Positions 1 to 64,000 of a DNA stretch of 64,000 bases are shown here, one piece after another. Position numbers and translations under genes: made by a program. Source of the DNA: Brevundimonas sp. (GTDB taxonomy: Bacteria > Pseudomonadota > Alphaproteobacteria > Caulobacterales > Caulobacteraceae). The stretch lies in the NCBI RefSeq assembly GCF_030682035.1, contig NZ_JAUXQZ010000002.1, positions 109,327 through 173,326 on the forward strand, written 5' to 3'. Each line of letters begins with the position of its first letter. Position 1 is the first letter of the stretch. The notes under the pieces are model-generated. The model saw nothing but the letters and a program-made list of their open reading frames with translations, was not told the DNA's origin and ran no database searches.

Positions 1-162
1 CAGGGGAAGAGCGAGGGCTCCGATCAGTGCGACGTTGCCCTTTTCGTCAAGCTTGGCTCGATCAAAGAACCGCCGCATTCTTGCAAGTGCGTGGGCCATC
101 AGTCGAGTCTGAACGGGCGGCCTGAAGAAATCCGGAATTTCCATCGTTAACGTTTCGCTCAT
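1..162 (-). CDS. Partial CDS (N-terminal 54 aa), TadE/TadG-like pilus assembly protein
   Basis: Minus-strand translation MSETLTMEIPDFFRPPVQTRLMAHALARMRRFFDRAKLDEKGNVALIGALALPL...; the 'D.KGNVALIGALALP' motif resembles the N-terminus of TadE/TadG-type proteins; runs off the window edge. Confidence 0.55.
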   Translation of the reverse strand, partial: MSETLTMEIPDFFRPPVQTRLMAHALARMRRFFDRAKLDEKGNVALIGALALPL

Positions 163-213
163 GGACATTAAGGCTTGGACGGCTCCGGGTGCAGGCTTCG
201 TGAGGGTGCCGCC

Positions 214-450
214 ATGTTGAAGAAGCGGTCAGTGTCCCTGTCCGGTCACGCCACCTCGGTGGCGCTGGAGGCCGAATTCTGGGCCATTCTGGACGCGGTC
301 GCGGTCGCCGGCGGCCTGTCGCAGGCCGGGCTGATGAAGCGGATCGATGAGCGCCGCGGGCGCACGCCGCTGGCCTCGGCCTGCCGGCTTCTGGCCCTGT
401 CGTGGGCGGGTGGAGATCAATCTTTCATCGGACGCCGTTCGGCCGATTGA
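214..450 (+). CDS. Ribbon-helix-helix domain protein
   Basis: Frame of ORF 175..450, internal ATG at 214: MLKKRSVSLSGHATSVALEAEFWAILDAVAVAGGLSQAGLMKRIDERR; resembles RHH_4-type domain. Confidence 0.65.
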   Translation: MLKKRSVSLSGHATSVALEAEFWAILDAVAVAGGLSQAGLMKRIDERRGRTPLASACRLLALSWAGGDQSFIGRRSAD

Positions 451-462
451 CAGCGGCCAAGG

Positions 463-1221
463 TTGGCGCATGGTCAGCTCTCCAGAAGGATGACCGCCGT
501 GTTCGACAAGATCGACAAGACCCTGATTCCGCCCGCCCTGTTCGGGGGTCTTATCGCTATCGGACTGATCGGCGCGGGGGCCTTCATCGGATCCGGCGTG
601 GTCAACGCCCAGGTCGGCAACCGGCAGGTGACGGTGCGCGGCGTAGCCGAGCGCAATGTGGTCGCGGACCTCGCTGTCCTGACCCTCAGCTTCAAGGCGG
701 CCAATGACGACCTGCCCACTGCTCAAGGGCAGATAGATCGCGACCTCGGCCTGGTGCGGGCCTTCCTGACCCGGCAGGGCTATCCGACCGAGGCGATCAC
801 CATCGGCCGCCTGCAGGTGACCGACACCCGTGCTCGCGAGTACGGTTCGACCGAGAACGTCGTCCGCTACATCCTGTCCCAGGGCGTGACGGTGCGGACG
901 ACCGATGTCCAGCGCGTGGCCACGACCGAACGGGCGCTGAACGATCTGGTGCGCGAGGGCGTGCAGCTGGATTTCGCCGCCCCGACCTATGTCTTCACCA
1001 AGCTCAACGAGGTGCGCCCGTCGATGATCGCCGAGGCGACCGCCTCGGCCCGGTCTGGCGCCGAGCAGTTCGCCAAGGATTCCGGCGCGCCGCTGGGACC
1101 GATCCGTCAGGCGACCCAGGGCTCGTTCGAAATCCTCGCCCGCGAGGACATCGACAGCGAATCGACCTCGCTCGACAAGCGGGTGCGGGTCGTCGCGACG
1201 GTCAGCTACCAGCTGCGCTGA
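463..1221 (+). CDS. SIMPL (DUF541) domain periplasmic protein; start may be ATG at 490
   Basis: 252 aa with N-terminal hydrophobic segment and 'VTVRGVAERNVVADLAVLTLSFKAAND' typical of SIMPL proteins. Confidence 0.8.
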   Translation: MAHGQLSRRMTAVFDKIDKTLIPPALFGGLIAIGLIGAGAFIGSGVVNAQVGNRQVTVRGVAERNVVADLAVLTLSFKAANDDLPTAQGQIDRDLGLVRAFLTRQGYPTEAITIGRLQVTDTRAREYGSTENVVRYILSQGVTVRTTDVQRVATTERALNDLVREGVQLDFAAPTYVFTKLNEVRPSMIAEATASARSGAEQFAKDSGAPLGPIRQATQGSFEILAREDIDSESTSLDKRVRVVATVSYQLR

Positions 1222-1234
1222 GGTCGGCGGGGCC

Positions 1235-1543
1235 TCAGGCGGGGTCTGGACCGGGCTGGGGCATGGTCGGCGGTTGGACGGCCGGCAGGTCCGGCATCTT
1301 CGGCGCATCAGGCAGTTCCGGACGCGGCAGGTCGATGTCGACCGAGACGTCGGTTCCGTCGGGCGCTTCAATGCCGCCGCGGTTCGAGAAGACCACGAAG
1401 GCGATGATGATCATGACCACCACCAGACCGCCCACGAGCAGGGCGATCCAGCTGCTGCCGCCGCTGCGGGCGGGCGGGTTGTTGATGGTGGTGTGATGTA
1501 CGACGTCCGGCCGCTCGGGCGGGGGAGTGTTGGGATCGGTCAT
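1235..1543 (-). CDS. Small single-TM hypothetical protein
   Basis: 102 aa, one TM segment (WIALLVGGLVVVMIIIAFVVF) followed by a 'VSVDIDLPRPELP' tail; similar to the adjacent upstream ORF. Confidence 0.6.
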   Translation of the reverse strand: MTDPNTPPPERPDVVHHTTINNPPARSGGSSWIALLVGGLVVVMIIIAFVVFSNRGGIEAPDGTDVSVDIDLPRPELPDAPKMPDLPAVQPPTMPQPGPDPA

Positions 1544-1546
1544 GGG

Positions 1547-1744
1547 TCAGTTCGCCGTCGGTACGGCCGGGGCGGAAACCTCCGGCAGGTTGACGTCGAT
1601 ATTCACTTCCTTCGTCTCAGGCGCCATGCCGCCGCGGGCGAAGACGAACCAGGCCACAATGGCCAGCACCACGACAATTCCACCGATGATGAAGGCGAGG
1701 CCCGTATTGCCGCCGCTGCCCGTGTTGTTGATGTTGTCGGCCAT
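1547..1744 (-). CDS. Small single-TM hypothetical protein, paralogue of 1235..1543
   Basis: ATG at 1744: MADNINNTGSGGNTGLAFIIGGIVVVLAIVAWFVFARGGMAPETKEVNIDVNLPEVSAP. Confidence 0.6.
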   Translation of the reverse strand: MADNINNTGSGGNTGLAFIIGGIVVVLAIVAWFVFARGGMAPETKEVNIDVNLPEVSAPAVPTAN

Positions 1745-1861
1745 GAAGTCTCTCCCGTTGAACCCTCTTGGCAAGCGGAACGGCGATCAGGCTTGACGGT
1801 TCCGTGAAGGCTTGCGCACGCGGCCGCTGACATCCGCCGTCGTGCCCCTTATGTTCTTTCG

Positions 1862-4198
1862 ATGAGTCTCCCCGACATCCCTGCCCCGCGTATCTCCGAC
1901 CTCGCCCGTTCGCGCGGACCAGGCGGGTTCGAAGCGCCCGCCGCCGACTATCTGGCCGGGCTGAACCCTGAACAGCGCGAGGCGGTCGAGACGGTGGATG
2001 GCCCGGTGCTGGTGCTGGCGGGGGCCGGCACGGGCAAGACGCGGGTGCTGACCACGCGGCTGGCGCACATTCTGGCGACCGGACGGGCCAGACCGTGGGA
2101 GCTGCTGGTCGTCACCTTCACCAACAAGGCCGCGCGCGAGATGCGCGAGCGGATCACCCATCTGATCGGGCCGTCGGCCGAGGGCTTGCGGTGGCTGGGG
2201 ACGTTTCACTCGGTGGCGGCGCAGATCCTGCGGCGGCATGCGGAGCTGGTCGGGCTGAAGTCGACCTTCACCATCCTCGACACCGACGACCAGGAGCGGG
2301 TCTGCAAACAGGTGCTGGAGGCGCAGAATCTGGACACCAAACGCTGGACGCCCAAATCGCTGAACGGCCTGATCGATCACTGGAAGAACCGCGGCTGGAC
2401 GCCGGACAAGCTGCCGCCTGCCGAGGATTTCGCCAACGGCAAGGGCCACGGGCTGTACGCCGCCTATCAGGCCCGGCTGGTCAGTCTGAACGCCTGCGAC
2501 TTCGGCGATCTTTTGCTGCACAATCTGACAATCCTGTCCCAACACGCGGATATCGAAGAGGAATATCGACGACGGTTTCGCTACATCCTGGTCGACGAAT
2601 ATCAGGACACCAATGTCGCCCAATACCTGTGGCTGCGGCTGCTGACGGCCTCGACGGGCAATGTCTGCTGCGTCGGCGACGACGACCAGTCGATCTATGG
2701 CTGGCGCGGGGCCGAGGTCGACAACATCCTGCGGTTTGAGCGCGACTTCCCCGGCGCCAAGGTCGTAAGACTGGAGCGCAACTATCGGTCTACGCAGCAT
2801 ATTCTTGGTGCAGCGTCAGGACTGATCGCCGCCAATCGCGACCGGCTGGGCAAGACGTTGTGGACCGAGGATCTGAGCGGCGACAAGGTGCGGGTGCGCG
2901 GCGTTTGGGACGGCGAGGCCGAGGCGCGGCTGGTCGCCGACGAGATCGAGACGGCGCGGCGGGCCGGCACGCCCTACAAGGACATGGCGGTGCTGGTGCG
3001 CGCCTCGTTCCAGATGCGGGCCTTCGAGGAGCGGTTCGTCCTGCTTGCCGTGCCCTATGTGGTCATCGGCGGGCCGCGCTTCTTCGAACGGGCTGAAATC
3101 CGCGACGCCCATGCCTATCTGCGGCTGATCCTGAGCGAGGACGACGATCTCGCCTTCGAGCGGATCGTCAACGTCCCCAAACGCGGCATCGGCGACACCA
3201 GCGTGCAGAAGGTGCTGCAGATCGCGCGTCTTTCCGGCGTGTCGGCCATGAGCGCGGTGCGCGACCTGATCGTCTCGGACGAGCTGCAGGCGCGGACGCG
3301 GACGGCCCTGTCGAACTTCGTGCGCGACATCGACCGCTGGCGCACCTTCGCCCGGACCACGACCCACTGGGAGCTGACCGAGACGGTGCTGGAGGAGAGC
3401 GGCTACACCGACATGCAGAAGGCCGACCGGGCGACCGGCCAGACGCGGCTGGACAACCTCAAGGAGCTGACCCAGTCCATGCAGCAGTTCGAGACCCTGC
3501 CCGCCTATCTGGAGCATGTGTCGCTGGTCATGGACCTGGATCGCGGCGGCTCGGACGATGCGGTGCAGATCATGACCCTGCACGGGGCCAAGGGGCTGGA
3601 GTTCCCGCTGGTCTTCCTGCCCGGCTGGGAGGAAGGGGTCTTCCCCAGCCAGCGCAGCATTGACGAGAAGGGCGAAAAGGGTCTCGAGGAGGAACGCCGC
3701 CTGGCCTATGTCGGTGTGACCCGGGCCAAGTCGGATGCGCGCATATCCTTCGCCGCCAACCGCCTGGTCTACGGCCGCTGGACGTCGCAGCTGCCCAGCC
3801 GGTTCGTCGACGAGCTGCCGATCGACCACGTCGAGGCCGAGAGCGACACGGGCTACTATGGCGTCACGCCGGGCATGAGGGACGCCAAGAGCCGCTGGGA
3901 CGAGATGCCGACCTTCGGGGCGGGTTATTCGTCCCCGGGCTGGAAGCGGGCTCAGTCGTTCACGGCCGGGCGGGCGCCGGCGGCGAAACCGGCGCGGCAT
4001 ACGCTGATCGAGGGGGATGGAAGGCTGGTGGCGACAGCGGACCCCAAGGCGGGCGGCGACTGGCTGCTGGGCCAGCGCGTGTTCCACCAGAAATTCGGCT
4101 ACGGCGCGGTGACGGCGATCGAGGGCAACAAGCTGCTGATCGACTTCGAGAAGGCGGGCGAGAAGAAGGTGATCGATACGTTTGTGGAGAAGGCCTAA
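1862..4198 (+). CDS. UvrD/PcrA/Rep-family ATP-dependent DNA helicase
   Basis: 778 aa; Walker A 'LAGAGTGKTRVLTTRLAH', 'VDEYQDTN', 'GDDDQSIYGWRGA', 'TLHGAKGLEFPLVFLPGWEEGVFP'. Confidence 0.95.
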   Translation: MSLPDIPAPRISDLARSRGPGGFEAPAADYLAGLNPEQREAVETVDGPVLVLAGAGTGKTRVLTTRLAHILATGRARPWELLVVTFTNKAAREMRERITHLIGPSAEGLRWLGTFHSVAAQILRRHAELVGLKSTFTILDTDDQERVCKQVLEAQNLDTKRWTPKSLNGLIDHWKNRGWTPDKLPPAEDFANGKGHGLYAAYQARLVSLNACDFGDLLLHNLTILSQHADIEEEYRRRFRYILVDEYQDTNVAQYLWLRLLTASTGNVCCVGDDDQSIYGWRGAEVDNILRFERDFPGAKVVRLERNYRSTQHILGAASGLIAANRDRLGKTLWTEDLSGDKVRVRGVWDGEAEARLVADEIETARRAGTPYKDMAVLVRASFQMRAFEERFVLLAVPYVVIGGPRFFERAEIRDAHAYLRLILSEDDDLAFERIVNVPKRGIGDTSVQKVLQIARLSGVSAMSAVRDLIVSDELQARTRTALSNFVRDIDRWRTFARTTTHWELTETVLEESGYTDMQKADRATGQTRLDNLKELTQSMQQFETLPAYLEHVSLVMDLDRGGSDDAVQIMTLHGAKGLEFPLVFLPGWEEGVFPSQRSIDEKGEKGLEEERRLAYVGVTRAKSDARISFAANRLVYGRWTSQLPSRFVDELPIDHVEAESDTGYYGVTPGMRDAKSRWDEMPTFGAGYSSPGWKRAQSFTAGRAPAAKPARHTLIEGDGRLVATADPKAGGDWLLGQRVFHQKFGYGAVTAIEGNKLLIDFEKAGEKKVIDTFVEKA

Positions 4199-4719
4199 CG
4201 CTTGGAGGTCGGAACGACTTCTGGCTCACAACCCATCCTCTCGCAGAGCCGTCGCTGCATATCGGCCTCAAAGGCAGGCTGGAAATATTCCATCAATTCG
4301 CCCGTTCTCCGCGAGAGAATGACCGCTCTTGCCGTCAAGGAGCGACCAATCGGACTCTCGTAGAATTCCACAACGCCTACGAGCTCCTCATGGGTGAATT
4401 CTTCCGCATAGACGGCCACAACCCGATCCATGTAGCCGGGCATGACAGCCGTGAGGGATTCGAGCGCGACGTCCTGAACGACTTCGCGCTTTTCAGCCGG
4501 AATGCGGGGATCGGCCAAAATGTTCTGAAGCATGCTCTCGACCATGCCGTTCATCATCTTGTCGAACTGGATGGCGGCGAAGTAGCGCCGGACCAACGCC
4601 GCCTTGGCCTCGACCTCGGCCGACCGGGCGGGCGGAGCGGCGGTCTGGGCTGCGGCCGGCAAGGCTTGGCCCAGCATCAGCGCGAGAGCCACGGCGAGGC
4701 CTGATAGTATTTTCGTCAC
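4195..4719 (-). CDS. DUF2059 domain exported protein
   Basis: GTG start at 4719, signal peptide (VTKILSGLAVALALMLGQALPAAAQ), then a DUF2059-like pattern 'EEFTHEELVGVVEFYESPIGRSL'. Confidence 0.75.
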   Translation of the reverse strand: MTKILSGLAVALALMLGQALPAAAQTAAPPARSAEVEAKAALVRRYFAAIQFDKMMNGMVESMLQNILADPRIPAEKREVVQDVALESLTAVMPGYMDRVVAVYAEEFTHEELVGVVEFYESPIGRSLTARAVILSRRTGELMEYFQPAFEADMQRRLCERMGCEPEVVPTSKR

Positions 4720-4778
4720 GACTGTATCCCCCTGTCCGGCCCGCACTATGTGCCGCAGCCGGAACGATTGCGCCAGCC

Positions 4779-5954
4779 TCAACCGTCGCTTGCGTCGGCT
4801 ACAACGACGGAGTGAGCCGCCACCGTCTCCCACACCCCTACCCCCACCAGCACCGCCGTCGCCGCCATGGCCAGCCCCAGCGGGGTCAGCAGGGGCACGG
4901 CGAAAATCAGCGCGGCCAACGCCGCGATCCCGCCGAGCCGGGACGGTGACCACCGGCCGAAGGCCGCCAGCTTGAAGACCTGGGCGCCGATCAGGAACAG
5001 CATGGGGCCGCCGAGCACGATGGCGGCGGTGGCGAAGTCGATGTGGCCGCCCGGGTGGCTGAGGGACATCTCGTCGCCGACGGCGGTGAGGACGATGCCC
5101 GCGACGACGAGGACCGGGGTGTAGGTGTAGGCGCGGCGGGCGACCCGGCCCGTGTCGCTGGAATTGGCGATCACGTCTGAGGCGGCGTCATGGGCCTTGC
5201 TGAACCAGATCCACCACATGGCCAGGGTGCCGACGAAGGCGGTGGCGAAGGCTGCCACGACCGACGGCGTCCATTCGAGCCCGGCGAAGGTCGCGCCGGT
5301 GACGAGGATGGACTCGCCCAGGCAGATGATGATGAACAGGCCGACCCGTTCCGCCATGTGGCCGCCCTCGACCGACCAGTCCGTAGTATGGGAGCGGCCC
5401 AGACCGGGCACCCAGAAATAGAGCGCGGGCGCGGCGAACTCGCCGACGACGGCGATCAGCCACAGGGTCAGCCGTGTCTGGCCGTCCATCAGGCCGCCGG
5501 CGATCCACAGCACCGCACCGGCGACGGCCCAGACGCAGATGCGCTGGAAATTGCGACGCAGAATCTCGTCCCGCCGCACAGCCCAGAGGGTGAAGAGGCC
5601 GCGGCCGACCTGGATGGTGACGAAGGCGCAGGCGAAGACCAGCCCCTTGTCCCCGAACGCCTCGGGCAGGGAGGTCGACATCACCAGACCGGCGCCCATC
5701 AGCAGGAAGAGCATGAGACGGACCAGCGGTCGCTCGGGGTCCAGCCAGTTGGTGATCCAGCTGGTGTCGATCCAGGCCCACCACAGGGCGCCTAGCAGGA
5801 TGGTCGCCTGCAACACGCCTGCCCACGTCAGATGCTCCAGCAGCGCATGCGAGAGCTGGGTTATGGCGAAGACAAAGACGAGGTCGAAGAACAGCTCGAC
5901 GAAGCCGACGCGCGCGTGACCGCCGTCCCTGCGCCTGAGCAGATCGCCCGCCAT
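4779..5954 (-). CDS. Low temperature requirement protein A (LtrA) family membrane protein
   Basis: 'RVGFVELFFDLVFVFAITQLSHALLEHLT', 'AERVGLFIIICLGESILVTGATFAG' are LtrA signatures; start ATG at 5954. Confidence 0.88.
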   Translation of the reverse strand: MAGDLLRRRDGGHARVGFVELFFDLVFVFAITQLSHALLEHLTWAGVLQATILLGALWWAWIDTSWITNWLDPERPLVRLMLFLLMGAGLVMSTSLPEAFGDKGLVFACAFVTIQVGRGLFTLWAVRRDEILRRNFQRICVWAVAGAVLWIAGGLMDGQTRLTLWLIAVVGEFAAPALYFWVPGLGRSHTTDWSVEGGHMAERVGLFIIICLGESILVTGATFAGLEWTPSVVAAFATAFVGTLAMWWIWFSKAHDAASDVIANSSDTGRVARRAYTYTPVLVVAGIVLTAVGDEMSLSHPGGHIDFATAAIVLGGPMLFLIGAQVFKLAAFGRWSPSRLGGIAALAALIFAVPLLTPLGLAMAATAVLVGVGVWETVAAHSVVVADASDG

Positions 5955-5997
5955 CGATACCAACCCTTCGTTAAGCCTGAGGGCCGACCCTGCCTCC

Positions 5998-7350
5998 GTG
6001 CATGAGTCCCGTCCAGAGATGGTCCAGACCGACCCCGCCCCCAGTCTGTGGGAGCGGGCGATCTGCGGCGTGATCATCGCCATGCTGACCGGGGCCCTGA
6101 TCGGGCCGGTGTTCGCGCCCCTGCAGGAGGAGACGCCGGTCCTGCGTCTGGTCTGGCTGCCGGCCTATGCGGCCATCGCGGGGTTGCTGATCTTTCGCAT
6201 CGACCGGCTGTGGCGAGCGTGGCCGGCGATGATCGCCATCGCCGCCCTCGTCGGCCTGGCCTTCGCCTCGCGCTACTGGTCGATCGATTTCGTCACCACC
6301 ATGCGCCGGGTGATCGCCCTGGCCATCAGTTCCGCGTTCGCCCTCTACCTCGGGGCAGTGTTCCGGGGGCCGCATCTGCCTCGGCTGCTGATGCATACGG
6401 CGCTGTTCATGGCCATCGGCAGTCTCGTCATGGTCTTCGCCTTCCCTGCCATCGGCGTACACCAGTTCGACAACGCCGGCCTGTGGCGCGGCCTCTGGTA
6501 CGAGAAGAACCAGATGGGGGCGGTGATGGTGATCGGCGCGACCGCCGCCGCCGCCTGCCTCGCGTCCCCCGACCCGCGCCGGTTGCTGCCCGCAGTGGCG
6601 CTTGTCCTGTCCAGCGGCCTGGTGCTGGCGACCCAGTCCAAGACCTCGCTGCTTTGTCTGGTGGTCGGCCTGGGGATGATCGGCGGCCTCTGGACGCTGA
6701 GGCGCGGCGGCGCGGCTTTCTCGGTCGTCGCGGTCTGGAGCGTCGTGGTGCTGGCGGGTCTGGGGGTCTGGGGCTGGGAGACCCATTCGGTGGCGGTGCT
6801 GGAGGCGCTGGGCAAGGATCCGTCGCTGACCGGCCGCACCGAGATATGGGACAGTCTGATGCGCAAGGTCGCGGACCGGCCGTGGACCGGCTACGGCTAC
6901 GGCGCCTTCTGGGGCCGGATCGGGGAGTCCGCCCCCGCCGACTGGGTGCGCAAGGAGACCGGCTGGATCGTGCCCTCGGCGCACAACGGCTGGATCGATC
7001 TGCTGGTCCAGCTGGGCTGGCCGGGCGCGGTGCTGGTCGGGGCGCTGGTGGCCGCAACGACGCTGATCGCCGTGCTGCGATGCATGGGGTCGGGCATGCG
7101 AGAAGGCTGGTGGGCGTTGGGCTTTCTGGCCGCCTTCTTCGTGCTGAGCCTGTCCGAGAGCATACTGATGGCGCACCAGGGCCTGCCCTGGGTGCTATTC
7201 ATAGCGGTGATGACGCGGGCAATGCTGCCGTCGCCTTCAGCCGCCCCCGCCCCGCTTGTGGAGAAGCGCCGCCGGGCCTACCAGACCGGTCCCCGAATCG
7301 TCTCACAGTATCCCTATGGGTCCCAACGCCGCGCCTTCCCTGTTCGATGA
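5998..7350 (+). CDS. O-antigen ligase (WaaL/Wzy_C-like) family membrane protein
   Basis: 450 aa polytopic protein with 'LTGRTEIWDSLM...GYGYGAFWG...AHNGWIDLLVQLGWPG'. Confidence 0.8.
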   Translation: MHESRPEMVQTDPAPSLWERAICGVIIAMLTGALIGPVFAPLQEETPVLRLVWLPAYAAIAGLLIFRIDRLWRAWPAMIAIAALVGLAFASRYWSIDFVTTMRRVIALAISSAFALYLGAVFRGPHLPRLLMHTALFMAIGSLVMVFAFPAIGVHQFDNAGLWRGLWYEKNQMGAVMVIGATAAAACLASPDPRRLLPAVALVLSSGLVLATQSKTSLLCLVVGLGMIGGLWTLRRGGAAFSVVAVWSVVVLAGLGVWGWETHSVAVLEALGKDPSLTGRTEIWDSLMRKVADRPWTGYGYGAFWGRIGESAPADWVRKETGWIVPSAHNGWIDLLVQLGWPGAVLVGALVAATTLIAVLRCMGSGMREGWWALGFLAAFFVLSLSESILMAHQGLPWVLFIAVMTRAMLPSPSAAPAPLVEKRRRAYQTGPRIVSQYPYGSQRRAFPVR

Positions 7351-9433
7351 CCTGCCCGAGCCGCAAGGCCCGGCGCCGACGCCTGCATCGCCCGCAACAG
7401 ACGCGCCCGCGCCCGATCCGGCGCTGACTCCGCAGGCCGCCGCGCCCCGACCGCAGCCTGAACCCGTCCGCACCGCCCCTGCCCCGTCCGCGCCGCCGTT
7501 GGCCGGGAACTATTCCGCTTCGTCGATCGAGGTGCTGGAAGGCCTTGAGCCGGTCCGCAAACGCCCCGGCATGTATATCGGCGGCACCGACGAGCGGGCG
7601 CTGCACCACCTGTTCGCCGAGGTGCTGGACAACGCCATGGATGAGGCTGTGGCCCGCCATGCGAAACTGATCACCGTCGATCTCGACGCCGAGGGCTGGT
7701 TGTCGGTCAAGGACGATGGGCGCGGCATCCCGGTCGATCCCCACCCCAAACATCCGGGCAAGTCCGCGCTGGAAGTGGTCATGACCGTCCTCCATTCGGG
7801 CGGGAAGTTTTCCGGGAAAGCCTATGAAACCTCAGGGGGTTTGCACGGCGTTGGGGTCTCGGTCGTCAATGCGCTGAGCGAGCGGCTGGACGTCACGGTC
7901 TGGCGCGACGGGCATGAGTGGAAACAGTCGTTCAGCCGCGGCCTGCCGCTGGGATCGATCGTTCAGGGACCGGTGTCGAAGAAGAAGGGCACGCTGATCC
8001 GGTTCCGGCCGGACGAGGAAATCTTCGGCGTCGGCGCGGCCTTCAAGCCCGCGCGATTGTTCCGCATGGCGCGGTCCAAGGCCTATCTGTTCCGGGGTGT
8101 GGAAATCCGCTGGGCCTGTGCGTCCGAACGAATCACCGACCACACGGCGACCGAGGCGGTGTTCCACTTCCCCAACGGCCTGGCCGACGCCCTGTCCGAA
8201 CGGATCGGCGATATCGAGACCGTGACCCCGGCCTTCGCCGGCCGGGTCGAGCGCAAGGGCGAGGCGGGCGCGGTGGAATGGGCCGTGACCTGGAGCCCGA
8301 TCGGCTTCGGCGAGGCCGACGGCTTCGTATCCTCCTATTGCAACACGGTTTCGACCCCGGACGGCGGCACGCATGAGGCGGGTTTCCGCGCGGCCCTGGT
8401 TCGGGGGCTGAAATCCTATGGCGAACTGACCAACGAGAAGCGGGCGGGCCTGATCACGGCCGAGGACGTCATCGCCAACGCCGGAGCGCTGATCAGCGTC
8501 TTTGTGCGCAATCCGGAGTTCCAGGGCCAGACCAAGGACCGGCTGTCGTCGCCGGACGCCCAGCGGCTGGTCGAACAGTTGATGCGCGATCCGCTGGATC
8601 ACTGGCTGACCGAGAGCCCCAAACAGGCCAACACCCTGCTGGGATTCGTCATCGAGCGGGCCGAGGACCGGCTGAAGCGGCGCAAGGACAAGGAGGTCCA
8701 GCGGGCCCAGGCCACGCGCAAGCTGCGCCTGCCCGGCAAGCTGTCGGACTGTTCCCGCCAGTCGGCCAACGGCACGGAACTGTTCATCGTCGAGGGTGAC
8801 TCGGCCGGCGGCTCGGCCAAACAGGCGCGCGACCGCACTACCCAGGCCATCCTGCCCCTGCGCGGCAAGATCCTGAACGTCGCCTCGGCCACGGCGGACA
8901 AGCTTCGCGCCAATATCGAACTGTCCGACCTGGCCCTGGCCTTGGGCGTCCAGCCGGGCAGCCGGTTCAATATCGACGACCTGCGCTACGAGCGCATCGT
9001 CATCATGACCGACGCCGACGTGGACGGGGCCCATATCGCGGCGCTGCTGATCACCTTCTTCTACCGCTCCATGCCCGAGACGATCCGGCAGGGTCGCCTG
9101 TTCATGGCCTTGCCCCCGCTCTACCGGATCAGCGCCGGTCCCTTGTCCGAATACGCCCGCGACGACGCCCACCGCGACGAGCTGCTGGCCACGGTGTTCA
9201 AGGGCAAGAAGGTCGAGATCGGCCGGTTCAAGGGCCTTGGCGAGATGATGGCCTCCCAGCTCAAGGAGACCACCATGGACCCGAAGAAGCGCACCCTGGC
9301 GCGGGTCACGGTGCCGGCGTCGGAAGACGAGATCGAGGACCTGGTCGAACGGCTGATGGGCAAGAAGGCCGAGGCCCGTTTCCAGTTCATCCAGGACAAC
9401 GCCCAGTTCGCGGTGGCCGATCTTGACGTGTAG
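7316..9433 (+). CDS. parE: DNA topoisomerase IV subunit B
   Basis: 'YSASSIEVLEGLEPVRKRPGMYIGGTDERALHHL', 'ELFIVEGDSAGGSAKQARDR', 'MTDADVDGAHIAALLITFFYR'; no GyrB-type extra C-terminal domain. A Pro/Ala-rich extension of about 65 aa precedes the GHKL domain. Confidence 0.93.
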   Translation: MGPNAAPSLFDDLPEPQGPAPTPASPATDAPAPDPALTPQAAAPRPQPEPVRTAPAPSAPPLAGNYSASSIEVLEGLEPVRKRPGMYIGGTDERALHHLFAEVLDNAMDEAVARHAKLITVDLDAEGWLSVKDDGRGIPVDPHPKHPGKSALEVVMTVLHSGGKFSGKAYETSGGLHGVGVSVVNALSERLDVTVWRDGHEWKQSFSRGLPLGSIVQGPVSKKKGTLIRFRPDEEIFGVGAAFKPARLFRMARSKAYLFRGVEIRWACASERITDHTATEAVFHFPNGLADALSERIGDIETVTPAFAGRVERKGEAGAVEWAVTWSPIGFGEADGFVSSYCNTVSTPDGGTHEAGFRAALVRGLKSYGELTNEKRAGLITAEDVIANAGALISVFVRNPEFQGQTKDRLSSPDAQRLVEQLMRDPLDHWLTESPKQANTLLGFVIERAEDRLKRRKDKEVQRAQATRKLRLPGKLSDCSRQSANGTELFIVEGDSAGGSAKQARDRTTQAILPLRGKILNVASATADKLRANIELSDLALALGVQPGSRFNIDDLRYERIVIMTDADVDGAHIAALLITFFYRSMPETIRQGRLFMALPPLYRISAGPLSEYARDDAHRDELLATVFKGKKVEIGRFKGLGEMMASQLKETTMDPKKRTLARVTVPASEDEIEDLVERLMGKKAEARFQFIQDNAQFAVADLDV

Positions 9434-9441
9434 AATGCCTC

Positions 9442-9612
9442 ATGGCTGAGGATACGGGCGAGCGCGAAGCGCCGACGGAGGACGATCCGGTCGCGGTGTT
9501 CCATGAGTGGGCGAGCGAGGCCGACCAGCGCGCTTGGGGCGAGCTTACAGCAAGCAGGGCCCTTCGTCGCCCAGTCACTCGCAGTTCGCAGGCTCCCCGT
9601 AGCGGTCGATGA
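9442..9612 (+). CDS. Short ORF, 56 aa, uncharacterised
   Basis: MAEDTGEREAPTEDDPVAVFHEWASEADQRAWGELTASRALRRPVTRSSQAPRSGR; starts 9 nt after parE stop; 3' part overlaps the oppositely oriented gene at 9575. Confidence 0.35.
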   Translation: MAEDTGEREAPTEDDPVAVFHEWASEADQRAWGELTASRALRRPVTRSSQAPRSGR

Positions 9613-10108
9613 CGGCGGTCGTGTGATCGCCATTGAGAACGAGCACAGTCATCCGGTCGTACTCGCAGTCCGGCATGTCGGCGGCATCCCGGTAGCCGAG
9701 GGCGCGGGCGATCAGGGGCACGGTGTTGCTGTGGCCGACGATGAGGATGATGGCGTCCGGAGATTGCTCGCGGACCAGGCCGGCGATCATCTGGACATGT
9801 TCCGGGACCGTCCGGCCCTCGAAGGGCGTAATGACCAAGTCCGGGCGGCGGCCGTTGGCGCGGACGTAGAGAAGAGGCTGAGCCGTCAGTCCCGTTCTCT
9901 GCGGCGGGGTGCGCATGATCATGGTCGGCGGCCGATCCGCCAGCAGGGCCGCAAGCGCCTCCGCCCTCGCCTGCCCCGCCTCGGAAAGCGCCGGATCGGC
10001 GCTGGCGTCGGCCTTTTCCGCATGGCGGACCAGGACGACGGTCTGGGCCATGGCCGAGCCGGCGGTCAGGATCGACAGCAGGCTCGTGAGCAGGAGGCGT
10101 TTCGTGAT
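9575..10108 (-). CDS. Histidine phosphatase family (phosphoglycerate mutase-like) exported protein; exact start uncertain
   Basis: 'TVVLVRHAEKADASADPALSEAGQARAEAL' (RHG-type RHAEK) and 'ILIVGHSNTVPLIARALG', preceded by a signal peptide (KRLLLTSLLSILTAGSAMAQ). No clear ATG/GTG in frame near the expected start. Confidence 0.8.
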   Translation of the reverse strand: MTKRLLLTSLLSILTAGSAMAQTVVLVRHAEKADASADPALSEAGQARAEALAALLADRPPTMIMRTPPQRTGLTAQPLLYVRANGRRPDLVITPFEGRTVPEHVQMIAGLVREQSPDAIILIVGHSNTVPLIARALGYRDAADMPDCEYDRMTVLVLNGDHTTAVIDRYGEPANCE

Positions 10109-10160
10109 CTCAAACCCCCGTTTTGGGCAGACAAGCGAGCGGCGCGGCGGCTGTCGAGCG

Positions 10161-11510
10161 TCAGTGCGTCTTGACCTCGCCCGGCCGGGCGAAGGCGGGC
10201 TCGCCGCTGACCTCGGCGTAGACAGAGCTGAGATCCTCGAAAACCCGGTTCCAGGCGAAGCGCTCGACCGTGCGAGCGCGCGCGGCGACACCCAAGGCCT
10301 CGATGTCGCGAGCGAACAGGGCCTCGATGGCCGCCGCATAGTGGCGGGGGTCGGCGCTCTTCGCCAATTGCCCCACGGTGTCGTCGACTGTCTCCTTCAC
10401 CCCCCCGGCGTTCACCCCGACGACCGGGCGGCCGCAAGCCATGGCCTCCAGCACGATCAGGCCGAACGGCTCCTTGTCATTGGCGTGGACGAAGGCGTCG
10501 CAGCTGGCGATGATTTTCGCGACGGCCTTGGGGTTGGCCTCGTACGGCAGGGAGATGACCCGTTCCTCGGCCGGCATTCCCTGTCCGGCCCCGACGAGCA
10601 CCAGATGGTAGGGATCGCCGAGGGCCTGAACGGCCTGGATCAGGACGTCGATGTTCTTTTCCCGGGCCGGACGGCCGGCGAAGCAGAGCAGCCGGGCCGA
10701 AGCGGGCAGGCCCAGCTTCTTTAGCAGCCAGTCGCGGTCGCCACGATCAGGGCGGAAGGTGTCGATCTCGACCCCCAGCGGCCGGATGACGATGTTTCCG
10801 ACCCCGGCCTCTTCCAGCCGGCGGGCGATGTAGCGGCTGGGCGAGATGACCCGGTCGAACTGGCCGAACAGACGGGCCCAGCGCTTCTCGACCGGCTTCT
10901 TGGCCCATTCACCGAAATGCAGGGCGGCGAGGCCGGCGGGGTCGGAGTGACAGAAGCCGACGACCGGGCAGCCGGCGCGCTGGCCGGCCTCGAGGGCCCC
11001 CTGCCCCGGCGTGTAGGGATCACCGGCCTCGATGATCGCCGGATTGAGCGAGGCGACCCAAGCCGCCCAGCGGCTGACCGAGGTCGGCCAGCGGTAGCCG
11101 TCGCCGAACGGCAGCTTGGTCGCGTGCAACTGGACGATGCCGTCGTCGCCGGCCTTGTGGTGGGCGCCGGGCACGACCAACGAATGGGCGACATCAGGAC
11201 GCTCGGCCTCCAGCCAGGCCTTCTTGGACAGGAGGTAGCGTTTCACCCCGCCCGAACGCGGCGCATAGAGCATGGTGGTGTCGATCAGCCGGGGCCGACC
11301 GTCGTCGCCGGCGGCCTTGGTCGCGGCCAGGGTCTCGGAGACCTCCTCATCCCAGCCGGGGAACAGGCGCAGCTCGCCTTCCTGAACCTCGAGCCCGGCG
11401 AGGCTCATGAGCTCCCGCTCGGTGGCGCTGATACTGGACGCGCCGACGCGCCGGACCCGTCTCTGGATGCGACGGGCCTTGCGGACCCTGGACATATGCG
11501 ACTTCACCAT
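10161..11510 (-). CDS. Glycosyltransferase family 4 (GT-B) protein
   Basis: 'GVEIDTFRPDRGDRDWLLKKLGLPASARLLCFAGRPAREKNIDVLIQA', 'FVHANDKEPFGLIVLEAMACGRPVVGVNAGGVKETV'; start ATG at 11510. Confidence 0.88.
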   Translation of the reverse strand: MVKSHMSRVRKARRIQRRVRRVGASSISATERELMSLAGLEVQEGELRLFPGWDEEVSETLAATKAAGDDGRPRLIDTTMLYAPRSGGVKRYLLSKKAWLEAERPDVAHSLVVPGAHHKAGDDGIVQLHATKLPFGDGYRWPTSVSRWAAWVASLNPAIIEAGDPYTPGQGALEAGQRAGCPVVGFCHSDPAGLAALHFGEWAKKPVEKRWARLFGQFDRVISPSRYIARRLEEAGVGNIVIRPLGVEIDTFRPDRGDRDWLLKKLGLPASARLLCFAGRPAREKNIDVLIQAVQALGDPYHLVLVGAGQGMPAEERVISLPYEANPKAVAKIIASCDAFVHANDKEPFGLIVLEAMACGRPVVGVNAGGVKETVDDTVGQLAKSADPRHYAAAIEALFARDIEALGVAARARTVERFAWNRVFEDLSSVYAEVSGEPAFARPGEVKTH

Positions 11511-11541
11511 GCGCGGCCCGTAACGCCGACGACGGCGAAGC

Positions 11542-11724
11542 TCAAGCGCTGTCCGTCGGCGGAGTGTCTTGCGAGGGCGAAATCCCGCGTCGGGCGAGGG
11601 CTTCGCGCAGCAGACATTCGACCTGGGCATTGACCGAGCGCAGCTCGGCGGCGGCCAATCGCTCGACCGCCGCCATCACCCCGGACGAAGCGCGCATCAG
11701 GAAGGGCTTTCTGAGCCTGGCCAT
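11542..11724 (-). CDS. Arc-type ribbon-helix-helix DNA-binding protein
   Basis: MARLRKPFLMRASSGVMAAVERLAAAELRSVNAQVECLLREALARRG: Arc-like 'RSVNAQVECLLREAL' motif. Confidence 0.75.
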   Translation of the reverse strand: MARLRKPFLMRASSGVMAAVERLAAAELRSVNAQVECLLREALARRGISPSQDTPPTDSA

Positions 11725-11727
11725 GCC

Positions 11728-11871
11728 TCAGCCGTACAGGGCGCCGGTGTTGATCACGGGCCGGGCTTGACGATCAGCGCACAGAACCCCCAGCAGTCTG
11801 ATCAGCAGGATCAGGATGCCGTTCGCTGTGCTGGCGGGGCGTTCCGTGGATCGTGAGTGTTCGTGCGCCAT
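11728..11871 (-). CDS. 47-aa ORF, possible internally deleted SPFH/band-7-type protein
   Basis: ATG at 11871 with SD 'GGGAGGGAACG ATG'; MAHEHSRSTERPASTANGILILLIRLLGVLCADRQARPVINTGALYG*; stop 3 nt before the ATG of the Arc-type gene. Too short for the supplied ORF track. Confidence 0.5.
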   Translation of the reverse strand: MAHEHSRSTERPASTANGILILLIRLLGVLCADRQARPVINTGALYG

Positions 11872-11887
11872 CGTTCCCTCCCAAAAT

Positions 11888-11921
11888 CGATATGATAATG
11901 ATATCATTTTGATCGCGATAT
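11888..11921. promoter_or_regulatory. AT-rich palindromic operator candidate upstream of the 11871/11724 minus-strand operon
   Basis: Perfect 12-bp palindrome AATGATATCATT (11897-11908) flanked by CGATAT at 11888-11893 and 11916-11921, in otherwise high-GC DNA, just upstream of the SD. Confidence 0.45.
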
Positions 11922-11976
11922 TGACAATAGCCGCGCTTGCCGAACGCGTCCCGCCCGCGCGTTCGGCCTTGCATTC

Positions 11977-12001
11977 GCCTCAAATTCGAGAAACTTGAGG
12001 C
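11977..12001. promoter_or_regulatory. Hairpin GCCTCAA-N11-TTGAGGC upstream of the autotransporter gene
   Basis: Perfect 7-bp inverted repeat 11977-11983 / 11995-12001; a second hairpin CGAACGCG...CGCGTTCG lies just upstream at about 11940-11965. Confidence 0.3.
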
Positions 12002-12071
12002 AGGCTGATACGGTCCCTGTTAGAGGATCGGCGGCGTCTCTGCGTGTGTCGTCCACAGGGGTTTCTACCGA

Positions 12072-15000
12072 ATGCGTATTCTACTCGCGACCGCGGTTGC
12101 GATTGCCCCCCTGATGGCAGCCACCGGCGCCATGGCCGAGGTCGTGATCACGACCGTGCGGACGACGCCGATCACGACGTCAAACGCGACCGCCACCGGC
12201 ACGGCGGACGATATCCGAATCTCCGGCGGCGGCGGCATCACCCTTGCGTCCGGGACTGCAGTCACGGTGAACTCCGACCACGACTTCACGATGGAAGGCC
12301 AGTCGTCGATCACGATGTCGCCCGCCGCCGATGGCGCCACCGCGGTACTGATCAATCCGGGGGTCACTTCCGACATCACTATCGGCTCGACAATCGCTAT
12401 CGGCGACACCATCACGACCTACCCCGACACGGACAATGACGGTGATATCGACGGACCCTGGGCCACGGGGTCGGACCGCTACGGCATCCGCTACGCGGCG
12501 GGCGCCCCGGTCACCGGGAACCTGACCGTCAGCTCCCTTGGCTCCATTGGCGTGGAGGGCAATAATTCCTACGGCATCTCCATCGAGTCCGGCCTGATCG
12601 GCAATATCCAATCCCAAGGCGCCATCCGGGTTTTCGGCGACAACTCCGTCGCCATCCGGACCCAGGGACCCGTCACCGGCAATATCATGCTGCTGGGGTC
12701 GGTGACCGCGCGCGGCATGAACACCTCCGCCATCTCGATCGGCGGCGATGTCGGCGGACGGCTGACACTGCAGGGCGATATCAGCGCCACAGGCTATCGC
12801 TACACCAGCGCCGGCAACGCCGCCTTCGAAGCAAAGCTCGAAGCCGAGGACAAGCTGCAGGGCGGACCCGCCGTCATCATCGCCGGCAACGTCGCCGGCG
12901 GCGTGGTGGTCGATCGCCCGCCTGTCGATACCAGCCCGACCAACCCGGACGAGGACGGAGACGGGATCGCGGATGGATCCGAAAGCACCGGCGCCATCAA
13001 CAGTTTCGGTGCCGCGCCGGCGATCCTCGTGGGCTCGACGACACAGTCCATCACACTCGGCGTGGTCGGGACGGACGATAACGCCTTCGGCTTCATCAAC
13101 CGCGGCACGATCACGGGTCAGGGCATCTACGCGGGTATCGCCGCGAATGCCGTGGTGTTCGGCGGCAATCCCGGCCAGACCGTGACCATCAGCAGCGGCG
13201 TCCGCAACCAGGGGACCGTCACCGCCTTGGCCAGCGGGGCCAGCGCCACAGCCTTCCGCTTCGGCACGGGCGCCAGCACGCCCCAGCTCTACAACACCGG
13301 CGCCATCACCGGCGGCGTCGCCAGCGAAGTCGCCGCCAATGCGGTCGCCATCCAGATTGACGCGGGTGCCTCGCTGCCCAGCATCAACAACAACGGCTCG
13401 ATCCTGGCCTCCGCCGGGGGCGGCGCCGCCACTGTCACCGCAATCAACGATCTCAGCGGCACGCTGACCTCGATCACCAACACCCGCTCACTCCAGACGA
13501 TACTGAACCCGAACCAGGCCGGCGATCCCGTCAGGGGGACAACGACGGCCATTAATGTCCGCGCCAACACCACGGGCGTCACGGTCTTGCAAACCGGCAT
13601 AGTGGGCCCGCCCACGGCTCTGGATCCCGACACCGACGGCGACGGCGTGCCAGACAGCTTCGAACCGATCCTTGTCGGCGACATCCTGTTGGGTTCCGGC
13701 GCCGATACCGTGGATATCCGCAACGGTCTCGTCTTGGGCGACATCGACTTCGGCGCCGGGGCCGACAGCCTGTCGATCACCGGCGGCGCCATCGTACGGA
13801 GCGCCCTGTCCGATATCGGCGGCGACCTGACGATCAACGTGGCCAATGGCACCCTGGACGCCCGGAATACCGCCCCGCTGAACGTCACCAGCCTGAACGT
13901 CGGCGCCGCCGGCGACCTGATCTTCACCATCGACCCGGCGAACAGCGCTTCGGGCGGATTCAATGTCGCCGGAACCGCCACCCTGGCCGACGGCGCCGGT
14001 CTGGGCGTCCGCTTCACCTCCCTGCTGGCGGCTCCGCAGCGTTTCACCCTGATCGATGCGACGACGCTGAATTTGGGCGCCATCGACTTCGGTTCCACCG
14101 CGCAAAATTCGCCCTACCTCTACCTCGTCTCCGCCGGAGCCGATGTGCCGGCGGGCGAGGTCTTCGTCGATGTGCGCCGACGCACTGCGGCTGAGGCCGA
14201 CCTGATCGCCGTCGAGGCGGCCATGTTCGAGTCCTTCTATTCCGCCCTGGGCGGCGCGGCGGATGTCCGCAACGCTTTCCTGGCCCAGACCGGGCGCGAG
14301 GGCTTCATCAACCTGTATGAGCAGCTGCTGCCGGACCATGCCGGGGGTCCCCTGCTCTCGCTGTCCTCCGGCACCGACGCGGTGACGCGGGCGCTGACGG
14401 GCCGCAACGCCTCGGCGGCGCCCGGCGAAACCAGCGCCTGGGTGCAGGAAATCAATTTCTACGCCGACAAGGACAAGACCGACACCTACGGCTTCCGCTC
14501 GGAAGGCTTCGGTGTCGCCGGCGGCATCGAGCGCGGCACGGGCCTCGGCGCCGTGGGCGTCAGCGCCGCCTTCACCTCGTCCGACCTCAAGGACCCCGAG
14601 TCCGAGGCCGAGGAGGTGCTGTCGGCCAGTCTGCTGGAGTTGGGCCTCTACTGGCGCGCCCAGGGCCAGTACTGGACGACCTGGGCACGGGGCGCGGCGG
14701 GCTATGCGACCTTCGCGTCCAAACGCCGTTTCGTCGGCGCGGGCCTGAACCTCGCCAATACATCCGACTGGAACGGCTTCACCCTCGCGGCGGCCGGCGG
14801 CGTCTCCTACGAGCGCAACTACGGTCGCTTCAGCATTCGGCCCGAGGCCTATGCCGAGTTCTTCTCGCTGAGTGAGGACGGCCACGTCGAGACCGGCGGC
14901 GGCGACGGCTTCGATCTCGAGATAGGCGACCGCAACGGACACCTGTTCTCGGCCACGGCGGCCGTCAACCTCGGCATGTCGATGGGCGAGAACAGCTGGC

Positions 15001-15251
15001 TGCGTCCGGAACTTCGCGTCGGCTGGCGACAGAATATCTCGGTCGATCCGGGCGAGACCATCGCCCGCTTCCGCTCGGGCGGTCCGGACTTCACCCTCAA
15101 CGGCGGCTCCATCGAAGGCGGCGGACCGATCGTCGGGTTCCGGCTGAACATCGGCAATGAATTGGGCATGCTGTCCATCAACGCCGACGCCGAGATGATT
15201 GAGGACTATATCCGCTACATGTTGTTCCTGCGAGCGAGCTTCCGGTTCTAG
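12072..15251 (+). CDS. Autotransporter with outer-membrane beta-barrel domain (type Va)
   Basis: 1059 aa; signal peptide MRILLATAVAIAPLMAATGAMA; Gly/Asn-rich repetitive passenger; C-terminal beta-barrel pattern ending '...YIRYMLFLRASFRF'. Confidence 0.9.
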   Translation: MRILLATAVAIAPLMAATGAMAEVVITTVRTTPITTSNATATGTADDIRISGGGGITLASGTAVTVNSDHDFTMEGQSSITMSPAADGATAVLINPGVTSDITIGSTIAIGDTITTYPDTDNDGDIDGPWATGSDRYGIRYAAGAPVTGNLTVSSLGSIGVEGNNSYGISIESGLIGNIQSQGAIRVFGDNSVAIRTQGPVTGNIMLLGSVTARGMNTSAISIGGDVGGRLTLQGDISATGYRYTSAGNAAFEAKLEAEDKLQGGPAVIIAGNVAGGVVVDRPPVDTSPTNPDEDGDGIADGSESTGAINSFGAAPAILVGSTTQSITLGVVGTDDNAFGFINRGTITGQGIYAGIAANAVVFGGNPGQTVTISSGVRNQGTVTALASGASATAFRFGTGASTPQLYNTGAITGGVASEVAANAVAIQIDAGASLPSINNNGSILASAGGGAATVTAINDLSGTLTSITNTRSLQTILNPNQAGDPVRGTTTAINVRANTTGVTVLQTGIVGPPTALDPDTDGDGVPDSFEPILVGDILLGSGADTVDIRNGLVLGDIDFGAGADSLSITGGAIVRSALSDIGGDLTINVANGTLDARNTAPLNVTSLNVGAAGDLIFTIDPANSASGGFNVAGTATLADGAGLGVRFTSLLAAPQRFTLIDATTLNLGAIDFGSTAQNSPYLYLVSAGADVPAGEVFVDVRRRTAAEADLIAVEAAMFESFYSALGGAADVRNAFLAQTGREGFINLYEQLLPDHAGGPLLSLSSGTDAVTRALTGRNASAAPGETSAWVQEINFYADKDKTDTYGFRSEGFGVAGGIERGTGLGAVGVSAAFTSSDLKDPESEAEEVLSASLLELGLYWRAQGQYWTTWARGAAGYATFASKRRFVGAGLNLANTSDWNGFTLAAAGGVSYERNYGRFSIRPEAYAEFFSLSEDGHVETGGGDGFDLEIGDRNGHLFSATAAVNLGMSMGENSWLRPELRVGWRQNISVDPGETIARFRSGGPDFTLNGGSIEGGGPIVGFRLNIGNELGMLSINADAEMIEDYIRYMLFLRASFRF

Positions 15252-15282
15252 GGTACAGGAAACCTGCGGGTTTCACGCGGAC

Positions 15283-15359
15283 GGGCGGCTAGCTCAGCTG
15301 GTCAGAGCACCTCGTTTACACCGAGGGGGTCGGGGGTTCGAACCCCTCGCCGCCCACCA
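15283..15359 (+). tRNA. tRNA-Val (anticodon TAC), CCA encoded
   Basis: GGGCGGC acceptor pairs with GCCGCCC, A discriminator, CCA; anticodon arm CCTCG-TTTACAC-CGAGG; T arm GGGGGTTCGAACCCC. Confidence 0.95.
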
Positions 15360-15447
15360 GCCATCCGCCGCCCCGGTTCCGCCCGGTCCGCCGGTCAGAC
15401 TGCGTTCACCATTGCCGGGTAACCCTGTCCCATCGGGAGAAGGCGTC

Positions 15448-15720
15448 ATGATCAAGACCATCAAGACCGGCGGGAGCATCCTCGCTGTCGTCGGCGCGAG
15501 CCTGCTGCTGCAAGGCTGTATCGTGGGCGCCGTCGTGGGCACGGCCGGCGCGATCGTGGGTGGAGCGGCCCAGGCCACCGGCGCCGTGGTAGGCGCGGGC
15601 GTCGACGCAGTCACGACCTCAGACGAAGAGACCAAGGCCAGACGCGAACGCGAGCAGCGGGCCGAAGAGCGCGAACAACGCCGTTGCGAACAGCGCCGAA
15701 GCCAAGGCCGCGACTGCTGA
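15448..15720 (+). CDS. Small glycine-zipper, lipoprotein-like protein
   Basis: ATG at 15448: MIKTIKTGGSILAVVGASLLLQGCIVGAVVGTAGAIVGGAAQATGAVVGAGVDAV, lipobox LLQGC, charged C-terminal coil. Confidence 0.7.
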   Translation: MIKTIKTGGSILAVVGASLLLQGCIVGAVVGTAGAIVGGAAQATGAVVGAGVDAVTTSDEETKARREREQRAEEREQRRCEQRRSQGRDC

Positions 15721-15721
15721 T

Positions 15722-16087
15722 CTAAAGCGTCAGCACGCAGCGTTCGTGGATCGTAGGGCGCGAGACCATGATCCGGCTCAGACCCGGCCATTCGGGCTTG
15801 AGGCGCTCGGCGAACCACAGGCACAGATGTTCCAGTGTCGGTAGTTCCAGGCCAGGCTTTTCATTGAGCAGGCCATGATCCAGCTCCTCAGCCGCCGCCT
15901 TCAGCGCGCGGTCGAGGGCGCCGAGATCCGCGACCCAGCCATGCCCGTCCAGCGCCTCGCCACGCACCGTGGCCTCAACCGAGAAGGAATGGCCGTGCAT
16001 CCGGCGATAGGGACTGCCGTCCGGCTCGTTCGGGAAATGGTGGGCCGCGTCGAAGGTGGCCGCCTTGGTGATCTCGAAAACGCTCAT
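15722..16087 (-). CDS. queD: 6-carboxy-5,6,7,8-tetrahydropterin synthase
   Basis: 'FDAAHHFPNEPDGSPYRRMHGHSFSVEATVRG...LDHGLLNE...PTLEHLCLWFAERL'; clustered with queE and queC. Confidence 0.92.
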   Translation of the reverse strand: MSVFEITKAATFDAAHHFPNEPDGSPYRRMHGHSFSVEATVRGEALDGHGWVADLGALDRALKAAAEELDHGLLNEKPGLELPTLEHLCLWFAERLKPEWPGLSRIMVSRPTIHERCVLTL

Positions 16088-16719
16088 CTTACGCCGATGT
16101 ATTTGTGGGTCTGGACGCTGAGCCGCCACTTCGGGTGGGTCAGGCAATAGTCGATGGCCGCCGCCGTGTTGGCCGCCTGGTCGGGCCCGTCCATAGGTTG
16201 GAGCCAGAATCGCTCGAACGGCAGATGCTCGAACCGGTCCGGCATGGCCGTGGGCTGGGGAAAGACGAGTTTTAGTTCCTGTCCAGAGGTCTGGAGCACG
16301 GGCGCAGCAGCCTTGGGGCTGATGCAAATCCAGTCGATTCCGTCTGGCGCCGGGAGCGTGCCGTTGGATTCGACGGCGATCTCGAACCCGCGCGCGTGCA
16401 GGGCGCCGATCAGGGCGGCGTCCAGCTGCAACAAGGGCTCGCCCCCGGTGCAGACGACCAGTTTCGGATCCCCTGCCCGCCCCCGCCACATCGCCGCGAC
16501 ATGATCCGCCAGGGCGTCGGCGGTCACGAACTTGCCGCCGCCGTCGCCGTCCACGCCGACGAAATCCGTGTCGCAGAAGGTGCAGACGGCCGTCGCGCGG
16601 TCGCGCTCAAGCCCGTTCCACAGATTGCAGCCGGCGAAACGCAGGAAGACGGCGGGCCGTCCGGCCTGCCCCCCCTCGCCCTGCACCGTCAGGAAGACCT
16701 CCTTGGCTGAATAGGTCAT
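16084..16719 (-). CDS. queE: 7-carboxy-7-deazaguanine synthase (radical SAM)
   Basis: '[32 protein letters not shown]' then '[10 protein letters not shown]', '[11 protein letters not shown]'. Confidence 0.92.
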
Positions 16720-17432
16720 GCGGCTGCCCATTCGGCATGGCCCGCGGCGCGCAGTTCACAAGCCGGGCAGTCGCCGCAGCCGTAGCCCCAAGGGTGGCGA
16801 TGGGTCCGGTCGCCCCGATAGCAGGTGTGCGACGCCTCAACGATCAAATCGACCAAGGGCGCGCCGCCGATGCGCTCGGTCAGGACCCAGGTGTCGGCCT
16901 TGCTCAGGGTCATCAGCGGCGTCTCGATGACGACGGGCTTGTCCAGGCCCAGGCTGAGCGCCTTGGCCATGGCGTCGATCGTATCGCGGCGGCAGTCGGG
17001 ATACCCCGAATAGTCGGTCTCGCACATGCCCCCGACCAACGCATCCAGACCACGACGGTCGGCCAGGGCGGCGGCGCAGGTCAGAAAGACCAGGTTGCGG
17101 CCCGGCACGAAGGTGGTCGGCAGGCCGCGGGCGTCCATCTCGATGGCCCGGTTGCTGGTCAGGGCGCTGGCGGCGATGTGGCCATAGCCGGTCAGATCGA
17201 CGACGTGGTCCGGCCCCAGCCGCTCGGCCCATTGCGGCAGCACCGCCGCCATGCCGTCGCGGACCGCCAGTCGGGCCTGCATCTCCACGACGTGGCGCTG
17301 GCCATAGTCAAAGCCGACCGTCTCGACACGCGCGTACCGCTCCAGCGACCAGGCCAGGCAGGTCGCGCTGTCCTGTCCGCCCGAGAACAGGACGAGAGCC
17401 GATTTGACGGGCGTAGGCAGGGAATCGCTCAT
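16716..17432 (-). CDS. queC: 7-cyano-7-deazaguanine synthase
   Basis: '[22 protein letters not shown]' PP-loop, C-terminal Zn motif '[28 protein letters not shown]'. Confidence 0.95.
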
Positions 17433-17636
17433 GACAAACCTGCGGTCGGCCGGTCGGCCGCGCGCATGGACAAGGGGGATGGGCCGCTGAATGGCGGGGC
17501 GGGCCTTCTACACCAGCCCCGCAAGCAGAGCAAAAGCGGCTAAAAAAACGGCTCAAAAACGGCGATTATCGCCTTAACCCTTCTGCAAACGGTTCTGATC
17601 CAATGTCCGCCGGCCCCAGTGGAGTAGCGGCCCGCC

Positions 17637-19274
17637 ATGCCGACCATAGAAGTTCTGACCGAGCGCGCCGAGGCGGTCTCGCCCCAGACGCCGGGAATCG
17701 ACGTCTTCTCGCGCTTCGAGCGTGAGCCCGACACGCTGGTTATCCCGGTCGTCGAGAACGGACGGCCCGTAGGTCTGGTCGAACGCAACGCTTTCCTGCT
17801 GAAAATCGCCGGCGCCTTCGGCTACGCCCAGTACGCCAATCGCCCGATCCTGCATGTCATGGATCTGGAACCGGCCGTGGTAGAGGCCGGCGTCAGCATC
17901 GACACCTTCTGTGACATCCTGCTGAAAGGCGACCCGGCCGCCTTGACGCGCGGCTTCATCGTCACCCGCGAGGGGCGCTATCATGGCGTCGGCACGGCCG
18001 GCTCCTTGCTGCAGGCCGTCAACGAGCTCCAGCGTCAACAAAACGTCGAGCTGGCGGAGCAAGCCCGCATCCTGACCGACACCCGGACCCAGGCCCTCGC
18101 CTCGGCCCGCGCCAAGAGCCAGTTCCTGACCATCATGAGCCATGAGCTGCGCACGCCGATGAATGGCGTGCTGGCGGTGGCCGAACTGCTTCGCCGCCAA
18201 CCGTTGAACGCCCAGTCTCACGCCCACATCAACACGATCGTGGAATCGTCCGAAACCTTGCTGCGCATTCTCCAGGACGCGCTCGACCTGTCGCGCGCCG
18301 AAGCCGGCGAACTGGAGCTCCATCCGACGGCCACGCCCCTGCGCGCCCTGATGGACGACGTCCAGGCGACCTGGGCTCCGCGGGCTTCGCAGGACAATGT
18401 GACCCTGATGGTGAGCTATGAGGGGGACACCGAACTGGCCGCCGTCGTCGATGGCGCGCGGCTCACCCAGCTGTTCAACAACCTGATCAGCAACGCCCTG
18501 AATTTCGCCCGCAACGGTGTCGTCGAGGCAGGGCTGAAGGCCGTCGCCGACGGCGATCGCATCCGCCTGGAGGCCCGGGTGCGGGACGATGGCGCCGGCA
18601 TTGACGCCGAACGTGTCGATGCGATCTTCGAGCCCTTTGTGCACGGCTCGGGTCAGGACGGCGCGGGCCTGGGCCTGGCCATCTGCCGCCAGATCGTCGA
18701 CCGCATGGGCGGCCGTATCTGGGCCGAGAACAATCCGGGCCGCGGAGCGACCTTCGCCTTCGATCTGGACGTCGAGCGGACCCAGGTCGAAGCCGCTGCG
18801 ACCTCCAATGTCGAAAACTTCGGCGGCGCGGACCTGGCGAGCAATCCCCACATCCTGATCGTCGACGACAATGCAACCAACCGCGTGGTGGCCCAGGCCC
18901 TGTGCGAGATGTTCGGCTGCACCTCCGAGACCGCCGAGGACGGTGTCGAGGCCGTCGAAGCGGTGCAGGAGCGACGTTTCGATCTGATCCTGATGGACAT
19001 CAAGATGCCGCGCATGGACGGCGTCCAGGCGACCCAGGCGATCCGCGCCCTGAACGGTCCAGCGCGCGACATTCCGATCGTCGCCCTGACCGCCAACGCC
19101 GATCCCGACGATGCGAAGAAATATCTCACCATCGGCATGGCCGCCGTCGTCGAGAAGCCGATCAAGCCGGAACGTCTTCGCATGGCCATGAACCTCGCGC
19201 TCGAACAGGCCGCAGCGACCGCCGCCGTTGAGGTTGCTCCGGAGCGCAATCGCAAGAGCCACTCGGTCGCCTGA
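17637..19274 (+). CDS. Hybrid sensor histidine kinase/response regulator
   Basis: H-box 'FLTIMSHELRTPMNGVLAVAELL', HATPase 'GAGLGLAICRQIVDRMGGRIW', C-terminal REC 'ILIVDDNATNRVVAQ...ILMDIKMPRMDGVQAT'; N-terminal non-TM sensory region. Confidence 0.92.
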   Translation: MPTIEVLTERAEAVSPQTPGIDVFSRFEREPDTLVIPVVENGRPVGLVERNAFLLKIAGAFGYAQYANRPILHVMDLEPAVVEAGVSIDTFCDILLKGDPAALTRGFIVTREGRYHGVGTAGSLLQAVNELQRQQNVELAEQARILTDTRTQALASARAKSQFLTIMSHELRTPMNGVLAVAELLRRQPLNAQSHAHINTIVESSETLLRILQDALDLSRAEAGELELHPTATPLRALMDDVQATWAPRASQDNVTLMVSYEGDTELAAVVDGARLTQLFNNLISNALNFARNGVVEAGLKAVADGDRIRLEARVRDDGAGIDAERVDAIFEPFVHGSGQDGAGLGLAICRQIVDRMGGRIWAENNPGRGATFAFDLDVERTQVEAAATSNVENFGGADLASNPHILIVDDNATNRVVAQALCEMFGCTSETAEDGVEAVEAVQERRFDLILMDIKMPRMDGVQATQAIRALNGPARDIPIVALTANADPDDAKKYLTIGMAAVVEKPIKPERLRMAMNLALEQAAATAAVEVAPERNRKSHSVA

Positions 19275-19335
19275 CGCACCGGTTGGTGAATGGGCGCCCT
19301 TGCGCTCATTTCCGCACGGACCGAGAAGCGGACCC

Positions 19336-19809
19336 ATGCGTTCTCCGATCCTCGACATCCTCCCTCAACTGGCCGCCGGCGCCGCCCATACCCACGCGCT
19401 GGGCTTCGTCTACGATAGCCTGGACGGCGACCGGGTCCGCATCCGCGCGCCGTGGCGCGAAGACCTCGTGGGCGATCCAGACACCGGCGTGCTGTCGGGC
19501 GGCCTGGTCACCACCCTGCTGGACCATGTCGGAGGGCTCGCGGTCTGGATCGCTCTTGGGCGATTCGAATCGATCGCCACCCTGGATCTGCGGGTCGACT
19601 ATATGCGGGCGGCCCGGGCACGGCGCGACCTGGTCGCGGAGGCGCGCTGTTACCACCTGACCCGGTCGGTGGCCTTCGTTCGCGCCTGGGCCTTCGAGGA
19701 CAGTCCCGACGATCCCGTCGCCGCGGCCCAGAGCGCCTATATGCTGGCCTCGAGCGCCAGTCGTGGCCTCGGCTCCAATCTCAAGGCCGGCCCGGAGGAC
19801 GGGCGATGA
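19336..19809 (+). CDS. PaaI-type hotdog thioesterase
   Basis: 'GVLSGGLVTTLLDHVGGLAVW' hotdog helix motif; ATG at 19336. Confidence 0.8.
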   Translation: MRSPILDILPQLAAGAAHTHALGFVYDSLDGDRVRIRAPWREDLVGDPDTGVLSGGLVTTLLDHVGGLAVWIALGRFESIATLDLRVDYMRAARARRDLVAEARCYHLTRSVAFVRAWAFEDSPDDPVAAAQSAYMLASSASRGLGSNLKAGPEDGR

Positions 19810-20204
19810 GCGACCTGCTGGACCGCCTGCCCTACGCCCGGTTCCTCGGCCTGACGACCGCGAGCGAAGGACAGGCGCTGACCGTCACCATGCCGTTCTA
19901 CCAGAAGCTGATCGGCAATCCGGTCCTGCCCGCCCTGCATGGGGGATCGACCGCCGCCCTGCTCGAACTGACCGCCGTCGCCCAGGTCGCCGCCCTGTAC
20001 CCCCGGTTGCGACTGCCGAGGCCGATCAATGTCACGGTGGCCTATCTGCGCTCGGGCCGGCCCGTGGATGTCCATGCCCGCGCCCGGATCAGCAAGGCGG
20101 GACGGCGGGTCGCCCACGTTCTGGCCGAAGCCTGGCAGGAAGACGAGACCCAGCCCATCGCCGCCCTGACCGCGCATTTCCTGATGGCGGATGATGACTC
20201 CTAG
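19806..20204 (+). CDS. PaaI-type hotdog thioesterase (second copy, ATGA overlap)
   Basis: 'GNPVLPALHGGSTAALLELTAVAQVA...VTVAYLRSGRPVDVHARARI'; overlaps previous stop. Confidence 0.8.
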   Translation: MSDLLDRLPYARFLGLTTASEGQALTVTMPFYQKLIGNPVLPALHGGSTAALLELTAVAQVAALYPRLRLPRPINVTVAYLRSGRPVDVHARARISKAGRRVAHVLAEAWQEDETQPIAALTAHFLMADDDS

Positions 20205-20234
20205 TTGCATTTGATTGCAACCTGTGCTGGTTTT

Positions 20235-20261
20235 CCTCTCGTGACGCGAGGTCACGAGAGG
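20235..20261 (+). promoter_or_regulatory. Perfect 11-bp inverted repeat overlapping the SD of the 20269 ORF
   Basis: CCTCTCGTGAC-GCGAG-GTCACGAGAGG; right arm contains the purine-rich GAGAGG SD, 7 nt before ATG at 20269. Confidence 0.6.
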
Positions 20262-20268
20262 ATCAAGC

Positions 20269-20658
20269 ATGTCCAGACTGTCTGTCGGCGAAGCTCTCGC
20301 CGCACGCCTTTACGCCGCAGAATCAGCAATTGATCAGGCCCTGATCGAAACCGCGACCCTGGCGGCGGCCCTGCCCACAGCACGCGCCGAGGCTTGGCTA
20401 TCCGCCGTGACTGGCCAACGCGCCTTTGCGGGCGCCGCCGCCACCATCAGCGCCCTCTCTGACGCGCGGGCCCATATCGTCCAGACCCACAACACCCTGA
20501 CCGCCCTCGCCCGCAACCTGGGCCTGGAGGCTCTGGCGGTCGGTCCATTGGACAAGCCCGGGGACGGTCCGCCGATCGGCGGGGGTGGCGGTGATGGCCC
20601 CGGGGTCGCGCCGGACGTGGTCAACAAATCCCTACCAAGCAAGACCTCGATATGTTAA
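20269..20658 (+). CDS. Hypothetical alpha-helical protein, paralogue of 20692..21024
   Basis: 129 aa: MSRLSVGEALAARLYAAESAIDQALIETATLAAALP...ISALSDARAHIVQTHNTLTALARNLGLEAL; Gly-rich tail. Confidence 0.65.
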   Translation: MSRLSVGEALAARLYAAESAIDQALIETATLAAALPTARAEAWLSAVTGQRAFAGAAATISALSDARAHIVQTHNTLTALARNLGLEALAVGPLDKPGDGPPIGGGGGDGPGVAPDVVNKSLPSKTSIC

Positions 20659-20691
20659 CGAGTTGTTCATCAGTTCCAGTGGGAGGCTTAC

Positions 20692-21024
20692 ATGATCAAG
20701 ACGGAAGTTATCGCCAGCGTCGCCGGCGACCTGAATTCGACCGAACACGCTGTTGACGCCGCCATCGCGCGCGCCACCACCCTGGTGCAATCGATGATCG
20801 GCGGTCGCGCCGCTCTCAATCTTTCGCCGGTCGTCGGCGCCGAGGCCCAGCAGAAGGCCATGGAAGCGATCGCCAGCCTGAGCGCCGCGCGTCAGGCTAT
20901 GGTGGCCTGCCACGCCGAGATGGCCAAGGATCACCGTCGTCTGGGCTATGGCGTCTACGCCGGTATCGAGGAAAAGGGCCCGCGGCCCAGCGCGATCGGC
21001 GAGCATCGTCTCCGCGCGGTTTAA
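20692..21024 (+). CDS. Hypothetical alpha-helical protein, paralogue of 20269..20658
   Basis: 110 aa: MIKTEVIASVAGDLNSTEHAVDAAIARATTLVQSM...IASLSAARQAMVACHAEMAKDHRRLGYGVYAGIEEKGPRP; good SD (gggagg). Confidence 0.7.
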   Translation: MIKTEVIASVAGDLNSTEHAVDAAIARATTLVQSMIGGRAALNLSPVVGAEAQQKAMEAIASLSAARQAMVACHAEMAKDHRRLGYGVYAGIEEKGPRPSAIGEHRLRAV

Positions 21025-21077
21025 TTCGACGTAGTATCCGCCAGCGGTCATTCCCGCTGGTGCTGACTTAAGGCACT

Positions 21078-21108
21078 ATCGCCCCCATGCTTGCCGCTTG
21101 GGGGCGAT
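21078..21108 (+). promoter_or_regulatory. Perfect 10-bp stem immediately upstream of the 21112 start codon
   Basis: ATCGCCCCCA (21078-21087) pairs with TGGGGGCGAT (21099-21108); ATG at 21112. Confidence 0.5.
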
Positions 21109-21111
21109 TCT

Positions 21112-21540
21112 ATGTTTGAGACGATATACGCCCAGCTCCTTCTGGCAGTCGCGATCCTCGTCATCACATTCGCCTTCGTGAAGGGCGACGAGCCTGAGCG
21201 ACTGGCGGCTGCGGCCTACACGATGTGCACCCTTGCCACAGTGATGCTCGGGGATGGCTCCAGCCCGAGCGTCCCGCGCTGGGGGTTTATGGGGATCGAG
21301 ATCGTACTGTTGGTCGTGTTCGTCGGAATCGCCTGGAAGAGCCAGCGGAACTGGCTCATCTGGGCCGCCGCCGCTCAGGTCTTGACCGTCACCTCCCACG
21401 TTCTGATCGTGGCGAACCTCCGACCGCCCCGCGACGCGGTCGCCGCCGTCATCAACATGTCCAGCTATGGGGTGTTGATCGCCATGGCCATCGGCACCTT
21501 CTGGGCGTGGCAGGAGCGCCGCGCGGCCGGACTGAAGTAG
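21112..21540 (+). CDS. Four-TM hypothetical membrane protein, paralogue of 21584..22012
   Basis: MFETIYAQLLLAVAILVITFAFVKGDEPERLAAAAYTMCTLATVML... Confidence 0.65.
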   Translation: MFETIYAQLLLAVAILVITFAFVKGDEPERLAAAAYTMCTLATVMLGDGSSPSVPRWGFMGIEIVLLVVFVGIAWKSQRNWLIWAAAAQVLTVTSHVLIVANLRPPRDAVAAVINMSSYGVLIAMAIGTFWAWQERRAAGLK

Positions 21541-21583
21541 GCTGGACGGCCTGATCGGAAACCGTCAGCGAAAGACGAAGCGA

Positions 21584-22012
21584 TTGCTTGACACCCTGCA
21601 GACCCAGATCGGGGCCGCGATCACAGTCTTGGTCGTCGCCTTCGCCTTTCTGAAAGGCGACGAGCCGGAGCGGATCGGGGGCGGCGCCTATGTGTTGGCC
21701 TGGTTCGCCAGCCTGCTGATCCAGGACGACGGGGCCGGCACCGGCGTCCAATGGGGGCTGATGGGCGTCGATTTCGTCCTGATGGCCGTCTATGCGGGAT
21801 TGAGCTGGAAATCCCGTCGGGCCTGGCCTGTCTGGGCGTCGGGGCTGCAGGCGCTGATCGTCATGAGCCACCTGCTGACCCTGGTCGATATCCGCCCGCC
21901 GCTCATGGCCTTCTATGCGGTGATGAACCTGGCCAGCTACGGCATCCTGCTGGCCTTGGCCATCGGCGCCTTCCGGGCGTGGCATGAGCGCCGCGTCATC
22001 GGGCTGGAATAG
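21584..22012 (+). CDS. Four-TM hypothetical membrane protein, paralogue of 21112..21540 (TTG start)
   Basis: MLDTLQTQIGAAITVLVVAFAFLKGDEPERIGGGAYVLAWFASLLIQ...; shared 'FAF(V/L)KGDEPER', 'WKS(Q/R)R', 'ASYGILLALAIG(T/A)F.AW.ERR..GL'. Confidence 0.65.
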   Translation: MLDTLQTQIGAAITVLVVAFAFLKGDEPERIGGGAYVLAWFASLLIQDDGAGTGVQWGLMGVDFVLMAVYAGLSWKSRRAWPVWASGLQALIVMSHLLTLVDIRPPLMAFYAVMNLASYGILLALAIGAFRAWHERRVIGLE

Positions 22013-22086
22013 TCAACCGGCGTTGATCCGGAAGGCATTTATTCCTATATTGCCGTCGAATCGACCGTCCGGTCTGCGGTGAACAC

Positions 22087-22722
22087 ATGCCCCTCTCTCA
22101 CGCCCAACTCTGGAAGGCGATCGACGGCCTGGCCCGTCATGAGGGGCTCAGTGTCTCGGCCCTGGCCAGGCGGGCCGGACTGGACGCCACCAGTTTCAAT
22201 CCGTCCAAACGGTTCGGACCGGGCGAGCCCGCGCGCCCGCGCTGGCCCTCCACCGAAAGCCTGACGCGGATCCTCACGGCGACAGGGCTGTCGCTGGGCG
22301 ACTTCGCGGCCTTGGCCCACGACGCCATCGAACGGCCGTCGACCGTACCCATGCTGGGCATGGCCCAGGCGGGGCAGGACGGCTTTTTCGATGATGCGGG
22401 CCTGCCGGTCGGCGACGGCTGGGAGCAGACCGACCTGCCCCGCCCAAAGGACAGCCTGCTGAGCCTGCGCATCGTCGGGGACTCGATGGCTCCCCTGTAT
22501 CGCGAGGGCGACCGGGTGATCGTTGACCGCGACGCGACGGAGGCGCGCAAGGGCGACCGGGTGGTCGTGCGCACCACGGGCGGAGAAACCCTGGCCAAGG
22601 AGGTGGCGGCGCTGACGGCAAAAGTCGTCACGCTCGCTTCGGTCAATCCCGCCTATGAGCCGCGCACCCTGGGTCGCAAGGAGATCGTGTGGATGGGCAG
22701 GATCCTCTGGGTGAGCCAGTGA
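22087..22722 (+). CDS. HTH transcriptional regulator with S24/LexA-like peptidase domain
   Basis: HTH region 'LSVSALARRAGLDATSFNPSKR' and S24 'LRIVGDSMAPLYREGDRVIVDRD...KGDRVVVRTTGGETLAKEV'. Confidence 0.88.
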   Translation: MPLSHAQLWKAIDGLARHEGLSVSALARRAGLDATSFNPSKRFGPGEPARPRWPSTESLTRILTATGLSLGDFAALAHDAIERPSTVPMLGMAQAGQDGFFDDAGLPVGDGWEQTDLPRPKDSLLSLRIVGDSMAPLYREGDRVIVDRDATEARKGDRVVVRTTGGETLAKEVAALTAKVVTLASVNPAYEPRTLGRKEIVWMGRILWVSQ

Positions 22723-22736
22723 TTTGGGCCGCGGTC

Positions 22737-22754
22737 AAAAGGCTCCGCCTTTTC
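22737..22754 (+). terminator. Intrinsic terminator-like hairpin AAAAGGC-TCC-GCCTTTT
   Basis: Perfect AAAAGGC/GCCTTTT stem just after the S24 regulator stop. Confidence 0.6.
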
Positions 22755-22848
22755 GACCCGACACGGCCAAGCGCTTCGCGCGGCGTCCAAAAAGGAAAAG
22801 ACCGCCCCCTTTCGGAAGCGGCCTCTTCATTGCGCGGCTGGACGCGCC

Positions 22849-23322
22849 TTAGTTGGTGGTGACGTAGCGGGCGTTGACCCAACCGCCACCGGCGATCTGA
22901 ACCCATTCGCCCTGCGAACCAACGGCGCTGAACGACTGGCCGGCGCGCAAGGTACCGGCCTGGCGATAGTTGGTGCCGGGGCCCGAGCGGATGCGCAGGT
23001 TGGACGTGGCGCGATAGGCCCCGCCCGAAGTGGCGCTGGTGGCGCGGGCGCGTTGCTGGTTGCAGCCGATGTAGGAACCGGCGGCAGCGCCGGCGCCCGC
23101 GCCGACCACGGCGCCGAGGGTGCGTTCATTGTCCGACACCTGGCTGCCGGCCAGGGCGCCGAGCACGCCGCCGATCATGGCGCCCGCGCGTTGGCGGCCG
23201 CCGGGAGCGTCGCAGTTGGTGACGCCGTTGGCCTGCTGGGCCATCGAGGCGGTCGGGACCGCTGTGACCAGCGCCGCCAGGGCGGCGGCGGTGATCAGGG
23301 TGGATTTCAAAATCTTCGACAT
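22849..23322 (-). CDS. SH3 (SH3b) domain protein with glycine-zipper 2TM region
   Basis: Signal peptide, 'AGAMIGGVLGALAGSQVSDNERTLGAVVGAGAGAAAGSYIGC', then 'SNLRIRSGPGTNYRQAGTLRAGQSFSAVGSQGEWVQIAGGGWVNARYV'. Confidence 0.85.
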   Translation of the reverse strand: MSKILKSTLITAAALAALVTAVPTASMAQQANGVTNCDAPGGRQRAGAMIGGVLGALAGSQVSDNERTLGAVVGAGAGAAAGSYIGCNQQRARATSATSGGAYRATSNLRIRSGPGTNYRQAGTLRAGQSFSAVGSQGEWVQIAGGGWVNARYVTTN

Positions 23323-23446
23323 GGCTCTCTCCATTCATCGAGGTTGGTCGATGGCAGGGAGAATGCGCGACCACGGATGAAGGCTCCCGGAGCGCCGCCG
23401 TTATATTGGGTTCATGTACGTTAGCGCACAGGCCGAAGCCTTATTG

Positions 23447-25120
23447 TCACGCTTCGGCCAGCCGTCCGTACGCCCCCGCCTCGATCAACTGGATCGTCTG
23501 CGGCAGGCCATAGATGGCCGCGAACGAGCCGAAGCGTGGGCCTTGGGACGCGCCCAGCAGAACTTCGTACAGCGCCCCGAACCATCCACGCAGGGGTTCA
23601 AAGGCATGCGCCTTGCCCACCGCATAGACCTCGGTCTGGATCCGTTCGCCGTCGGTCGTATCGGCCGGCAGGGCCTTTAACCGCGCCGCGAGGTCCAGCA
23701 GCGCCGCCTTCTCCCTGTCATGGGGCGCCCGGTACGACTTTGTCGGCTTCACGAAGTCCTCGTAGTAGTTCAGCGCATGGCCCATCAGCCGGTCGAGCAT
23801 CGGCTCGGTCTCCGGCGTCGCCTCGGGCAGATACTTCGCGAAATAGGCCCACAGCTGGTTCTTGTCCGACGCGTTGGCCACGGCGACGAGGTTCAGCAGC
23901 AGGGCGAACGACACCGGCGAAGTGTGCGTCGGCGGCGACCCGGCGTGGATCGACCAGACGGCGTTGTCGATCCGCTTGGCCGGCTCCTGCGTCTTGTAGG
24001 CCTCGATGGCCGCCAGCCAGTCGTCGATGGCCCGCGGGATGACGTTGAAATGCAGGCTCTTGGCCGATTTCGGCGACTGGAACATGTACCAGCTCAAGGA
24101 CTCCGGCGTGCCGTAGCGCAGCCATTCGTCCATGGTCAGGCCATTGCCCTTCGATTTGGAGATTTTGCGGCCCTCGACGTCGAGGAAGAGCTCGAAATTG
24201 AATCCCTCGGGCGGCACACCGCCCAGGGCGCGACAGATCTTGCCACTCTCGCGCACGCTCTCGATCAGATCCTTGCCCGCCATCTCGTAGTCGACGTCCA
24301 GCGCCGTCCAGCGCATGGCCCAGTCGGGCTTCCACTGCAGCTTTACATGGCCGCCGGTGACCGGAACCATCGTCGTCCCCGCCGTCGGGTCGTCGAACGT
24401 GATGGTCCCCGCCTCGATGTCGCGCTCCAGGGTCGGGACCTGCAGCACATGGCCGGTGGCGGGGCTGACCGGCAGGAAGGGTGAATAGGTGGCGCGCCGC
24501 TCCTCGCCCAGCGTCGGCAGCATGATCGCCTGCACTGCGTCGAACCGCGCCAGCAGGGTCAGCAGCGTCGCGTCGAACCGGCCCGACTTGTACTGTTCCG
24601 TCGAGGACAGAAATTCGTAGTCGAAGCCGAAGCCGTCGAGGAAGGCGCGCAGGCGGGCGTTGTTGTGCGCCCCGAAGCTGTCGTGCGTCCCGAAGGGGTC
24701 GCGCACCACGGTCAGCGGCTTGTGCAGGTCCTCGGCCAGCATCTCGGGGTGGGGAATGCCCTCGGGGACCTTGCGGAGCCCGTCCATGTCGTCGCTGAAC
24801 GCAATCAGCCGCGTCGGCCAGTGATCGCCGGTCAGGGCGCGGAAGGCGTTGCGCACCATGGTCGTGCGCGCCACCTCGCCGAAGGTGCCCATATGCGGCA
24901 GGCCGGACGGACCGTAGCCGGTCTCGAAGATGACGGGCCGTTGCAAGGCCGCGAAGGTGGCCAGCGCCTCGTCCGCCTTGCCGGCGTCGATCAGCAGCTT
25001 CGCCGCGTTGCGCTCGGCGTCCGACAGCCGCTTCTTCAGCACATGGGCCAGAAGATTGCGGGCCTGTTCGAACGGCCAGGATTTGGCCTCGCGCGCGAGG
25101 GTTTCGAGGTTCTGCAGCAT
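23447..25120 (-). CDS. lysS: Lysine--tRNA ligase, class I
   Basis: 557 aa; HIGH-like motif '[29 protein letters not shown]', KMSKS-like '[20 protein letters not shown]'; class I LysRS architecture. Confidence 0.93.
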
Positions 25121-25185
25121 GAGGCGCGGTTTGCAGGGTCAGGGGCGTGGGGTCAACGTCCCGCTTCGTATCGCCGCAAGCGGCG

Positions 25186-26280
25186 TCAGGGTCGTGGGAA
25201 GGTCAGCTTGAACCGGGCCCCGTTGCCACTGTCCTTCTGCTTACAGGCAAGCGTGCCGCCCAGTTGCGCCGTGAGGCTGACGACGACCTTCATCCCGAGG
25301 CCTGAGCTGGTGCGCGGATCGAACCCTTCCGGCAGGGGTGGCCCGTCGTTCGCTACGCAGAGGTCGTACACCCCATTGACGAGGCGGTACTCGACGTCGA
25401 TCTCACCCTTGCCGTATTTGGCCGCGTTTGTGATCAGCTCGTTGGCGATCAGACCGAGCGACTGCACCGCCGCCGAGGGCAACGGGGCCTCCGCCCCCTC
25501 GACACGGATCGGGCGGTCCAGGGCATCCGACAGATCGGCGCAGAGCCGCCGCAGGAAGGCGAAGGCCTCAATATCCTGACCCGGTTCAGCGTAGAAATTC
25601 CGATGAACCTGAGCCACCGCCGCGACGCGGTTGGCGGCGATCTGCAACTGCGCCGAGGCGTCCATCAGGCCGGGCGCACGGCTTTGCATGGCCAGCAGAG
25701 AGGAGACGAACTGCAGGCTGTTGGCCACGCGATGGTCGATCTCGCGTGACATCAGATCGGCGTGCGAAACCGCCTGCCGCGACGCCCGCCTGAGCTCCAA
25801 CTGATCCATGACGACCGAGGCGAGGTCGGTCAGGTCGGCCATGGCCGCCTCATCGAGATCTCGAGGCTGGAAGTCGAGGACGCACAGGGTCCCCAGATTA
25901 AAGCCCTCATGGGTGGTCAGTGGTGCGGCGGCGTAGAAGCGCAATCCGAAATCCCCCGCGACGAGCGGATTGGCAAGCGAGCGGGGATCCAGCGAGGCAT
26001 CGGTCAACGCATAGGACGCGTTGGACATGATTGCGGACGAACAGAGACCGGGCAGGCGTTCGATCTCGGTGACGTCAAGGCCGTGGTGCGACTTGAACCA
26101 GATGCGGTCGTGATCGACGATGCTGATGATGGCGATCGGCGTCCTGAACCTGCGGGCCGCAATGGCGGCGATGCGATCGAACGACCCATCCGGTGGCGTA
26201 TCGAGGATGTCATAGCGCTTGACCGCCGCGAGGCGCAGCGCCTCGCGGCGTTCGTCGATGACATCAATCGAGGCGGACAT
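25186..26280 (-). CDS. GAF-domain sensor histidine kinase (HisKA_2/HWE-like)
   Basis: GAF 'RRFRTPIAIISIVDHDRIWFKSHHGLDVTEIERLPGLCSSAI...FYAAAPLTTHEGFNLGTLCVLD', phosphoacceptor 'REIDHRVANSLQFVSSLL', 'ELITNAAKYG'. Confidence 0.88.
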   Translation of the reverse strand: MSASIDVIDERREALRLAAVKRYDILDTPPDGSFDRIAAIAARRFRTPIAIISIVDHDRIWFKSHHGLDVTEIERLPGLCSSAIMSNASYALTDASLDPRSLANPLVAGDFGLRFYAAAPLTTHEGFNLGTLCVLDFQPRDLDEAAMADLTDLASVVMDQLELRRASRQAVSHADLMSREIDHRVANSLQFVSSLLAMQSRAPGLMDASAQLQIAANRVAAVAQVHRNFYAEPGQDIEAFAFLRRLCADLSDALDRPIRVEGAEAPLPSAAVQSLGLIANELITNAAKYGKGEIDVEYRLVNGVYDLCVANDGPPLPEGFDPRTSSGLGMKVVVSLTAQLGGTLACKQKDSGNGARFKLTFPRP

Positions 26281-26434
26281 TCAACGATCTCATATCGGCG
26301 AGGAGAGATTACTAATGCCACCAGGTCAAAATCGGCAACAGCAAGCGCCACGACAGCGTCCGATAAACGGGGCCGGATGGAGCCGGTTCCGGCGGCTTGA
26401 CCGCCGGAACGCCTCATGCGCTTAACGCCGCCTC

Positions 26435-27712
26435 ATGCGAACCGCCGATTTCGACTTCGACCTGCCGGACGACCACATCGCGCTGCGCCCCGCCGAGCCG
26501 AGGGATTCCGCGCGCCTCATGGTGGTGCGGGACGGCGAACTTGAGGACCGGATCATCCGTGACCTGCCGGACTTCCTGCGGCCCGGCGACGCCCTGGTGT
26601 TCAACGACACGCGGGTGATCCCCGCGCGACTGTCGGGTGTGCGTGAGCGGGTCGGGCCGGATGACGAGAGCCTGACCGTGGCGGTCGAGGCCACCCTGCA
26701 TCACCGCGACGCGCCCGACGTCTGGTCGGCCTTCATGAAGCCGGGCAAGCGGATCAAGGCCGGGGATCGTATTCGCTTCACTGCTCCCCTTCCCCTCGAG
26801 GGGGTGGAGGAAGGTTCGCCGGAGGCGAACCGACGACGGGCCGGGGGATGGGGTGGAGGCCGTGAGTCGCAGAAACTGGCGCGGAGGGCGCCGTCCGGCG
26901 ACGGGCTGAGCCCATCGCCTCACCATCCACAGCCTGCCTTCACCCCCACCCCAACCCCTCCCCCCTCGAGGGGGAGGGGCTCTATGTGCTCGCTTGGCCA
27001 GCTCGACGCCACCGTGGTCGACAAGGGTGTGGATGGGCTGGTGACGCTGCGCTTCGATCTCGCCGGGCCGATGCTGGACGAGGCGATCCGCGACGTCGGG
27101 GTCATGCCCCTGCCCCCCTATATCGCCGCCAAACGGGCCGAAGACGACCGCGACCGCTCGGACTACCAGACCATGTTCGCCCATTGGGACGGATCGGTCG
27201 CCGCCCCGACGGCGGGACTGCATTTCACCCCGGCCCTGATGGGGGCGATCCGGGCCAGGGGCGTCTCGACCCATGCCGTGACCCTGCACGTCGGGGCCGG
27301 CACCTTCCTGCCGGTCAAGGCCGACGACACAGCCGATCACAAGATGCACTGCGAGTGGGGCGAGGTCTCCACCGATACCGCCGCCGCCCTGAACGCCGCA
27401 CGCGCCGCCGGGGGACGGATCGTCTGCGTCGGCACCACTTCGCTGCGGCTGCTGGAGAGCGCCACGATGCCCGAGGGCGAGATTCGCCCCTTCCACGGCG
27501 ACACAGCCATCTTCATCACCCCCGGCTACCGCTTCCGCGCCGCTGATGTGCTGATGACCAATTTCCACCTGCCGAAATCGACCCTGTTCATGCTGGTCAG
27601 CGCGTTCGCCGGGCTGGAGGTCATGAAGGCGGCCTATGCCCATGCGGTGGCAGAGGGGTATCGGTTCTATTCCTATGGGGATGGGTCATTGCTGTTCCGG
27701 AGCCTGACATGA
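26435..27712 (+). CDS. queA: S-adenosylmethionine:tRNA ribosyltransferase-isomerase, with a 66-codon repeat-derived insertion
   Basis: '[25 protein letters not shown]', '[18 protein letters not shown]', '[20 protein letters not shown]', '[16 protein letters not shown]', '[18 protein letters not shown]'; followed by tgt. Confidence 0.95.
26783..26980. repeat. GC-rich palindromic repeat element carried in frame within queA
   Basis: Ends GCTCCCCTTCCCCTCGAGGGGG and CCCCTCGAGGGGGAGGGGC form imperfect inverted repeats; internal hairpin GGTTCGCC-GGA-GGCGAACC (26813-26831); 198 nt = 66 codons with no stop. Confidence 0.75.
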
Positions 27713-27727
27713 GCCCGCCGACGTCTT

Positions 27728-27886
27728 CCTTCCCCCCTTGCGGGGGAAGGTGGCGCGCGGAGCGTGACGGATGGGGGGTGACACACCGGTCCGGCCCCGT
27801 TTTCGCGACTTCATTTTCTCATAGGCTAAGCCAGCCCCCCTATCCGACCGGCTGCGCCGGCCACCTTCCCCCGCGAGGGGGGAAGG
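27728..27886. repeat. Intergenic palindromic repeat between queA and tgt
   Basis: CCTTCCCCCCTTGCGGGGGAAGG ... CCTTCCCCCGCGAGGGGGGAAGG, with inner matching blocks (GGTGGCGCG.../...GCGCCGGCCACC; ATGGGGGG/CCCCCCTAT). Confidence 0.75.
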
Positions 27887-27896
27887 AGATCGTGTA

Positions 27897-29018
27897 GTGC
27901 CCTTCCCCTTCGACATTACCGCCACCGAAGGCCGCGCCCGCACCGGGGTGCTCAAGACCGCGCGCGGCGACATCCACACCCCCGCCTTCATGCCGGTGGG
28001 AACGGCCGCCACGGTCAAGGCCATGACGGTCGATCAGGTCAAGGCCACCGGCGCCGACATCATCCTGGGCAACACCTACCACCTGATGCTCCGCCCCGGT
28101 CCCGAGCGGATGGAGCGGCTGGGCGGGCTGCACAAATTCATGGGCTGGACCAAACCCATCCTGACGGACAGCGGCGGATTCCAGGTCATGTCGCTGGCGG
28201 GCATTTCGAAAGTGAAGGAGGACGCCGTCACCTTCGCCAGCCATATCGACGGCTCGAAACACGTCCTCAGCCCCGAACGCTCGATCGAGATCCAGGCTGA
28301 CCGGATCGGCGCCGACATCTCCATGCAGCTGGACCAATGCGTCAGCTGGCCGGCAGAGGAGCCCGCCGCCCGCGCCGCCATGGAGCTGTCGGCTCGCTGG
28401 GGCGCCCGTTCGAAGGCCGCGTTCGGCATGCGTGAGACCCAGGCCCTGTTCGGCATCCAGCAGGGTTCAACCTTCGAGAACCTGCGCCGCGAATCGTCCG
28501 ACCGGTTGCGGGAGATCGGCTTCGACGGCTACGCCATCGGCGGCCTGGCCGTCGGCGAGGGGCATCAGGCCATGTGCGAGGTGCTGGACTACGCTCCCGA
28601 CATGCTGCCCGCCGACCGCCCCCGCTATCTGATGGGCGTCGGCAAGCCGGTCGATCTTGTCGAGGCGGTGGCGCGCGGCGTCGATATGTTCGACTGCGTC
28701 CTGCCGACCCGCGCGGGCCGCCACGGCCAGGCCTGGACCTGGGCGGGTCCGATCAATCTCAAGAACGCCCGTTTCGCCGAGGATCAGGACCCGCTGGAGC
28801 CCGACGTCCCCTGCCCGGCCTCGCGGGACTACTCAAAAGCTTATTTGCATCACCTCGTGCGGGCCGATGAAATCCTCGGCAAGGTGCTGCTGAGCTGGCA
28901 CAACATCGCCTTCTTCCAGACCCTGACGGCGGCGATGCGCGACGCCATCGTGCACGGCCGCTTCGAGGCCTTCCGCCGCGACTTCCACGCCCGGCATACG
29001 TCGAACAACAAGAGCTAA
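27897..29018 (+). CDS. tgt: tRNA-guanine transglycosylase (queuine tRNA-ribosyltransferase)
   Basis: '[42 protein letters not shown]', '[15 protein letters not shown]', '[36 protein letters not shown]'; GTG start. Confidence 0.95.
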
Positions 29019-29560
29019 CGCTGGCTGCGGCCCCGCGGCCGGAACCAGCCAGGGGCGGCCGGCGGGGCGCAGTTGCGCTGCATCCCCGTCCCTTTCAGGA
29101 AAGCCCGGCGCATGCGGCCGGATTGGATGGCCGACTGAACATGGCGACTGTGCTGTTCCGCCCCCGACAACTGGCGAATCCAGCTGCGGCCGGGGATGAA
29201 GTCGGTCGTGGCGTCCCGGATCGCATCCAGCGCCGCCGCCGAGGCCGCGTCCGCCGCCCGCTCGCTCAGGAAGGAGCCGTCCTGAGCCGGCGGCTCGTCG
29301 GTATCGGGACCCAAAGCCTCGTTCAACCGGGCGATCTCGGCCCCGATGGTGGCGCACTGGTTCAGGTTGCGCAGGTCGTAGGGATTGGCTTCGGCCTGCA
29401 ACAGGACTGTGGGGATGTACTGGCGGCGCAGGTTGAAGTCGTCCAAAGGCGCCGTGGCGGCCGCGCCAAGCCCGGCGCCGAACTGCTGCACCCCGCCCGC
29501 TACGGCGCCACATGCCGACAGGGGAATACAGAGAGCGAGGATCAGACCGGTGGCGCGCAT
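29015..29560 (-). CDS. Hypothetical lipoprotein
   Basis: ATG at 29560: [50 protein letters not shown]..., lipobox LSAC. Confidence 0.7.
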
Positions 29561-29618
29561 TCCTCCTTCAATCACGGAGTGACGCGGTTCGGAAGCGCCG
29601 CCGCGATTGACGAAGGGA

Positions 29619-29695
29619 TGGTACGCCCTCTCGGGCTCGAACCGAGGACCCTCTGATTAAAAGTCAGATGCTCTAACCAACTGAGCTAAGGGCGC
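29619..29695 (-). tRNA. tRNA-Lys (anticodon TTT), CCA encoded
   Basis: Reverse complement GCGCCCTTAGCTCAGTTGGTTAGAGCATCTGACTTTTAATCAGAGGGTCCTCGGTTCGAGCCCGAGAGGGCGTACCA; anticodon loop CTTTTAA. Confidence 0.95.
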
Positions 29696-29804
29696 ATACC
29701 ACGCCGGTCGCGTTCGCGGCCCGGCGACGCGCCTTCTGTTGCAAACCGTCGTCCGGGTCAAGGGCTGGCTCGACGCGCGGCGAGCCTGACGGTAGGCAGG
29801 AGGC

Positions 29805-30887
29805 ATGAAACCCCTGTCGGGCCTGCGCATCCTCGAGTTCGATGGTCTGGGACCCGTCACGTTCGCGGGAATGGTGTTGGCCGACCTGGGCGCGGATGTC
29901 CTGCGCCTGAGCCGCAGCGCCGATGCAGGGACGCCGGTGTTCAGCGAGGTCGGCGGCGCGGTGCTGCATCGCGGACGCGCCGCGGTCGGGGTCAATCTCA
30001 AGGACTCCGGCGACCTTGTGGAAGTGCTGGAGCTGATCAGCGCGGCGGACGCCCTGATCGAAGGCTTTCGGCCCGGCGTCATGGAGCGGCTGGGCCTCGG
30101 GCCGCACGTCTGCGCCGCGCGCAATGCAAGGCTGGTGTATGGCCGGGTCACCGGCTGGGGTCAGACCGGCCCGATGGCGCAGCAGGTCGGCCACGACATC
30201 AACTACATCGCCCTCAGTGGTGCACTCCACGCCTTGGGAGAGCCTGACCGTCCGCCGCGGGCGCCGCTGAACCTCGTCGGCGACTATGGCGGCGGCGCGA
30301 TGATGCTGGTCACGGGCGTCCTTGCCGCCCTGCTGGAAGCGAAGGCCACGGGGAAGGGCCGGGTGGTGGACGCCGCCATGACTGACGGGTCGGCCCTGCT
30401 GATGAGCCTGTTTCAGGCCTTGGGCGCACGCGGTCTGTGGAGCGAGGCGCGCGGGGCCAATCTGCTGGACGGAGGGGCGCCCTTCTATCGCTGCTACGGC
30501 TGCAAGGATGGGCGGTTCGTCGCCGTGGGCGCTCTGGAGCCGCAATTCTACGCCGCCCTGATCGCCGGGCTGGGGCTGGCGCCGGAAACAGCACCGCAGT
30601 TCGACCTGCCGGGCTGGCCCTCGCTGCATACGCGTCTGGAGGCGATATTCGCCGCCCGCGACCGGGATGAATGGGCGGCCCACTTTGAAGGCACGGACGC
30701 CTGCGTCACACCCGTCCTGACAATGGCCGAGGCGTCCCGGCATCCGCACAATCTGGCGCGAAGGACCTTCGTCGATCCGGGCGTTGTCCAGGCCGCGCCG
30801 GCGCCGCGATTCGACGGAACGCCCGCCGAGCCCGCGGCGGAACCGGCGGCGATGTCGCTGGCCGAGGCCTCGGCCCGCTGGCGCTGA
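29805..30887 (+). CDS. CaiB/BaiF CoA-transferase family protein (alpha-methylacyl-CoA racemase-like)
   Basis: 'LSGLRILEFDGLGPVTFAGMVLADLGADVLRLSR', 'ADALIEGFRPGVMERLGLGP', 'RLVYGRVTGWGQTGP...GHDINYIALSGAL'. Confidence 0.9.
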   Translation: MKPLSGLRILEFDGLGPVTFAGMVLADLGADVLRLSRSADAGTPVFSEVGGAVLHRGRAAVGVNLKDSGDLVEVLELISAADALIEGFRPGVMERLGLGPHVCAARNARLVYGRVTGWGQTGPMAQQVGHDINYIALSGALHALGEPDRPPRAPLNLVGDYGGGAMMLVTGVLAALLEAKATGKGRVVDAAMTDGSALLMSLFQALGARGLWSEARGANLLDGGAPFYRCYGCKDGRFVAVGALEPQFYAALIAGLGLAPETAPQFDLPGWPSLHTRLEAIFAARDRDEWAAHFEGTDACVTPVLTMAEASRHPHNLARRTFVDPGVVQAAPAPRFDGTPAEPAAEPAAMSLAEASARWR

Positions 30888-30890
30888 GGG

Positions 30891-32624
<1,734 letters not shown>

Positions 32625-32763
32625 CAGCGCCCCTCCGAATTCTCGCTTACGGCAAATTCTGAAAGGATTGGTTGCCGGGCGTGGTGACCACGCGGGCGTT
32701 CGGGGTTATGGAACAGGCGAGCCGGCCAAGCGTTGGAAGGCCGTTCCGGGGGAGACGCTGCTG

Positions 32764-33021
32764 ATGAAACGCCTGATTGCCATTCTGGCCCTTTCGACCG
32801 CTTTTGGCGTCGCCGCCTGTGACGATCCCAACGCCGATGATCGGGAGGTCGCCGAGGCGCCGATGGAAGCGCCGCTCGCGCTTCCCGCCGAAGACGCTGG
32901 CGCGCCGGTCGCGGCCCCCAGCGCCGTCGATTCGCCGCCCGCTGATTCGAGCACCCTTCCCTCCGAAAAGCGATCGTCCGAGGAATCGGTCAAACCCGAA
33001 AGCGAAACCCTCTTTTATTGA
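32764..33021 (+). CDS. Small lipoprotein
   Basis: ATG at 32764: MKRLIAILALSTAFGVAACDDPNADD..., lipobox VAAC, low-complexity acidic tail. Confidence 0.6.
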   Translation: MKRLIAILALSTAFGVAACDDPNADDREVAEAPMEAPLALPAEDAGAPVAAPSAVDSPPADSSTLPSEKRSSEESVKPESETLFY

Positions 33022-33054
33022 TCCCGGTCGCCGCCTCATCGGCGCCATTGTGGG

Positions 33055-34887
33055 ATGCGCCGGCGTCGATGTCCGCGCCCTGACCAAGGTTCCAGTTTGA
33101 CGCCAAGGCCCGCCCTGATTCTTATCGGCACGGCGGGCGTCCTGTTGCTGGCCTCCCCCGCAGCGGCGGACCCGCGCGCACAAATTCGCGGCGAGATGGA
33201 CGCAGGCTTGCGGGCCCAACTGGTCCGCGCGGTGGGCGAGGTCGATGACGCCCCCTCCAGCCGGTTCGAGGCCCGGCGCCGTGCGCGAGGCGCGCTGGAA
33301 GCGGCCGAGGCGCTGTTACGGTCCGAGGGCTACTATCAGCCCGTGCTTGAGGATGTCGTCGAGGGCGAAGAGACGCCGATAGCCATCGTCAACGTCACTC
33401 CCGGCCGGCGATTTGAACTGGCCGAGGTACAGGTGCTCTGGGCTGGCCCGTCGCCTGACGAGGTGACCGGGACGGCTGTCCGCGCCGAAATCGGCCTGAC
33501 CCCGGGACAGCCCGGCCGCGCGGGCGACATCATCGCCGCCGAGGGGCGGATCGTCGCTGGCCTGACGCGCCGCGGCTATGCCGATGCGGCGGCCCAGCCG
33601 CGCCGGGTCGTGGTCGACCACTCTACTTTTTCCGTCCAGCCCGGCTTCCACATCGCCTCCGGGCCGCTGGTGCGGCTGGACGGCGTTCGGCTGGAAACAC
33701 GCGGCGCGACCAATCCGGACTGGGTGGCCGGCCTGGCGCCCTGGTCAGAGGGCGAAGTCTATGACCCGGAGGACGTCGCCGAACTGGAGCGCCGGCTGCT
33801 CGAAACCGGCGTCTATGACGGTGTAGGTGTGGCCTTGGCGCCGACCGACCAGACCAACACCGATGGGAACCGTCCGATCATCGTCACCCTGACCGACCGC
33901 CCCCGTCGCATCCTGGAAGCCGGGGCGACCTTCTCGACCGCCGAGGGATCGGGGGTGGACCTGATCTGGACCTGGCACAACCGGTTCGGCCGCGCTGATA
34001 CGCTGGTCTGGCAGGCTCGCGCCGCCGACGTCGACAGCCGGCTGGGCGCGTCCCTGAGCCTGCCGCACTGGCGCCGCCCCGGCGAGACCCTGAGGCTGTC
34101 TGGCGCGCTGCTCAACGAGGATACAGCCGCCTATCGCCGCACCGCCGTGGCCCTGGCCGCCGACCTGCAGCAGCGGATCGGAAAGACCTCCTATGTGAGC
34201 TACGGCGTCGGGCTGGACGCCGGGCAGTATGATGAGAACCGCTTCGATCCGGTGACACAGCTGCCGGTCAATTTCGACCGCGACCTCGTCATCCTGACCG
34301 GGCGAGGCAGCGCCTATCTGGATCGCTCGAACGATCCCCTTGATCCCACGACCGGATGGCGGCTCACCGCTTCTGCCCAGCCCACTGCCGTGGCGGGCGA
34401 GGATACGGTGCTGTTCCTGCGCACCGAGGCCCAGGCGACCGCCTATCTGCCGCTGCAGGACGGGGCGAAGACGGTCCTGGCAGGGCGGGTTCGGATCGGC
34501 TCGATCATCGGTGCAGAGGAACTGACCGTGCCGTCCGACCGCCTGTTCTATTCGGGCGGCGGCGGTTCGGTGCGCGGGTTTGAGTATCAGGGCGTGGGGC
34601 CGCGCCTGCCGGACAACACGCCGCGGGGGGGCCTGAGCCTGTTTGAGACCTCCATCGAAATCCGGCGCGACGTCTGGCGCAATTTCCAGGCGGTGGCGTT
34701 CGTTGACGCAGGCGCCATCGGCTTCCAGGAGACGCCGGACCTGGACAACCTGCGCTACGGAGCCGGGGTCGGCGTGCGCTACAAGCTGCCGTTCGGTCCG
34801 ATCCGCGCCGACATCGCCTTCCCGCTGGACCGTCGGGACGGCGATGCCGACTTCCAGATCTATGTCAGCATCGGACAGGCGTTTTGA
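33055..34887 (+). CDS. tamA: TamA/BamA (Omp85) family outer-membrane assembly protein; start may be downstream
   Basis: POTRA-like region (LRSEGYYQPVLEDVV...) and Omp85 barrel 'LFYSGGGGSVRGFEYQGVGPRL...FGPIRADIAFPLDRRDGDADFQIYVSIGQAF'; followed by tamB. Confidence 0.9.
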   Translation: MRRRRCPRPDQGSSLTPRPALILIGTAGVLLLASPAAADPRAQIRGEMDAGLRAQLVRAVGEVDDAPSSRFEARRRARGALEAAEALLRSEGYYQPVLEDVVEGEETPIAIVNVTPGRRFELAEVQVLWAGPSPDEVTGTAVRAEIGLTPGQPGRAGDIIAAEGRIVAGLTRRGYADAAAQPRRVVVDHSTFSVQPGFHIASGPLVRLDGVRLETRGATNPDWVAGLAPWSEGEVYDPEDVAELERRLLETGVYDGVGVALAPTDQTNTDGNRPIIVTLTDRPRRILEAGATFSTAEGSGVDLIWTWHNRFGRADTLVWQARAADVDSRLGASLSLPHWRRPGETLRLSGALLNEDTAAYRRTAVALAADLQQRIGKTSYVSYGVGLDAGQYDENRFDPVTQLPVNFDRDLVILTGRGSAYLDRSNDPLDPTTGWRLTASAQPTAVAGEDTVLFLRTEAQATAYLPLQDGAKTVLAGRVRIGSIIGAEELTVPSDRLFYSGGGGSVRGFEYQGVGPRLPDNTPRGGLSLFETSIEIRRDVWRNFQAVAFVDAGAIGFQETPDLDNLRYGAGVGVRYKLPFGPIRADIAFPLDRRDGDADFQIYVSIGQAF

Positions 34888-37800
34888 CCGACGCCGCCCC
34901 TCCCCCCGACGACGCACCGGACACGCCTGCCGAGACGGCGAAGAAGAAGCGCACACGGATGCAGGCCCTGGCCTTCTTCGGTGGCCTGGCCGCGGCGGTT
35001 CTCGCGGCGCTGATGCTCGTCGTCGCGGTCGGTGGGCGGATGTATCTGCTGTCGGACTCGGGTCGGGGGCTGGTGACCAGTTTTGTTGCGGGCAAGAAAC
35101 TCGGCCGCTATGGCCGGATCAATGTCGAGGGCGTGCGCGGCGATCTGTTCGACGACTTCACCATCGACCGAGTCACCGTCACCGACGCCAAAGGGGTTTG
35201 GCTGGAGGCGCGCAAGGTCCGCGTCGACTGGGACTGGTGGCCGCTGATCACCCGCCGATTCCACGCTACCGAGGTCAAGGCCGAAGTCATCCGCCTGATC
35301 CGTCGGCCGGACGTCGAGGCCTCGACCGAACCGCCGGGGCCGCAACCCCTGTCCGTCGATATCGACCGTTTCACCGCCGAGGTGGAGCTGTTGGAGAGCT
35401 TCAGCAAGGAATATGGTCGCTGGAAGCTGTCAGGCGAGGCGAATGCGCCGCGCAAGGGCTCGAAGACGGCCGTGCTCAATGCCGTCAGCAACAGCCGGCC
35501 GGGCGACTATCTGCGTCTCAATGCGACGGTCGGGCACGGCCTCGCAGATCTGCGGTTGAACCTGAGGGCCAATGAGGCGCGTGGCGGACCGCTGGCGGGC
35601 GCCCTTGGCTATTCCCCGGACCAGCCCTTCTTCGCCACAGCCGTGGTCAATGGCGAGGTCATCGACGCGGTCGTACGCACCGGCGACTTTGTGCCGCTGG
35701 TGATCAAGGGTCGCTATGGCGAGGCCCGGACCCGGATTTCAGGCTTCGCGGACTTCTCCGGCTCAGACCTGCTGGCGCCCTTCGCCGAGCGGATCGGCCG
35801 TACCGTGCGGTTCGGCTTCGCGACCTCGAGCGACAGCGATGACGACGGCCGGATCGGCGTCGCCTGGCGTCTGATCGCCCAGAACCTTGAGTCGCGCGCC
35901 AGCGGCGAGATCAGGCTTAGCGACCAGAGCAGTCCCGACGGGATCACGCTCGACATCTCGACCCGTTCCCTGACCCGCCTCGCCGGACAGGCCGCGGGAG
36001 GGGCAGCGGCCTACCGGGGTCTGTTCCGCGGCACCGCCGCGCAGTGGCGGCTGGATGGCTCAGTGGACCTGATCGGCCCCGAGGTCGCAAGCTATCGGGC
36101 GCAACGCCTGCGGGGTCCGCTGAACATTCAGGTGCGGCAAGGCCGGATGGACGTCGACGGCGACATCCGCGTCGCCGGAGGCTCAAGCGCGGGCATTGTC
36201 GGCGGGCTTCTGGGTCCGACACCGCGCCTGTCGTTCGAGGCGGTGCGTCAGGCGGACGGAGCCATCCTGCTGGAGCGGGTCAATCTGACCGGCCGGGCCC
36301 TGACCTTGGCAGGTTCAGGCGGTCGCAACCTCTTCGGCGCTCTGGGTTTCCGGGGAAACGCCGAGATCACCGACGTCTCGCAGTTGCGCAAGGGCGCCCG
36401 CGGCCGGTTCGGAGGACCGATTTCGGCCTCGACGGCGCGTTCCGGCGCTCCGTGGCGGCTGACCTTCGATGGACGGGGGCGGGGTGTGACCGTCGGCATG
36501 GACGAGTTGGACCGGTTGCTTGGCCCGACGCCCCGGCTGCAACTCACCGGGGCGCTGGACGATGGTCGAATCGCCGTCGAGCGGGCGCAGTTGACCGGCG
36601 CCCAGGGTTCAGCGGCCGCCCGGGGCCTGATCGAGAGCGACGGACGGTTGCGTCTGGCGCTGAACTGGGACGCCCGGGGGCCGTTCGGCGTCGGCCCCGT
36701 GGCCATAGACGGCGCCATGACGGGGCGGGGCGCACTGACCGGCACACTGGCCGAGCCGCGCGCCGACCTGACCGCAGCATTCGGCAAGGTCAGCGCCGGG
36801 GCTCTGGCCCTGACCAATGCTGAAATGATCCTCAGCTTCCGGCGCGGCGCCGACGCCTCCGATGGACACATCGAACTGAGGGCGGGATCGAACTACGGAC
36901 CGGCGCGGGCCAGTGGAAACTTCTTCCTCGGCGGCGATCGTCTGCGCCTGACCGAGGTGGACCTGAACGCGGGCGGGGTCACGGCCCAGGGGGCGATTGC
37001 CCTGTCGAGCAATGTCCCGTCCAGCGCCGACCTGACGTTCACCGCCCGCCCCGGCGCTTTTCTGGCCTCCGGCACGGCCGACGGGCGCATCCGCCTGACC
37101 GAAGGCGCCGGCGCCGAGACGGCGATCCTCGATGTCACGGGGCGCAATGTGCGGTTCGTTGGGTCGACCTGGGTCATCCGCACTCTCGACCTGAACGGTC
37201 GGGGCACGCTGGAGCGCCTGCCCTTCACCCTCAAAGCTGACGTGGGCGGGGCCACACCTGTGTCGTTCGATGGAACGGGCGTCTATTCACGCACTGGCCC
37301 ATCCCAGACCGTCGTCCTTGAGGGCGGCGGCCGGGTGCGCGAGATTGCCTTCACCACTCGCAATCCCGCCGTCATCGCCCTGTCCGGCGACGGCCGCGTG
37401 GTCCGGGTTGATCTCGGCATCGGCGGCGGGGTGCTGCTGGGCGAGCTGCGCCAGGATTCCCGCGCCGCCATCATCGAGGCCAATCTGACCAGCGTCGACC
37501 TGGGCTCGCTTATCCAGGACATGCGCGGGCGGGTGACCGGCCGGCTTTCGCTGCGTGGGGCCGGCGACGACCTGTCGGGTTCGGCCAATATCACCCTCAA
37601 CGACATCCGCAGCATCGACGCGCCGCGCGGGATCGCCGTCGACGGGACGCTGAACGCCGTGCTGGTGAACCATACCCTGCGCATCCAGGCCAACGCCGCA
37701 GACGGCGACGCGGTCCGGGCCGTGGCCGACATCACCCTGCCGGTCGAGGCCTCGGCGGCCCCGCTTCGGCTGGCGATCGTGCGGAACCGCGAGATGTCGG

Positions 37801-39110
37801 GCGAGATCTCGATCCAGGGCCAGATCCAGCCGATCTGGGATCTGTTGGCCGGCGGCGAACGCTCGCTGTCGGGCCAGGTCGCCGCCCGCGCCACCTTGGC
37901 CGGCTCCATTGCCAAGCCGCGCATCAACGGTCGGCTGGATCTGCAACAGGGCCGTTTCCGCGACAGCGCCACCGGCGTCCGCCTCGAGAACATCACCCTC
38001 GCCAGCCGCTTTGACGACACCACCGGCCTGGTCGAGACCTTCAGCGCGATCGACGGCACGGGCGGCTCCGTCTCGGGCAACGGCCGGATCGGCCTGACAC
38101 AGGGTTCCGGCTCCAGCTTACAGCTACAGCTCACCCGGTTCCGGATCATCGACAACGATATCGCGGAGGCCAAGGCGTCCGGTCCCCTGACGGTGACCCG
38201 TGGCGAGGACGGCAATATCACCCTGATCGGCCAGATGGATATCGACGAGGCGCGCATCCAGGCCAATCCGCCCGGATCGACCGGGATCGTCCGGATGGAT
38301 GTGATCGAGATCAATCGGCCCGGCGGCGATGTCCCCGAGGAGGACCAGAACCGCCAGCGCGGCCTGCAGTTCGGCCTCAATATCGGCCTGAGCTCGCCCG
38401 GCGGCGATGTCCGGGTGATCGGGCGCGGGCTGAATGTCGAGATGAACGTCAACGCCCGGGTGACCGGCACCATCGCCCGGCCGACGCTGAGCGGCACGGC
38501 GCGGGTGGTGCGCGGCGACTATGATTTCGCCGGCAAGCGGTTCGTATTCGACGAACGCGGCACGGTGACCCTGTCAACCCATCCCGAGCAGATCCGGCTG
38601 AACCTGACGGCGACGCGTGACGATCCGGCGCTGACCGCCACCATCCGCGTCACCGGCACGGCGGCCCGGCCCGAGATCGCCCTGACCTCCACCCCGGCCC
38701 TGCCGCAGGACGAGATCCTGTCCCAGGTGCTGTTCGGGCGATCCGCCTCGCAGCTGTCCGGCTTCGAGGCGGCCCAGCTAGCCGCGGGCGTTGCGGCGCT
38801 GGCCGGCGGCGGCGGCTTCGATGTGATCGGGAATCTGAGGGAACTGGCCGGACTTGACCGGCTGTCGTTTGGCGGCGAGGCCTCGGGCCTGACCGTCGCG
38901 GGCGGTCGCTACATCACCGACGACGTCTATCTGGAGATCATCGGCGGCGGCGAGAACGGCGCGGCGGTCAATGTCGAATGGCAGGTCCGCCGCAACCTGA
39001 CGATCAGTTCGAAATTTGGCGGACAGGGTGAAGCCAGCCTGTCGATCCGCTGGCGCCGTCAGTCGCGACAGCCGGGCGCCGGTCGCGAGGACCGACGCCC
39101 GAACCGGTGA
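34884..39110 (+). CDS. tamB: Translocation and assembly module protein TamB (DUF490)
   Basis: 1408 aa, N-terminal TM, repetitive AsmA/TamB-like beta content, C-terminal 'DDPALTATIRVTGTAARPEIALTSTPALPQDEILSQVLFGRSASQLSGFEAAQLAAGVAAL'; ATGA-type overlap with tamA. Confidence 0.93.
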   Translation: MTDAAPPPDDAPDTPAETAKKKRTRMQALAFFGGLAAAVLAALMLVVAVGGRMYLLSDSGRGLVTSFVAGKKLGRYGRINVEGVRGDLFDDFTIDRVTVTDAKGVWLEARKVRVDWDWWPLITRRFHATEVKAEVIRLIRRPDVEASTEPPGPQPLSVDIDRFTAEVELLESFSKEYGRWKLSGEANAPRKGSKTAVLNAVSNSRPGDYLRLNATVGHGLADLRLNLRANEARGGPLAGALGYSPDQPFFATAVVNGEVIDAVVRTGDFVPLVIKGRYGEARTRISGFADFSGSDLLAPFAERIGRTVRFGFATSSDSDDDGRIGVAWRLIAQNLESRASGEIRLSDQSSPDGITLDISTRSLTRLAGQAAGGAAAYRGLFRGTAAQWRLDGSVDLIGPEVASYRAQRLRGPLNIQVRQGRMDVDGDIRVAGGSSAGIVGGLLGPTPRLSFEAVRQADGAILLERVNLTGRALTLAGSGGRNLFGALGFRGNAEITDVSQLRKGARGRFGGPISASTARSGAPWRLTFDGRGRGVTVGMDELDRLLGPTPRLQLTGALDDGRIAVERAQLTGAQGSAAARGLIESDGRLRLALNWDARGPFGVGPVAIDGAMTGRGALTGTLAEPRADLTAAFGKVSAGALALTNAEMILSFRRGADASDGHIELRAGSNYGPARASGNFFLGGDRLRLTEVDLNAGGVTAQGAIALSSNVPSSADLTFTARPGAFLASGTADGRIRLTEGAGAETAILDVTGRNVRFVGSTWVIRTLDLNGRGTLERLPFTLKADVGGATPVSFDGTGVYSRTGPSQTVVLEGGGRVREIAFTTRNPAVIALSGDGRVVRVDLGIGGGVLLGELRQDSRAAIIEANLTSVDLGSLIQDMRGRVTGRLSLRGAGDDLSGSANITLNDIRSIDAPRGIAVDGTLNAVLVNHTLRIQANAADGDAVRAVADITLPVEASAAPLRLAIVRNREMSGEISIQGQIQPIWDLLAGGERSLSGQVAARATLAGSIAKPRINGRLDLQQGRFRDSATGVRLENITLASRFDDTTGLVETFSAIDGTGGSVSGNGRIGLTQGSGSSLQLQLTRFRIIDNDIAEAKASGPLTVTRGEDGNITLIGQMDIDEARIQANPPGSTGIVRMDVIEINRPGGDVPEEDQNRQRGLQFGLNIGLSSPGGDVRVIGRGLNVEMNVNARVTGTIARPTLSGTARVVRGDYDFAGKRFVFDERGTVTLSTHPEQIRLNLTATRDDPALTATIRVTGTAARPEIALTSTPALPQDEILSQVLFGRSASQLSGFEAAQLAAGVAALAGGGGFDVIGNLRELAGLDRLSFGGEASGLTVAGGRYITDDVYLEIIGGGENGAAVNVEWQVRRNLTISSKFGGQGEASLSIRWRRQSRQPGAGREDRRPNR

Positions 39111-39117
39111 CGGGTCC

Positions 39118-39645
39118 CTACTGGGCGGCCGCCATACGCAGCTTGTCGAGCGCACGCGCGCCGCGAATACCGGCGATGTGCATGACCAGTTGGATAACCA
39201 GAATCACGAAGCCGACATAGACCTGCCAGGTCGGAGCAGCGGCCGTTTCAGGCATGCCCGCCTGCCCGGCCATCATCATCCCGAACAGGCCGGACACCAG
39301 GCCGAAGGCCACCAGAATCGCGAAGATGATCGGGATCACGACATTCGGCTTGCTCCATTGGACAAGGCCGAGCACCAGCTGGATGGCGGAGATGCCGATC
39401 GCGCTCCACAGGGCGATCTGCATGGCCATCTCGCCCATGCCGGCCATTTCCGGCGTATCCGCCGACGCTTGAGCCATCGCCGCCTCGATCTCGGCGGAGC
39501 CGCCGGTCATCAGCAGTGCGACGCCGATCGCGCCCCAGACCACGCCGAGGAAGATCGCGATGGCGCTGGCCCGCGCGGCGCCGATCGCCTCGGCCTCCGT
39601 ATTGATCGGCGCCGTCGGATTCGACGCCTTGATCCAGTCAGTCAT
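39118..39645 (-). CDS. Four-TM hypothetical membrane protein
   Basis: ATG at 39645: MTDWIKASNPTAPINTEAEAIGAARASAIAIFLGVVWGAIGVALLMTGG.... Confidence 0.65.
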   Translation of the reverse strand: MTDWIKASNPTAPINTEAEAIGAARASAIAIFLGVVWGAIGVALLMTGGSAEIEAAMAQASADTPEMAGMGEMAMQIALWSAIGISAIQLVLGLVQWSKPNVVIPIIFAILVAFGLVSGLFGMMMAGQAGMPETAAAPTWQVYVGFVILVIQLVMHIAGIRGARALDKLRMAAAQ

Positions 39646-39752
39646 TGAATAGCCCTCCCTTGAAGATGGCGGGAGCCTAGCCCGCTCGCGCGCGGAGCGA
39701 AACCCATGCCTCACCTTCACCTTTCCCGCCCGGACCGCTAGGGTTCACGCGC

Positions 39753-41003
39753 ATGCGGATTCTGCCCCCCGACCAGATCGTGCTCGACCATGTCGCGGCG
39801 CGCGAGACCGCCATCGTCGGCCGCGCCGTCGACTGGGCCAATGTCAGTTCGGGCAGCCGAAACGCGAGCGGGCTGGCGCATGTTCTGGCGCTGCTTGAAG
39901 CGGAAGCGCGGCGCCTGCCGGCCGAGGTCGAGCGCATCCCGACGCGGACATCCACGACCATAGCTGACGACGGCGCGGTGCGGACCGAGGCCCATGCCGA
40001 CGCACTGAGAATCACTACCCGTCCCGACGCGCCGATCCAGGTCGTGCTGACCGGCCACTATGACACTGTGTTCCCGGCGGAGAGCCCGTTCCAGACCGTC
40101 TCCACCCGCGCCGACGGGGCCCTCAACGGCCCCGGGATCGCCGACATGAAGGGCGGGATCAGCGTTATGCTGGCCGCGCTGGAGGCGTTCGAGACTCATC
40201 CCGACCGCGGCAGTGTCGGCTGGACCGTGCTGCTGTCTCCGGATGAGGAGATCGGCTCGCCCGCCTCCGCCCCCCTGCTGGCCGAACTGGGCGCGCGCGG
40301 TCATGTCGGCATGACCTATGAGCCCGCATTGGCGGACGGCACCCTGGCCGGAGCGCGCAAGGGCAGCGGGAACTACCATCTGATCGTCACGGGCAAGGCC
40401 GCCCACGCCGGACGCGCCTTCCACGAGGGCGCCAACGCCGTGGCCGGCGCAGCCATCATCGCCGCCCGCCTGCACGGCCTGAACGGCCAGCGCGACGGCG
40501 TGACGGTCAATGTGGCGAAGATCAGCGGCGGCGGCGCCCTGAACGTCGTGGCCGACAGCGCCGTGGTCCGCTTCAACGTTCGCGTCCCGGACGCCCAGTC
40601 GTCGGCCTGGATCGCAGAGACGGTGCGCGGCATCGCGGCCGAACCCCCCTTCCCCGGCCTGACGCTGGACCTCCACGGCGGCATGACCCGCGCGCCCAAG
40701 CCGATGGACGCCTCCCAGACCGCCCTGTTCGAGGCCGTGCGCGAGACCGGCGCCCTGCTGGGCCAGCCGATCGCATGGAAGCCGTCGGGCGGGGTCTGCG
40801 AGGGCAACAACCTGCACGCCGCCGGCCTGCCCAATATCGACACCCTCGGCGTGCTGGGCGGCGACATCCATTCGGATCAGGAGTTCGCCTGGCCCGCCAG
40901 CTTCGTCGAACGCGCCCAGCTCAGCGCCCTGATTCTGTGCAAGATCGCCTCGGGCGAGATCGATGCGCTGAAACTCAAAGCCCTGCGTCTGGAGACGATG
41001 TAA
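39753..41003 (+). CDS. M20-family metallopeptidase/deacylase-like hydrolase
   Basis: 'VVLTGHYDTVFPAESPF', 'GPGIADMKGGISVMLAALEAF', 'LLSPDEEIGSPAS' are M20 metal/catalytic motifs; next to astA. Confidence 0.9.
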   Translation: MRILPPDQIVLDHVAARETAIVGRAVDWANVSSGSRNASGLAHVLALLEAEARRLPAEVERIPTRTSTTIADDGAVRTEAHADALRITTRPDAPIQVVLTGHYDTVFPAESPFQTVSTRADGALNGPGIADMKGGISVMLAALEAFETHPDRGSVGWTVLLSPDEEIGSPASAPLLAELGARGHVGMTYEPALADGTLAGARKGSGNYHLIVTGKAAHAGRAFHEGANAVAGAAIIAARLHGLNGQRDGVTVNVAKISGGGALNVVADSAVVRFNVRVPDAQSSAWIAETVRGIAAEPPFPGLTLDLHGGMTRAPKPMDASQTALFEAVRETGALLGQPIAWKPSGGVCEGNNLHAAGLPNIDTLGVLGGDIHSDQEFAWPASFVERAQLSALILCKIASGEIDALKLKALRLETM

Positions 41004-41005
41004 CC

Positions 41006-42013
41006 ATGCTCGTCGTCCGACCCGCGGCCCCGGCCGATCTCGACCACCTGCTGGAGCTCGCCATCCTGTCGGGGCCCGGCTTCACCAGCCTGCCCGAAGA
41101 CCCCGACCAGCTGGCCGAGCGCCTCGACCTGAGCCGCGACAGTTTCGCCGGCGTGCTGGAGCCGCGGCAGCGCTGGTACACCCTGATGCTCGAGGAAACT
41201 GAGACCGGCGACGTCGACGGCATCGGTTCGGTCAAGGCGGCGGTCGGGCTGAACCGGCCCTTCTTCTCCTTCCGCGTGGTGACCAACACCCAGTCGTCGC
41301 CCTCGCTGGGCATCAAGCTGGAACAGAAGACCCTCGTGCTGGTCAATGAATGCACCGGCTGGACCGAGGTCGGCTCGCTGTTCCTCAAGGCCGACCGGCG
41401 CAAGGGCGGCGCCGGCCGGCTGCTGAGCCAGTCGCGCTACATGCTGATCGGGGCCGAGCCGGACCTGTTCGCCGACACCGTCCTGGCCGAGCTGCGCGGG
41501 GTCTTTACGCCGGACGGCGCCTGCCCGTTCTGGGACCATGTGGCGCACAAATTCTTCCCCATGGAGTTCGACGAGGCCGACCGGATGACCGGCTCGACCG
41601 ACAAACAGTTCATCCTCGACCTCGCCCCGCGCCATCCGATCTATATCGACCTGCTGCCCGAGCCGGCGCGGGCGGTGATCGGCAAGGTCCATCCCCAGGG
41701 GGTGCCGGCCATGGCCCTGCTGGAAAGCGAAGGTTTCCGCCCCAACGGACTGGTCGACATCTTTGACGCCGGCCCGACCGTCTCCTGCGACCGTGACAAC
41801 ATCCGCACGGTGCGCGACGCGCGCCGGCTGACGGTCGCTGTCGCCGCCGAGGTCGAGGCGGAACTACCGGCCCTGATCTCCACCCACAGCGCGGCGAGCT
41901 TCAGATCGGTGCGTCAGCGGGTGGCCATTGAGGGCGATACGGTCACTCTGACCGCCGAGACCGCCGATGCGCTGAGGGTGCGCGCGGGCGATACCGTGCG
42001 CGTGAAGGCTTGA
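41006..42013 (+). CDS. astA: Arginine N-succinyltransferase
   Basis: 'MLVVRPAAPADLDHLLELAILSGPGFTSLPED', 'LVNECTGWTEVGSLFLKADRRKGGAGRLLSQSRYMLIGAEPDLF', 'FWDHVAHKFFPMEFDEAD'. Confidence 0.95.
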   Translation: MLVVRPAAPADLDHLLELAILSGPGFTSLPEDPDQLAERLDLSRDSFAGVLEPRQRWYTLMLEETETGDVDGIGSVKAAVGLNRPFFSFRVVTNTQSSPSLGIKLEQKTLVLVNECTGWTEVGSLFLKADRRKGGAGRLLSQSRYMLIGAEPDLFADTVLAELRGVFTPDGACPFWDHVAHKFFPMEFDEADRMTGSTDKQFILDLAPRHPIYIDLLPEPARAVIGKVHPQGVPAMALLESEGFRPNGLVDIFDAGPTVSCDRDNIRTVRDARRLTVAVAAEVEAELPALISTHSAASFRSVRQRVAIEGDTVTLTAETADALRVRAGDTVRVKA

Positions 42014-43440
42014 GCGACAGCATGACCCATTTCAAATCCATCGACCCCGCCACCGGCGAGACCGTCTGGGAGGGCGCCGCCGCCTCGGCCGTCGAGGTCC
42101 AGACCGCCGCTGACCGCGCCCGCGCCGCCTTTCCCGACTGGGCGGACCGGCCGCGTCAGGACCGGATCGACGCCGTGAAACGCTATCAGGCGGTGCTGAA
42201 GGCTCGCGCGCCGCAGATGGCCGAGTCGATCAGCCGCGAGACCGGCAAGGCGCTGTGGGAGACCACCGCCGAACTCGGCGCCATGGCTGGCAAGGTCGAC
42301 CTCTCGATCCGCGCCTATGACGAGCGCACCGGCGAGCGCACCGCCGAGACCGGCTTCGGCCACACCACCCTGCGCCACCGGCCGCACGGGGTGGCGGCCG
42401 TCCTGGGCCCGTTCAACTTCCCCGGCCACCTGCCCAACGGCCACATCGTCCCGGCTCTGCTGGCCGGCGACACCGTCGTCTTCAAGCCGTCGGAGGAAGC
42501 GCCCCTGACCGGCCAACTGATGGCCGAGGCCTTCGCCGAGGCCGACCTGCCCGACGGCGTGATCAATGTCGTCCAGGGCGGGCGAGAGACCGGCGCGGCC
42601 TTGCTCGACGCGGGCATCGACGCCCTGATGTTCACCGGCTCGGGCGCGGCCGGCGCGCATTTCCGACGCAAATTCGCCGACGACCCGCATGTGATTCTGG
42701 CGCTGGAGCTGGGCGGCAATAATCCACTGGTGGTCTGGGACGCGGCTGACGCCGAGGCGGTGGCCGGGATCGTGGTCCAGTCCGCCTTCGTCACCACGGG
42801 CCAGCGCTGCTCCTGCGCCCGACGCCTGATCGTGCCCGAGGGGCGGCAGGGCGACGCCATCGTCGAGGCCGTAAACGCTATGGTCGACCGGTTGATCTTT
42901 GCTCCGTGGAAATCGACGCCCGAACCCTATGCTGGACCGTTGATCTCGGTGAAGGCGGCGCAAGGCGCGCTGAAGGCGCTGCAGGACCGGATCGACAGGG
43001 GCGCCAAAGTCATCCGCGCCTCCGGCCCCGTCGGCAATCTGCCCGGCGCCTTCGTCAGGCCCGCCATCATCGACGTCACCGGCGTGGACGTGCCGGACGA
43101 GGAGATGTTCGCTCCCTTCCTGTCAGTGACCCGCGTCGGCTCGTTCGAAGCGGCGATCGCCGAGGCCAACGCCACCCGCTACGGCCTGTCCGCCGGCCTG
43201 GTCTCTGACGACCCCGCCAACTGGGACCGCTTCATCCGCCGCATCCGCGCGGGCGTGGTGAACTTCAACCGTCCGACCACCGGCGCCGCCGGCGACATGC
43301 CCTTCGGCGGCCTCGGCGCCAGCGGCAATCACCGGCCCAGTGCGTATTACGCCGCCGACTATTGCGCCTATCCGGTGGCCAGTTTCGAGGCCGTGTCGGT
43401 GAAGAATATTGAGAGCGAGATCAAGGGGCTGCGGGCGTGA
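42010..43440 (+). CDS. astD: N-succinylglutamate 5-semialdehyde dehydrogenase; start may be ATG at 42022
   Basis: Aldehyde dehydrogenase with 'GVAAVLGPFNFPGHLPNGHIVPALLAGDTVVFKPSEEAPLTGQLMAEAF', 'LELGGNNPLVVWDAAD', 'TTGQRCSCARRLIV'; AST cluster. Confidence 0.94.
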   Translation: MSDSMTHFKSIDPATGETVWEGAAASAVEVQTAADRARAAFPDWADRPRQDRIDAVKRYQAVLKARAPQMAESISRETGKALWETTAELGAMAGKVDLSIRAYDERTGERTAETGFGHTTLRHRPHGVAAVLGPFNFPGHLPNGHIVPALLAGDTVVFKPSEEAPLTGQLMAEAFAEADLPDGVINVVQGGRETGAALLDAGIDALMFTGSGAAGAHFRRKFADDPHVILALELGGNNPLVVWDAADAEAVAGIVVQSAFVTTGQRCSCARRLIVPEGRQGDAIVEAVNAMVDRLIFAPWKSTPEPYAGPLISVKAAQGALKALQDRIDRGAKVIRASGPVGNLPGAFVRPAIIDVTGVDVPDEEMFAPFLSVTRVGSFEAAIAEANATRYGLSAGLVSDDPANWDRFIRRIRAGVVNFNRPTTGAAGDMPFGGLGASGNHRPSAYYAADYCAYPVASFEAVSVKNIESEIKGLRA

Positions 43441-43597
43441 CCCTCTCCCAGAGGGAGAGGGAGGGGCCCGCCGCTAAGCGGTGGGAGGGTGAGGGGTTTC
43501 GCTCTCAGCCGGGACGCACCGTAACCCCTCACCCGCCCGCGCAAGGACGGATGCTGACGCATCCGTGCGCAGCCTCCCTCTCCCTTCGGGAGAGGGA
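43441..43597. repeat. Intergenic palindromic repeat between astD and astB
   Basis: CCCTCTCCCAGAGGGAGAGGGAGGG...TCCCTCTCCCTTCGGGAGAGGG inverted arms with inner GGGTGAGGGGTTtcg/aACCCCTCACCC pairing. Confidence 0.75.
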
Positions 43598-43600
43598 TCA

Positions 43601-44935
43601 ATGACCGCCGTCGAAGCCAACGCCGACGGCCTGATCGGGCCGACCCACTCCTATGCGGGCCTGTCGCCGGGCAATCTGGCGTCCAGCTTGAACAAGGGCG
43701 AGGCGTCGAACCCGCGGGCGGCGGTGCTGCAGGGCCTCGACAAGATGAAGCGGCTGGCCGACCTGGGCCTGCCGCAATACGTCCTGCCGCCGCACGAGCG
43801 ACCCGACATCCCCTTCCTGCGCTCGCTCGGCTTCACCGGCTCCGACGCCCGCGTCCTCGAACAGGCCTGGAAGGACGCGCCGTCCTTCGCCGCCGCCGCC
43901 TGTTCGGCCTCGCCGATGTGGGCCGCCAACGCCGCGACCGTGACTACCAGCGCCGACAGCGCCGACGGCCGGGTGCATTTCACCCCCGCCAATCTGGTCA
44001 CCAACCTGCACCGCTCGCTGGAGCACCAACAGACGAAGCGGGCGCTGGACGCCCTTTTCCCCGACCCTGAGCGGTTCGCGGTCCATGACGCCCTGCCCTC
44101 GGTCGCCCACCTCGCCGACGAGGGCGCGGCCAATCACGTCCGGCTGTGCGCCGACCACGGCGAGCCGGGCGTCAACATCCTCGTCTGGGGCCGCGAGGCG
44201 TATGAGCCGTGGAGCGGCGCATATCCGGCCCGGCAGACTCGCGAGGCCTCCGAAGCCGTCGCCCGCCGCCACGGCGCCTCGGGCGCGGTGCTGGCCCGCC
44301 AGTCCCGCGCCGCCATCGCCGGCGGGACCTTCCACAATGATGTGGTCTGCGTCGGGGCGCGGGAGACCCTGTTCTTCCACGACCTCGCCTTCGAGGACAC
44401 GGCGGGCACGAAAGCAGCCATCCGCGCCGCCGCCGACGGTCTGTTCGAGCCGATCTTCGTCGAGGTGTCGAGCGCCGACCTGCCGCTGGCCGACGCCATC
44501 TCCAGCTATCTGTTCAACTCCATGCTGGTGCAAATTCCCGGCGAGGACCGCCTGACCCTGATCTGCCCGACCGAGACTCACGACAATCCGCGCAGTCATG
44601 CCGTCGCCCAATCCCTTGTCGCCTCCAACGGCCCCATCGGCCGGGTCGAATACGTCGATGTGCGCCAGTCGATGCGCAACGGCGGCGGCCCCGCCTGCCT
44701 GCGCCTGCGCGTGGTCCTGACCGAGGCCGAACAGGCGGCGACCAACCCGGCCATGCGGCTGACCGATGACCTCCACGCCCGGCTGTCGGCCTGGGGCATC
44801 GCCTGGTACCGCGACACCCTGACCCCCCGCGACCTCGCCGATCCCGCACTGTTGATCGAGAGCCGGGGCGCCCTGGATGCGCTGACGGAGATCCTCGGCC
44901 TCGGCGGAGGGTTCTATCCCTTCCAGCGGGCCTGA
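43601..44935 (+). CDS. astB: N-succinylarginine dihydrolase
   Basis: 'EANADGLIGPTHSYAGLSPGNLASSLNKGEASNPRAAVLQGLDKMKRLADLGLPQ', 'SMRNGGGPACLRLRVVLTEAE'. Confidence 0.96.
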   Translation: MTAVEANADGLIGPTHSYAGLSPGNLASSLNKGEASNPRAAVLQGLDKMKRLADLGLPQYVLPPHERPDIPFLRSLGFTGSDARVLEQAWKDAPSFAAAACSASPMWAANAATVTTSADSADGRVHFTPANLVTNLHRSLEHQQTKRALDALFPDPERFAVHDALPSVAHLADEGAANHVRLCADHGEPGVNILVWGREAYEPWSGAYPARQTREASEAVARRHGASGAVLARQSRAAIAGGTFHNDVVCVGARETLFFHDLAFEDTAGTKAAIRAAADGLFEPIFVEVSSADLPLADAISSYLFNSMLVQIPGEDRLTLICPTETHDNPRSHAVAQSLVASNGPIGRVEYVDVRQSMRNGGGPACLRLRVVLTEAEQAATNPAMRLTDDLHARLSAWGIAWYRDTLTPRDLADPALLIESRGALDALTEILGLGGGFYPFQRA

Positions 44936-45010
44936 TCCGATGTCAGCCTTCTCGCTCGTCATGGAAGCTGAAGCCGACAGAGCGTCTCGCATTCCGCCGC
45001 AGGGCACACG

Positions 45011-46300
45011 ATGACCGACGCCCCGATGACCCCCGCCCGCCGCCTGCGCAACATCATCGGCGGCTCGGCCGGTAATCTGGTCGAATGGTTCGACTGGTTC
45101 GCCTACGCCGCCTTCACCGTCTATTTCGCGCCCGTCTTCTTTCCCAAGGGCGACAGCACCGCCCAGCTGCTGAGCGCGGCGGCGGTGTTCGCGGTCGGCT
45201 TCCTGATGCGGCCGGTCGGAGCCTGGGTCATGGGGGTCTATTCCGACCGGCGCGGCCGCAAAGCCGGGCTGACCCTCTCGGTGACCCTGATGTGCACCGG
45301 CAGTCTGGTCATCGCCTGCACCCCCGGCTACGCCGCCATCGGCCTCGCCGCCCCGGCCCTGCTGCTGTTCGCACGGATGATCCAGGGGCTCAGCGTGGGC
45401 GGCGAGTACGGCTCATCGGCCACCTATCTGTCGGAGATGGCCACGGCGAAGCATCGCGGCTTCTGGTCCAGCTTCCAGTACGTCACCCTGATCTCGGGCC
45501 AGCTGCTGGCCCTCCTGCTGCTGATCGTCTTGCAAAGGACCATGGCCGAGGCTGATCTGGCGGCCTGGGGCTGGCGCATTCCGTTCCTCGTCGGGGCGGC
45601 GCTGGCGGTGGTGGTGTTCTGGCTGCGGCGGCGGCTGGACGAGACCCCCGCCTTCATCGCCACGGACGCCGGCGAAGCGCCGAAATCCAGCGCCCTGCTG
45701 TTGATCCTGAAACATCCGAAGGAGGCGCTGATGGTCCTCGGCCTGACCGCCGGCGGGACCGTCGCCTTCTATACCTACACCACCTATCTGCAGAAATTCC
45801 TCGTCAACACGACCGGCTTCTCCAAGACCACGGCAACCGAAGTCAGCGCCGCGGCCCTGTTCGTCTTCATGCTGTTGCAGCCCGCGGTCGGCGCCTTGTC
45901 TGACCGGATCGGGCGACGGCCGGTGATGATCGCCTTCGGGGTGCTGGGGGTGTTGTTCACCGTGCCGATCATGACCGCCCTGTCCGGGGTCGAGAGCCCG
46001 TTCATGGCCTTCCTGCTGGCCATGACCGCCCTGATCATCGTCAGCGGCTACACCTCGATCAACGCCGTGGTGAAGGCCGAGCTGTTTCCCGCCCATATCC
46101 GCGCTCTGGGCGTCGCCCTGCCCTACGCCATCGCCAACGCCCTGTTCGGCGGCACAGCGGAATACGCCGCCCTGTGGTTCAAGGGTGAAGGCATGGAGAG
46201 CGCCTATTTCTGGTACGTCACCGGCCTGATCGGCGTGTCACTACTGACCTATATCCGGATGCGAGATACGGGCCGCAATAGTCTGATTACCTGCGACTAG
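45011..46300 (+). CDS. MFS transporter, metabolite:H+ symporter (KgtP/ProP-like)
   Basis: 'IIGGSAGNLVEWFDWFAYAAFTVYFAPVFFP', 'MRPVGAWVMGVYSDRRGRKAGL', 'IQGLSVGGEYGSSATYLSE'. Confidence 0.92.
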   Translation: MTDAPMTPARRLRNIIGGSAGNLVEWFDWFAYAAFTVYFAPVFFPKGDSTAQLLSAAAVFAVGFLMRPVGAWVMGVYSDRRGRKAGLTLSVTLMCTGSLVIACTPGYAAIGLAAPALLLFARMIQGLSVGGEYGSSATYLSEMATAKHRGFWSSFQYVTLISGQLLALLLLIVLQRTMAEADLAAWGWRIPFLVGAALAVVVFWLRRRLDETPAFIATDAGEAPKSSALLLILKHPKEALMVLGLTAGGTVAFYTYTTYLQKFLVNTTGFSKTTATEVSAAALFVFMLLQPAVGALSDRIGRRPVMIAFGVLGVLFTVPIMTALSGVESPFMAFLLAMTALIIVSGYTSINAVVKAELFPAHIRALGVALPYAIANALFGGTAEYAALWFKGEGMESAYFWYVTGLIGVSLLTYIRMRDTGRNSLITCD

Positions 46301-47172
46301 GCAGCGAACCGACCGCCCCGGGCTGCATAGGCTTGGGTGCCGCGGGTGAAGACAGTGTCGGTCGGCAGGACGGTCTCGATGGCGACGTCGTCCGCGCCCT
46401 TCAACCGCCCGTAGATCGGGCCGAAATCCTGCAGGGTGTCGCGCTTCAGCTGGTCGATGGAGTCGATGACGAAATAGACCTGCTGGAAGTCGTCGATACG
46501 GTAGAGGGTCCGCATCACCCGCTCGAGGTCGAAGCCGAGGCGGTTGGGGGACGCATCCTCAAGCGAAAAGACGCTCTCGGTCGCCGAGGACACGATCCCG
46601 GCCCCGTAGATACGAAGGCCGTCCGTATCCTGCATCAGGCCGAACTCGACCGTGTACCAGTACAGCCGCGCCAGATTCTGCAGCACGCCCAGCGAGGCCG
46701 CGCGCTGCCCGCCCTTGCCGTAGGCTTCCATATAGTCGGCGAAGTCCGGGTCGGAGAGCATGGGCACATGGCCGAAGACATCGTGGAAGATGTCCGGCTC
46801 CTGCAGGTAGTCCAGCTGATCCGGCTTGCGGATGAACTGGCCCGAGGGGAAGCGGCGGTTGGCCAGATGGTCGAAGAAGACTTCGTCGGGAACCAGTCCC
46901 GGCACGCACACCACGGTCCAGCCGGTCAAGGCCTGAAGCTTCGGGTTCATCACTGCGAAATCGGGGATGCCGCCGGTGTTGAGGTCCAGCGCCGTCAGTC
47001 CCTTGAGGAAGACGTCGGCGGCGCGGCCGGGCAGGATCTTCATCTGCCGGGCGTAGAGGATATCCCAGGTCTGGTGCTCGACCTCGCTGTAGGAGGCCCA
47101 GTCCTGCGGGATGGTCCAGTCGGAGGCGGCGCCTTGCGGCGGCGCATCGAACACGTGCTCGAAATCGGACAT
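46297..47172 (-). CDS. phhA: Phenylalanine 4-monooxygenase
   Basis: 'DYLQEPDIFHDVFGHVPMLSDPDFADYMEAYGKGG', 'LARLYWYTVEFGLMQD', 'LRIYGAGIVSSATESVFSL'. Confidence 0.95.
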   Translation of the reverse strand: MSDFEHVFDAPPQGAASDWTIPQDWASYSEVEHQTWDILYARQMKILPGRAADVFLKGLTALDLNTGGIPDFAVMNPKLQALTGWTVVCVPGLVPDEVFFDHLANRRFPSGQFIRKPDQLDYLQEPDIFHDVFGHVPMLSDPDFADYMEAYGKGGQRAASLGVLQNLARLYWYTVEFGLMQDTDGLRIYGAGIVSSATESVFSLEDASPNRLGFDLERVMRTLYRIDDFQQVYFVIDSIDQLKRDTLQDFGPIYGRLKGADDVAIETVLPTDTVFTRGTQAYAARGGRFAA

Positions 47173-47269
47173 GGACGCGCTCCTGCAGTCTGCGGGCTCT
47201 GAAGGGCCCTTGTCGCCAATCTAGGCGCGACGCGCGGCCCGCGCCAGCGTCGGCCACAGATCGGGGCGC

Positions 47270-47584
47270 TCAGTGAATGGCGAAGGCCTTGGGCGCATGA
47301 CGGCCCCGGGAGTCCACAGTGAACCAGCGCGTCTCCGCCTCCCGCGTCAGGGCGGAGAGTTCCGGATCGTGCTCCAGCGCGGTCTCGGCCGCATAGGCGA
47401 CGAAGCCGCCGTCCGGGCCGATGGCCAGAACCTGATAGAAGGGCTGGTCCGGGGTGATCTCGCCCGTCTCGCCGGGCATGCCGGCGTAGCTGGCGTCGAT
47501 GTCGATCACCACGCCGCGGAAGGCGTCGTCGCGGTGGCGGACGATCTGGCCGAGGCCGAATTTCGCAACAGTTTCCTGGGTCAT
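47270..47584 (-). CDS. hspQ: Heat shock protein HspQ
   Basis: 'KFGLGQIVRHRDDAFRGVVIDIDASYAG...DQPFYQVLA...AYAAETALEHD'; ATG at 47584. Confidence 0.9.
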   Translation of the reverse strand: MTQETVAKFGLGQIVRHRDDAFRGVVIDIDASYAGMPGETGEITPDQPFYQVLAIGPDGGFVAYAAETALEHDPELSALTREAETRWFTVDSRGRHAPKAFAIH

Positions 47585-47715
47585 GGCGAGAGAATGCCTG
47601 TCCCAACCTGAGCCCTGTCCGCTGAGGCCGTTCATTTTCACGACAGACACGCTTGGCGCGGACGATCACACGGTCCTAGAGTGTTGGGGACGGGCGCCGC
47701 TTTGGACCGCCCACC

Positions 47716-48840
47716 ATGAAAGTTCGGCCCATGCCGGAGACCGACGGCGCGCCGCCACGGCGTGACGACCGGTCCCAGCCCCGCAGGTCTGGCAGGCAGC
47801 GCGCCGCGAACGGCGCCGCCGGCGACCTTGGGGCGTCAGGTCGCGATGCGCCGCTGTATGGCGCGCTCGATCTCGGGACCAACAACTGCCGGCTGCTGAT
47901 CGCAAAACCGGCGCGCGACGGCTTTCGGGTGATCGATTCCTTCAGTCGTATCGTGCGTCTGGGCGAGGGACTGTCGCGGACGGGCCTTCTCGATGACGCG
48001 GCCATGGACCGGGCCTATGAAGCCCTGATGCTGTGCGGGGAACGGGTCGCCAAGAAGGGTGTCGATTCCTCCCGTCTTATGGCCGTCGCGACCCAGGCCT
48101 GCCGCCAGGCCGAGAACGGCCCGGCCTTCATCGAACGGGTGCGCATTGGCACGGGGCTGAAACTGCGGATCATCGACCCCATCGAAGAGGCCCGGCTGGC
48201 CGTTCGGGGCTGTCTGAACCTTTTCGATCACTCGGTGGAGGCGGTTCTGGTCGTCGATGTCGGGGGCGGCTCAACCGAACTGAACTGGCTTTCGAAGCGC
48301 GGCGATTCCTTCGTTCTGGAGGGCTGGATGTCGGCGCCGGTGGGGGTGGTCACGCTGGCGGAGCGGCACCCCGAGCCGGCCGGCAGTCTGGACGACTGGT
48401 ATGAGGCCATGGTGGTCGATATGGGCGCCGCGATTGCGGAGGCTCCCGTCGATCCGGCCCTGCGCGAGCTCTTTGTCAGCGGTCGCGCCCATATGGTCGG
48501 CACCTCAGGGGCGATCACCAGTCTGGCGGGCATTCACCTGGGCTTGCGGCGCTATCAGCGCAATCTGGTTGACGGCCTGTGGATGACCCGGGCCGATTGC
48601 GAGGCCGCAGCAGACACGCTGAAACGTCTCGGCGCCGCCGGACGCGCCGCCGAACCGTGCATCGGTCCTGACCGCGCCGACCTGGTGTTGGCCGGCGCCG
48701 CCATCATGGAGGCGGTGCAGCGCGCCTGGCCATCGGAACGGGTGCGGGTCGCCGACCGCGGCTTGCGCGAAGGCCTGCTCCTGCAGCAGATGCGCGAAGA
48801 CCGGAAGCCGACCAGACGCCGCCGTGGCGGTCGGTCCTAG
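47716..48840 (+). CDS. Ppx/GppA family phosphatase
   Basis: 'YGALDLGTNNCRLLIAKP', 'VLVVDVGGGSTELNWLSK', 'GTSGAITSLAGIHLGL'. Confidence 0.93.
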   Translation: MKVRPMPETDGAPPRRDDRSQPRRSGRQRAANGAAGDLGASGRDAPLYGALDLGTNNCRLLIAKPARDGFRVIDSFSRIVRLGEGLSRTGLLDDAAMDRAYEALMLCGERVAKKGVDSSRLMAVATQACRQAENGPAFIERVRIGTGLKLRIIDPIEEARLAVRGCLNLFDHSVEAVLVVDVGGGSTELNWLSKRGDSFVLEGWMSAPVGVVTLAERHPEPAGSLDDWYEAMVVDMGAAIAEAPVDPALRELFVSGRAHMVGTSGAITSLAGIHLGLRRYQRNLVDGLWMTRADCEAAADTLKRLGAAGRAAEPCIGPDRADLVLAGAAIMEAVQRAWPSERVRVADRGLREGLLLQQMREDRKPTRRRRGGRS

Positions 48841-48952
48841 ACCATTTTTGCCTCAGGTCGGATCGACCTGAATCCAAAAAATGGTCCAGCATCACACTGG
48901 AGCGAAATCCGAGTCTTGGCGGACTGCGTCCACCAAGACCGATTTCGCTCTA
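48841..48952. repeat. Compound double hairpin between convergent genes (likely bidirectional terminator/repeat)
   Basis: ACCATTTTT-gcct-CAGGTC...GACCTG-aatcc-AAAAAATGGT, then GAGCGAAATC...TCTTGG...CCAAGA...GATTTCGCTC. Confidence 0.65.
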
Positions 48953-48953
48953 G

Positions 48954-49841
48954 CTAATTGGTGACCTGAACCGGCAGGGTCACGTCGCAGACCGAGAAAT
49001 CGGCCCCGCGCGAGGCCCGCGTCTCGTCCACCATGGTCCGGAAACGCGGCGAATCGGTCGCCAGCACCCGCACGCCCGGCCGTTCGGCCTCGGCGATGTC
49101 GGCGGCGATGCGAACGCGGGTCATCCGGTCGGGCTCGGCGGTGACCATGCCGTTGTCGCCCTCGCCGACGCGCAACGACCGCACGATATCGAGCCCCGAA
49201 ACCGTCATGCCCCAGATTGTGTAGCGCTTGTCCAGCGCCGGATAGGCCTGGCGCATCAGGAAGAACTGGCTGTTGGCGGTGTCATTGCCCTCGTCGCGGG
49301 CCATGCCGGCTACGCCGGGGCAGTACAGCCCCCAGCCGTGCACCTTGCCGTCGCCGGTCAGGGCGAAGGCGGCGTCGGGCTGGGTCTGGACCGGCAAGGA
49401 ATGGAAGAAGCCGACGCGCGCGCCCGCAGGCTCGGCCACCGGGGCGAATGGCATGGCCGCATCGCGGCGGAAGGTGAATTCGCCCTTCAGGTCCGGATAG
49501 GGGCTCTGGCCCTCGCCATTACCCAGCGGATCGCCAGTCTGGGCCATGAACCAGTCGATGACCCGGTGCCACGGCACATTGTCATAGAAACCGCGGCGAG
49601 CCAGCAGCTTGATCCGCTCGACATGCAGCGGAGCGACCTCGGGCGTCAGTTCCACCAGAATGCGGCCGCGCGTGGTGTCGATGACCAGAAGGTTCTCAGC
49701 GGGCACCGCGCGCCACTCCGGGGCCGCAGCCGTGGTCTCGACGGCGGGCGCGGGCGGCGGCGGCGGTCCGCCGACGTCCTGGGCCATAACCGGCGCCGCG
49801 AGCAATGAAAGGAAGGCCGCAAGGCCGATCATGGTTTTCAT
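48954..49841 (-). CDS. Exported cyclophilin-type peptidylprolyl isomerase
   Basis: Signal peptide MKTMIGLAAFLSLLAAPVMAQ; 'GRILVELTPEVAPLHVERI', 'WHRVIDWFMAQTGDPLG', 'ANSQFFLMRQAYPALDKRYTIWG'. Confidence 0.9.
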   Translation of the reverse strand: MKTMIGLAAFLSLLAAPVMAQDVGGPPPPPAPAVETTAAAPEWRAVPAENLLVIDTTRGRILVELTPEVAPLHVERIKLLARRGFYDNVPWHRVIDWFMAQTGDPLGNGEGQSPYPDLKGEFTFRRDAAMPFAPVAEPAGARVGFFHSLPVQTQPDAAFALTGDGKVHGWGLYCPGVAGMARDEGNDTANSQFFLMRQAYPALDKRYTIWGMTVSGLDIVRSLRVGEGDNGMVTAEPDRMTRVRIAADIAEAERPGVRVLATDSPRFRTMVDETRASRGADFSVCDVTLPVQVTN

Positions 49842-49861
49842 CCTGTCCTCCCCGGCGCCGA

Positions 49862-50722
49862 TCATCCGCCCGTCACCTGAACGGGCGGCTGAACGTCGCA
49901 AATACTGAACAGCGCGCCTCGTTCGGTCCGAACCTGCTCGACCAAAGCGGCGAAGGCGGGGCTGGCGGGCGTCATGACGCGGACCACAGGCCGCTCCCCT
50001 TCCGGCACGGCGCCCGCGGTGCGGGCGCGGGTCATCAGGTCTGGATTATCGACCTTGCCGTCAGCGGCCCGGGGTCCGGGGGTCAGCGCTGCGACCACGT
50101 CGAGACCATCCACGACCCGACCAAACGGGGTGTAAAGACTGTTCAGGCTGGCGTTGGCGCCGGTCATGAGGAAAAACTGGCTGTTTGCGCTGTTCGGATC
50201 CTGACTACGGGCCATTCCCGCGACTCCGGGACAGAACAGGGCCTGGGCCGCCGCCTTGAAGTCGGACGTGACCATCATCTGGGCGTCGGGCTGGGTGAGA
50301 ACGGGCATGGATCCGGCGATCCCCAACTGGCCGGTCGGGTCGGTCATCAGATTGACGTATCCGAGGTCGCGCCCGCGGCGGAACTGGAACTCGCCCGGGA
50401 CGTCGGGCAGGTCGCTGCCGCCCTGGCCGGTGCCGAGCGGATCGCCCGTCTGGGCCATGAAGCCTTCCAGCACGCGATGGAATTTCAGGCCGTCATAGAA
50501 GCCTCTGTCGGCCAGGGTTCGAACGCGTTCGACCGACTGCGGGGCGATGCGCGGATCCAGTTCGACAAGGACGCGGCCCTTGGCCGTGTCTATGACCAGG
50601 AGGTTCTCCGGTGCGACGGTGCGCCACTCGGCAGCCGGCGACGCCGTCTGGGCGAGGGCCGGGACGGAAGCCGGGAGGAGCGCCATCGAAAGGGCGCTGG
50701 CCGCTGCGATCTTGAAGCTCAT
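49862..50722 (-). CDS. Exported cyclophilin-type peptidylprolyl isomerase (tandem paralogue)
   Basis: 'GRVLVELDPRIAPQSVERVRTLADRGFYDGLKFHRVLEGFMAQTGDPLGTGQGGS', 'ANSQFFLMTGANASLNSLYTPFGRVVDGLDVV'. Confidence 0.92.
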   Translation of the reverse strand: MSFKIAAASALSMALLPASVPALAQTASPAAEWRTVAPENLLVIDTAKGRVLVELDPRIAPQSVERVRTLADRGFYDGLKFHRVLEGFMAQTGDPLGTGQGGSDLPDVPGEFQFRRGRDLGYVNLMTDPTGQLGIAGSMPVLTQPDAQMMVTSDFKAAAQALFCPGVAGMARSQDPNSANSQFFLMTGANASLNSLYTPFGRVVDGLDVVAALTPGPRAADGKVDNPDLMTRARTAGAVPEGERPVVRVMTPASPAFAALVEQVRTERGALFSICDVQPPVQVTGG

Positions 50723-50723
50723 T

Positions 50724-51206
50724 CTAATCCTTGACCTTGGCCCGCACCAGTTCGGCGACGGCGGGGCTGACGAAACTGTCGATCGCGCCGTCCAGACGGG
50801 CGATCTCCTTGACGAGGCGTGAGGCGATAGCCTGGTGCCTCGGATCGGCCATCAGGAAGACCGTCTCGATGTCGGCATTGAGGCGCTGGTTCATCGCCGT
50901 CATCTGGAACTCGTATTCGAAGTCCGCCACGGCGCGCAGTCCGCGCACGATGATGCCGGCGTCCAGCTCCTCGGCGAAATGCATCAGCAGGCTGGAGAAC
51001 GGCTGCACCTCGACCTTGGGACCCAGATGAGCGACCTCGGCGCGAACCATCTCGACGCGCTGGTCCGTCGAGAACATCGGACCCTTGTCATCATTGCGAG
51101 CCACCCCGATGACCAGCCGGTCGACCAGCTTCACCGCACGACCGATGATGTCCATATGCCCGTTGGTGACGGGGTCGAATGTGCCTGGATACAGGCCGAT
51201 GCGCAT
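50724..51206 (-). CDS. coaD: Pantetheine-phosphate adenylyltransferase
   Basis: 'MRIGLYPGTFDPVTNGHMDIIGRAVKLVDRLVIGVA', 'IIVRGLRAVADFEYEFQMTAMNQRL', 'ETVFLMADPRHQAIASRLVKEIARL'. Confidence 0.96.
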   Translation of the reverse strand: MRIGLYPGTFDPVTNGHMDIIGRAVKLVDRLVIGVARNDDKGPMFSTDQRVEMVRAEVAHLGPKVEVQPFSSLLMHFAEELDAGIIVRGLRAVADFEYEFQMTAMNQRLNADIETVFLMADPRHQAIASRLVKEIARLDGAIDSFVSPAVAELVRAKVKD

Positions 51207-51256
51207 CGCTTTGCTCCCCGTCTCCCCAATGGTTTAGCAGGTGCGAAACCGCGGGC

Positions 51257-52060
51257 CTAGATCGGCTGGATCGGGTTCGAGGCCCAAGCGCCCTGAAGGC
51301 GGTCGATCAGGCCGGACGGCGTTGCGAAGGTGCGACCACCGATCGCCGCGACCGCGCAGGCGGGCGTGGCGCTGTTGCACAGGAAGGCGGCGTCGAAACG
51401 GGTGAGGTCGCCGGCGAGCACCGGTTCGATCCTGCCTGTCAGACCGGCATGGGTCAGGCCGCGCTGGACGAGGGCCTGGGCCACGCCCGCCAGCATTGAC
51501 GCTTGCGGCCAGACGACGTCGTCGCCGCTGACGAAGCCGACGTTCCAGAGACTGCCTTCCGAGACCCGGCCTTCGTCGTCAATGAACAGGGCGTCGTCGA
51601 AGCCGGCAGCGCGGGCCGCGCGTCGGGCGCGGATCAGGCCGAAAGTCGCGACATGCTTCAGATGCGCCGCCTCGCGGGCATAGGCTTGGAGTTGCAAGCG
51701 CGGCGCATCGGCGAATGGCGGAGGCGGAGGCGACACGGCGATCATCACCTTGGGGGTGCCCTGCCAATCTGGAGTCCGGGGACTGATGTCCGGCGAGAAC
51801 AGACTGACCCGCAGCCAGCAGGCGTCCCGGCCCGCCACGGCCTTGCGCATCAGATCGCGCAGCCGTTCTTCGCCAACCGGTTGGCCGAACAGTTCTGTCG
51901 CCTCGGCCTCCAGCCGGGCCAGATGCAGGTCCAGGCCTCGCACACCGCCCTGCTCCACCCGGAATGAGGTGTAGGCGCCGTAGTTGATCAGCGCGACATG
52001 GGTCAGATCGTCCGGCGTTGCCGGCGCGCCGTCGACGCTGAGGTCAACGGCACCCGCCAT
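51257..52060 (-). CDS. Class IV (BCAT/DAAT-fold) aminotransferase
   Basis: 'HVALINYGAYTSFRVEQGGVRGLDLHLARLEAEATELFG', 'GFDDALFIDDEGRVSEGSLWNVGFVSGDDVVWP'. Confidence 0.88.
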   Translation of the reverse strand: MAGAVDLSVDGAPATPDDLTHVALINYGAYTSFRVEQGGVRGLDLHLARLEAEATELFGQPVGEERLRDLMRKAVAGRDACWLRVSLFSPDISPRTPDWQGTPKVMIAVSPPPPPFADAPRLQLQAYAREAAHLKHVATFGLIRARRAARAAGFDDALFIDDEGRVSEGSLWNVGFVSGDDVVWPQASMLAGVAQALVQRGLTHAGLTGRIEPVLAGDLTRFDAAFLCNSATPACAVAAIGGRTFATPSGLIDRLQGAWASNPIQPI

Positions 52061-52063
52061 GGA

Positions 52064-54850
52064 TCAGCCCTCGCCGCCCTCGGCGTCAGGCGCCTGTCCT
52101 TCGCCTTCGACCGCTTCCTCATCGCCGCCGCCGCTGTCCGGCAGCCGCTCGACGGAGACGACCTTCTCGCCCTCGGCCGTGCGGAAGATGGTCACGCCCT
52201 GGCTGGACCGACCAACGATACGCACCTGATCGACTGGCGTGCGGATCATCTGACCGCCCGATGTGACCAGCAACAGTTCGTCGCCATCCTCGACCGGGAA
52301 GGAAGCCGCCAGCCGGTTGCCCGCGCGGCCGCCCAGGCCGTGAGCCGTCAGCCCCTGCCCGCCCCGGCCGGTGCGCCGGTATTCATAGGCCGAGGACCGT
52401 TTGCCGAAGCCGGTCTCGGTGACCGTCAGAATGTACTGCTCAGCCGCGCCCAGTTCCGCGATCCGCTCTATGCTGAGGGCCGCGTCGCCTGCCGCCTCGT
52501 CGTCGGCGTCGATCGTCGGGGTTTCATCCTCAACCTCGCCGGTCGCGCGGCGCATGGCGGTGGCGTGTTTGACATAGGCGGCGCGTTCGTCCGGCGTCGC
52601 ATCGACCCGGCCCAGCACGGCCATGGAGATGACCTCGTCGTCCTTCTGTAGACGCACGCCGCGCACGCCGGTCGAATCTCGGCCCTTGAAGACCCGCACG
52701 TCGTCGGCCTTGAAGCGGATGGCGCGGCCCAGGGCGGTCGTCAGCATGACGTCGTCCTCGGCGGTGCACAGGGCCACCCCGACCATGTGGTCGCCGTCTT
52801 CCAGCTTCATCGCGATCTTGCCGGCGCGGTTGACGGTGGCGAAATCGCTGAGCTTGTTGCGGCGGACGTCACCCGACCGGGTGGCGAACATGATGTCGTA
52901 GTTGGCCCAGTCCGCCTCGTCCTCGGGCAGGGGCAGAACGTTCATGATCGAATCGCCCGGCTCGATCGGCAGCAGGTTGACGAAGGCCTTGCCGCGCGAC
53001 TGCGGATTGCCCAGCGGCAGGCGCCAGGTCTTCAGCTTGTAGGCCTTGCCGTTGGTGGCGAAGAACAGCACCGGCGTGTGGGTCGAGGCCGAGAAGACGC
53101 CGACCACGGCGTCATCCTCCTTCATCGCCACGCCCGAACGGCCCTTGCCGCCGCGATGCTGGGTCCGATAGGCGTTCAACGCCACGCGCTTGACGTAGCC
53201 GCCATGGGTCACGGTCACGACCATGTCCTCGCGCGGGATCAGGTCCTCGTCTTCGAGCTCATAGTCGCCCTCGCCGATCAAAGTCCGGCGCGGAACGGCG
53301 AACTCTTCCTTCACGACCAGCAGATCCTCGCGGATCACGGCCAGGATGTTGGCGCGGTCGCTGAGCAGGGTCAGATGGCCCTGGATGGTGTCGGCCAGAC
53401 CGCGCGCCTCGCCAAAGATGTCGTCGCGGCCAAGGCCGGTCAGGCGGGACAGGGTCAGGCCGAGGATAGCGCGGGCCTGTTCATCCGTCAGATTCAGCTT
53501 GTCGCCGTCCACCAGCATGGAGCGCGGGTCGGCGATCAGCTCAATCAGGGCGATCATGTCGCCGACGGGCCAGCTCTTGGCCTGCAGCCGCTCGCGCGCC
53601 TCGGCCGGATCCGCCGAGCTGCGGATGATGTGGATGACCTCGTCGATATTGGCCACGGCCACGGCCAGACCGACCAGCACGTGACCGCGGTCGCGGGCCT
53701 TGGCCAGTTCGAACTTGATGCGGCGAACGACGACCTCTTCCCGGAACTCAAGGAAGGCCTCCAGCAGCTGGCGCAGGCCCATCTGGATCGGACGGCCGTG
53801 GTTCAGGGCCAGCATGTTGACGCCGAACGAGCTCTGCATGGCGGTGAAGCGCCACAGCTGGTTCAGGACCACATCGGCCGAGGCGTCGCGCTTCAGCTCG
53901 ATGACCATCCGCATGCCGTCGCGGTCGGATTCGTCGCGGACGTCGGAAATGCCCTCGATCCGCTTCTCGCGGACCATTTCGACGATGCGCTCGATCAGGG
54001 TCTGTTTGTTGACCTGGAACGGCAGCTGGGTGACCACGATGGCTTCGCGGTCCTTGCGGATCGTCTCGATCGTGGCCTGCCCGCGCACCACGACCGAGCC
54101 GCGGCCGTCACGCAGGGCGTTGCGGGGGGCCGTGCGGCCCATGATCTCGCCGCCGGTCGGGAAGTCTGGGCCCGGCACGATGTCCAGCAGGGCGTCGTCA
54201 GTGACGTCCGGATCATCCAGCAGGGCCACGCAGGCGTCGATGATCTCGCCCAGGTTATGCGGCGGGATGTTGGTGGCCATGCCGACGGCGATGCCGCCCG
54301 CGCCATTGACCAGCAGGTTGGGAATCCGCGCCGGCAGGACGACGGGCTCCATCTCCTTCTCGTCGTAGTTCGGCTGGAAATCGACCGTGTCCTTGTCGAT
54401 GTCGGTCAGCAGCGCCGCTGCGGCCGGGGCCATCCGCGCCTCGGTGTACCGCATCGAGGCGGGCATATCGCCATCGACCGAGCCGAAATTGCCCTGGCCG
54501 TCGACCAGCATCAGCCCCATCGAGAACGGCTGCGCCATGCGCACCAGCGCCATATAGACCGAGGCGTCGCCGTGCGGGTGGAATCGCCCCAGCACGTCGC
54601 CGACGACGCGCGCGCATTTCGAATACGACTTGTCGGGCGTCATCTTCAGGTCGTGCATCGAATACAGGATGCGGCGGTGCACGGGCTTCAGCCCGTCGCG
54701 CGCGTCCGGCAGGGCGCGGGACACGATCACGCTCATGGCGTAGTCGAGATACGAGCGCCTCAGCTCGTCCTCGATGGTGATGGTGGATATGTCGCCGCCG
54801 CCGGTTCCCGAGGATGGGGGAAGGGCGTCGTTATAGCTGTCGTCGGTCAA
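52064..54850 (-). CDS. gyrA: DNA gyrase subunit A
   Basis: '[37 protein letters not shown]', QRDR '[23 protein letters not shown]', GyrA box 'QHRGGKG'. Confidence 0.97.
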
Positions 54851-54972
54851 GGAAATCGGGCTTCGGTTTGCCTGGAATCGGAACGTGATCCGCTGCCACG
54901 TTTTCTAGCAGTCACGGCTCGCCGAGGCAAAAGAATCGCCCGTAGAATCGCCGTCTTCAGAAGGATTTTCCC

Positions 54973-55581
54973 ATGCGCCTGCCCCTTGTCGCCGCTGGTA
55001 TGCTGACCCTGCCGTTGGTGACCGCCTGCGAGCCGGTGTCGACCTCGACCGAAACCACGGTCACGACCCCATCCGCTGCGGTCGGGACATCGCCTGGTAC
55101 AGCCGCCCGGGCGCCGGTGGGGGCGACCGCTCGGGCTCCGCTGCTCAACGGCGCCGGAGCCTCCGCCGGAACCGCTACCTTCCGCCAGGGTCCAACCGGC
55201 GTGGTCATCCGCATGGAGGCCACCGGTCTGAACCCCGGCTGGCACGGCCTGCATCTGCACGGCGTCGGCCAGTGCGAGGGACCGAAGTTCGAGACGGCCG
55301 GATCGCATGTGAAACACGGCGGCGGCGCGGTGCACGGGCTGCTCAATGCCGAGGGACCGGAATCGGGCGACCTGCCCAACGTTTACGCCGGTCCGGACGG
55401 CCGAGCCTTCGCCGAAGTCTTTACGACCAACGCCAGCCTGGTCGAGGGCGCTGGAGGCGAGCCCCTGCTGGACGTCGACGGCTCCGCGATCCTGATCCAC
55501 GCCATGCCGGACGACCATGTCGCCCAGCCGATCGGCGGCTCAGGCGACCGCGTGGTCTGTGGCGTCATCGCGACGGGGTAG
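54973..55581 (+). CDS. Cu/Zn superoxide dismutase-like lipoprotein
   Basis: 'GWHGLHLHGVGQCEGPKFETAGSHVKHGGGAVHGLLN...GDLPNVYAG...SAILIHAMPDDHVAQPIGGSGDRVVCGVIATG'; lipobox-like VTAC. Confidence 0.9.
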   Translation: MRLPLVAAGMLTLPLVTACEPVSTSTETTVTTPSAAVGTSPGTAARAPVGATARAPLLNGAGASAGTATFRQGPTGVVIRMEATGLNPGWHGLHLHGVGQCEGPKFETAGSHVKHGGGAVHGLLNAEGPESGDLPNVYAGPDGRAFAEVFTTNASLVEGAGGEPLLDVDGSAILIHAMPDDHVAQPIGGSGDRVVCGVIATG

Positions 55582-55583
55582 TC

Positions 55584-56147
55584 CTACTCCGCCACGGGCC
55601 GGGTCAGGTCGAACTCAACGCGCAAATGCCGGTTCGCCCGGCGCAGCTCATAGGCGTAGATCTGCCCCGGATGCACCTCGACCGCCCAGACATTGGTGGT
55701 CGAGACTGCGGCATTGCCGGCCTTGAACAGCTCGACCGAGAATTCATCGACCCGGAACTCCTGACGGTTCGCCGTGCCCACCGATATCGTGTCGCCGCCA
55801 TACCAGTGCAGGCCGTCGGGATTGCCCAGGGGATCGCGGTGATCGTGCTTCAGCGTCAGGCCGCCGACCGCATGGCGGCTGATCACCCAGGTGCGCGACC
55901 TGTCCTCGCCGACCCAGAAAGGGATACGAACCTCGTCGGCCGAGCAATCGCGGACGTGCATCAGCAAGCGCGAGCGGGCGAAATCGGCGTCGGCGGCGTC
56001 CGTGGTGACCACCCGGCCCTCGAATCGCTGCCCGCACAGGGCGTTGAGATTGGCCATGAAGGCGTCCTGCTGCGGTGCCCGCGCGGGGACCGTGGCGCAG
56101 GCGGACAGGGCGAGCACAGCAGCGGCGAGGGCGACGACCTGTTTCAT
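55584..56147 (-). CDS. Hypothetical lipoprotein
   Basis: MKQVVALAAAVLALSACATVPARAPQQDAFMANLNALCGQRFEGRVV..., lipobox LSAC. Confidence 0.75.
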   Translation of the reverse strand: MKQVVALAAAVLALSACATVPARAPQQDAFMANLNALCGQRFEGRVVTTDAADADFARSRLLMHVRDCSADEVRIPFWVGEDRSRTWVISRHAVGGLTLKHDHRDPLGNPDGLHWYGGDTISVGTANRQEFRVDEFSVELFKAGNAAVSTTNVWAVEVHPGQIYAYELRRANRHLRVEFDLTRPVAE

Positions 56148-56192
56148 GCGGCCAGCCTAGCCCCAACAGTCCGTGGCGCCTAACCTGACGCC

Positions 56193-56600
56193 ATGCCCGA
56201 CGCCGTGACCGTTCGCCTCATCATCGACGACCCCGTGCCGGGCGTGCGGTACAGCCTGCAGAAGGACGACCTGCCGTTCGAGCCTCGCACCGCCGGGAAC
56301 GGCCCCATCGCCTTCGAGCTCCCGATCACCCTGCATCCCGACGGCCGCATGACCGGGCCCTTCGTCCGCCGCGAAGGGCCGCAGCGGCGCTTTGTCTACA
56401 TCCGCATAGGCACGTCCGCGGGCGATCACGCCTCAATCTGGAGCCGCCGCGCCAAGATCGACATTCACGACATTCCCAAGACCCTGCTGCTTCCGGACGC
56501 CGTGCTCGAGGTGCATTTGCCTGGGCGCGGGAAGGACGGCTCTCCGGCCAGCGCCACGGTCCGCCCGGTCGCCGCATGGCAGGCAGTCGAGCGCCGTTGA
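56193..56600 (+). CDS. DUF5990-like protein
   Basis: 'VTVRLIIDDPVPGVRYSLQ...GPFVRREGPQRRFVYIRIGTSAGDHASIWSRRAKIDI'. Confidence 0.65.
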   Translation: MPDAVTVRLIIDDPVPGVRYSLQKDDLPFEPRTAGNGPIAFELPITLHPDGRMTGPFVRREGPQRRFVYIRIGTSAGDHASIWSRRAKIDIHDIPKTLLLPDAVLEVHLPGRGKDGSPASATVRPVAAWQAVERR

Positions 56601-56673
56601 CTTCCGGGCGCGCCTGAGTATGTTCCGCGCCTCTTATTTCCAGCGGCTTTCGCCGTCGCAAAGGTAATTCCCG

Positions 56674-56841
56674 ATGGCCAAGCCCGCCTCTATCAAAATC
56701 CGTCTGAACTCCACGGCCGACACCGGCTTCTTCTACGTCACCAAGAAGAACGCCCGGACCATGACCGAGAAAATGGTCGTCAAGAAATACGACCCCGTCG
56801 TGCGCAAGCACGTCGAGTTCAAGGAAGGCAAGATCAAGTAG
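56674..56841 (+). CDS. rpmG: 50S ribosomal protein L33
   Basis: [55 protein letters not shown] (55 aa); below the ORF-track length limit. Confidence 0.96.
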
Positions 56842-56903
56842 GGTTCACACCCAACCTCGTCTTCCTCGGACAACGAGTGGAGCGAGGCCGATCCGAGGAT
56901 CAG

Positions 56904-56935
56904 AACGCCCGGCGGCAACGCCGGGCGTTTTTGTT
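56904..56935 (+). terminator. Intrinsic terminator downstream of rpmG
   Basis: AACGCCCGGC-GGCAAC-GCCGGGCGTT followed by TTTTGTTT. Confidence 0.85.
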
Positions 56936-56954
56936 TGCGTGCTAGACTGACAAG

Positions 56955-57140
56955 ATGAGTGATCCGACCGACGACCCCCAGGTCCCCGAAGCCGCCCCCG
57001 AGAGCCCCGTCCAGCGGGCGCTGCGCCTGAAACAGGCTGCGATCAATGCGCGCGAAAAGCCGCCGCGCGGCGGCCGCTTCCAGCGCGAACAGGCCGCGCG
57101 CATAGCCACCGGCAAGTCCAAGCCCTGGATGAGCCGTTAG
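56955..57140 (+). CDS. Small hypothetical protein
   Basis: 61 aa MSDPTDDPQVPEAAPESPVQRALRLKQAAINAREKPPRGGRFQREQAARIATGKSKPWMSR. Confidence 0.6.
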   Translation: MSDPTDDPQVPEAAPESPVQRALRLKQAAINAREKPPRGGRFQREQAARIATGKSKPWMSR

Positions 57141-57146
57141 GGCCTT

Positions 57147-58511
57147 CTACGCCGCCCGCGCGATGACCTGATTCCGCCCGCCGGCCTTGGCCTCATAGAC
57201 CCCCTCGTCGGCCCGCTTGAGCAGGGCGTCAGGGGTGTCGTCGACGCCCGTGCTGGCGGCGACGCCGACCGAGACCGTGATGGTCAGGCCCTCGGCGCCG
57301 CCCATGATCGGGAACGGCTGGCCGCCCACGTCGCGGCGGATACGGTCGGCGACATGGACCGCGTCCTCCAGGCTGGCGCCGGGCATGACCACCACGAACT
57401 CCTCGCCGCCGAGACGGCACGGCAGGTCGATGGCGCGGACATTGGTGGCCAGCCGCACGGCGAACTCGCGCAGCACCTCGTCACCGGCGTCGTGGCCGAA
57501 GCCGTCGTTGACCTGCTTGAAATGGTCCAGATCGATCATCAGCAGGGCCACCGTGTCGCCGCCCTGCCCCGCCTGGGCCATCAGTCCCTGCAACTGCCCG
57601 GCCATGTAGCGGCGGTTGTGAAGCCCGGTCAGGGCGTCGGTGACCGCCATCTCCAGGCTGTAATCCAGCTTTTCCTTCAGGAAGTCGGCATAGCGTTTGC
57701 GCTTGATCTGGGTTCGCGTCCGCGCCTCCAGCTCTTCCGGATCGACCGGGCGCGGCAGGATGTCGTTGACCCCCAGCTCCAGCGCCTTGAGCAGCCGCGG
57801 CCGGTCCGCGGGATCGACCACCGCCAGGATGGGCATCCGCCGCGAAGCCTCGGTCGAACGCACCTGAGCGACAAAGCGCAGACCGTCGAACTCGGAGCTG
57901 GAGACGTTGACGATCATCAGATCTGCGGGCCCGCGTGCCGCGATCAGGGCCGCGGCTGGGTCGCTTTCGACCGTCGGCCGGTGCTCTCCGGCGAGGTGTT
58001 CGACCATCTTCTCGGCCTGCCGGACATTGTCGTCGACGATCAGGATGCGTCCGCCCGAGCCGCGCAGCCTTCCCGCGCCGTCTGTGTCAACGCCCAGCCG
58101 GCGTCCGTTCTCCTCACGCTCGCGCAGCTCATCCATCACCGACTTCAGGCGCAGCAGGGAGCGCACGCGGGCGAACAGGATGACGTCGTCGATCGGTTTG
58201 GTGACGAAATCGTCGGCGCCGGAGTCCAGTCCCTTGATCTTGTCCTCGCGCCCGTCGAGCGCGGTCACCAGCACCACGGGGATGTGGCGCGTCACCGGAT
58301 CGGCTTTCAGCCGCCGACAGGTCTCAAACCCGTCCATCCCGGGCATCATGACATCCAGCAGGATGATGTCGGGCCGCTCTTCCGACGCGATTTGAAGCGC
58401 GGTCGCGCCGTCGCAGGCGGTCATCACCTGATAGTATTCGAGCGTCAGCTTGGCCTCGAGCAGGCGGACGTTCGGCTCGACGTCGTCAACGACAAGAATA
58501 CGCGCCGTCAT
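57147..58511 (-). CDS. pleD: PleD-type response regulator / diguanylate cyclase (REC-REC-GGDEF)
   Basis: 'ILVVDDVEPNVRLLEAKLTLEYYQVMTACDG...LLDVMMPGMDGFETCRRLK', second REC-like domain, GGDEF 'CRLGGEEFVVVMPG' with I-site RxxD (RAID) five residues upstream. Confidence 0.93.
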   Translation of the reverse strand: MTARILVVDDVEPNVRLLEAKLTLEYYQVMTACDGATALQIASEERPDIILLDVMMPGMDGFETCRRLKADPVTRHIPVVLVTALDGREDKIKGLDSGADDFVTKPIDDVILFARVRSLLRLKSVMDELREREENGRRLGVDTDGAGRLRGSGGRILIVDDNVRQAEKMVEHLAGEHRPTVESDPAAALIAARGPADLMIVNVSSSEFDGLRFVAQVRSTEASRRMPILAVVDPADRPRLLKALELGVNDILPRPVDPEELEARTRTQIKRKRYADFLKEKLDYSLEMAVTDALTGLHNRRYMAGQLQGLMAQAGQGGDTVALLMIDLDHFKQVNDGFGHDAGDEVLREFAVRLATNVRAIDLPCRLGGEEFVVVMPGASLEDAVHVADRIRRDVGGQPFPIMGGAEGLTITVSVGVAASTGVDDTPDALLKRADEGVYEAKAGGRNQVIARAA

Positions 58512-58517
58512 CGGTCC

Positions 58518-58883
58518 CTACCCCAAATGCTTCCGAACCACGTCGAGGAAATGCATCACCGAGATGGGCTTGGAGATATAGGCCTCGCATCCCCCGTTGC
58601 GGATGCGCTCCTCGTCGCCCTTCATGGCGAAGGCGGTGACGGCGACGACGGGGATGTGGCTTAGCTCCTCGTCGTCCTTGAGCCATTTGGTGACCTCCAG
58701 GCCGCTGATCTCGGGCAACTGGATGTCCATCAGGATCAGATCAGGCTTGTGCAGACGCGCCAGGGCCAGCGCCTGAAGACCTTCGCGGGTCTGCAAGGTC
58801 TCGTAACCCTGGGAATCGAGCAGATCATGAAACAGCTTCATGTTCAGCTCGTTATCCTCGACGATGAGGACTTTCTTGGACAT
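58518..58883 (-). CDS. divK: Single-domain response regulator DivK
   Basis: [35 protein letters not shown]...[61 protein letters not shown]; directly upstream of pleD. Confidence 0.93.
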
Positions 58884-59028
58884 CATCACCTTGGCCTGGT
58901 TGCCTCTGGGTGCAGCTGCACGGAGGCTTTTCGCCTTCTTCGTGCACTATGACCCGCCGGGTCTTAAGTTGGGGTGAAGCGCGGCATTGCCGGCGAAGCC
59001 GGCCTTCGAACCCCGGCGTGCTCGGACG

Positions 59029-59136
59029 GGTTCATCACAACGAACACAACGCTCCCACAACGGGCACAACGGAATCGAGCCGCATATCAGGCCCCGTCGT
59101 GTTCTTTGTGTCCCGTCGTGTTCGTTGTGATGAACC
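59029..59136. repeat. Long imperfect palindrome built of CACAACG-type units
   Basis: GGTTCATCACAACGAACACAACG (59029-59051) versus GTCGTGTTCGTTGTGATGAACC (about 59115-59136); internal CACAACG units. Confidence 0.7.
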
Positions 59137-59240
59137 TGCCCTGCTTCCGCTCCGCGGAAGCGGACGCGTCCAACGATCGCGCCTCTCGCCGCCGACCCGG
59201 CGATAGCGGATAGTGGCTCCGCCATGACCCCGCCCCGCGC

Positions 59241-60485
59241 ATGAAATCCATCTGCCGCGACTGCCTCTGGACCGCCGACCGCAAGGTCGAACGGTGCGGC
59301 GCCTGTGATTCGCGCCGGATGGTCCAGCACAACGAACTGGAGCGGCTGACCATCGCTCACCTCGATTGCGACGCCTTCTACGCCTCGGTGGAAAAGCGCG
59401 ACCGGCCAGAACTGCGCGACAAGCCGGTCATCGTCGGCGGCGGCAAACGCGGCGTGGTCTCGACGTGTTGCTACATCGCCCGCCAATACGGGGTTCATTC
59501 GGCGATGCCGATGTTCAAGGCGCTGACGGCCTGCCCCGAGGCCGTTGTCATCAAGCCGGACTTCCGCAAATACGTCGCCGCCAGCGAGGCCATCTTCGGC
59601 GCCGTCCGCAAACTCACGCCCCTGGTTCAGACCCTGTCGCTGGACGAGGCCTGGATCGACCTCTCCGGCACCGAACGCCTGAACGGAGGAGCGCCCGCCT
59701 GGCAGCTGGTTCGCCTGCAGAAACAGATCGAGGCGGAGACGGGCCTGACGGTCTCGATCGGCCTCGCGCCCAACCGCTTCCTCGCCAAGGTGGCGTCCGA
59801 ACTGGACAAGCCACGCGGCTTCTCGGTGCTGGGGTCGGAGGCCCCGGCGGTGCTCGCGCCCCGGCCGGTCGGCATCCTGCCCGGCGTGGGGCCGGTGTTC
59901 CGCAAGACCTTGCAGAGCGACGGCTACGCCACCGTGGGCGATCTGGCCGCGGCCGACGTGCGCGATCTGGTCAAACGCTATGGCGAGACGGGCCTTCGCC
60001 TGCACGACCTGGCCCACGGCCGCGATGCCCGCGCGGTCGATCCCGCCCAGGACCGCAAGGGGATGAGCGCCGAAACCACGTTCAATGAGGACCTGACCTC
60101 GGCCGAAGATCTCGAAGCGGAACTGTGGCCTCTGTGCGAGAAGCTGGCCTCCAAGGCGCGGCGGGACGGCGTGGCCAGCCGGGTGCTGGTCCTCAAACTG
60201 CGCCGCACGGACTTCAAGATTGTGACCCGCCGGATGTCCGTGCCCGAGCCGGTCCAGACCGCCCGCGCCCTGTTCGCCGCCGGCCGCGAGCTGATGGCCC
60301 CGGAACTCGGCCGTCCCTACCGCCTGATCGGCATCGGCATGGGCGAGGTGATCGACGCCATCGGCTCTCATGCGCTGTTCGAGACCGCCGAAACCCGCGC
60401 CCTCAAGACGGAGTTGGCGATCGACGCCCTGCGCGCAAAATTCGGGGCGAAGGCCGTGGTGGCGGGCCGTGCGCTGAAGGATTGA
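59241..60485 (+). CDS. dinB: DNA polymerase IV (Y-family) with N-terminal Cys4 motif
   Basis: 'CRDCLWTADRKVERCGAC' then 'IAHLDCDAFYASVEKRDRPELRDKPVIVGGGKRGVVSTCCYIARQYGVHSAMPMFKAL', 'LSLDEAWIDLSGTE'. Confidence 0.94.
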   Translation: MKSICRDCLWTADRKVERCGACDSRRMVQHNELERLTIAHLDCDAFYASVEKRDRPELRDKPVIVGGGKRGVVSTCCYIARQYGVHSAMPMFKALTACPEAVVIKPDFRKYVAASEAIFGAVRKLTPLVQTLSLDEAWIDLSGTERLNGGAPAWQLVRLQKQIEAETGLTVSIGLAPNRFLAKVASELDKPRGFSVLGSEAPAVLAPRPVGILPGVGPVFRKTLQSDGYATVGDLAAADVRDLVKRYGETGLRLHDLAHGRDARAVDPAQDRKGMSAETTFNEDLTSAEDLEAELWPLCEKLASKARRDGVASRVLVLKLRRTDFKIVTRRMSVPEPVQTARALFAAGRELMAPELGRPYRLIGIGMGEVIDAIGSHALFETAETRALKTELAIDALRAKFGAKAVVAGRALKD

Positions 60486-60816
60486 GTTCCCGACGGAAAG
60501 GGCTGAATGCGGCACGAAGGTCGGGGTGGGACAAACCACAAGCCCCGCGGGTCGCCACCAGAAGCCCGCCCCCGTCGGCTTGCGTGAACCGGTCGCGCGG
60601 AGCGAAGGCGGCGACGCCGAAAACTCACTCACGGTCCCCGTAACGCGAAAGCAGGGGGCCACATCACGGTTCCGGGCCAGCCGCCCGCGCTCCGCCACCT
60701 CCCCGCCACTTTCCGGCAGCAACGCCGGGAGGGCTTCAGCCTGTCCGCCGTCACCAAACCATGATGACTGCGGCTATCGCTCAGGTCATAAACGTAGCAG
60801 TCCCTTCGGAGTCCCC

Positions 60817-62229
60817 ATGCGCCCCCATCGTCGTGAGCTTATCGCCGGCTCGGCCGCGGCCCTCGCTTTCACGGGCCTGGCTCGCAGCGTCGCGGCCCAG
60901 ACTGCGGCGACGGAGGAGACCTACGTCAACGAGGTTCACGGCTACGGCCCGCTGGTGGCGGACCCCAACCGTCTGCTCGACCTGCCTGAAGGGTTTTCGT
61001 ACGAGGTCATTTCCCAGGGCGGCGACACCATGGACGACGGCCTGTTCGTGCCGGGGCAGTTCGACGGCATGGGCTGTTTTCCGCTCGATGGATCGCGTGT
61101 CGCCCTGGTGCGCAACCACGAACTGAAGGGCTCCAGCGCCCTGCATCGCAACCTCGGTCCGGGCGGCTTCCATCAGGAGCGGCTCGACCTGCTCGATCCG
61201 GCCAAGGGCTATGACACCTACAAGGACGGCCGTCCCCTGCCAGGCGGCACGACCACCCTGGTCTATGACCTCGAGACACGCCGGGTCGTGCGCCAGTTCC
61301 TGTCATTGTCGGGCACCAGCACCAACTGCTGCGGCGGGCACACACCCTGGGGCAGCTGGCTGACCTGCGAGGAGACCGAAGAAACGCCCGCCGACGCCGA
61401 TGTGACCAAGGCGCACGGCTATGTCTTCGAGGTCCCGGCCCACGGCACCGGTCTGGTCGATCCCGTGCCGCTGAAGGCCATGGGCCGGTTCGATCACGAG
61501 GCTGTCTGCGTCGATCCCCGCACCGGCATCGTCTATTTGACCGAGGACAAGGTCGACGGCCTGTTCTACCGCTTCATCCCCACGACGCCTGGCAAGCTGG
61601 CCGAGGGCGGCCGGTTACAGGCCATGGCCTTCCGCGACGCCAGGGGCTCGGATTCCTCGAACCACGAGACCCGCACCTGGTCCGTCGGCGACTGGCGCGA
61701 ACTGGTCTGGATCGACATGGAGGATGTCGAAAGCCCGGCGGGCGACCTGCGCATGCGCGGCCACGCCGCCGGCGCGACCCGGGTGGCGCGCGGCGAAGGC
61801 ATATTCTGGGGCGACGGCGAGCTGTATCTGACCGCGACGTCGGGCGGACCGATCGAACGCGGACAAATCCTGCGCTACACCCCGTCACGCTTTGAGGGCT
61901 CGGTGGGCGAGCGGCTGCGGCCGGGCCGGATCCAGCTGTTCGTCGAGAGCATGGACGAGAAGGCGCTGAATATGGGCGACAATATCGCCGTCGCGCCCTG
62001 GGGTCATCTGATCGTCTGCGAGGACAACTATTCCGCCGACATCCGCAACCATGTGAAGGGCGTCACGCCGGACGGGAAGCTCTACACCATCGCCCGCAAC
62101 GTCTTCAGCGGGAACAGCGAGTTCGCCGGGGCGGTCTTCTCGCCGGACGGTCAGGTGATGTTCGTCAACATCCAGTACCCCGGCGTGACCTTCGCGATCA
62201 GAGGCCCCTGGACCTCGGTCCGGACGTAA
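60817..62229 (+). CDS. PhoX-like (DUF839) phosphatase family protein
   Basis: ATG at 60817 with Tat-like leader [28 protein letters not shown]; '[34 protein letters not shown]', '[20 protein letters not shown]'. Confidence 0.9.
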
Positions 62230-63265
62230 ACAGCCGCGCCTGCGAGCGCCGCACCAGCCACAGATTGACCATCGCCGCTGCCAGAACCAGCGCCGCCCCG
62301 GCCTGATGCAGGGCCCCCAGCCACAGGGGCGTCGCGTTCATCAGCGTGGCCACGCCCAGCAGGGCCTGCAGCCACAGGGCCGCGGCCACCGCGAAGGCCG
62401 CCGCGCCCAGCCCCTCGGCCAGCCGCCAGCGCCACGCCTGCACCGCATAGACCGTCCCCCCGATCAGCAGGCCATAGGCCCAGATCCGGTGATTGAACTG
62501 TACCAGCGCCTGATCATGCAGGAAGGCCAGACCGCCCCGACTCCATTCCACCGGCGGCAGGAAACCACCATTCATGAGCGGCCAGTCGGTATAGACGAAA
62601 CCCGCCTTGGCCCCCGCGACCAGCCCGCCCAGCAGGCACTGCACGATGACCGCGCCCAGCAAGACCGCCGCGCCGCGGCTCCAGCCCGCCGGATTGCGCG
62701 CGTGCGATTCGCCGTTCCATGCCTCCAACCCGGTCCAGATCAGTCCCATGAAGATCAACAGGGCCAGACCCAGATGGACTGTCAGCCGTTCGGGGGCCAC
62801 GTCGATGCGCTCGGACAGGCCGCTGGACACCATCCACCAGCCGATCAGCCCTTGCAGTCCGCCGAGCGCCAGCAGGATTGCGCAGCGTACGATCAGCCGC
62901 CGCGGTATCTGCCTCAGGATCAAAAAGACCGCGAACGGCAGGGCGAAGGCGGCGCCGATCAGCCGGCCCAGCAGCCGATGCGCCCACTCCCACCAGAAGA
63001 TGCCCTGAAACTCCGCCAGACTCATGCCGGCGTTGACCTGGGCGTACTGCGGGATGGCGCGATATTTCTCGAAGGCGGCGTTCCAGTCGGCTGCGTTCAT
63101 CGGCGGCAGGGCGCCCATGATCGGCTTCCATTCGGTGATCGACAGCCCCGACCCGGTCAGGCGGGTGATGCCTCCGACTACCACCATGGCGAACACGAGA
63201 GCGGCGCACACGAACAGCCAGATGGCGACCGCGCGGTTCTGATCGCCACCGATGAAACGCTTCAT
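62198..63265 (-). CDS. ctaA: Heme A synthase (COX15/CtaA)
   Basis: '[50 protein letters not shown]', '[19 protein letters not shown]'. Confidence 0.95.
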
Positions 63266-63330
63266 TCGACGCCTGCCGTCCCGACCGTTACAGTGTCGTC
63301 GCGTTCCTGGATCACGCCGACCCCAGCGGT

Positions 63331-63651
63331 ATGCCCGCGCTGTGCGGCGAGATCGAGTCGCTTTTCGGCGTCGCATCGCCGCAAGTCTGGAGAGGCCGGT
63401 TGCCGTACGTCGAAATCATCATCGCCGTTGTCGGCGCCTTCGCCCTCGCCTGGCTGGCCGATCTGGTCAGCGGCCGCCGCGGCCTGTTCGCCACCTCTCT
63501 GGTCTCGGGCGTCGCCGCCGTCTGCGGCTGGTTCCTGGCCGTACGGGTCTTCGCCGCCAGCACAATGAGCGAATGGACCTGGGTGCTCTGGTCGCTCGTC
63601 GCATCGACCGTGGCCCTCGGCGCCTTCTTCCTGTTCCGGAGCAAGCGCTGA
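63331..63651 (+). CDS. Small hypothetical membrane protein; start uncertain (TTG at about 63400 possible)
   Basis: '[50 protein letters not shown]...'; three TM-like segments. Confidence 0.6.
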
Positions 63652-63652
63652 T

Positions 63653-63859
63653 ATGGGTTCCCGGACCCGAAGGTTTGTCGCCATGCTGGGCGTTTTGGTC
63701 TTCCTGACCTTCTGGATCTGGGGAGCCGTCGCCCTGCGCGGCCTTCTGCCCGCTGGCCAGCTGATCGATCTCGCCGTCTTCGCCATCGCCGGCATCGGTT
63801 GGGGCGTGCCCCTCTATCCGCTATTCCGCTGGGCGGAAGGCGGCGCCGAAAAGAAGTGA
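63653..63859 (+). CDS. DUF2842 domain membrane protein
   Basis: MGSRTRRFVAMLGVLVFLTFWIWGAVALRGLLPAGQLIDLAVFAIAGIGWGVPLYPLFRWAEGG. Confidence 0.75.
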   Translation: MGSRTRRFVAMLGVLVFLTFWIWGAVALRGLLPAGQLIDLAVFAIAGIGWGVPLYPLFRWAEGGAEKK

Positions 63860-63940
63860 CCAGGCTGAAACCCGGTCGCCCAATTGCAAAGGGGCCGCCC
63901 GAAAGCGACCCCTTCAACCAACCGTCTTCATTGAGGAAGA

Positions 63941-64000
<60 letters not shown>

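Follow-up and report, generated by a model that had tools for sequence, protein, structure and literature searches.

How did a palindromic repeat come to lie in frame within queA of a Brevundimonas genome, and what could have moved it there? The locus belongs to a stretch of 64,000 nt (hereafter, the window), in which queA, encoding S-adenosylmethionine:tRNA ribosyltransferase-isomerase, occupies positions 26435–27712 on the forward strand and comprises 425 codons including the insert. Relatives with known names placed the window in Brevundimonas. A first-pass annotation of the sequence had described an in-frame palindromic repeat element within this gene. Our analysis confirmed this description: the 425-aa reading frame was stop-free throughout, and its match to PF02547 fell into two stretches with the insert between them. 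The product matched the structures 1yy3, 1vky and 1wdi.

The palindromic insert of queA

The earlier proposal of an in-frame repeat of 198 nt (66 codons) at 26783–26980 held with respect to its nature, and its start and net length were revised. Alignment with orthologues confirmed a foreign segment of ca. 200 nt that begins directly 3' of the conserved Phe codon TTC (26777–26779) of the GDRIRF motif (GDR(I/V)xF in general) and ends at ca. 26980. The element, assigned to family A, was accordingly placed at 26780–26980 on the forward strand. Compared with most orthologues of the genus, queA gained 186 nt (62 codons) rather than 198 nt, as the element took the place of a few loop codons. The near-inverted ends were recovered as a left and a right outer palindrome, i.e., the arms of a terminal inverted repeat, at 26786–26804 (CCCCTTCCCCTCGAGGGGG) and 26961–26979 (CCCCCTCGAGGGGGAGGGG), which pair with 95% complementarity across 19 nt. 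The internal perfect hairpin (GGTTCGCC-GGA-GGCGAACC) lies at 26813–26831.

The DNA of the insert was not single copy, in agreement with its description as a repeat. The window genome (G000) contained 20 further partial matches (E ≤ 3e-4), one of which covered ca. 135 nt at 75% identity, and dispersed copies of the elements occurred across Brevundimonas genomes. The queA element has the terminal inverted repeats that characterise MITEs, and, as for the Rickettsia palindromic elements (RPEs), the repeat occurs both in intergenic DNA and in frame within genes. An Rfam search of the window at gathering thresholds returned only tRNAs and no family for the element. Homology to a protein segment of other genera, one of the findings that the first-pass annotation had set against its own reading, was rejected as an explanation, with no match to the insert among 158 genomes sampled from the family's other genera. 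We infer that the ca. 200 nt in queA represent a small mobile element in non-autonomous form.

Element families and DUF559 genes

Three observations went beyond the first-pass annotation: an association of the palindromes with DUF559 genes, the recurrence of different elements at the same queA codon and a parallel case in glyS. The elements consist of paired terminal repeats spanning ca. 130–200 nt; their ends are inverted repeats of ca. 45 nt with one hairpin each, and the centre is variable. No GTAG or CGTC tag was present at the hairpin foot, where the ends, read by eye, were of the CCTTCCCC, CCTTCTCCC and CCCTCTCCC types. Target-site duplication, another mark of MITEs, was absent from all 63 elements inspected, all of family B, and a preference for a 5' TY flank was likewise measured for this family only. 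The window itself contained further families. Intergenic between queA and tgt, a family F element at 27728–27886 carries the ends CCTTCCCCC...GGGGGAAGG on both sides; it occupies most of the spacer, and on visual comparison its ends are very similar to the terminal repeats found in F-type DUF559 units. Paired family E palindromes (CCCTCTCCC...GGGAGAGGG) lie at 43441–43596 and are of the type that brackets a DUF559 gene elsewhere in the window genome (G000:C20:34003-34320).

The first clue to the association was a single A element located in frame ahead of a DUF559 domain. This domain (PF04480) was found in 123 of the 131 genomes of the genus. Flanking inverted repeats above the level of shuffles were detected at 24 of 29 DUF559 loci, the best-scoring in the genus and picked by DUF559 score rather than by flank, compared with 0 of 49 control ORFs from the window. 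A family palindrome lay within 260 nt of all 61 DUF559 domains inspected, part of which came via element searches, but of only ca. 3% of random segments. Palindromes of the same type stood on both sides of 34 of these 61 genes, against none of ca. 24,350 random segments. Palindrome type (A, B, E, F or G) also tracked the DUF559 tree, requiring six changes compared with a mean of 35.5 after shuffling, with none of 200 shuffles as low. Because the A-type DUF559 loci were largely gathered via A-element matches, the presence of A-type palindromes beside them is partly due to selection; the clustering of these loci in the tree is not a product of that selection.

Within the window genome, all five DUF559 genes were associated with palindromes, four of them with terminal repeats; the A-type gene has a complete A element ahead of it, without clear terminal repeats on both sides. 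A class-wide sample comprised 20 DUF559 loci with terminal repeats and 10 without any above shuffles. In the related units, the DUF559 gene lies between hairpin-bearing inverted repeats that match each other; the queA copy is without the gene. At another locus of the window genome (G000:C1:42000-45500), similar units composed of an A element and DUF559 sequence are arranged in tandem behind near-copies of the next gene's start (ATGGAACAC.T.GA.CC). It looks as though insertion had duplicated this gene start; the first of the units is broken.

The DUF559 protein has invariant E, D, ExDG and H positions, and its model matched 3hrl and the catalytic domain of the homing endonuclease I-Bth0305I, i.e., a Vsr/homing-endonuclease fold. 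Y1_Tnp, the REP transposase family, was absent from the window genome, which rules out RAYT-driven REPs there; it was absent from 127 of the 131 genus genomes and present in four.

These sequence associations suggest that hairpin-ended elements could be mobilised by cognate DUF559 nucleases, whose genes would reside between matching terminal inverted repeats. The queA insert would then be a gene-less copy moved by such a system into a beta-hairpin turn that tolerates insertion, with the frame preserved. Judging from family B, insertion would proceed without target duplication and preferentially behind a 5' TY flank. The strongest competing explanation is that DUF559 is cargo or a neighbour, such as a repair or defence nuclease, that another enzyme moves the palindromes, and that those near DUF559 genes act as terminators or mRNA stabilisers. 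A role in mismatch repair has indeed been proposed for VsrA, a DUF559 protein of Caulobacter (PMC12907096), and several genomes without a DUF559 match still contain B-type elements; in these, the enzyme might work in trans, might have disappeared or might not be required. However, cargo would predict neither matching terminal inverted repeats on both sides, an arrangement that random segments never reproduced, nor palindrome types that follow the DUF559 phylogeny, and we regard this explanation as unlikely. Mobilisation of elements of this architecture by DUF559 nucleases is the most likely reading of the sequence data.

Recurrence and probable read-through at queA and glyS

A queA match was obtained in 127 of the 131 genus genomes. 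At least eight of these 127 carried a palindromic element at the same QueA loop, belonging to two families, A (that of the window) and B. Eight is a minimum, as ca. 60 loops were read directly and the remaining ones were judged from the alignment break at the insert; the elements in the eight occupied genes were complete or cut by a contig end, and lay at the same codon. Family A, with a CTTCCCCTCGAGGGGG core, was found in queA of the window genome, G138, G102 and G087 (where the contig end cuts the element), and family B (CCTTCTCCC...GGGAGAAGG, inner CCCTCATCCG) in that of G015, G017, G034 and G088. Empty sites were present in queA orthologues of the same genus, and loop length varies naturally among element-free relatives. 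In G130, the queA loop reads SSLIPHEGKG (L105), possibly what is left of an element that decayed or was excised.

At least six changes were needed to explain the distribution of occupied genes on the queA core tree. AU tests rejected a single clade for all occupied genes (p-AU 0.00015), for family A (0.008) and for family B (0.014), and a single ancestral insertion was thereby ruled out. A more elaborate version would invoke one ancestral insert, with loss from most lineages and replacement in others through recombination between elements, and no repeated insertion. Sister queA sequences bearing different families (L024, B; L052, A) and the possible remnant in G130 would be compatible with such a history, but empty genes are interspersed among the occupied ones, the AU tests reject a single clade for all occupied genes and for each family separately, and families A and B share, by eye, only short G+C-rich similarity. 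We consider this history improbable and favour repeated insertion. The repeated use of one codon could then reflect a weak site preference together with tolerance of extra residues: the conserved TTC at the queA target would fit the TY preference, a preference measured on family B and not on A, and the site appears to tolerate added residues.

A parallel case was found in glyS, encoding the beta subunit of GlyRS, where inserts at one loop (MGGYYAR^DAIADAVRDHY) were present in at least 15 genomes, including the window genome (at C17), and represented about four families (A, B and two further kinds). Recurrence at the same queA and glyS codons within one genus therefore makes tolerance and target choice separable by experiment. 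Downstream of glyS, some relatives contained a complete TIR-DUF559-TIR unit and others contained different elements. In the spacer 3' of the gene (L236–L247), almost every relative read had differing palindromic elements, with or without DUF559, making this an intergenic hot spot that adjoins a gene which is itself a target.

E2 acyltransferase linkers and biotin carboxylase also carried elements, with third-position G+C of the coding type on both sides. Among 90 sampled element loci, a sample biased because the search profiles were derived from queA frames, only these few genes, including E2 acyltransferase and biotin carboxylase, passed the coding test. Many ORFs across elements were non-coding frames or upstream extensions and were left out of the counts. 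In biotin carboxylase of the window genome, one palindrome (LPEPSPSRGRG) was observed (L021, G000:C43), and the full element was present there in G131 (L121, G131:C35).

The enlarged queA reading frame did not resemble a decayed pseudogene, which was ruled out by a core dN/dS of 0.08–0.21 in pairs with element-bearing copies, similar to pairs of empty copies. The flanking QueA motifs are intact, as originally described, in a core that is whole and under purifying selection. The proposal that the insert is tolerated as a loop agreed with an AlphaFold model, in which pLDDT was ca. 33–38 across most of the insert and the insert lay between strands 112–116 and 189–197. In this model, the insert has the look of a disordered loop that the protein tolerates. 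Read-through of the element would add ca. 62 probably disordered residues, and from the sequence, the enlarged protein would be made and active. These findings support the reading of the queA insert as an in-frame repeat element within a loop that accommodates it. Retention of the insert for a benefit to the protein, as an added functional segment, is highly improbable: each of the seven complete queA inserts, like the glyS inserts that were read, preserves the frame, but insert sequences vary among genomes and are modelled as disordered, and shared inserts are without clear constraint (dN 0.057 and dS 0.05 for glyS L188/L189; the L164/L167 pair has too few changes for a verdict).

Taken as a whole, the explanation that we favour, and consider reasonably probable, is that queA carries a non-autonomous copy of an element type mobilised by DUF559 nucleases, which is read through in a permissive turn. 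The wider proposal, to which we give even weight for and against, is that prokaryotes have a class of mobile element whose cognate hairpin-ended inverted repeats are moved, across Alphaproteobacteria, by a DUF559 nuclease resembling Vsr and homing endonucleases, and not by a RAYT or DDE transposase, repeatedly seeding essential proteins with in-frame inserts at the same permissive codons.

Comparison with known systems

To our knowledge, in-frame palindromic inserts are best described in Rickettsia, and we know of no mode by which they move. Their occurrence as such is already known from RPEs and some REPs. RPEs are palindromic elements of ca. 150 nt, some of which lie in frame in housekeeping genes and are translated (PMC10969869, a review). 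The likeness suggested by the first-pass annotation was apt in that RPEs, judged from this description, appear to be the closest functional analogue, namely translated palindromic elements carried in frame. Unlike RPEs, the Brevundimonas case involves two distinct families at one queA codon and an associated nuclease gene. Recurrence also has a precedent, since in-gene REPs were reported at about the same site in recB of two Xanthomonas species (PMC3733652).

The repeats described as CIR in the related genus Caulobacter are likewise inverted repeats, but are reported as strictly intergenic. Like MITEs, the Brevundimonas elements are short, dispersed and non-autonomous with terminal inverted repeats; they differ in that the 63 B elements lack a target-site duplication and in that the proposed autonomous partner would supply a nuclease in place of a known transposase. 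EDxHD homing endonucleases (I-Bth0305I) and Vsr share the fold of the DUF559 protein, whose gene, in contrast, lies between hairpin-bearing inverted repeats and not in an intron or intein. No study linking DUF559 to palindromic repeats was found among openly licensed papers, and the link could suggest a role for this widespread domain of unknown function. REP/BIME repeats with a RAYT (REPtrons) likewise couple hairpin repeats to a cognate enzyme gene. The Brevundimonas system differs in its enzyme family, which is DUF559 and not Y1_Tnp, in ends that read without GTAG/CGTC and in its paired terminal repeats, and could offer a candidate, amenable to testing, for the enzyme behind palindromic repeats in RAYT-less genomes.
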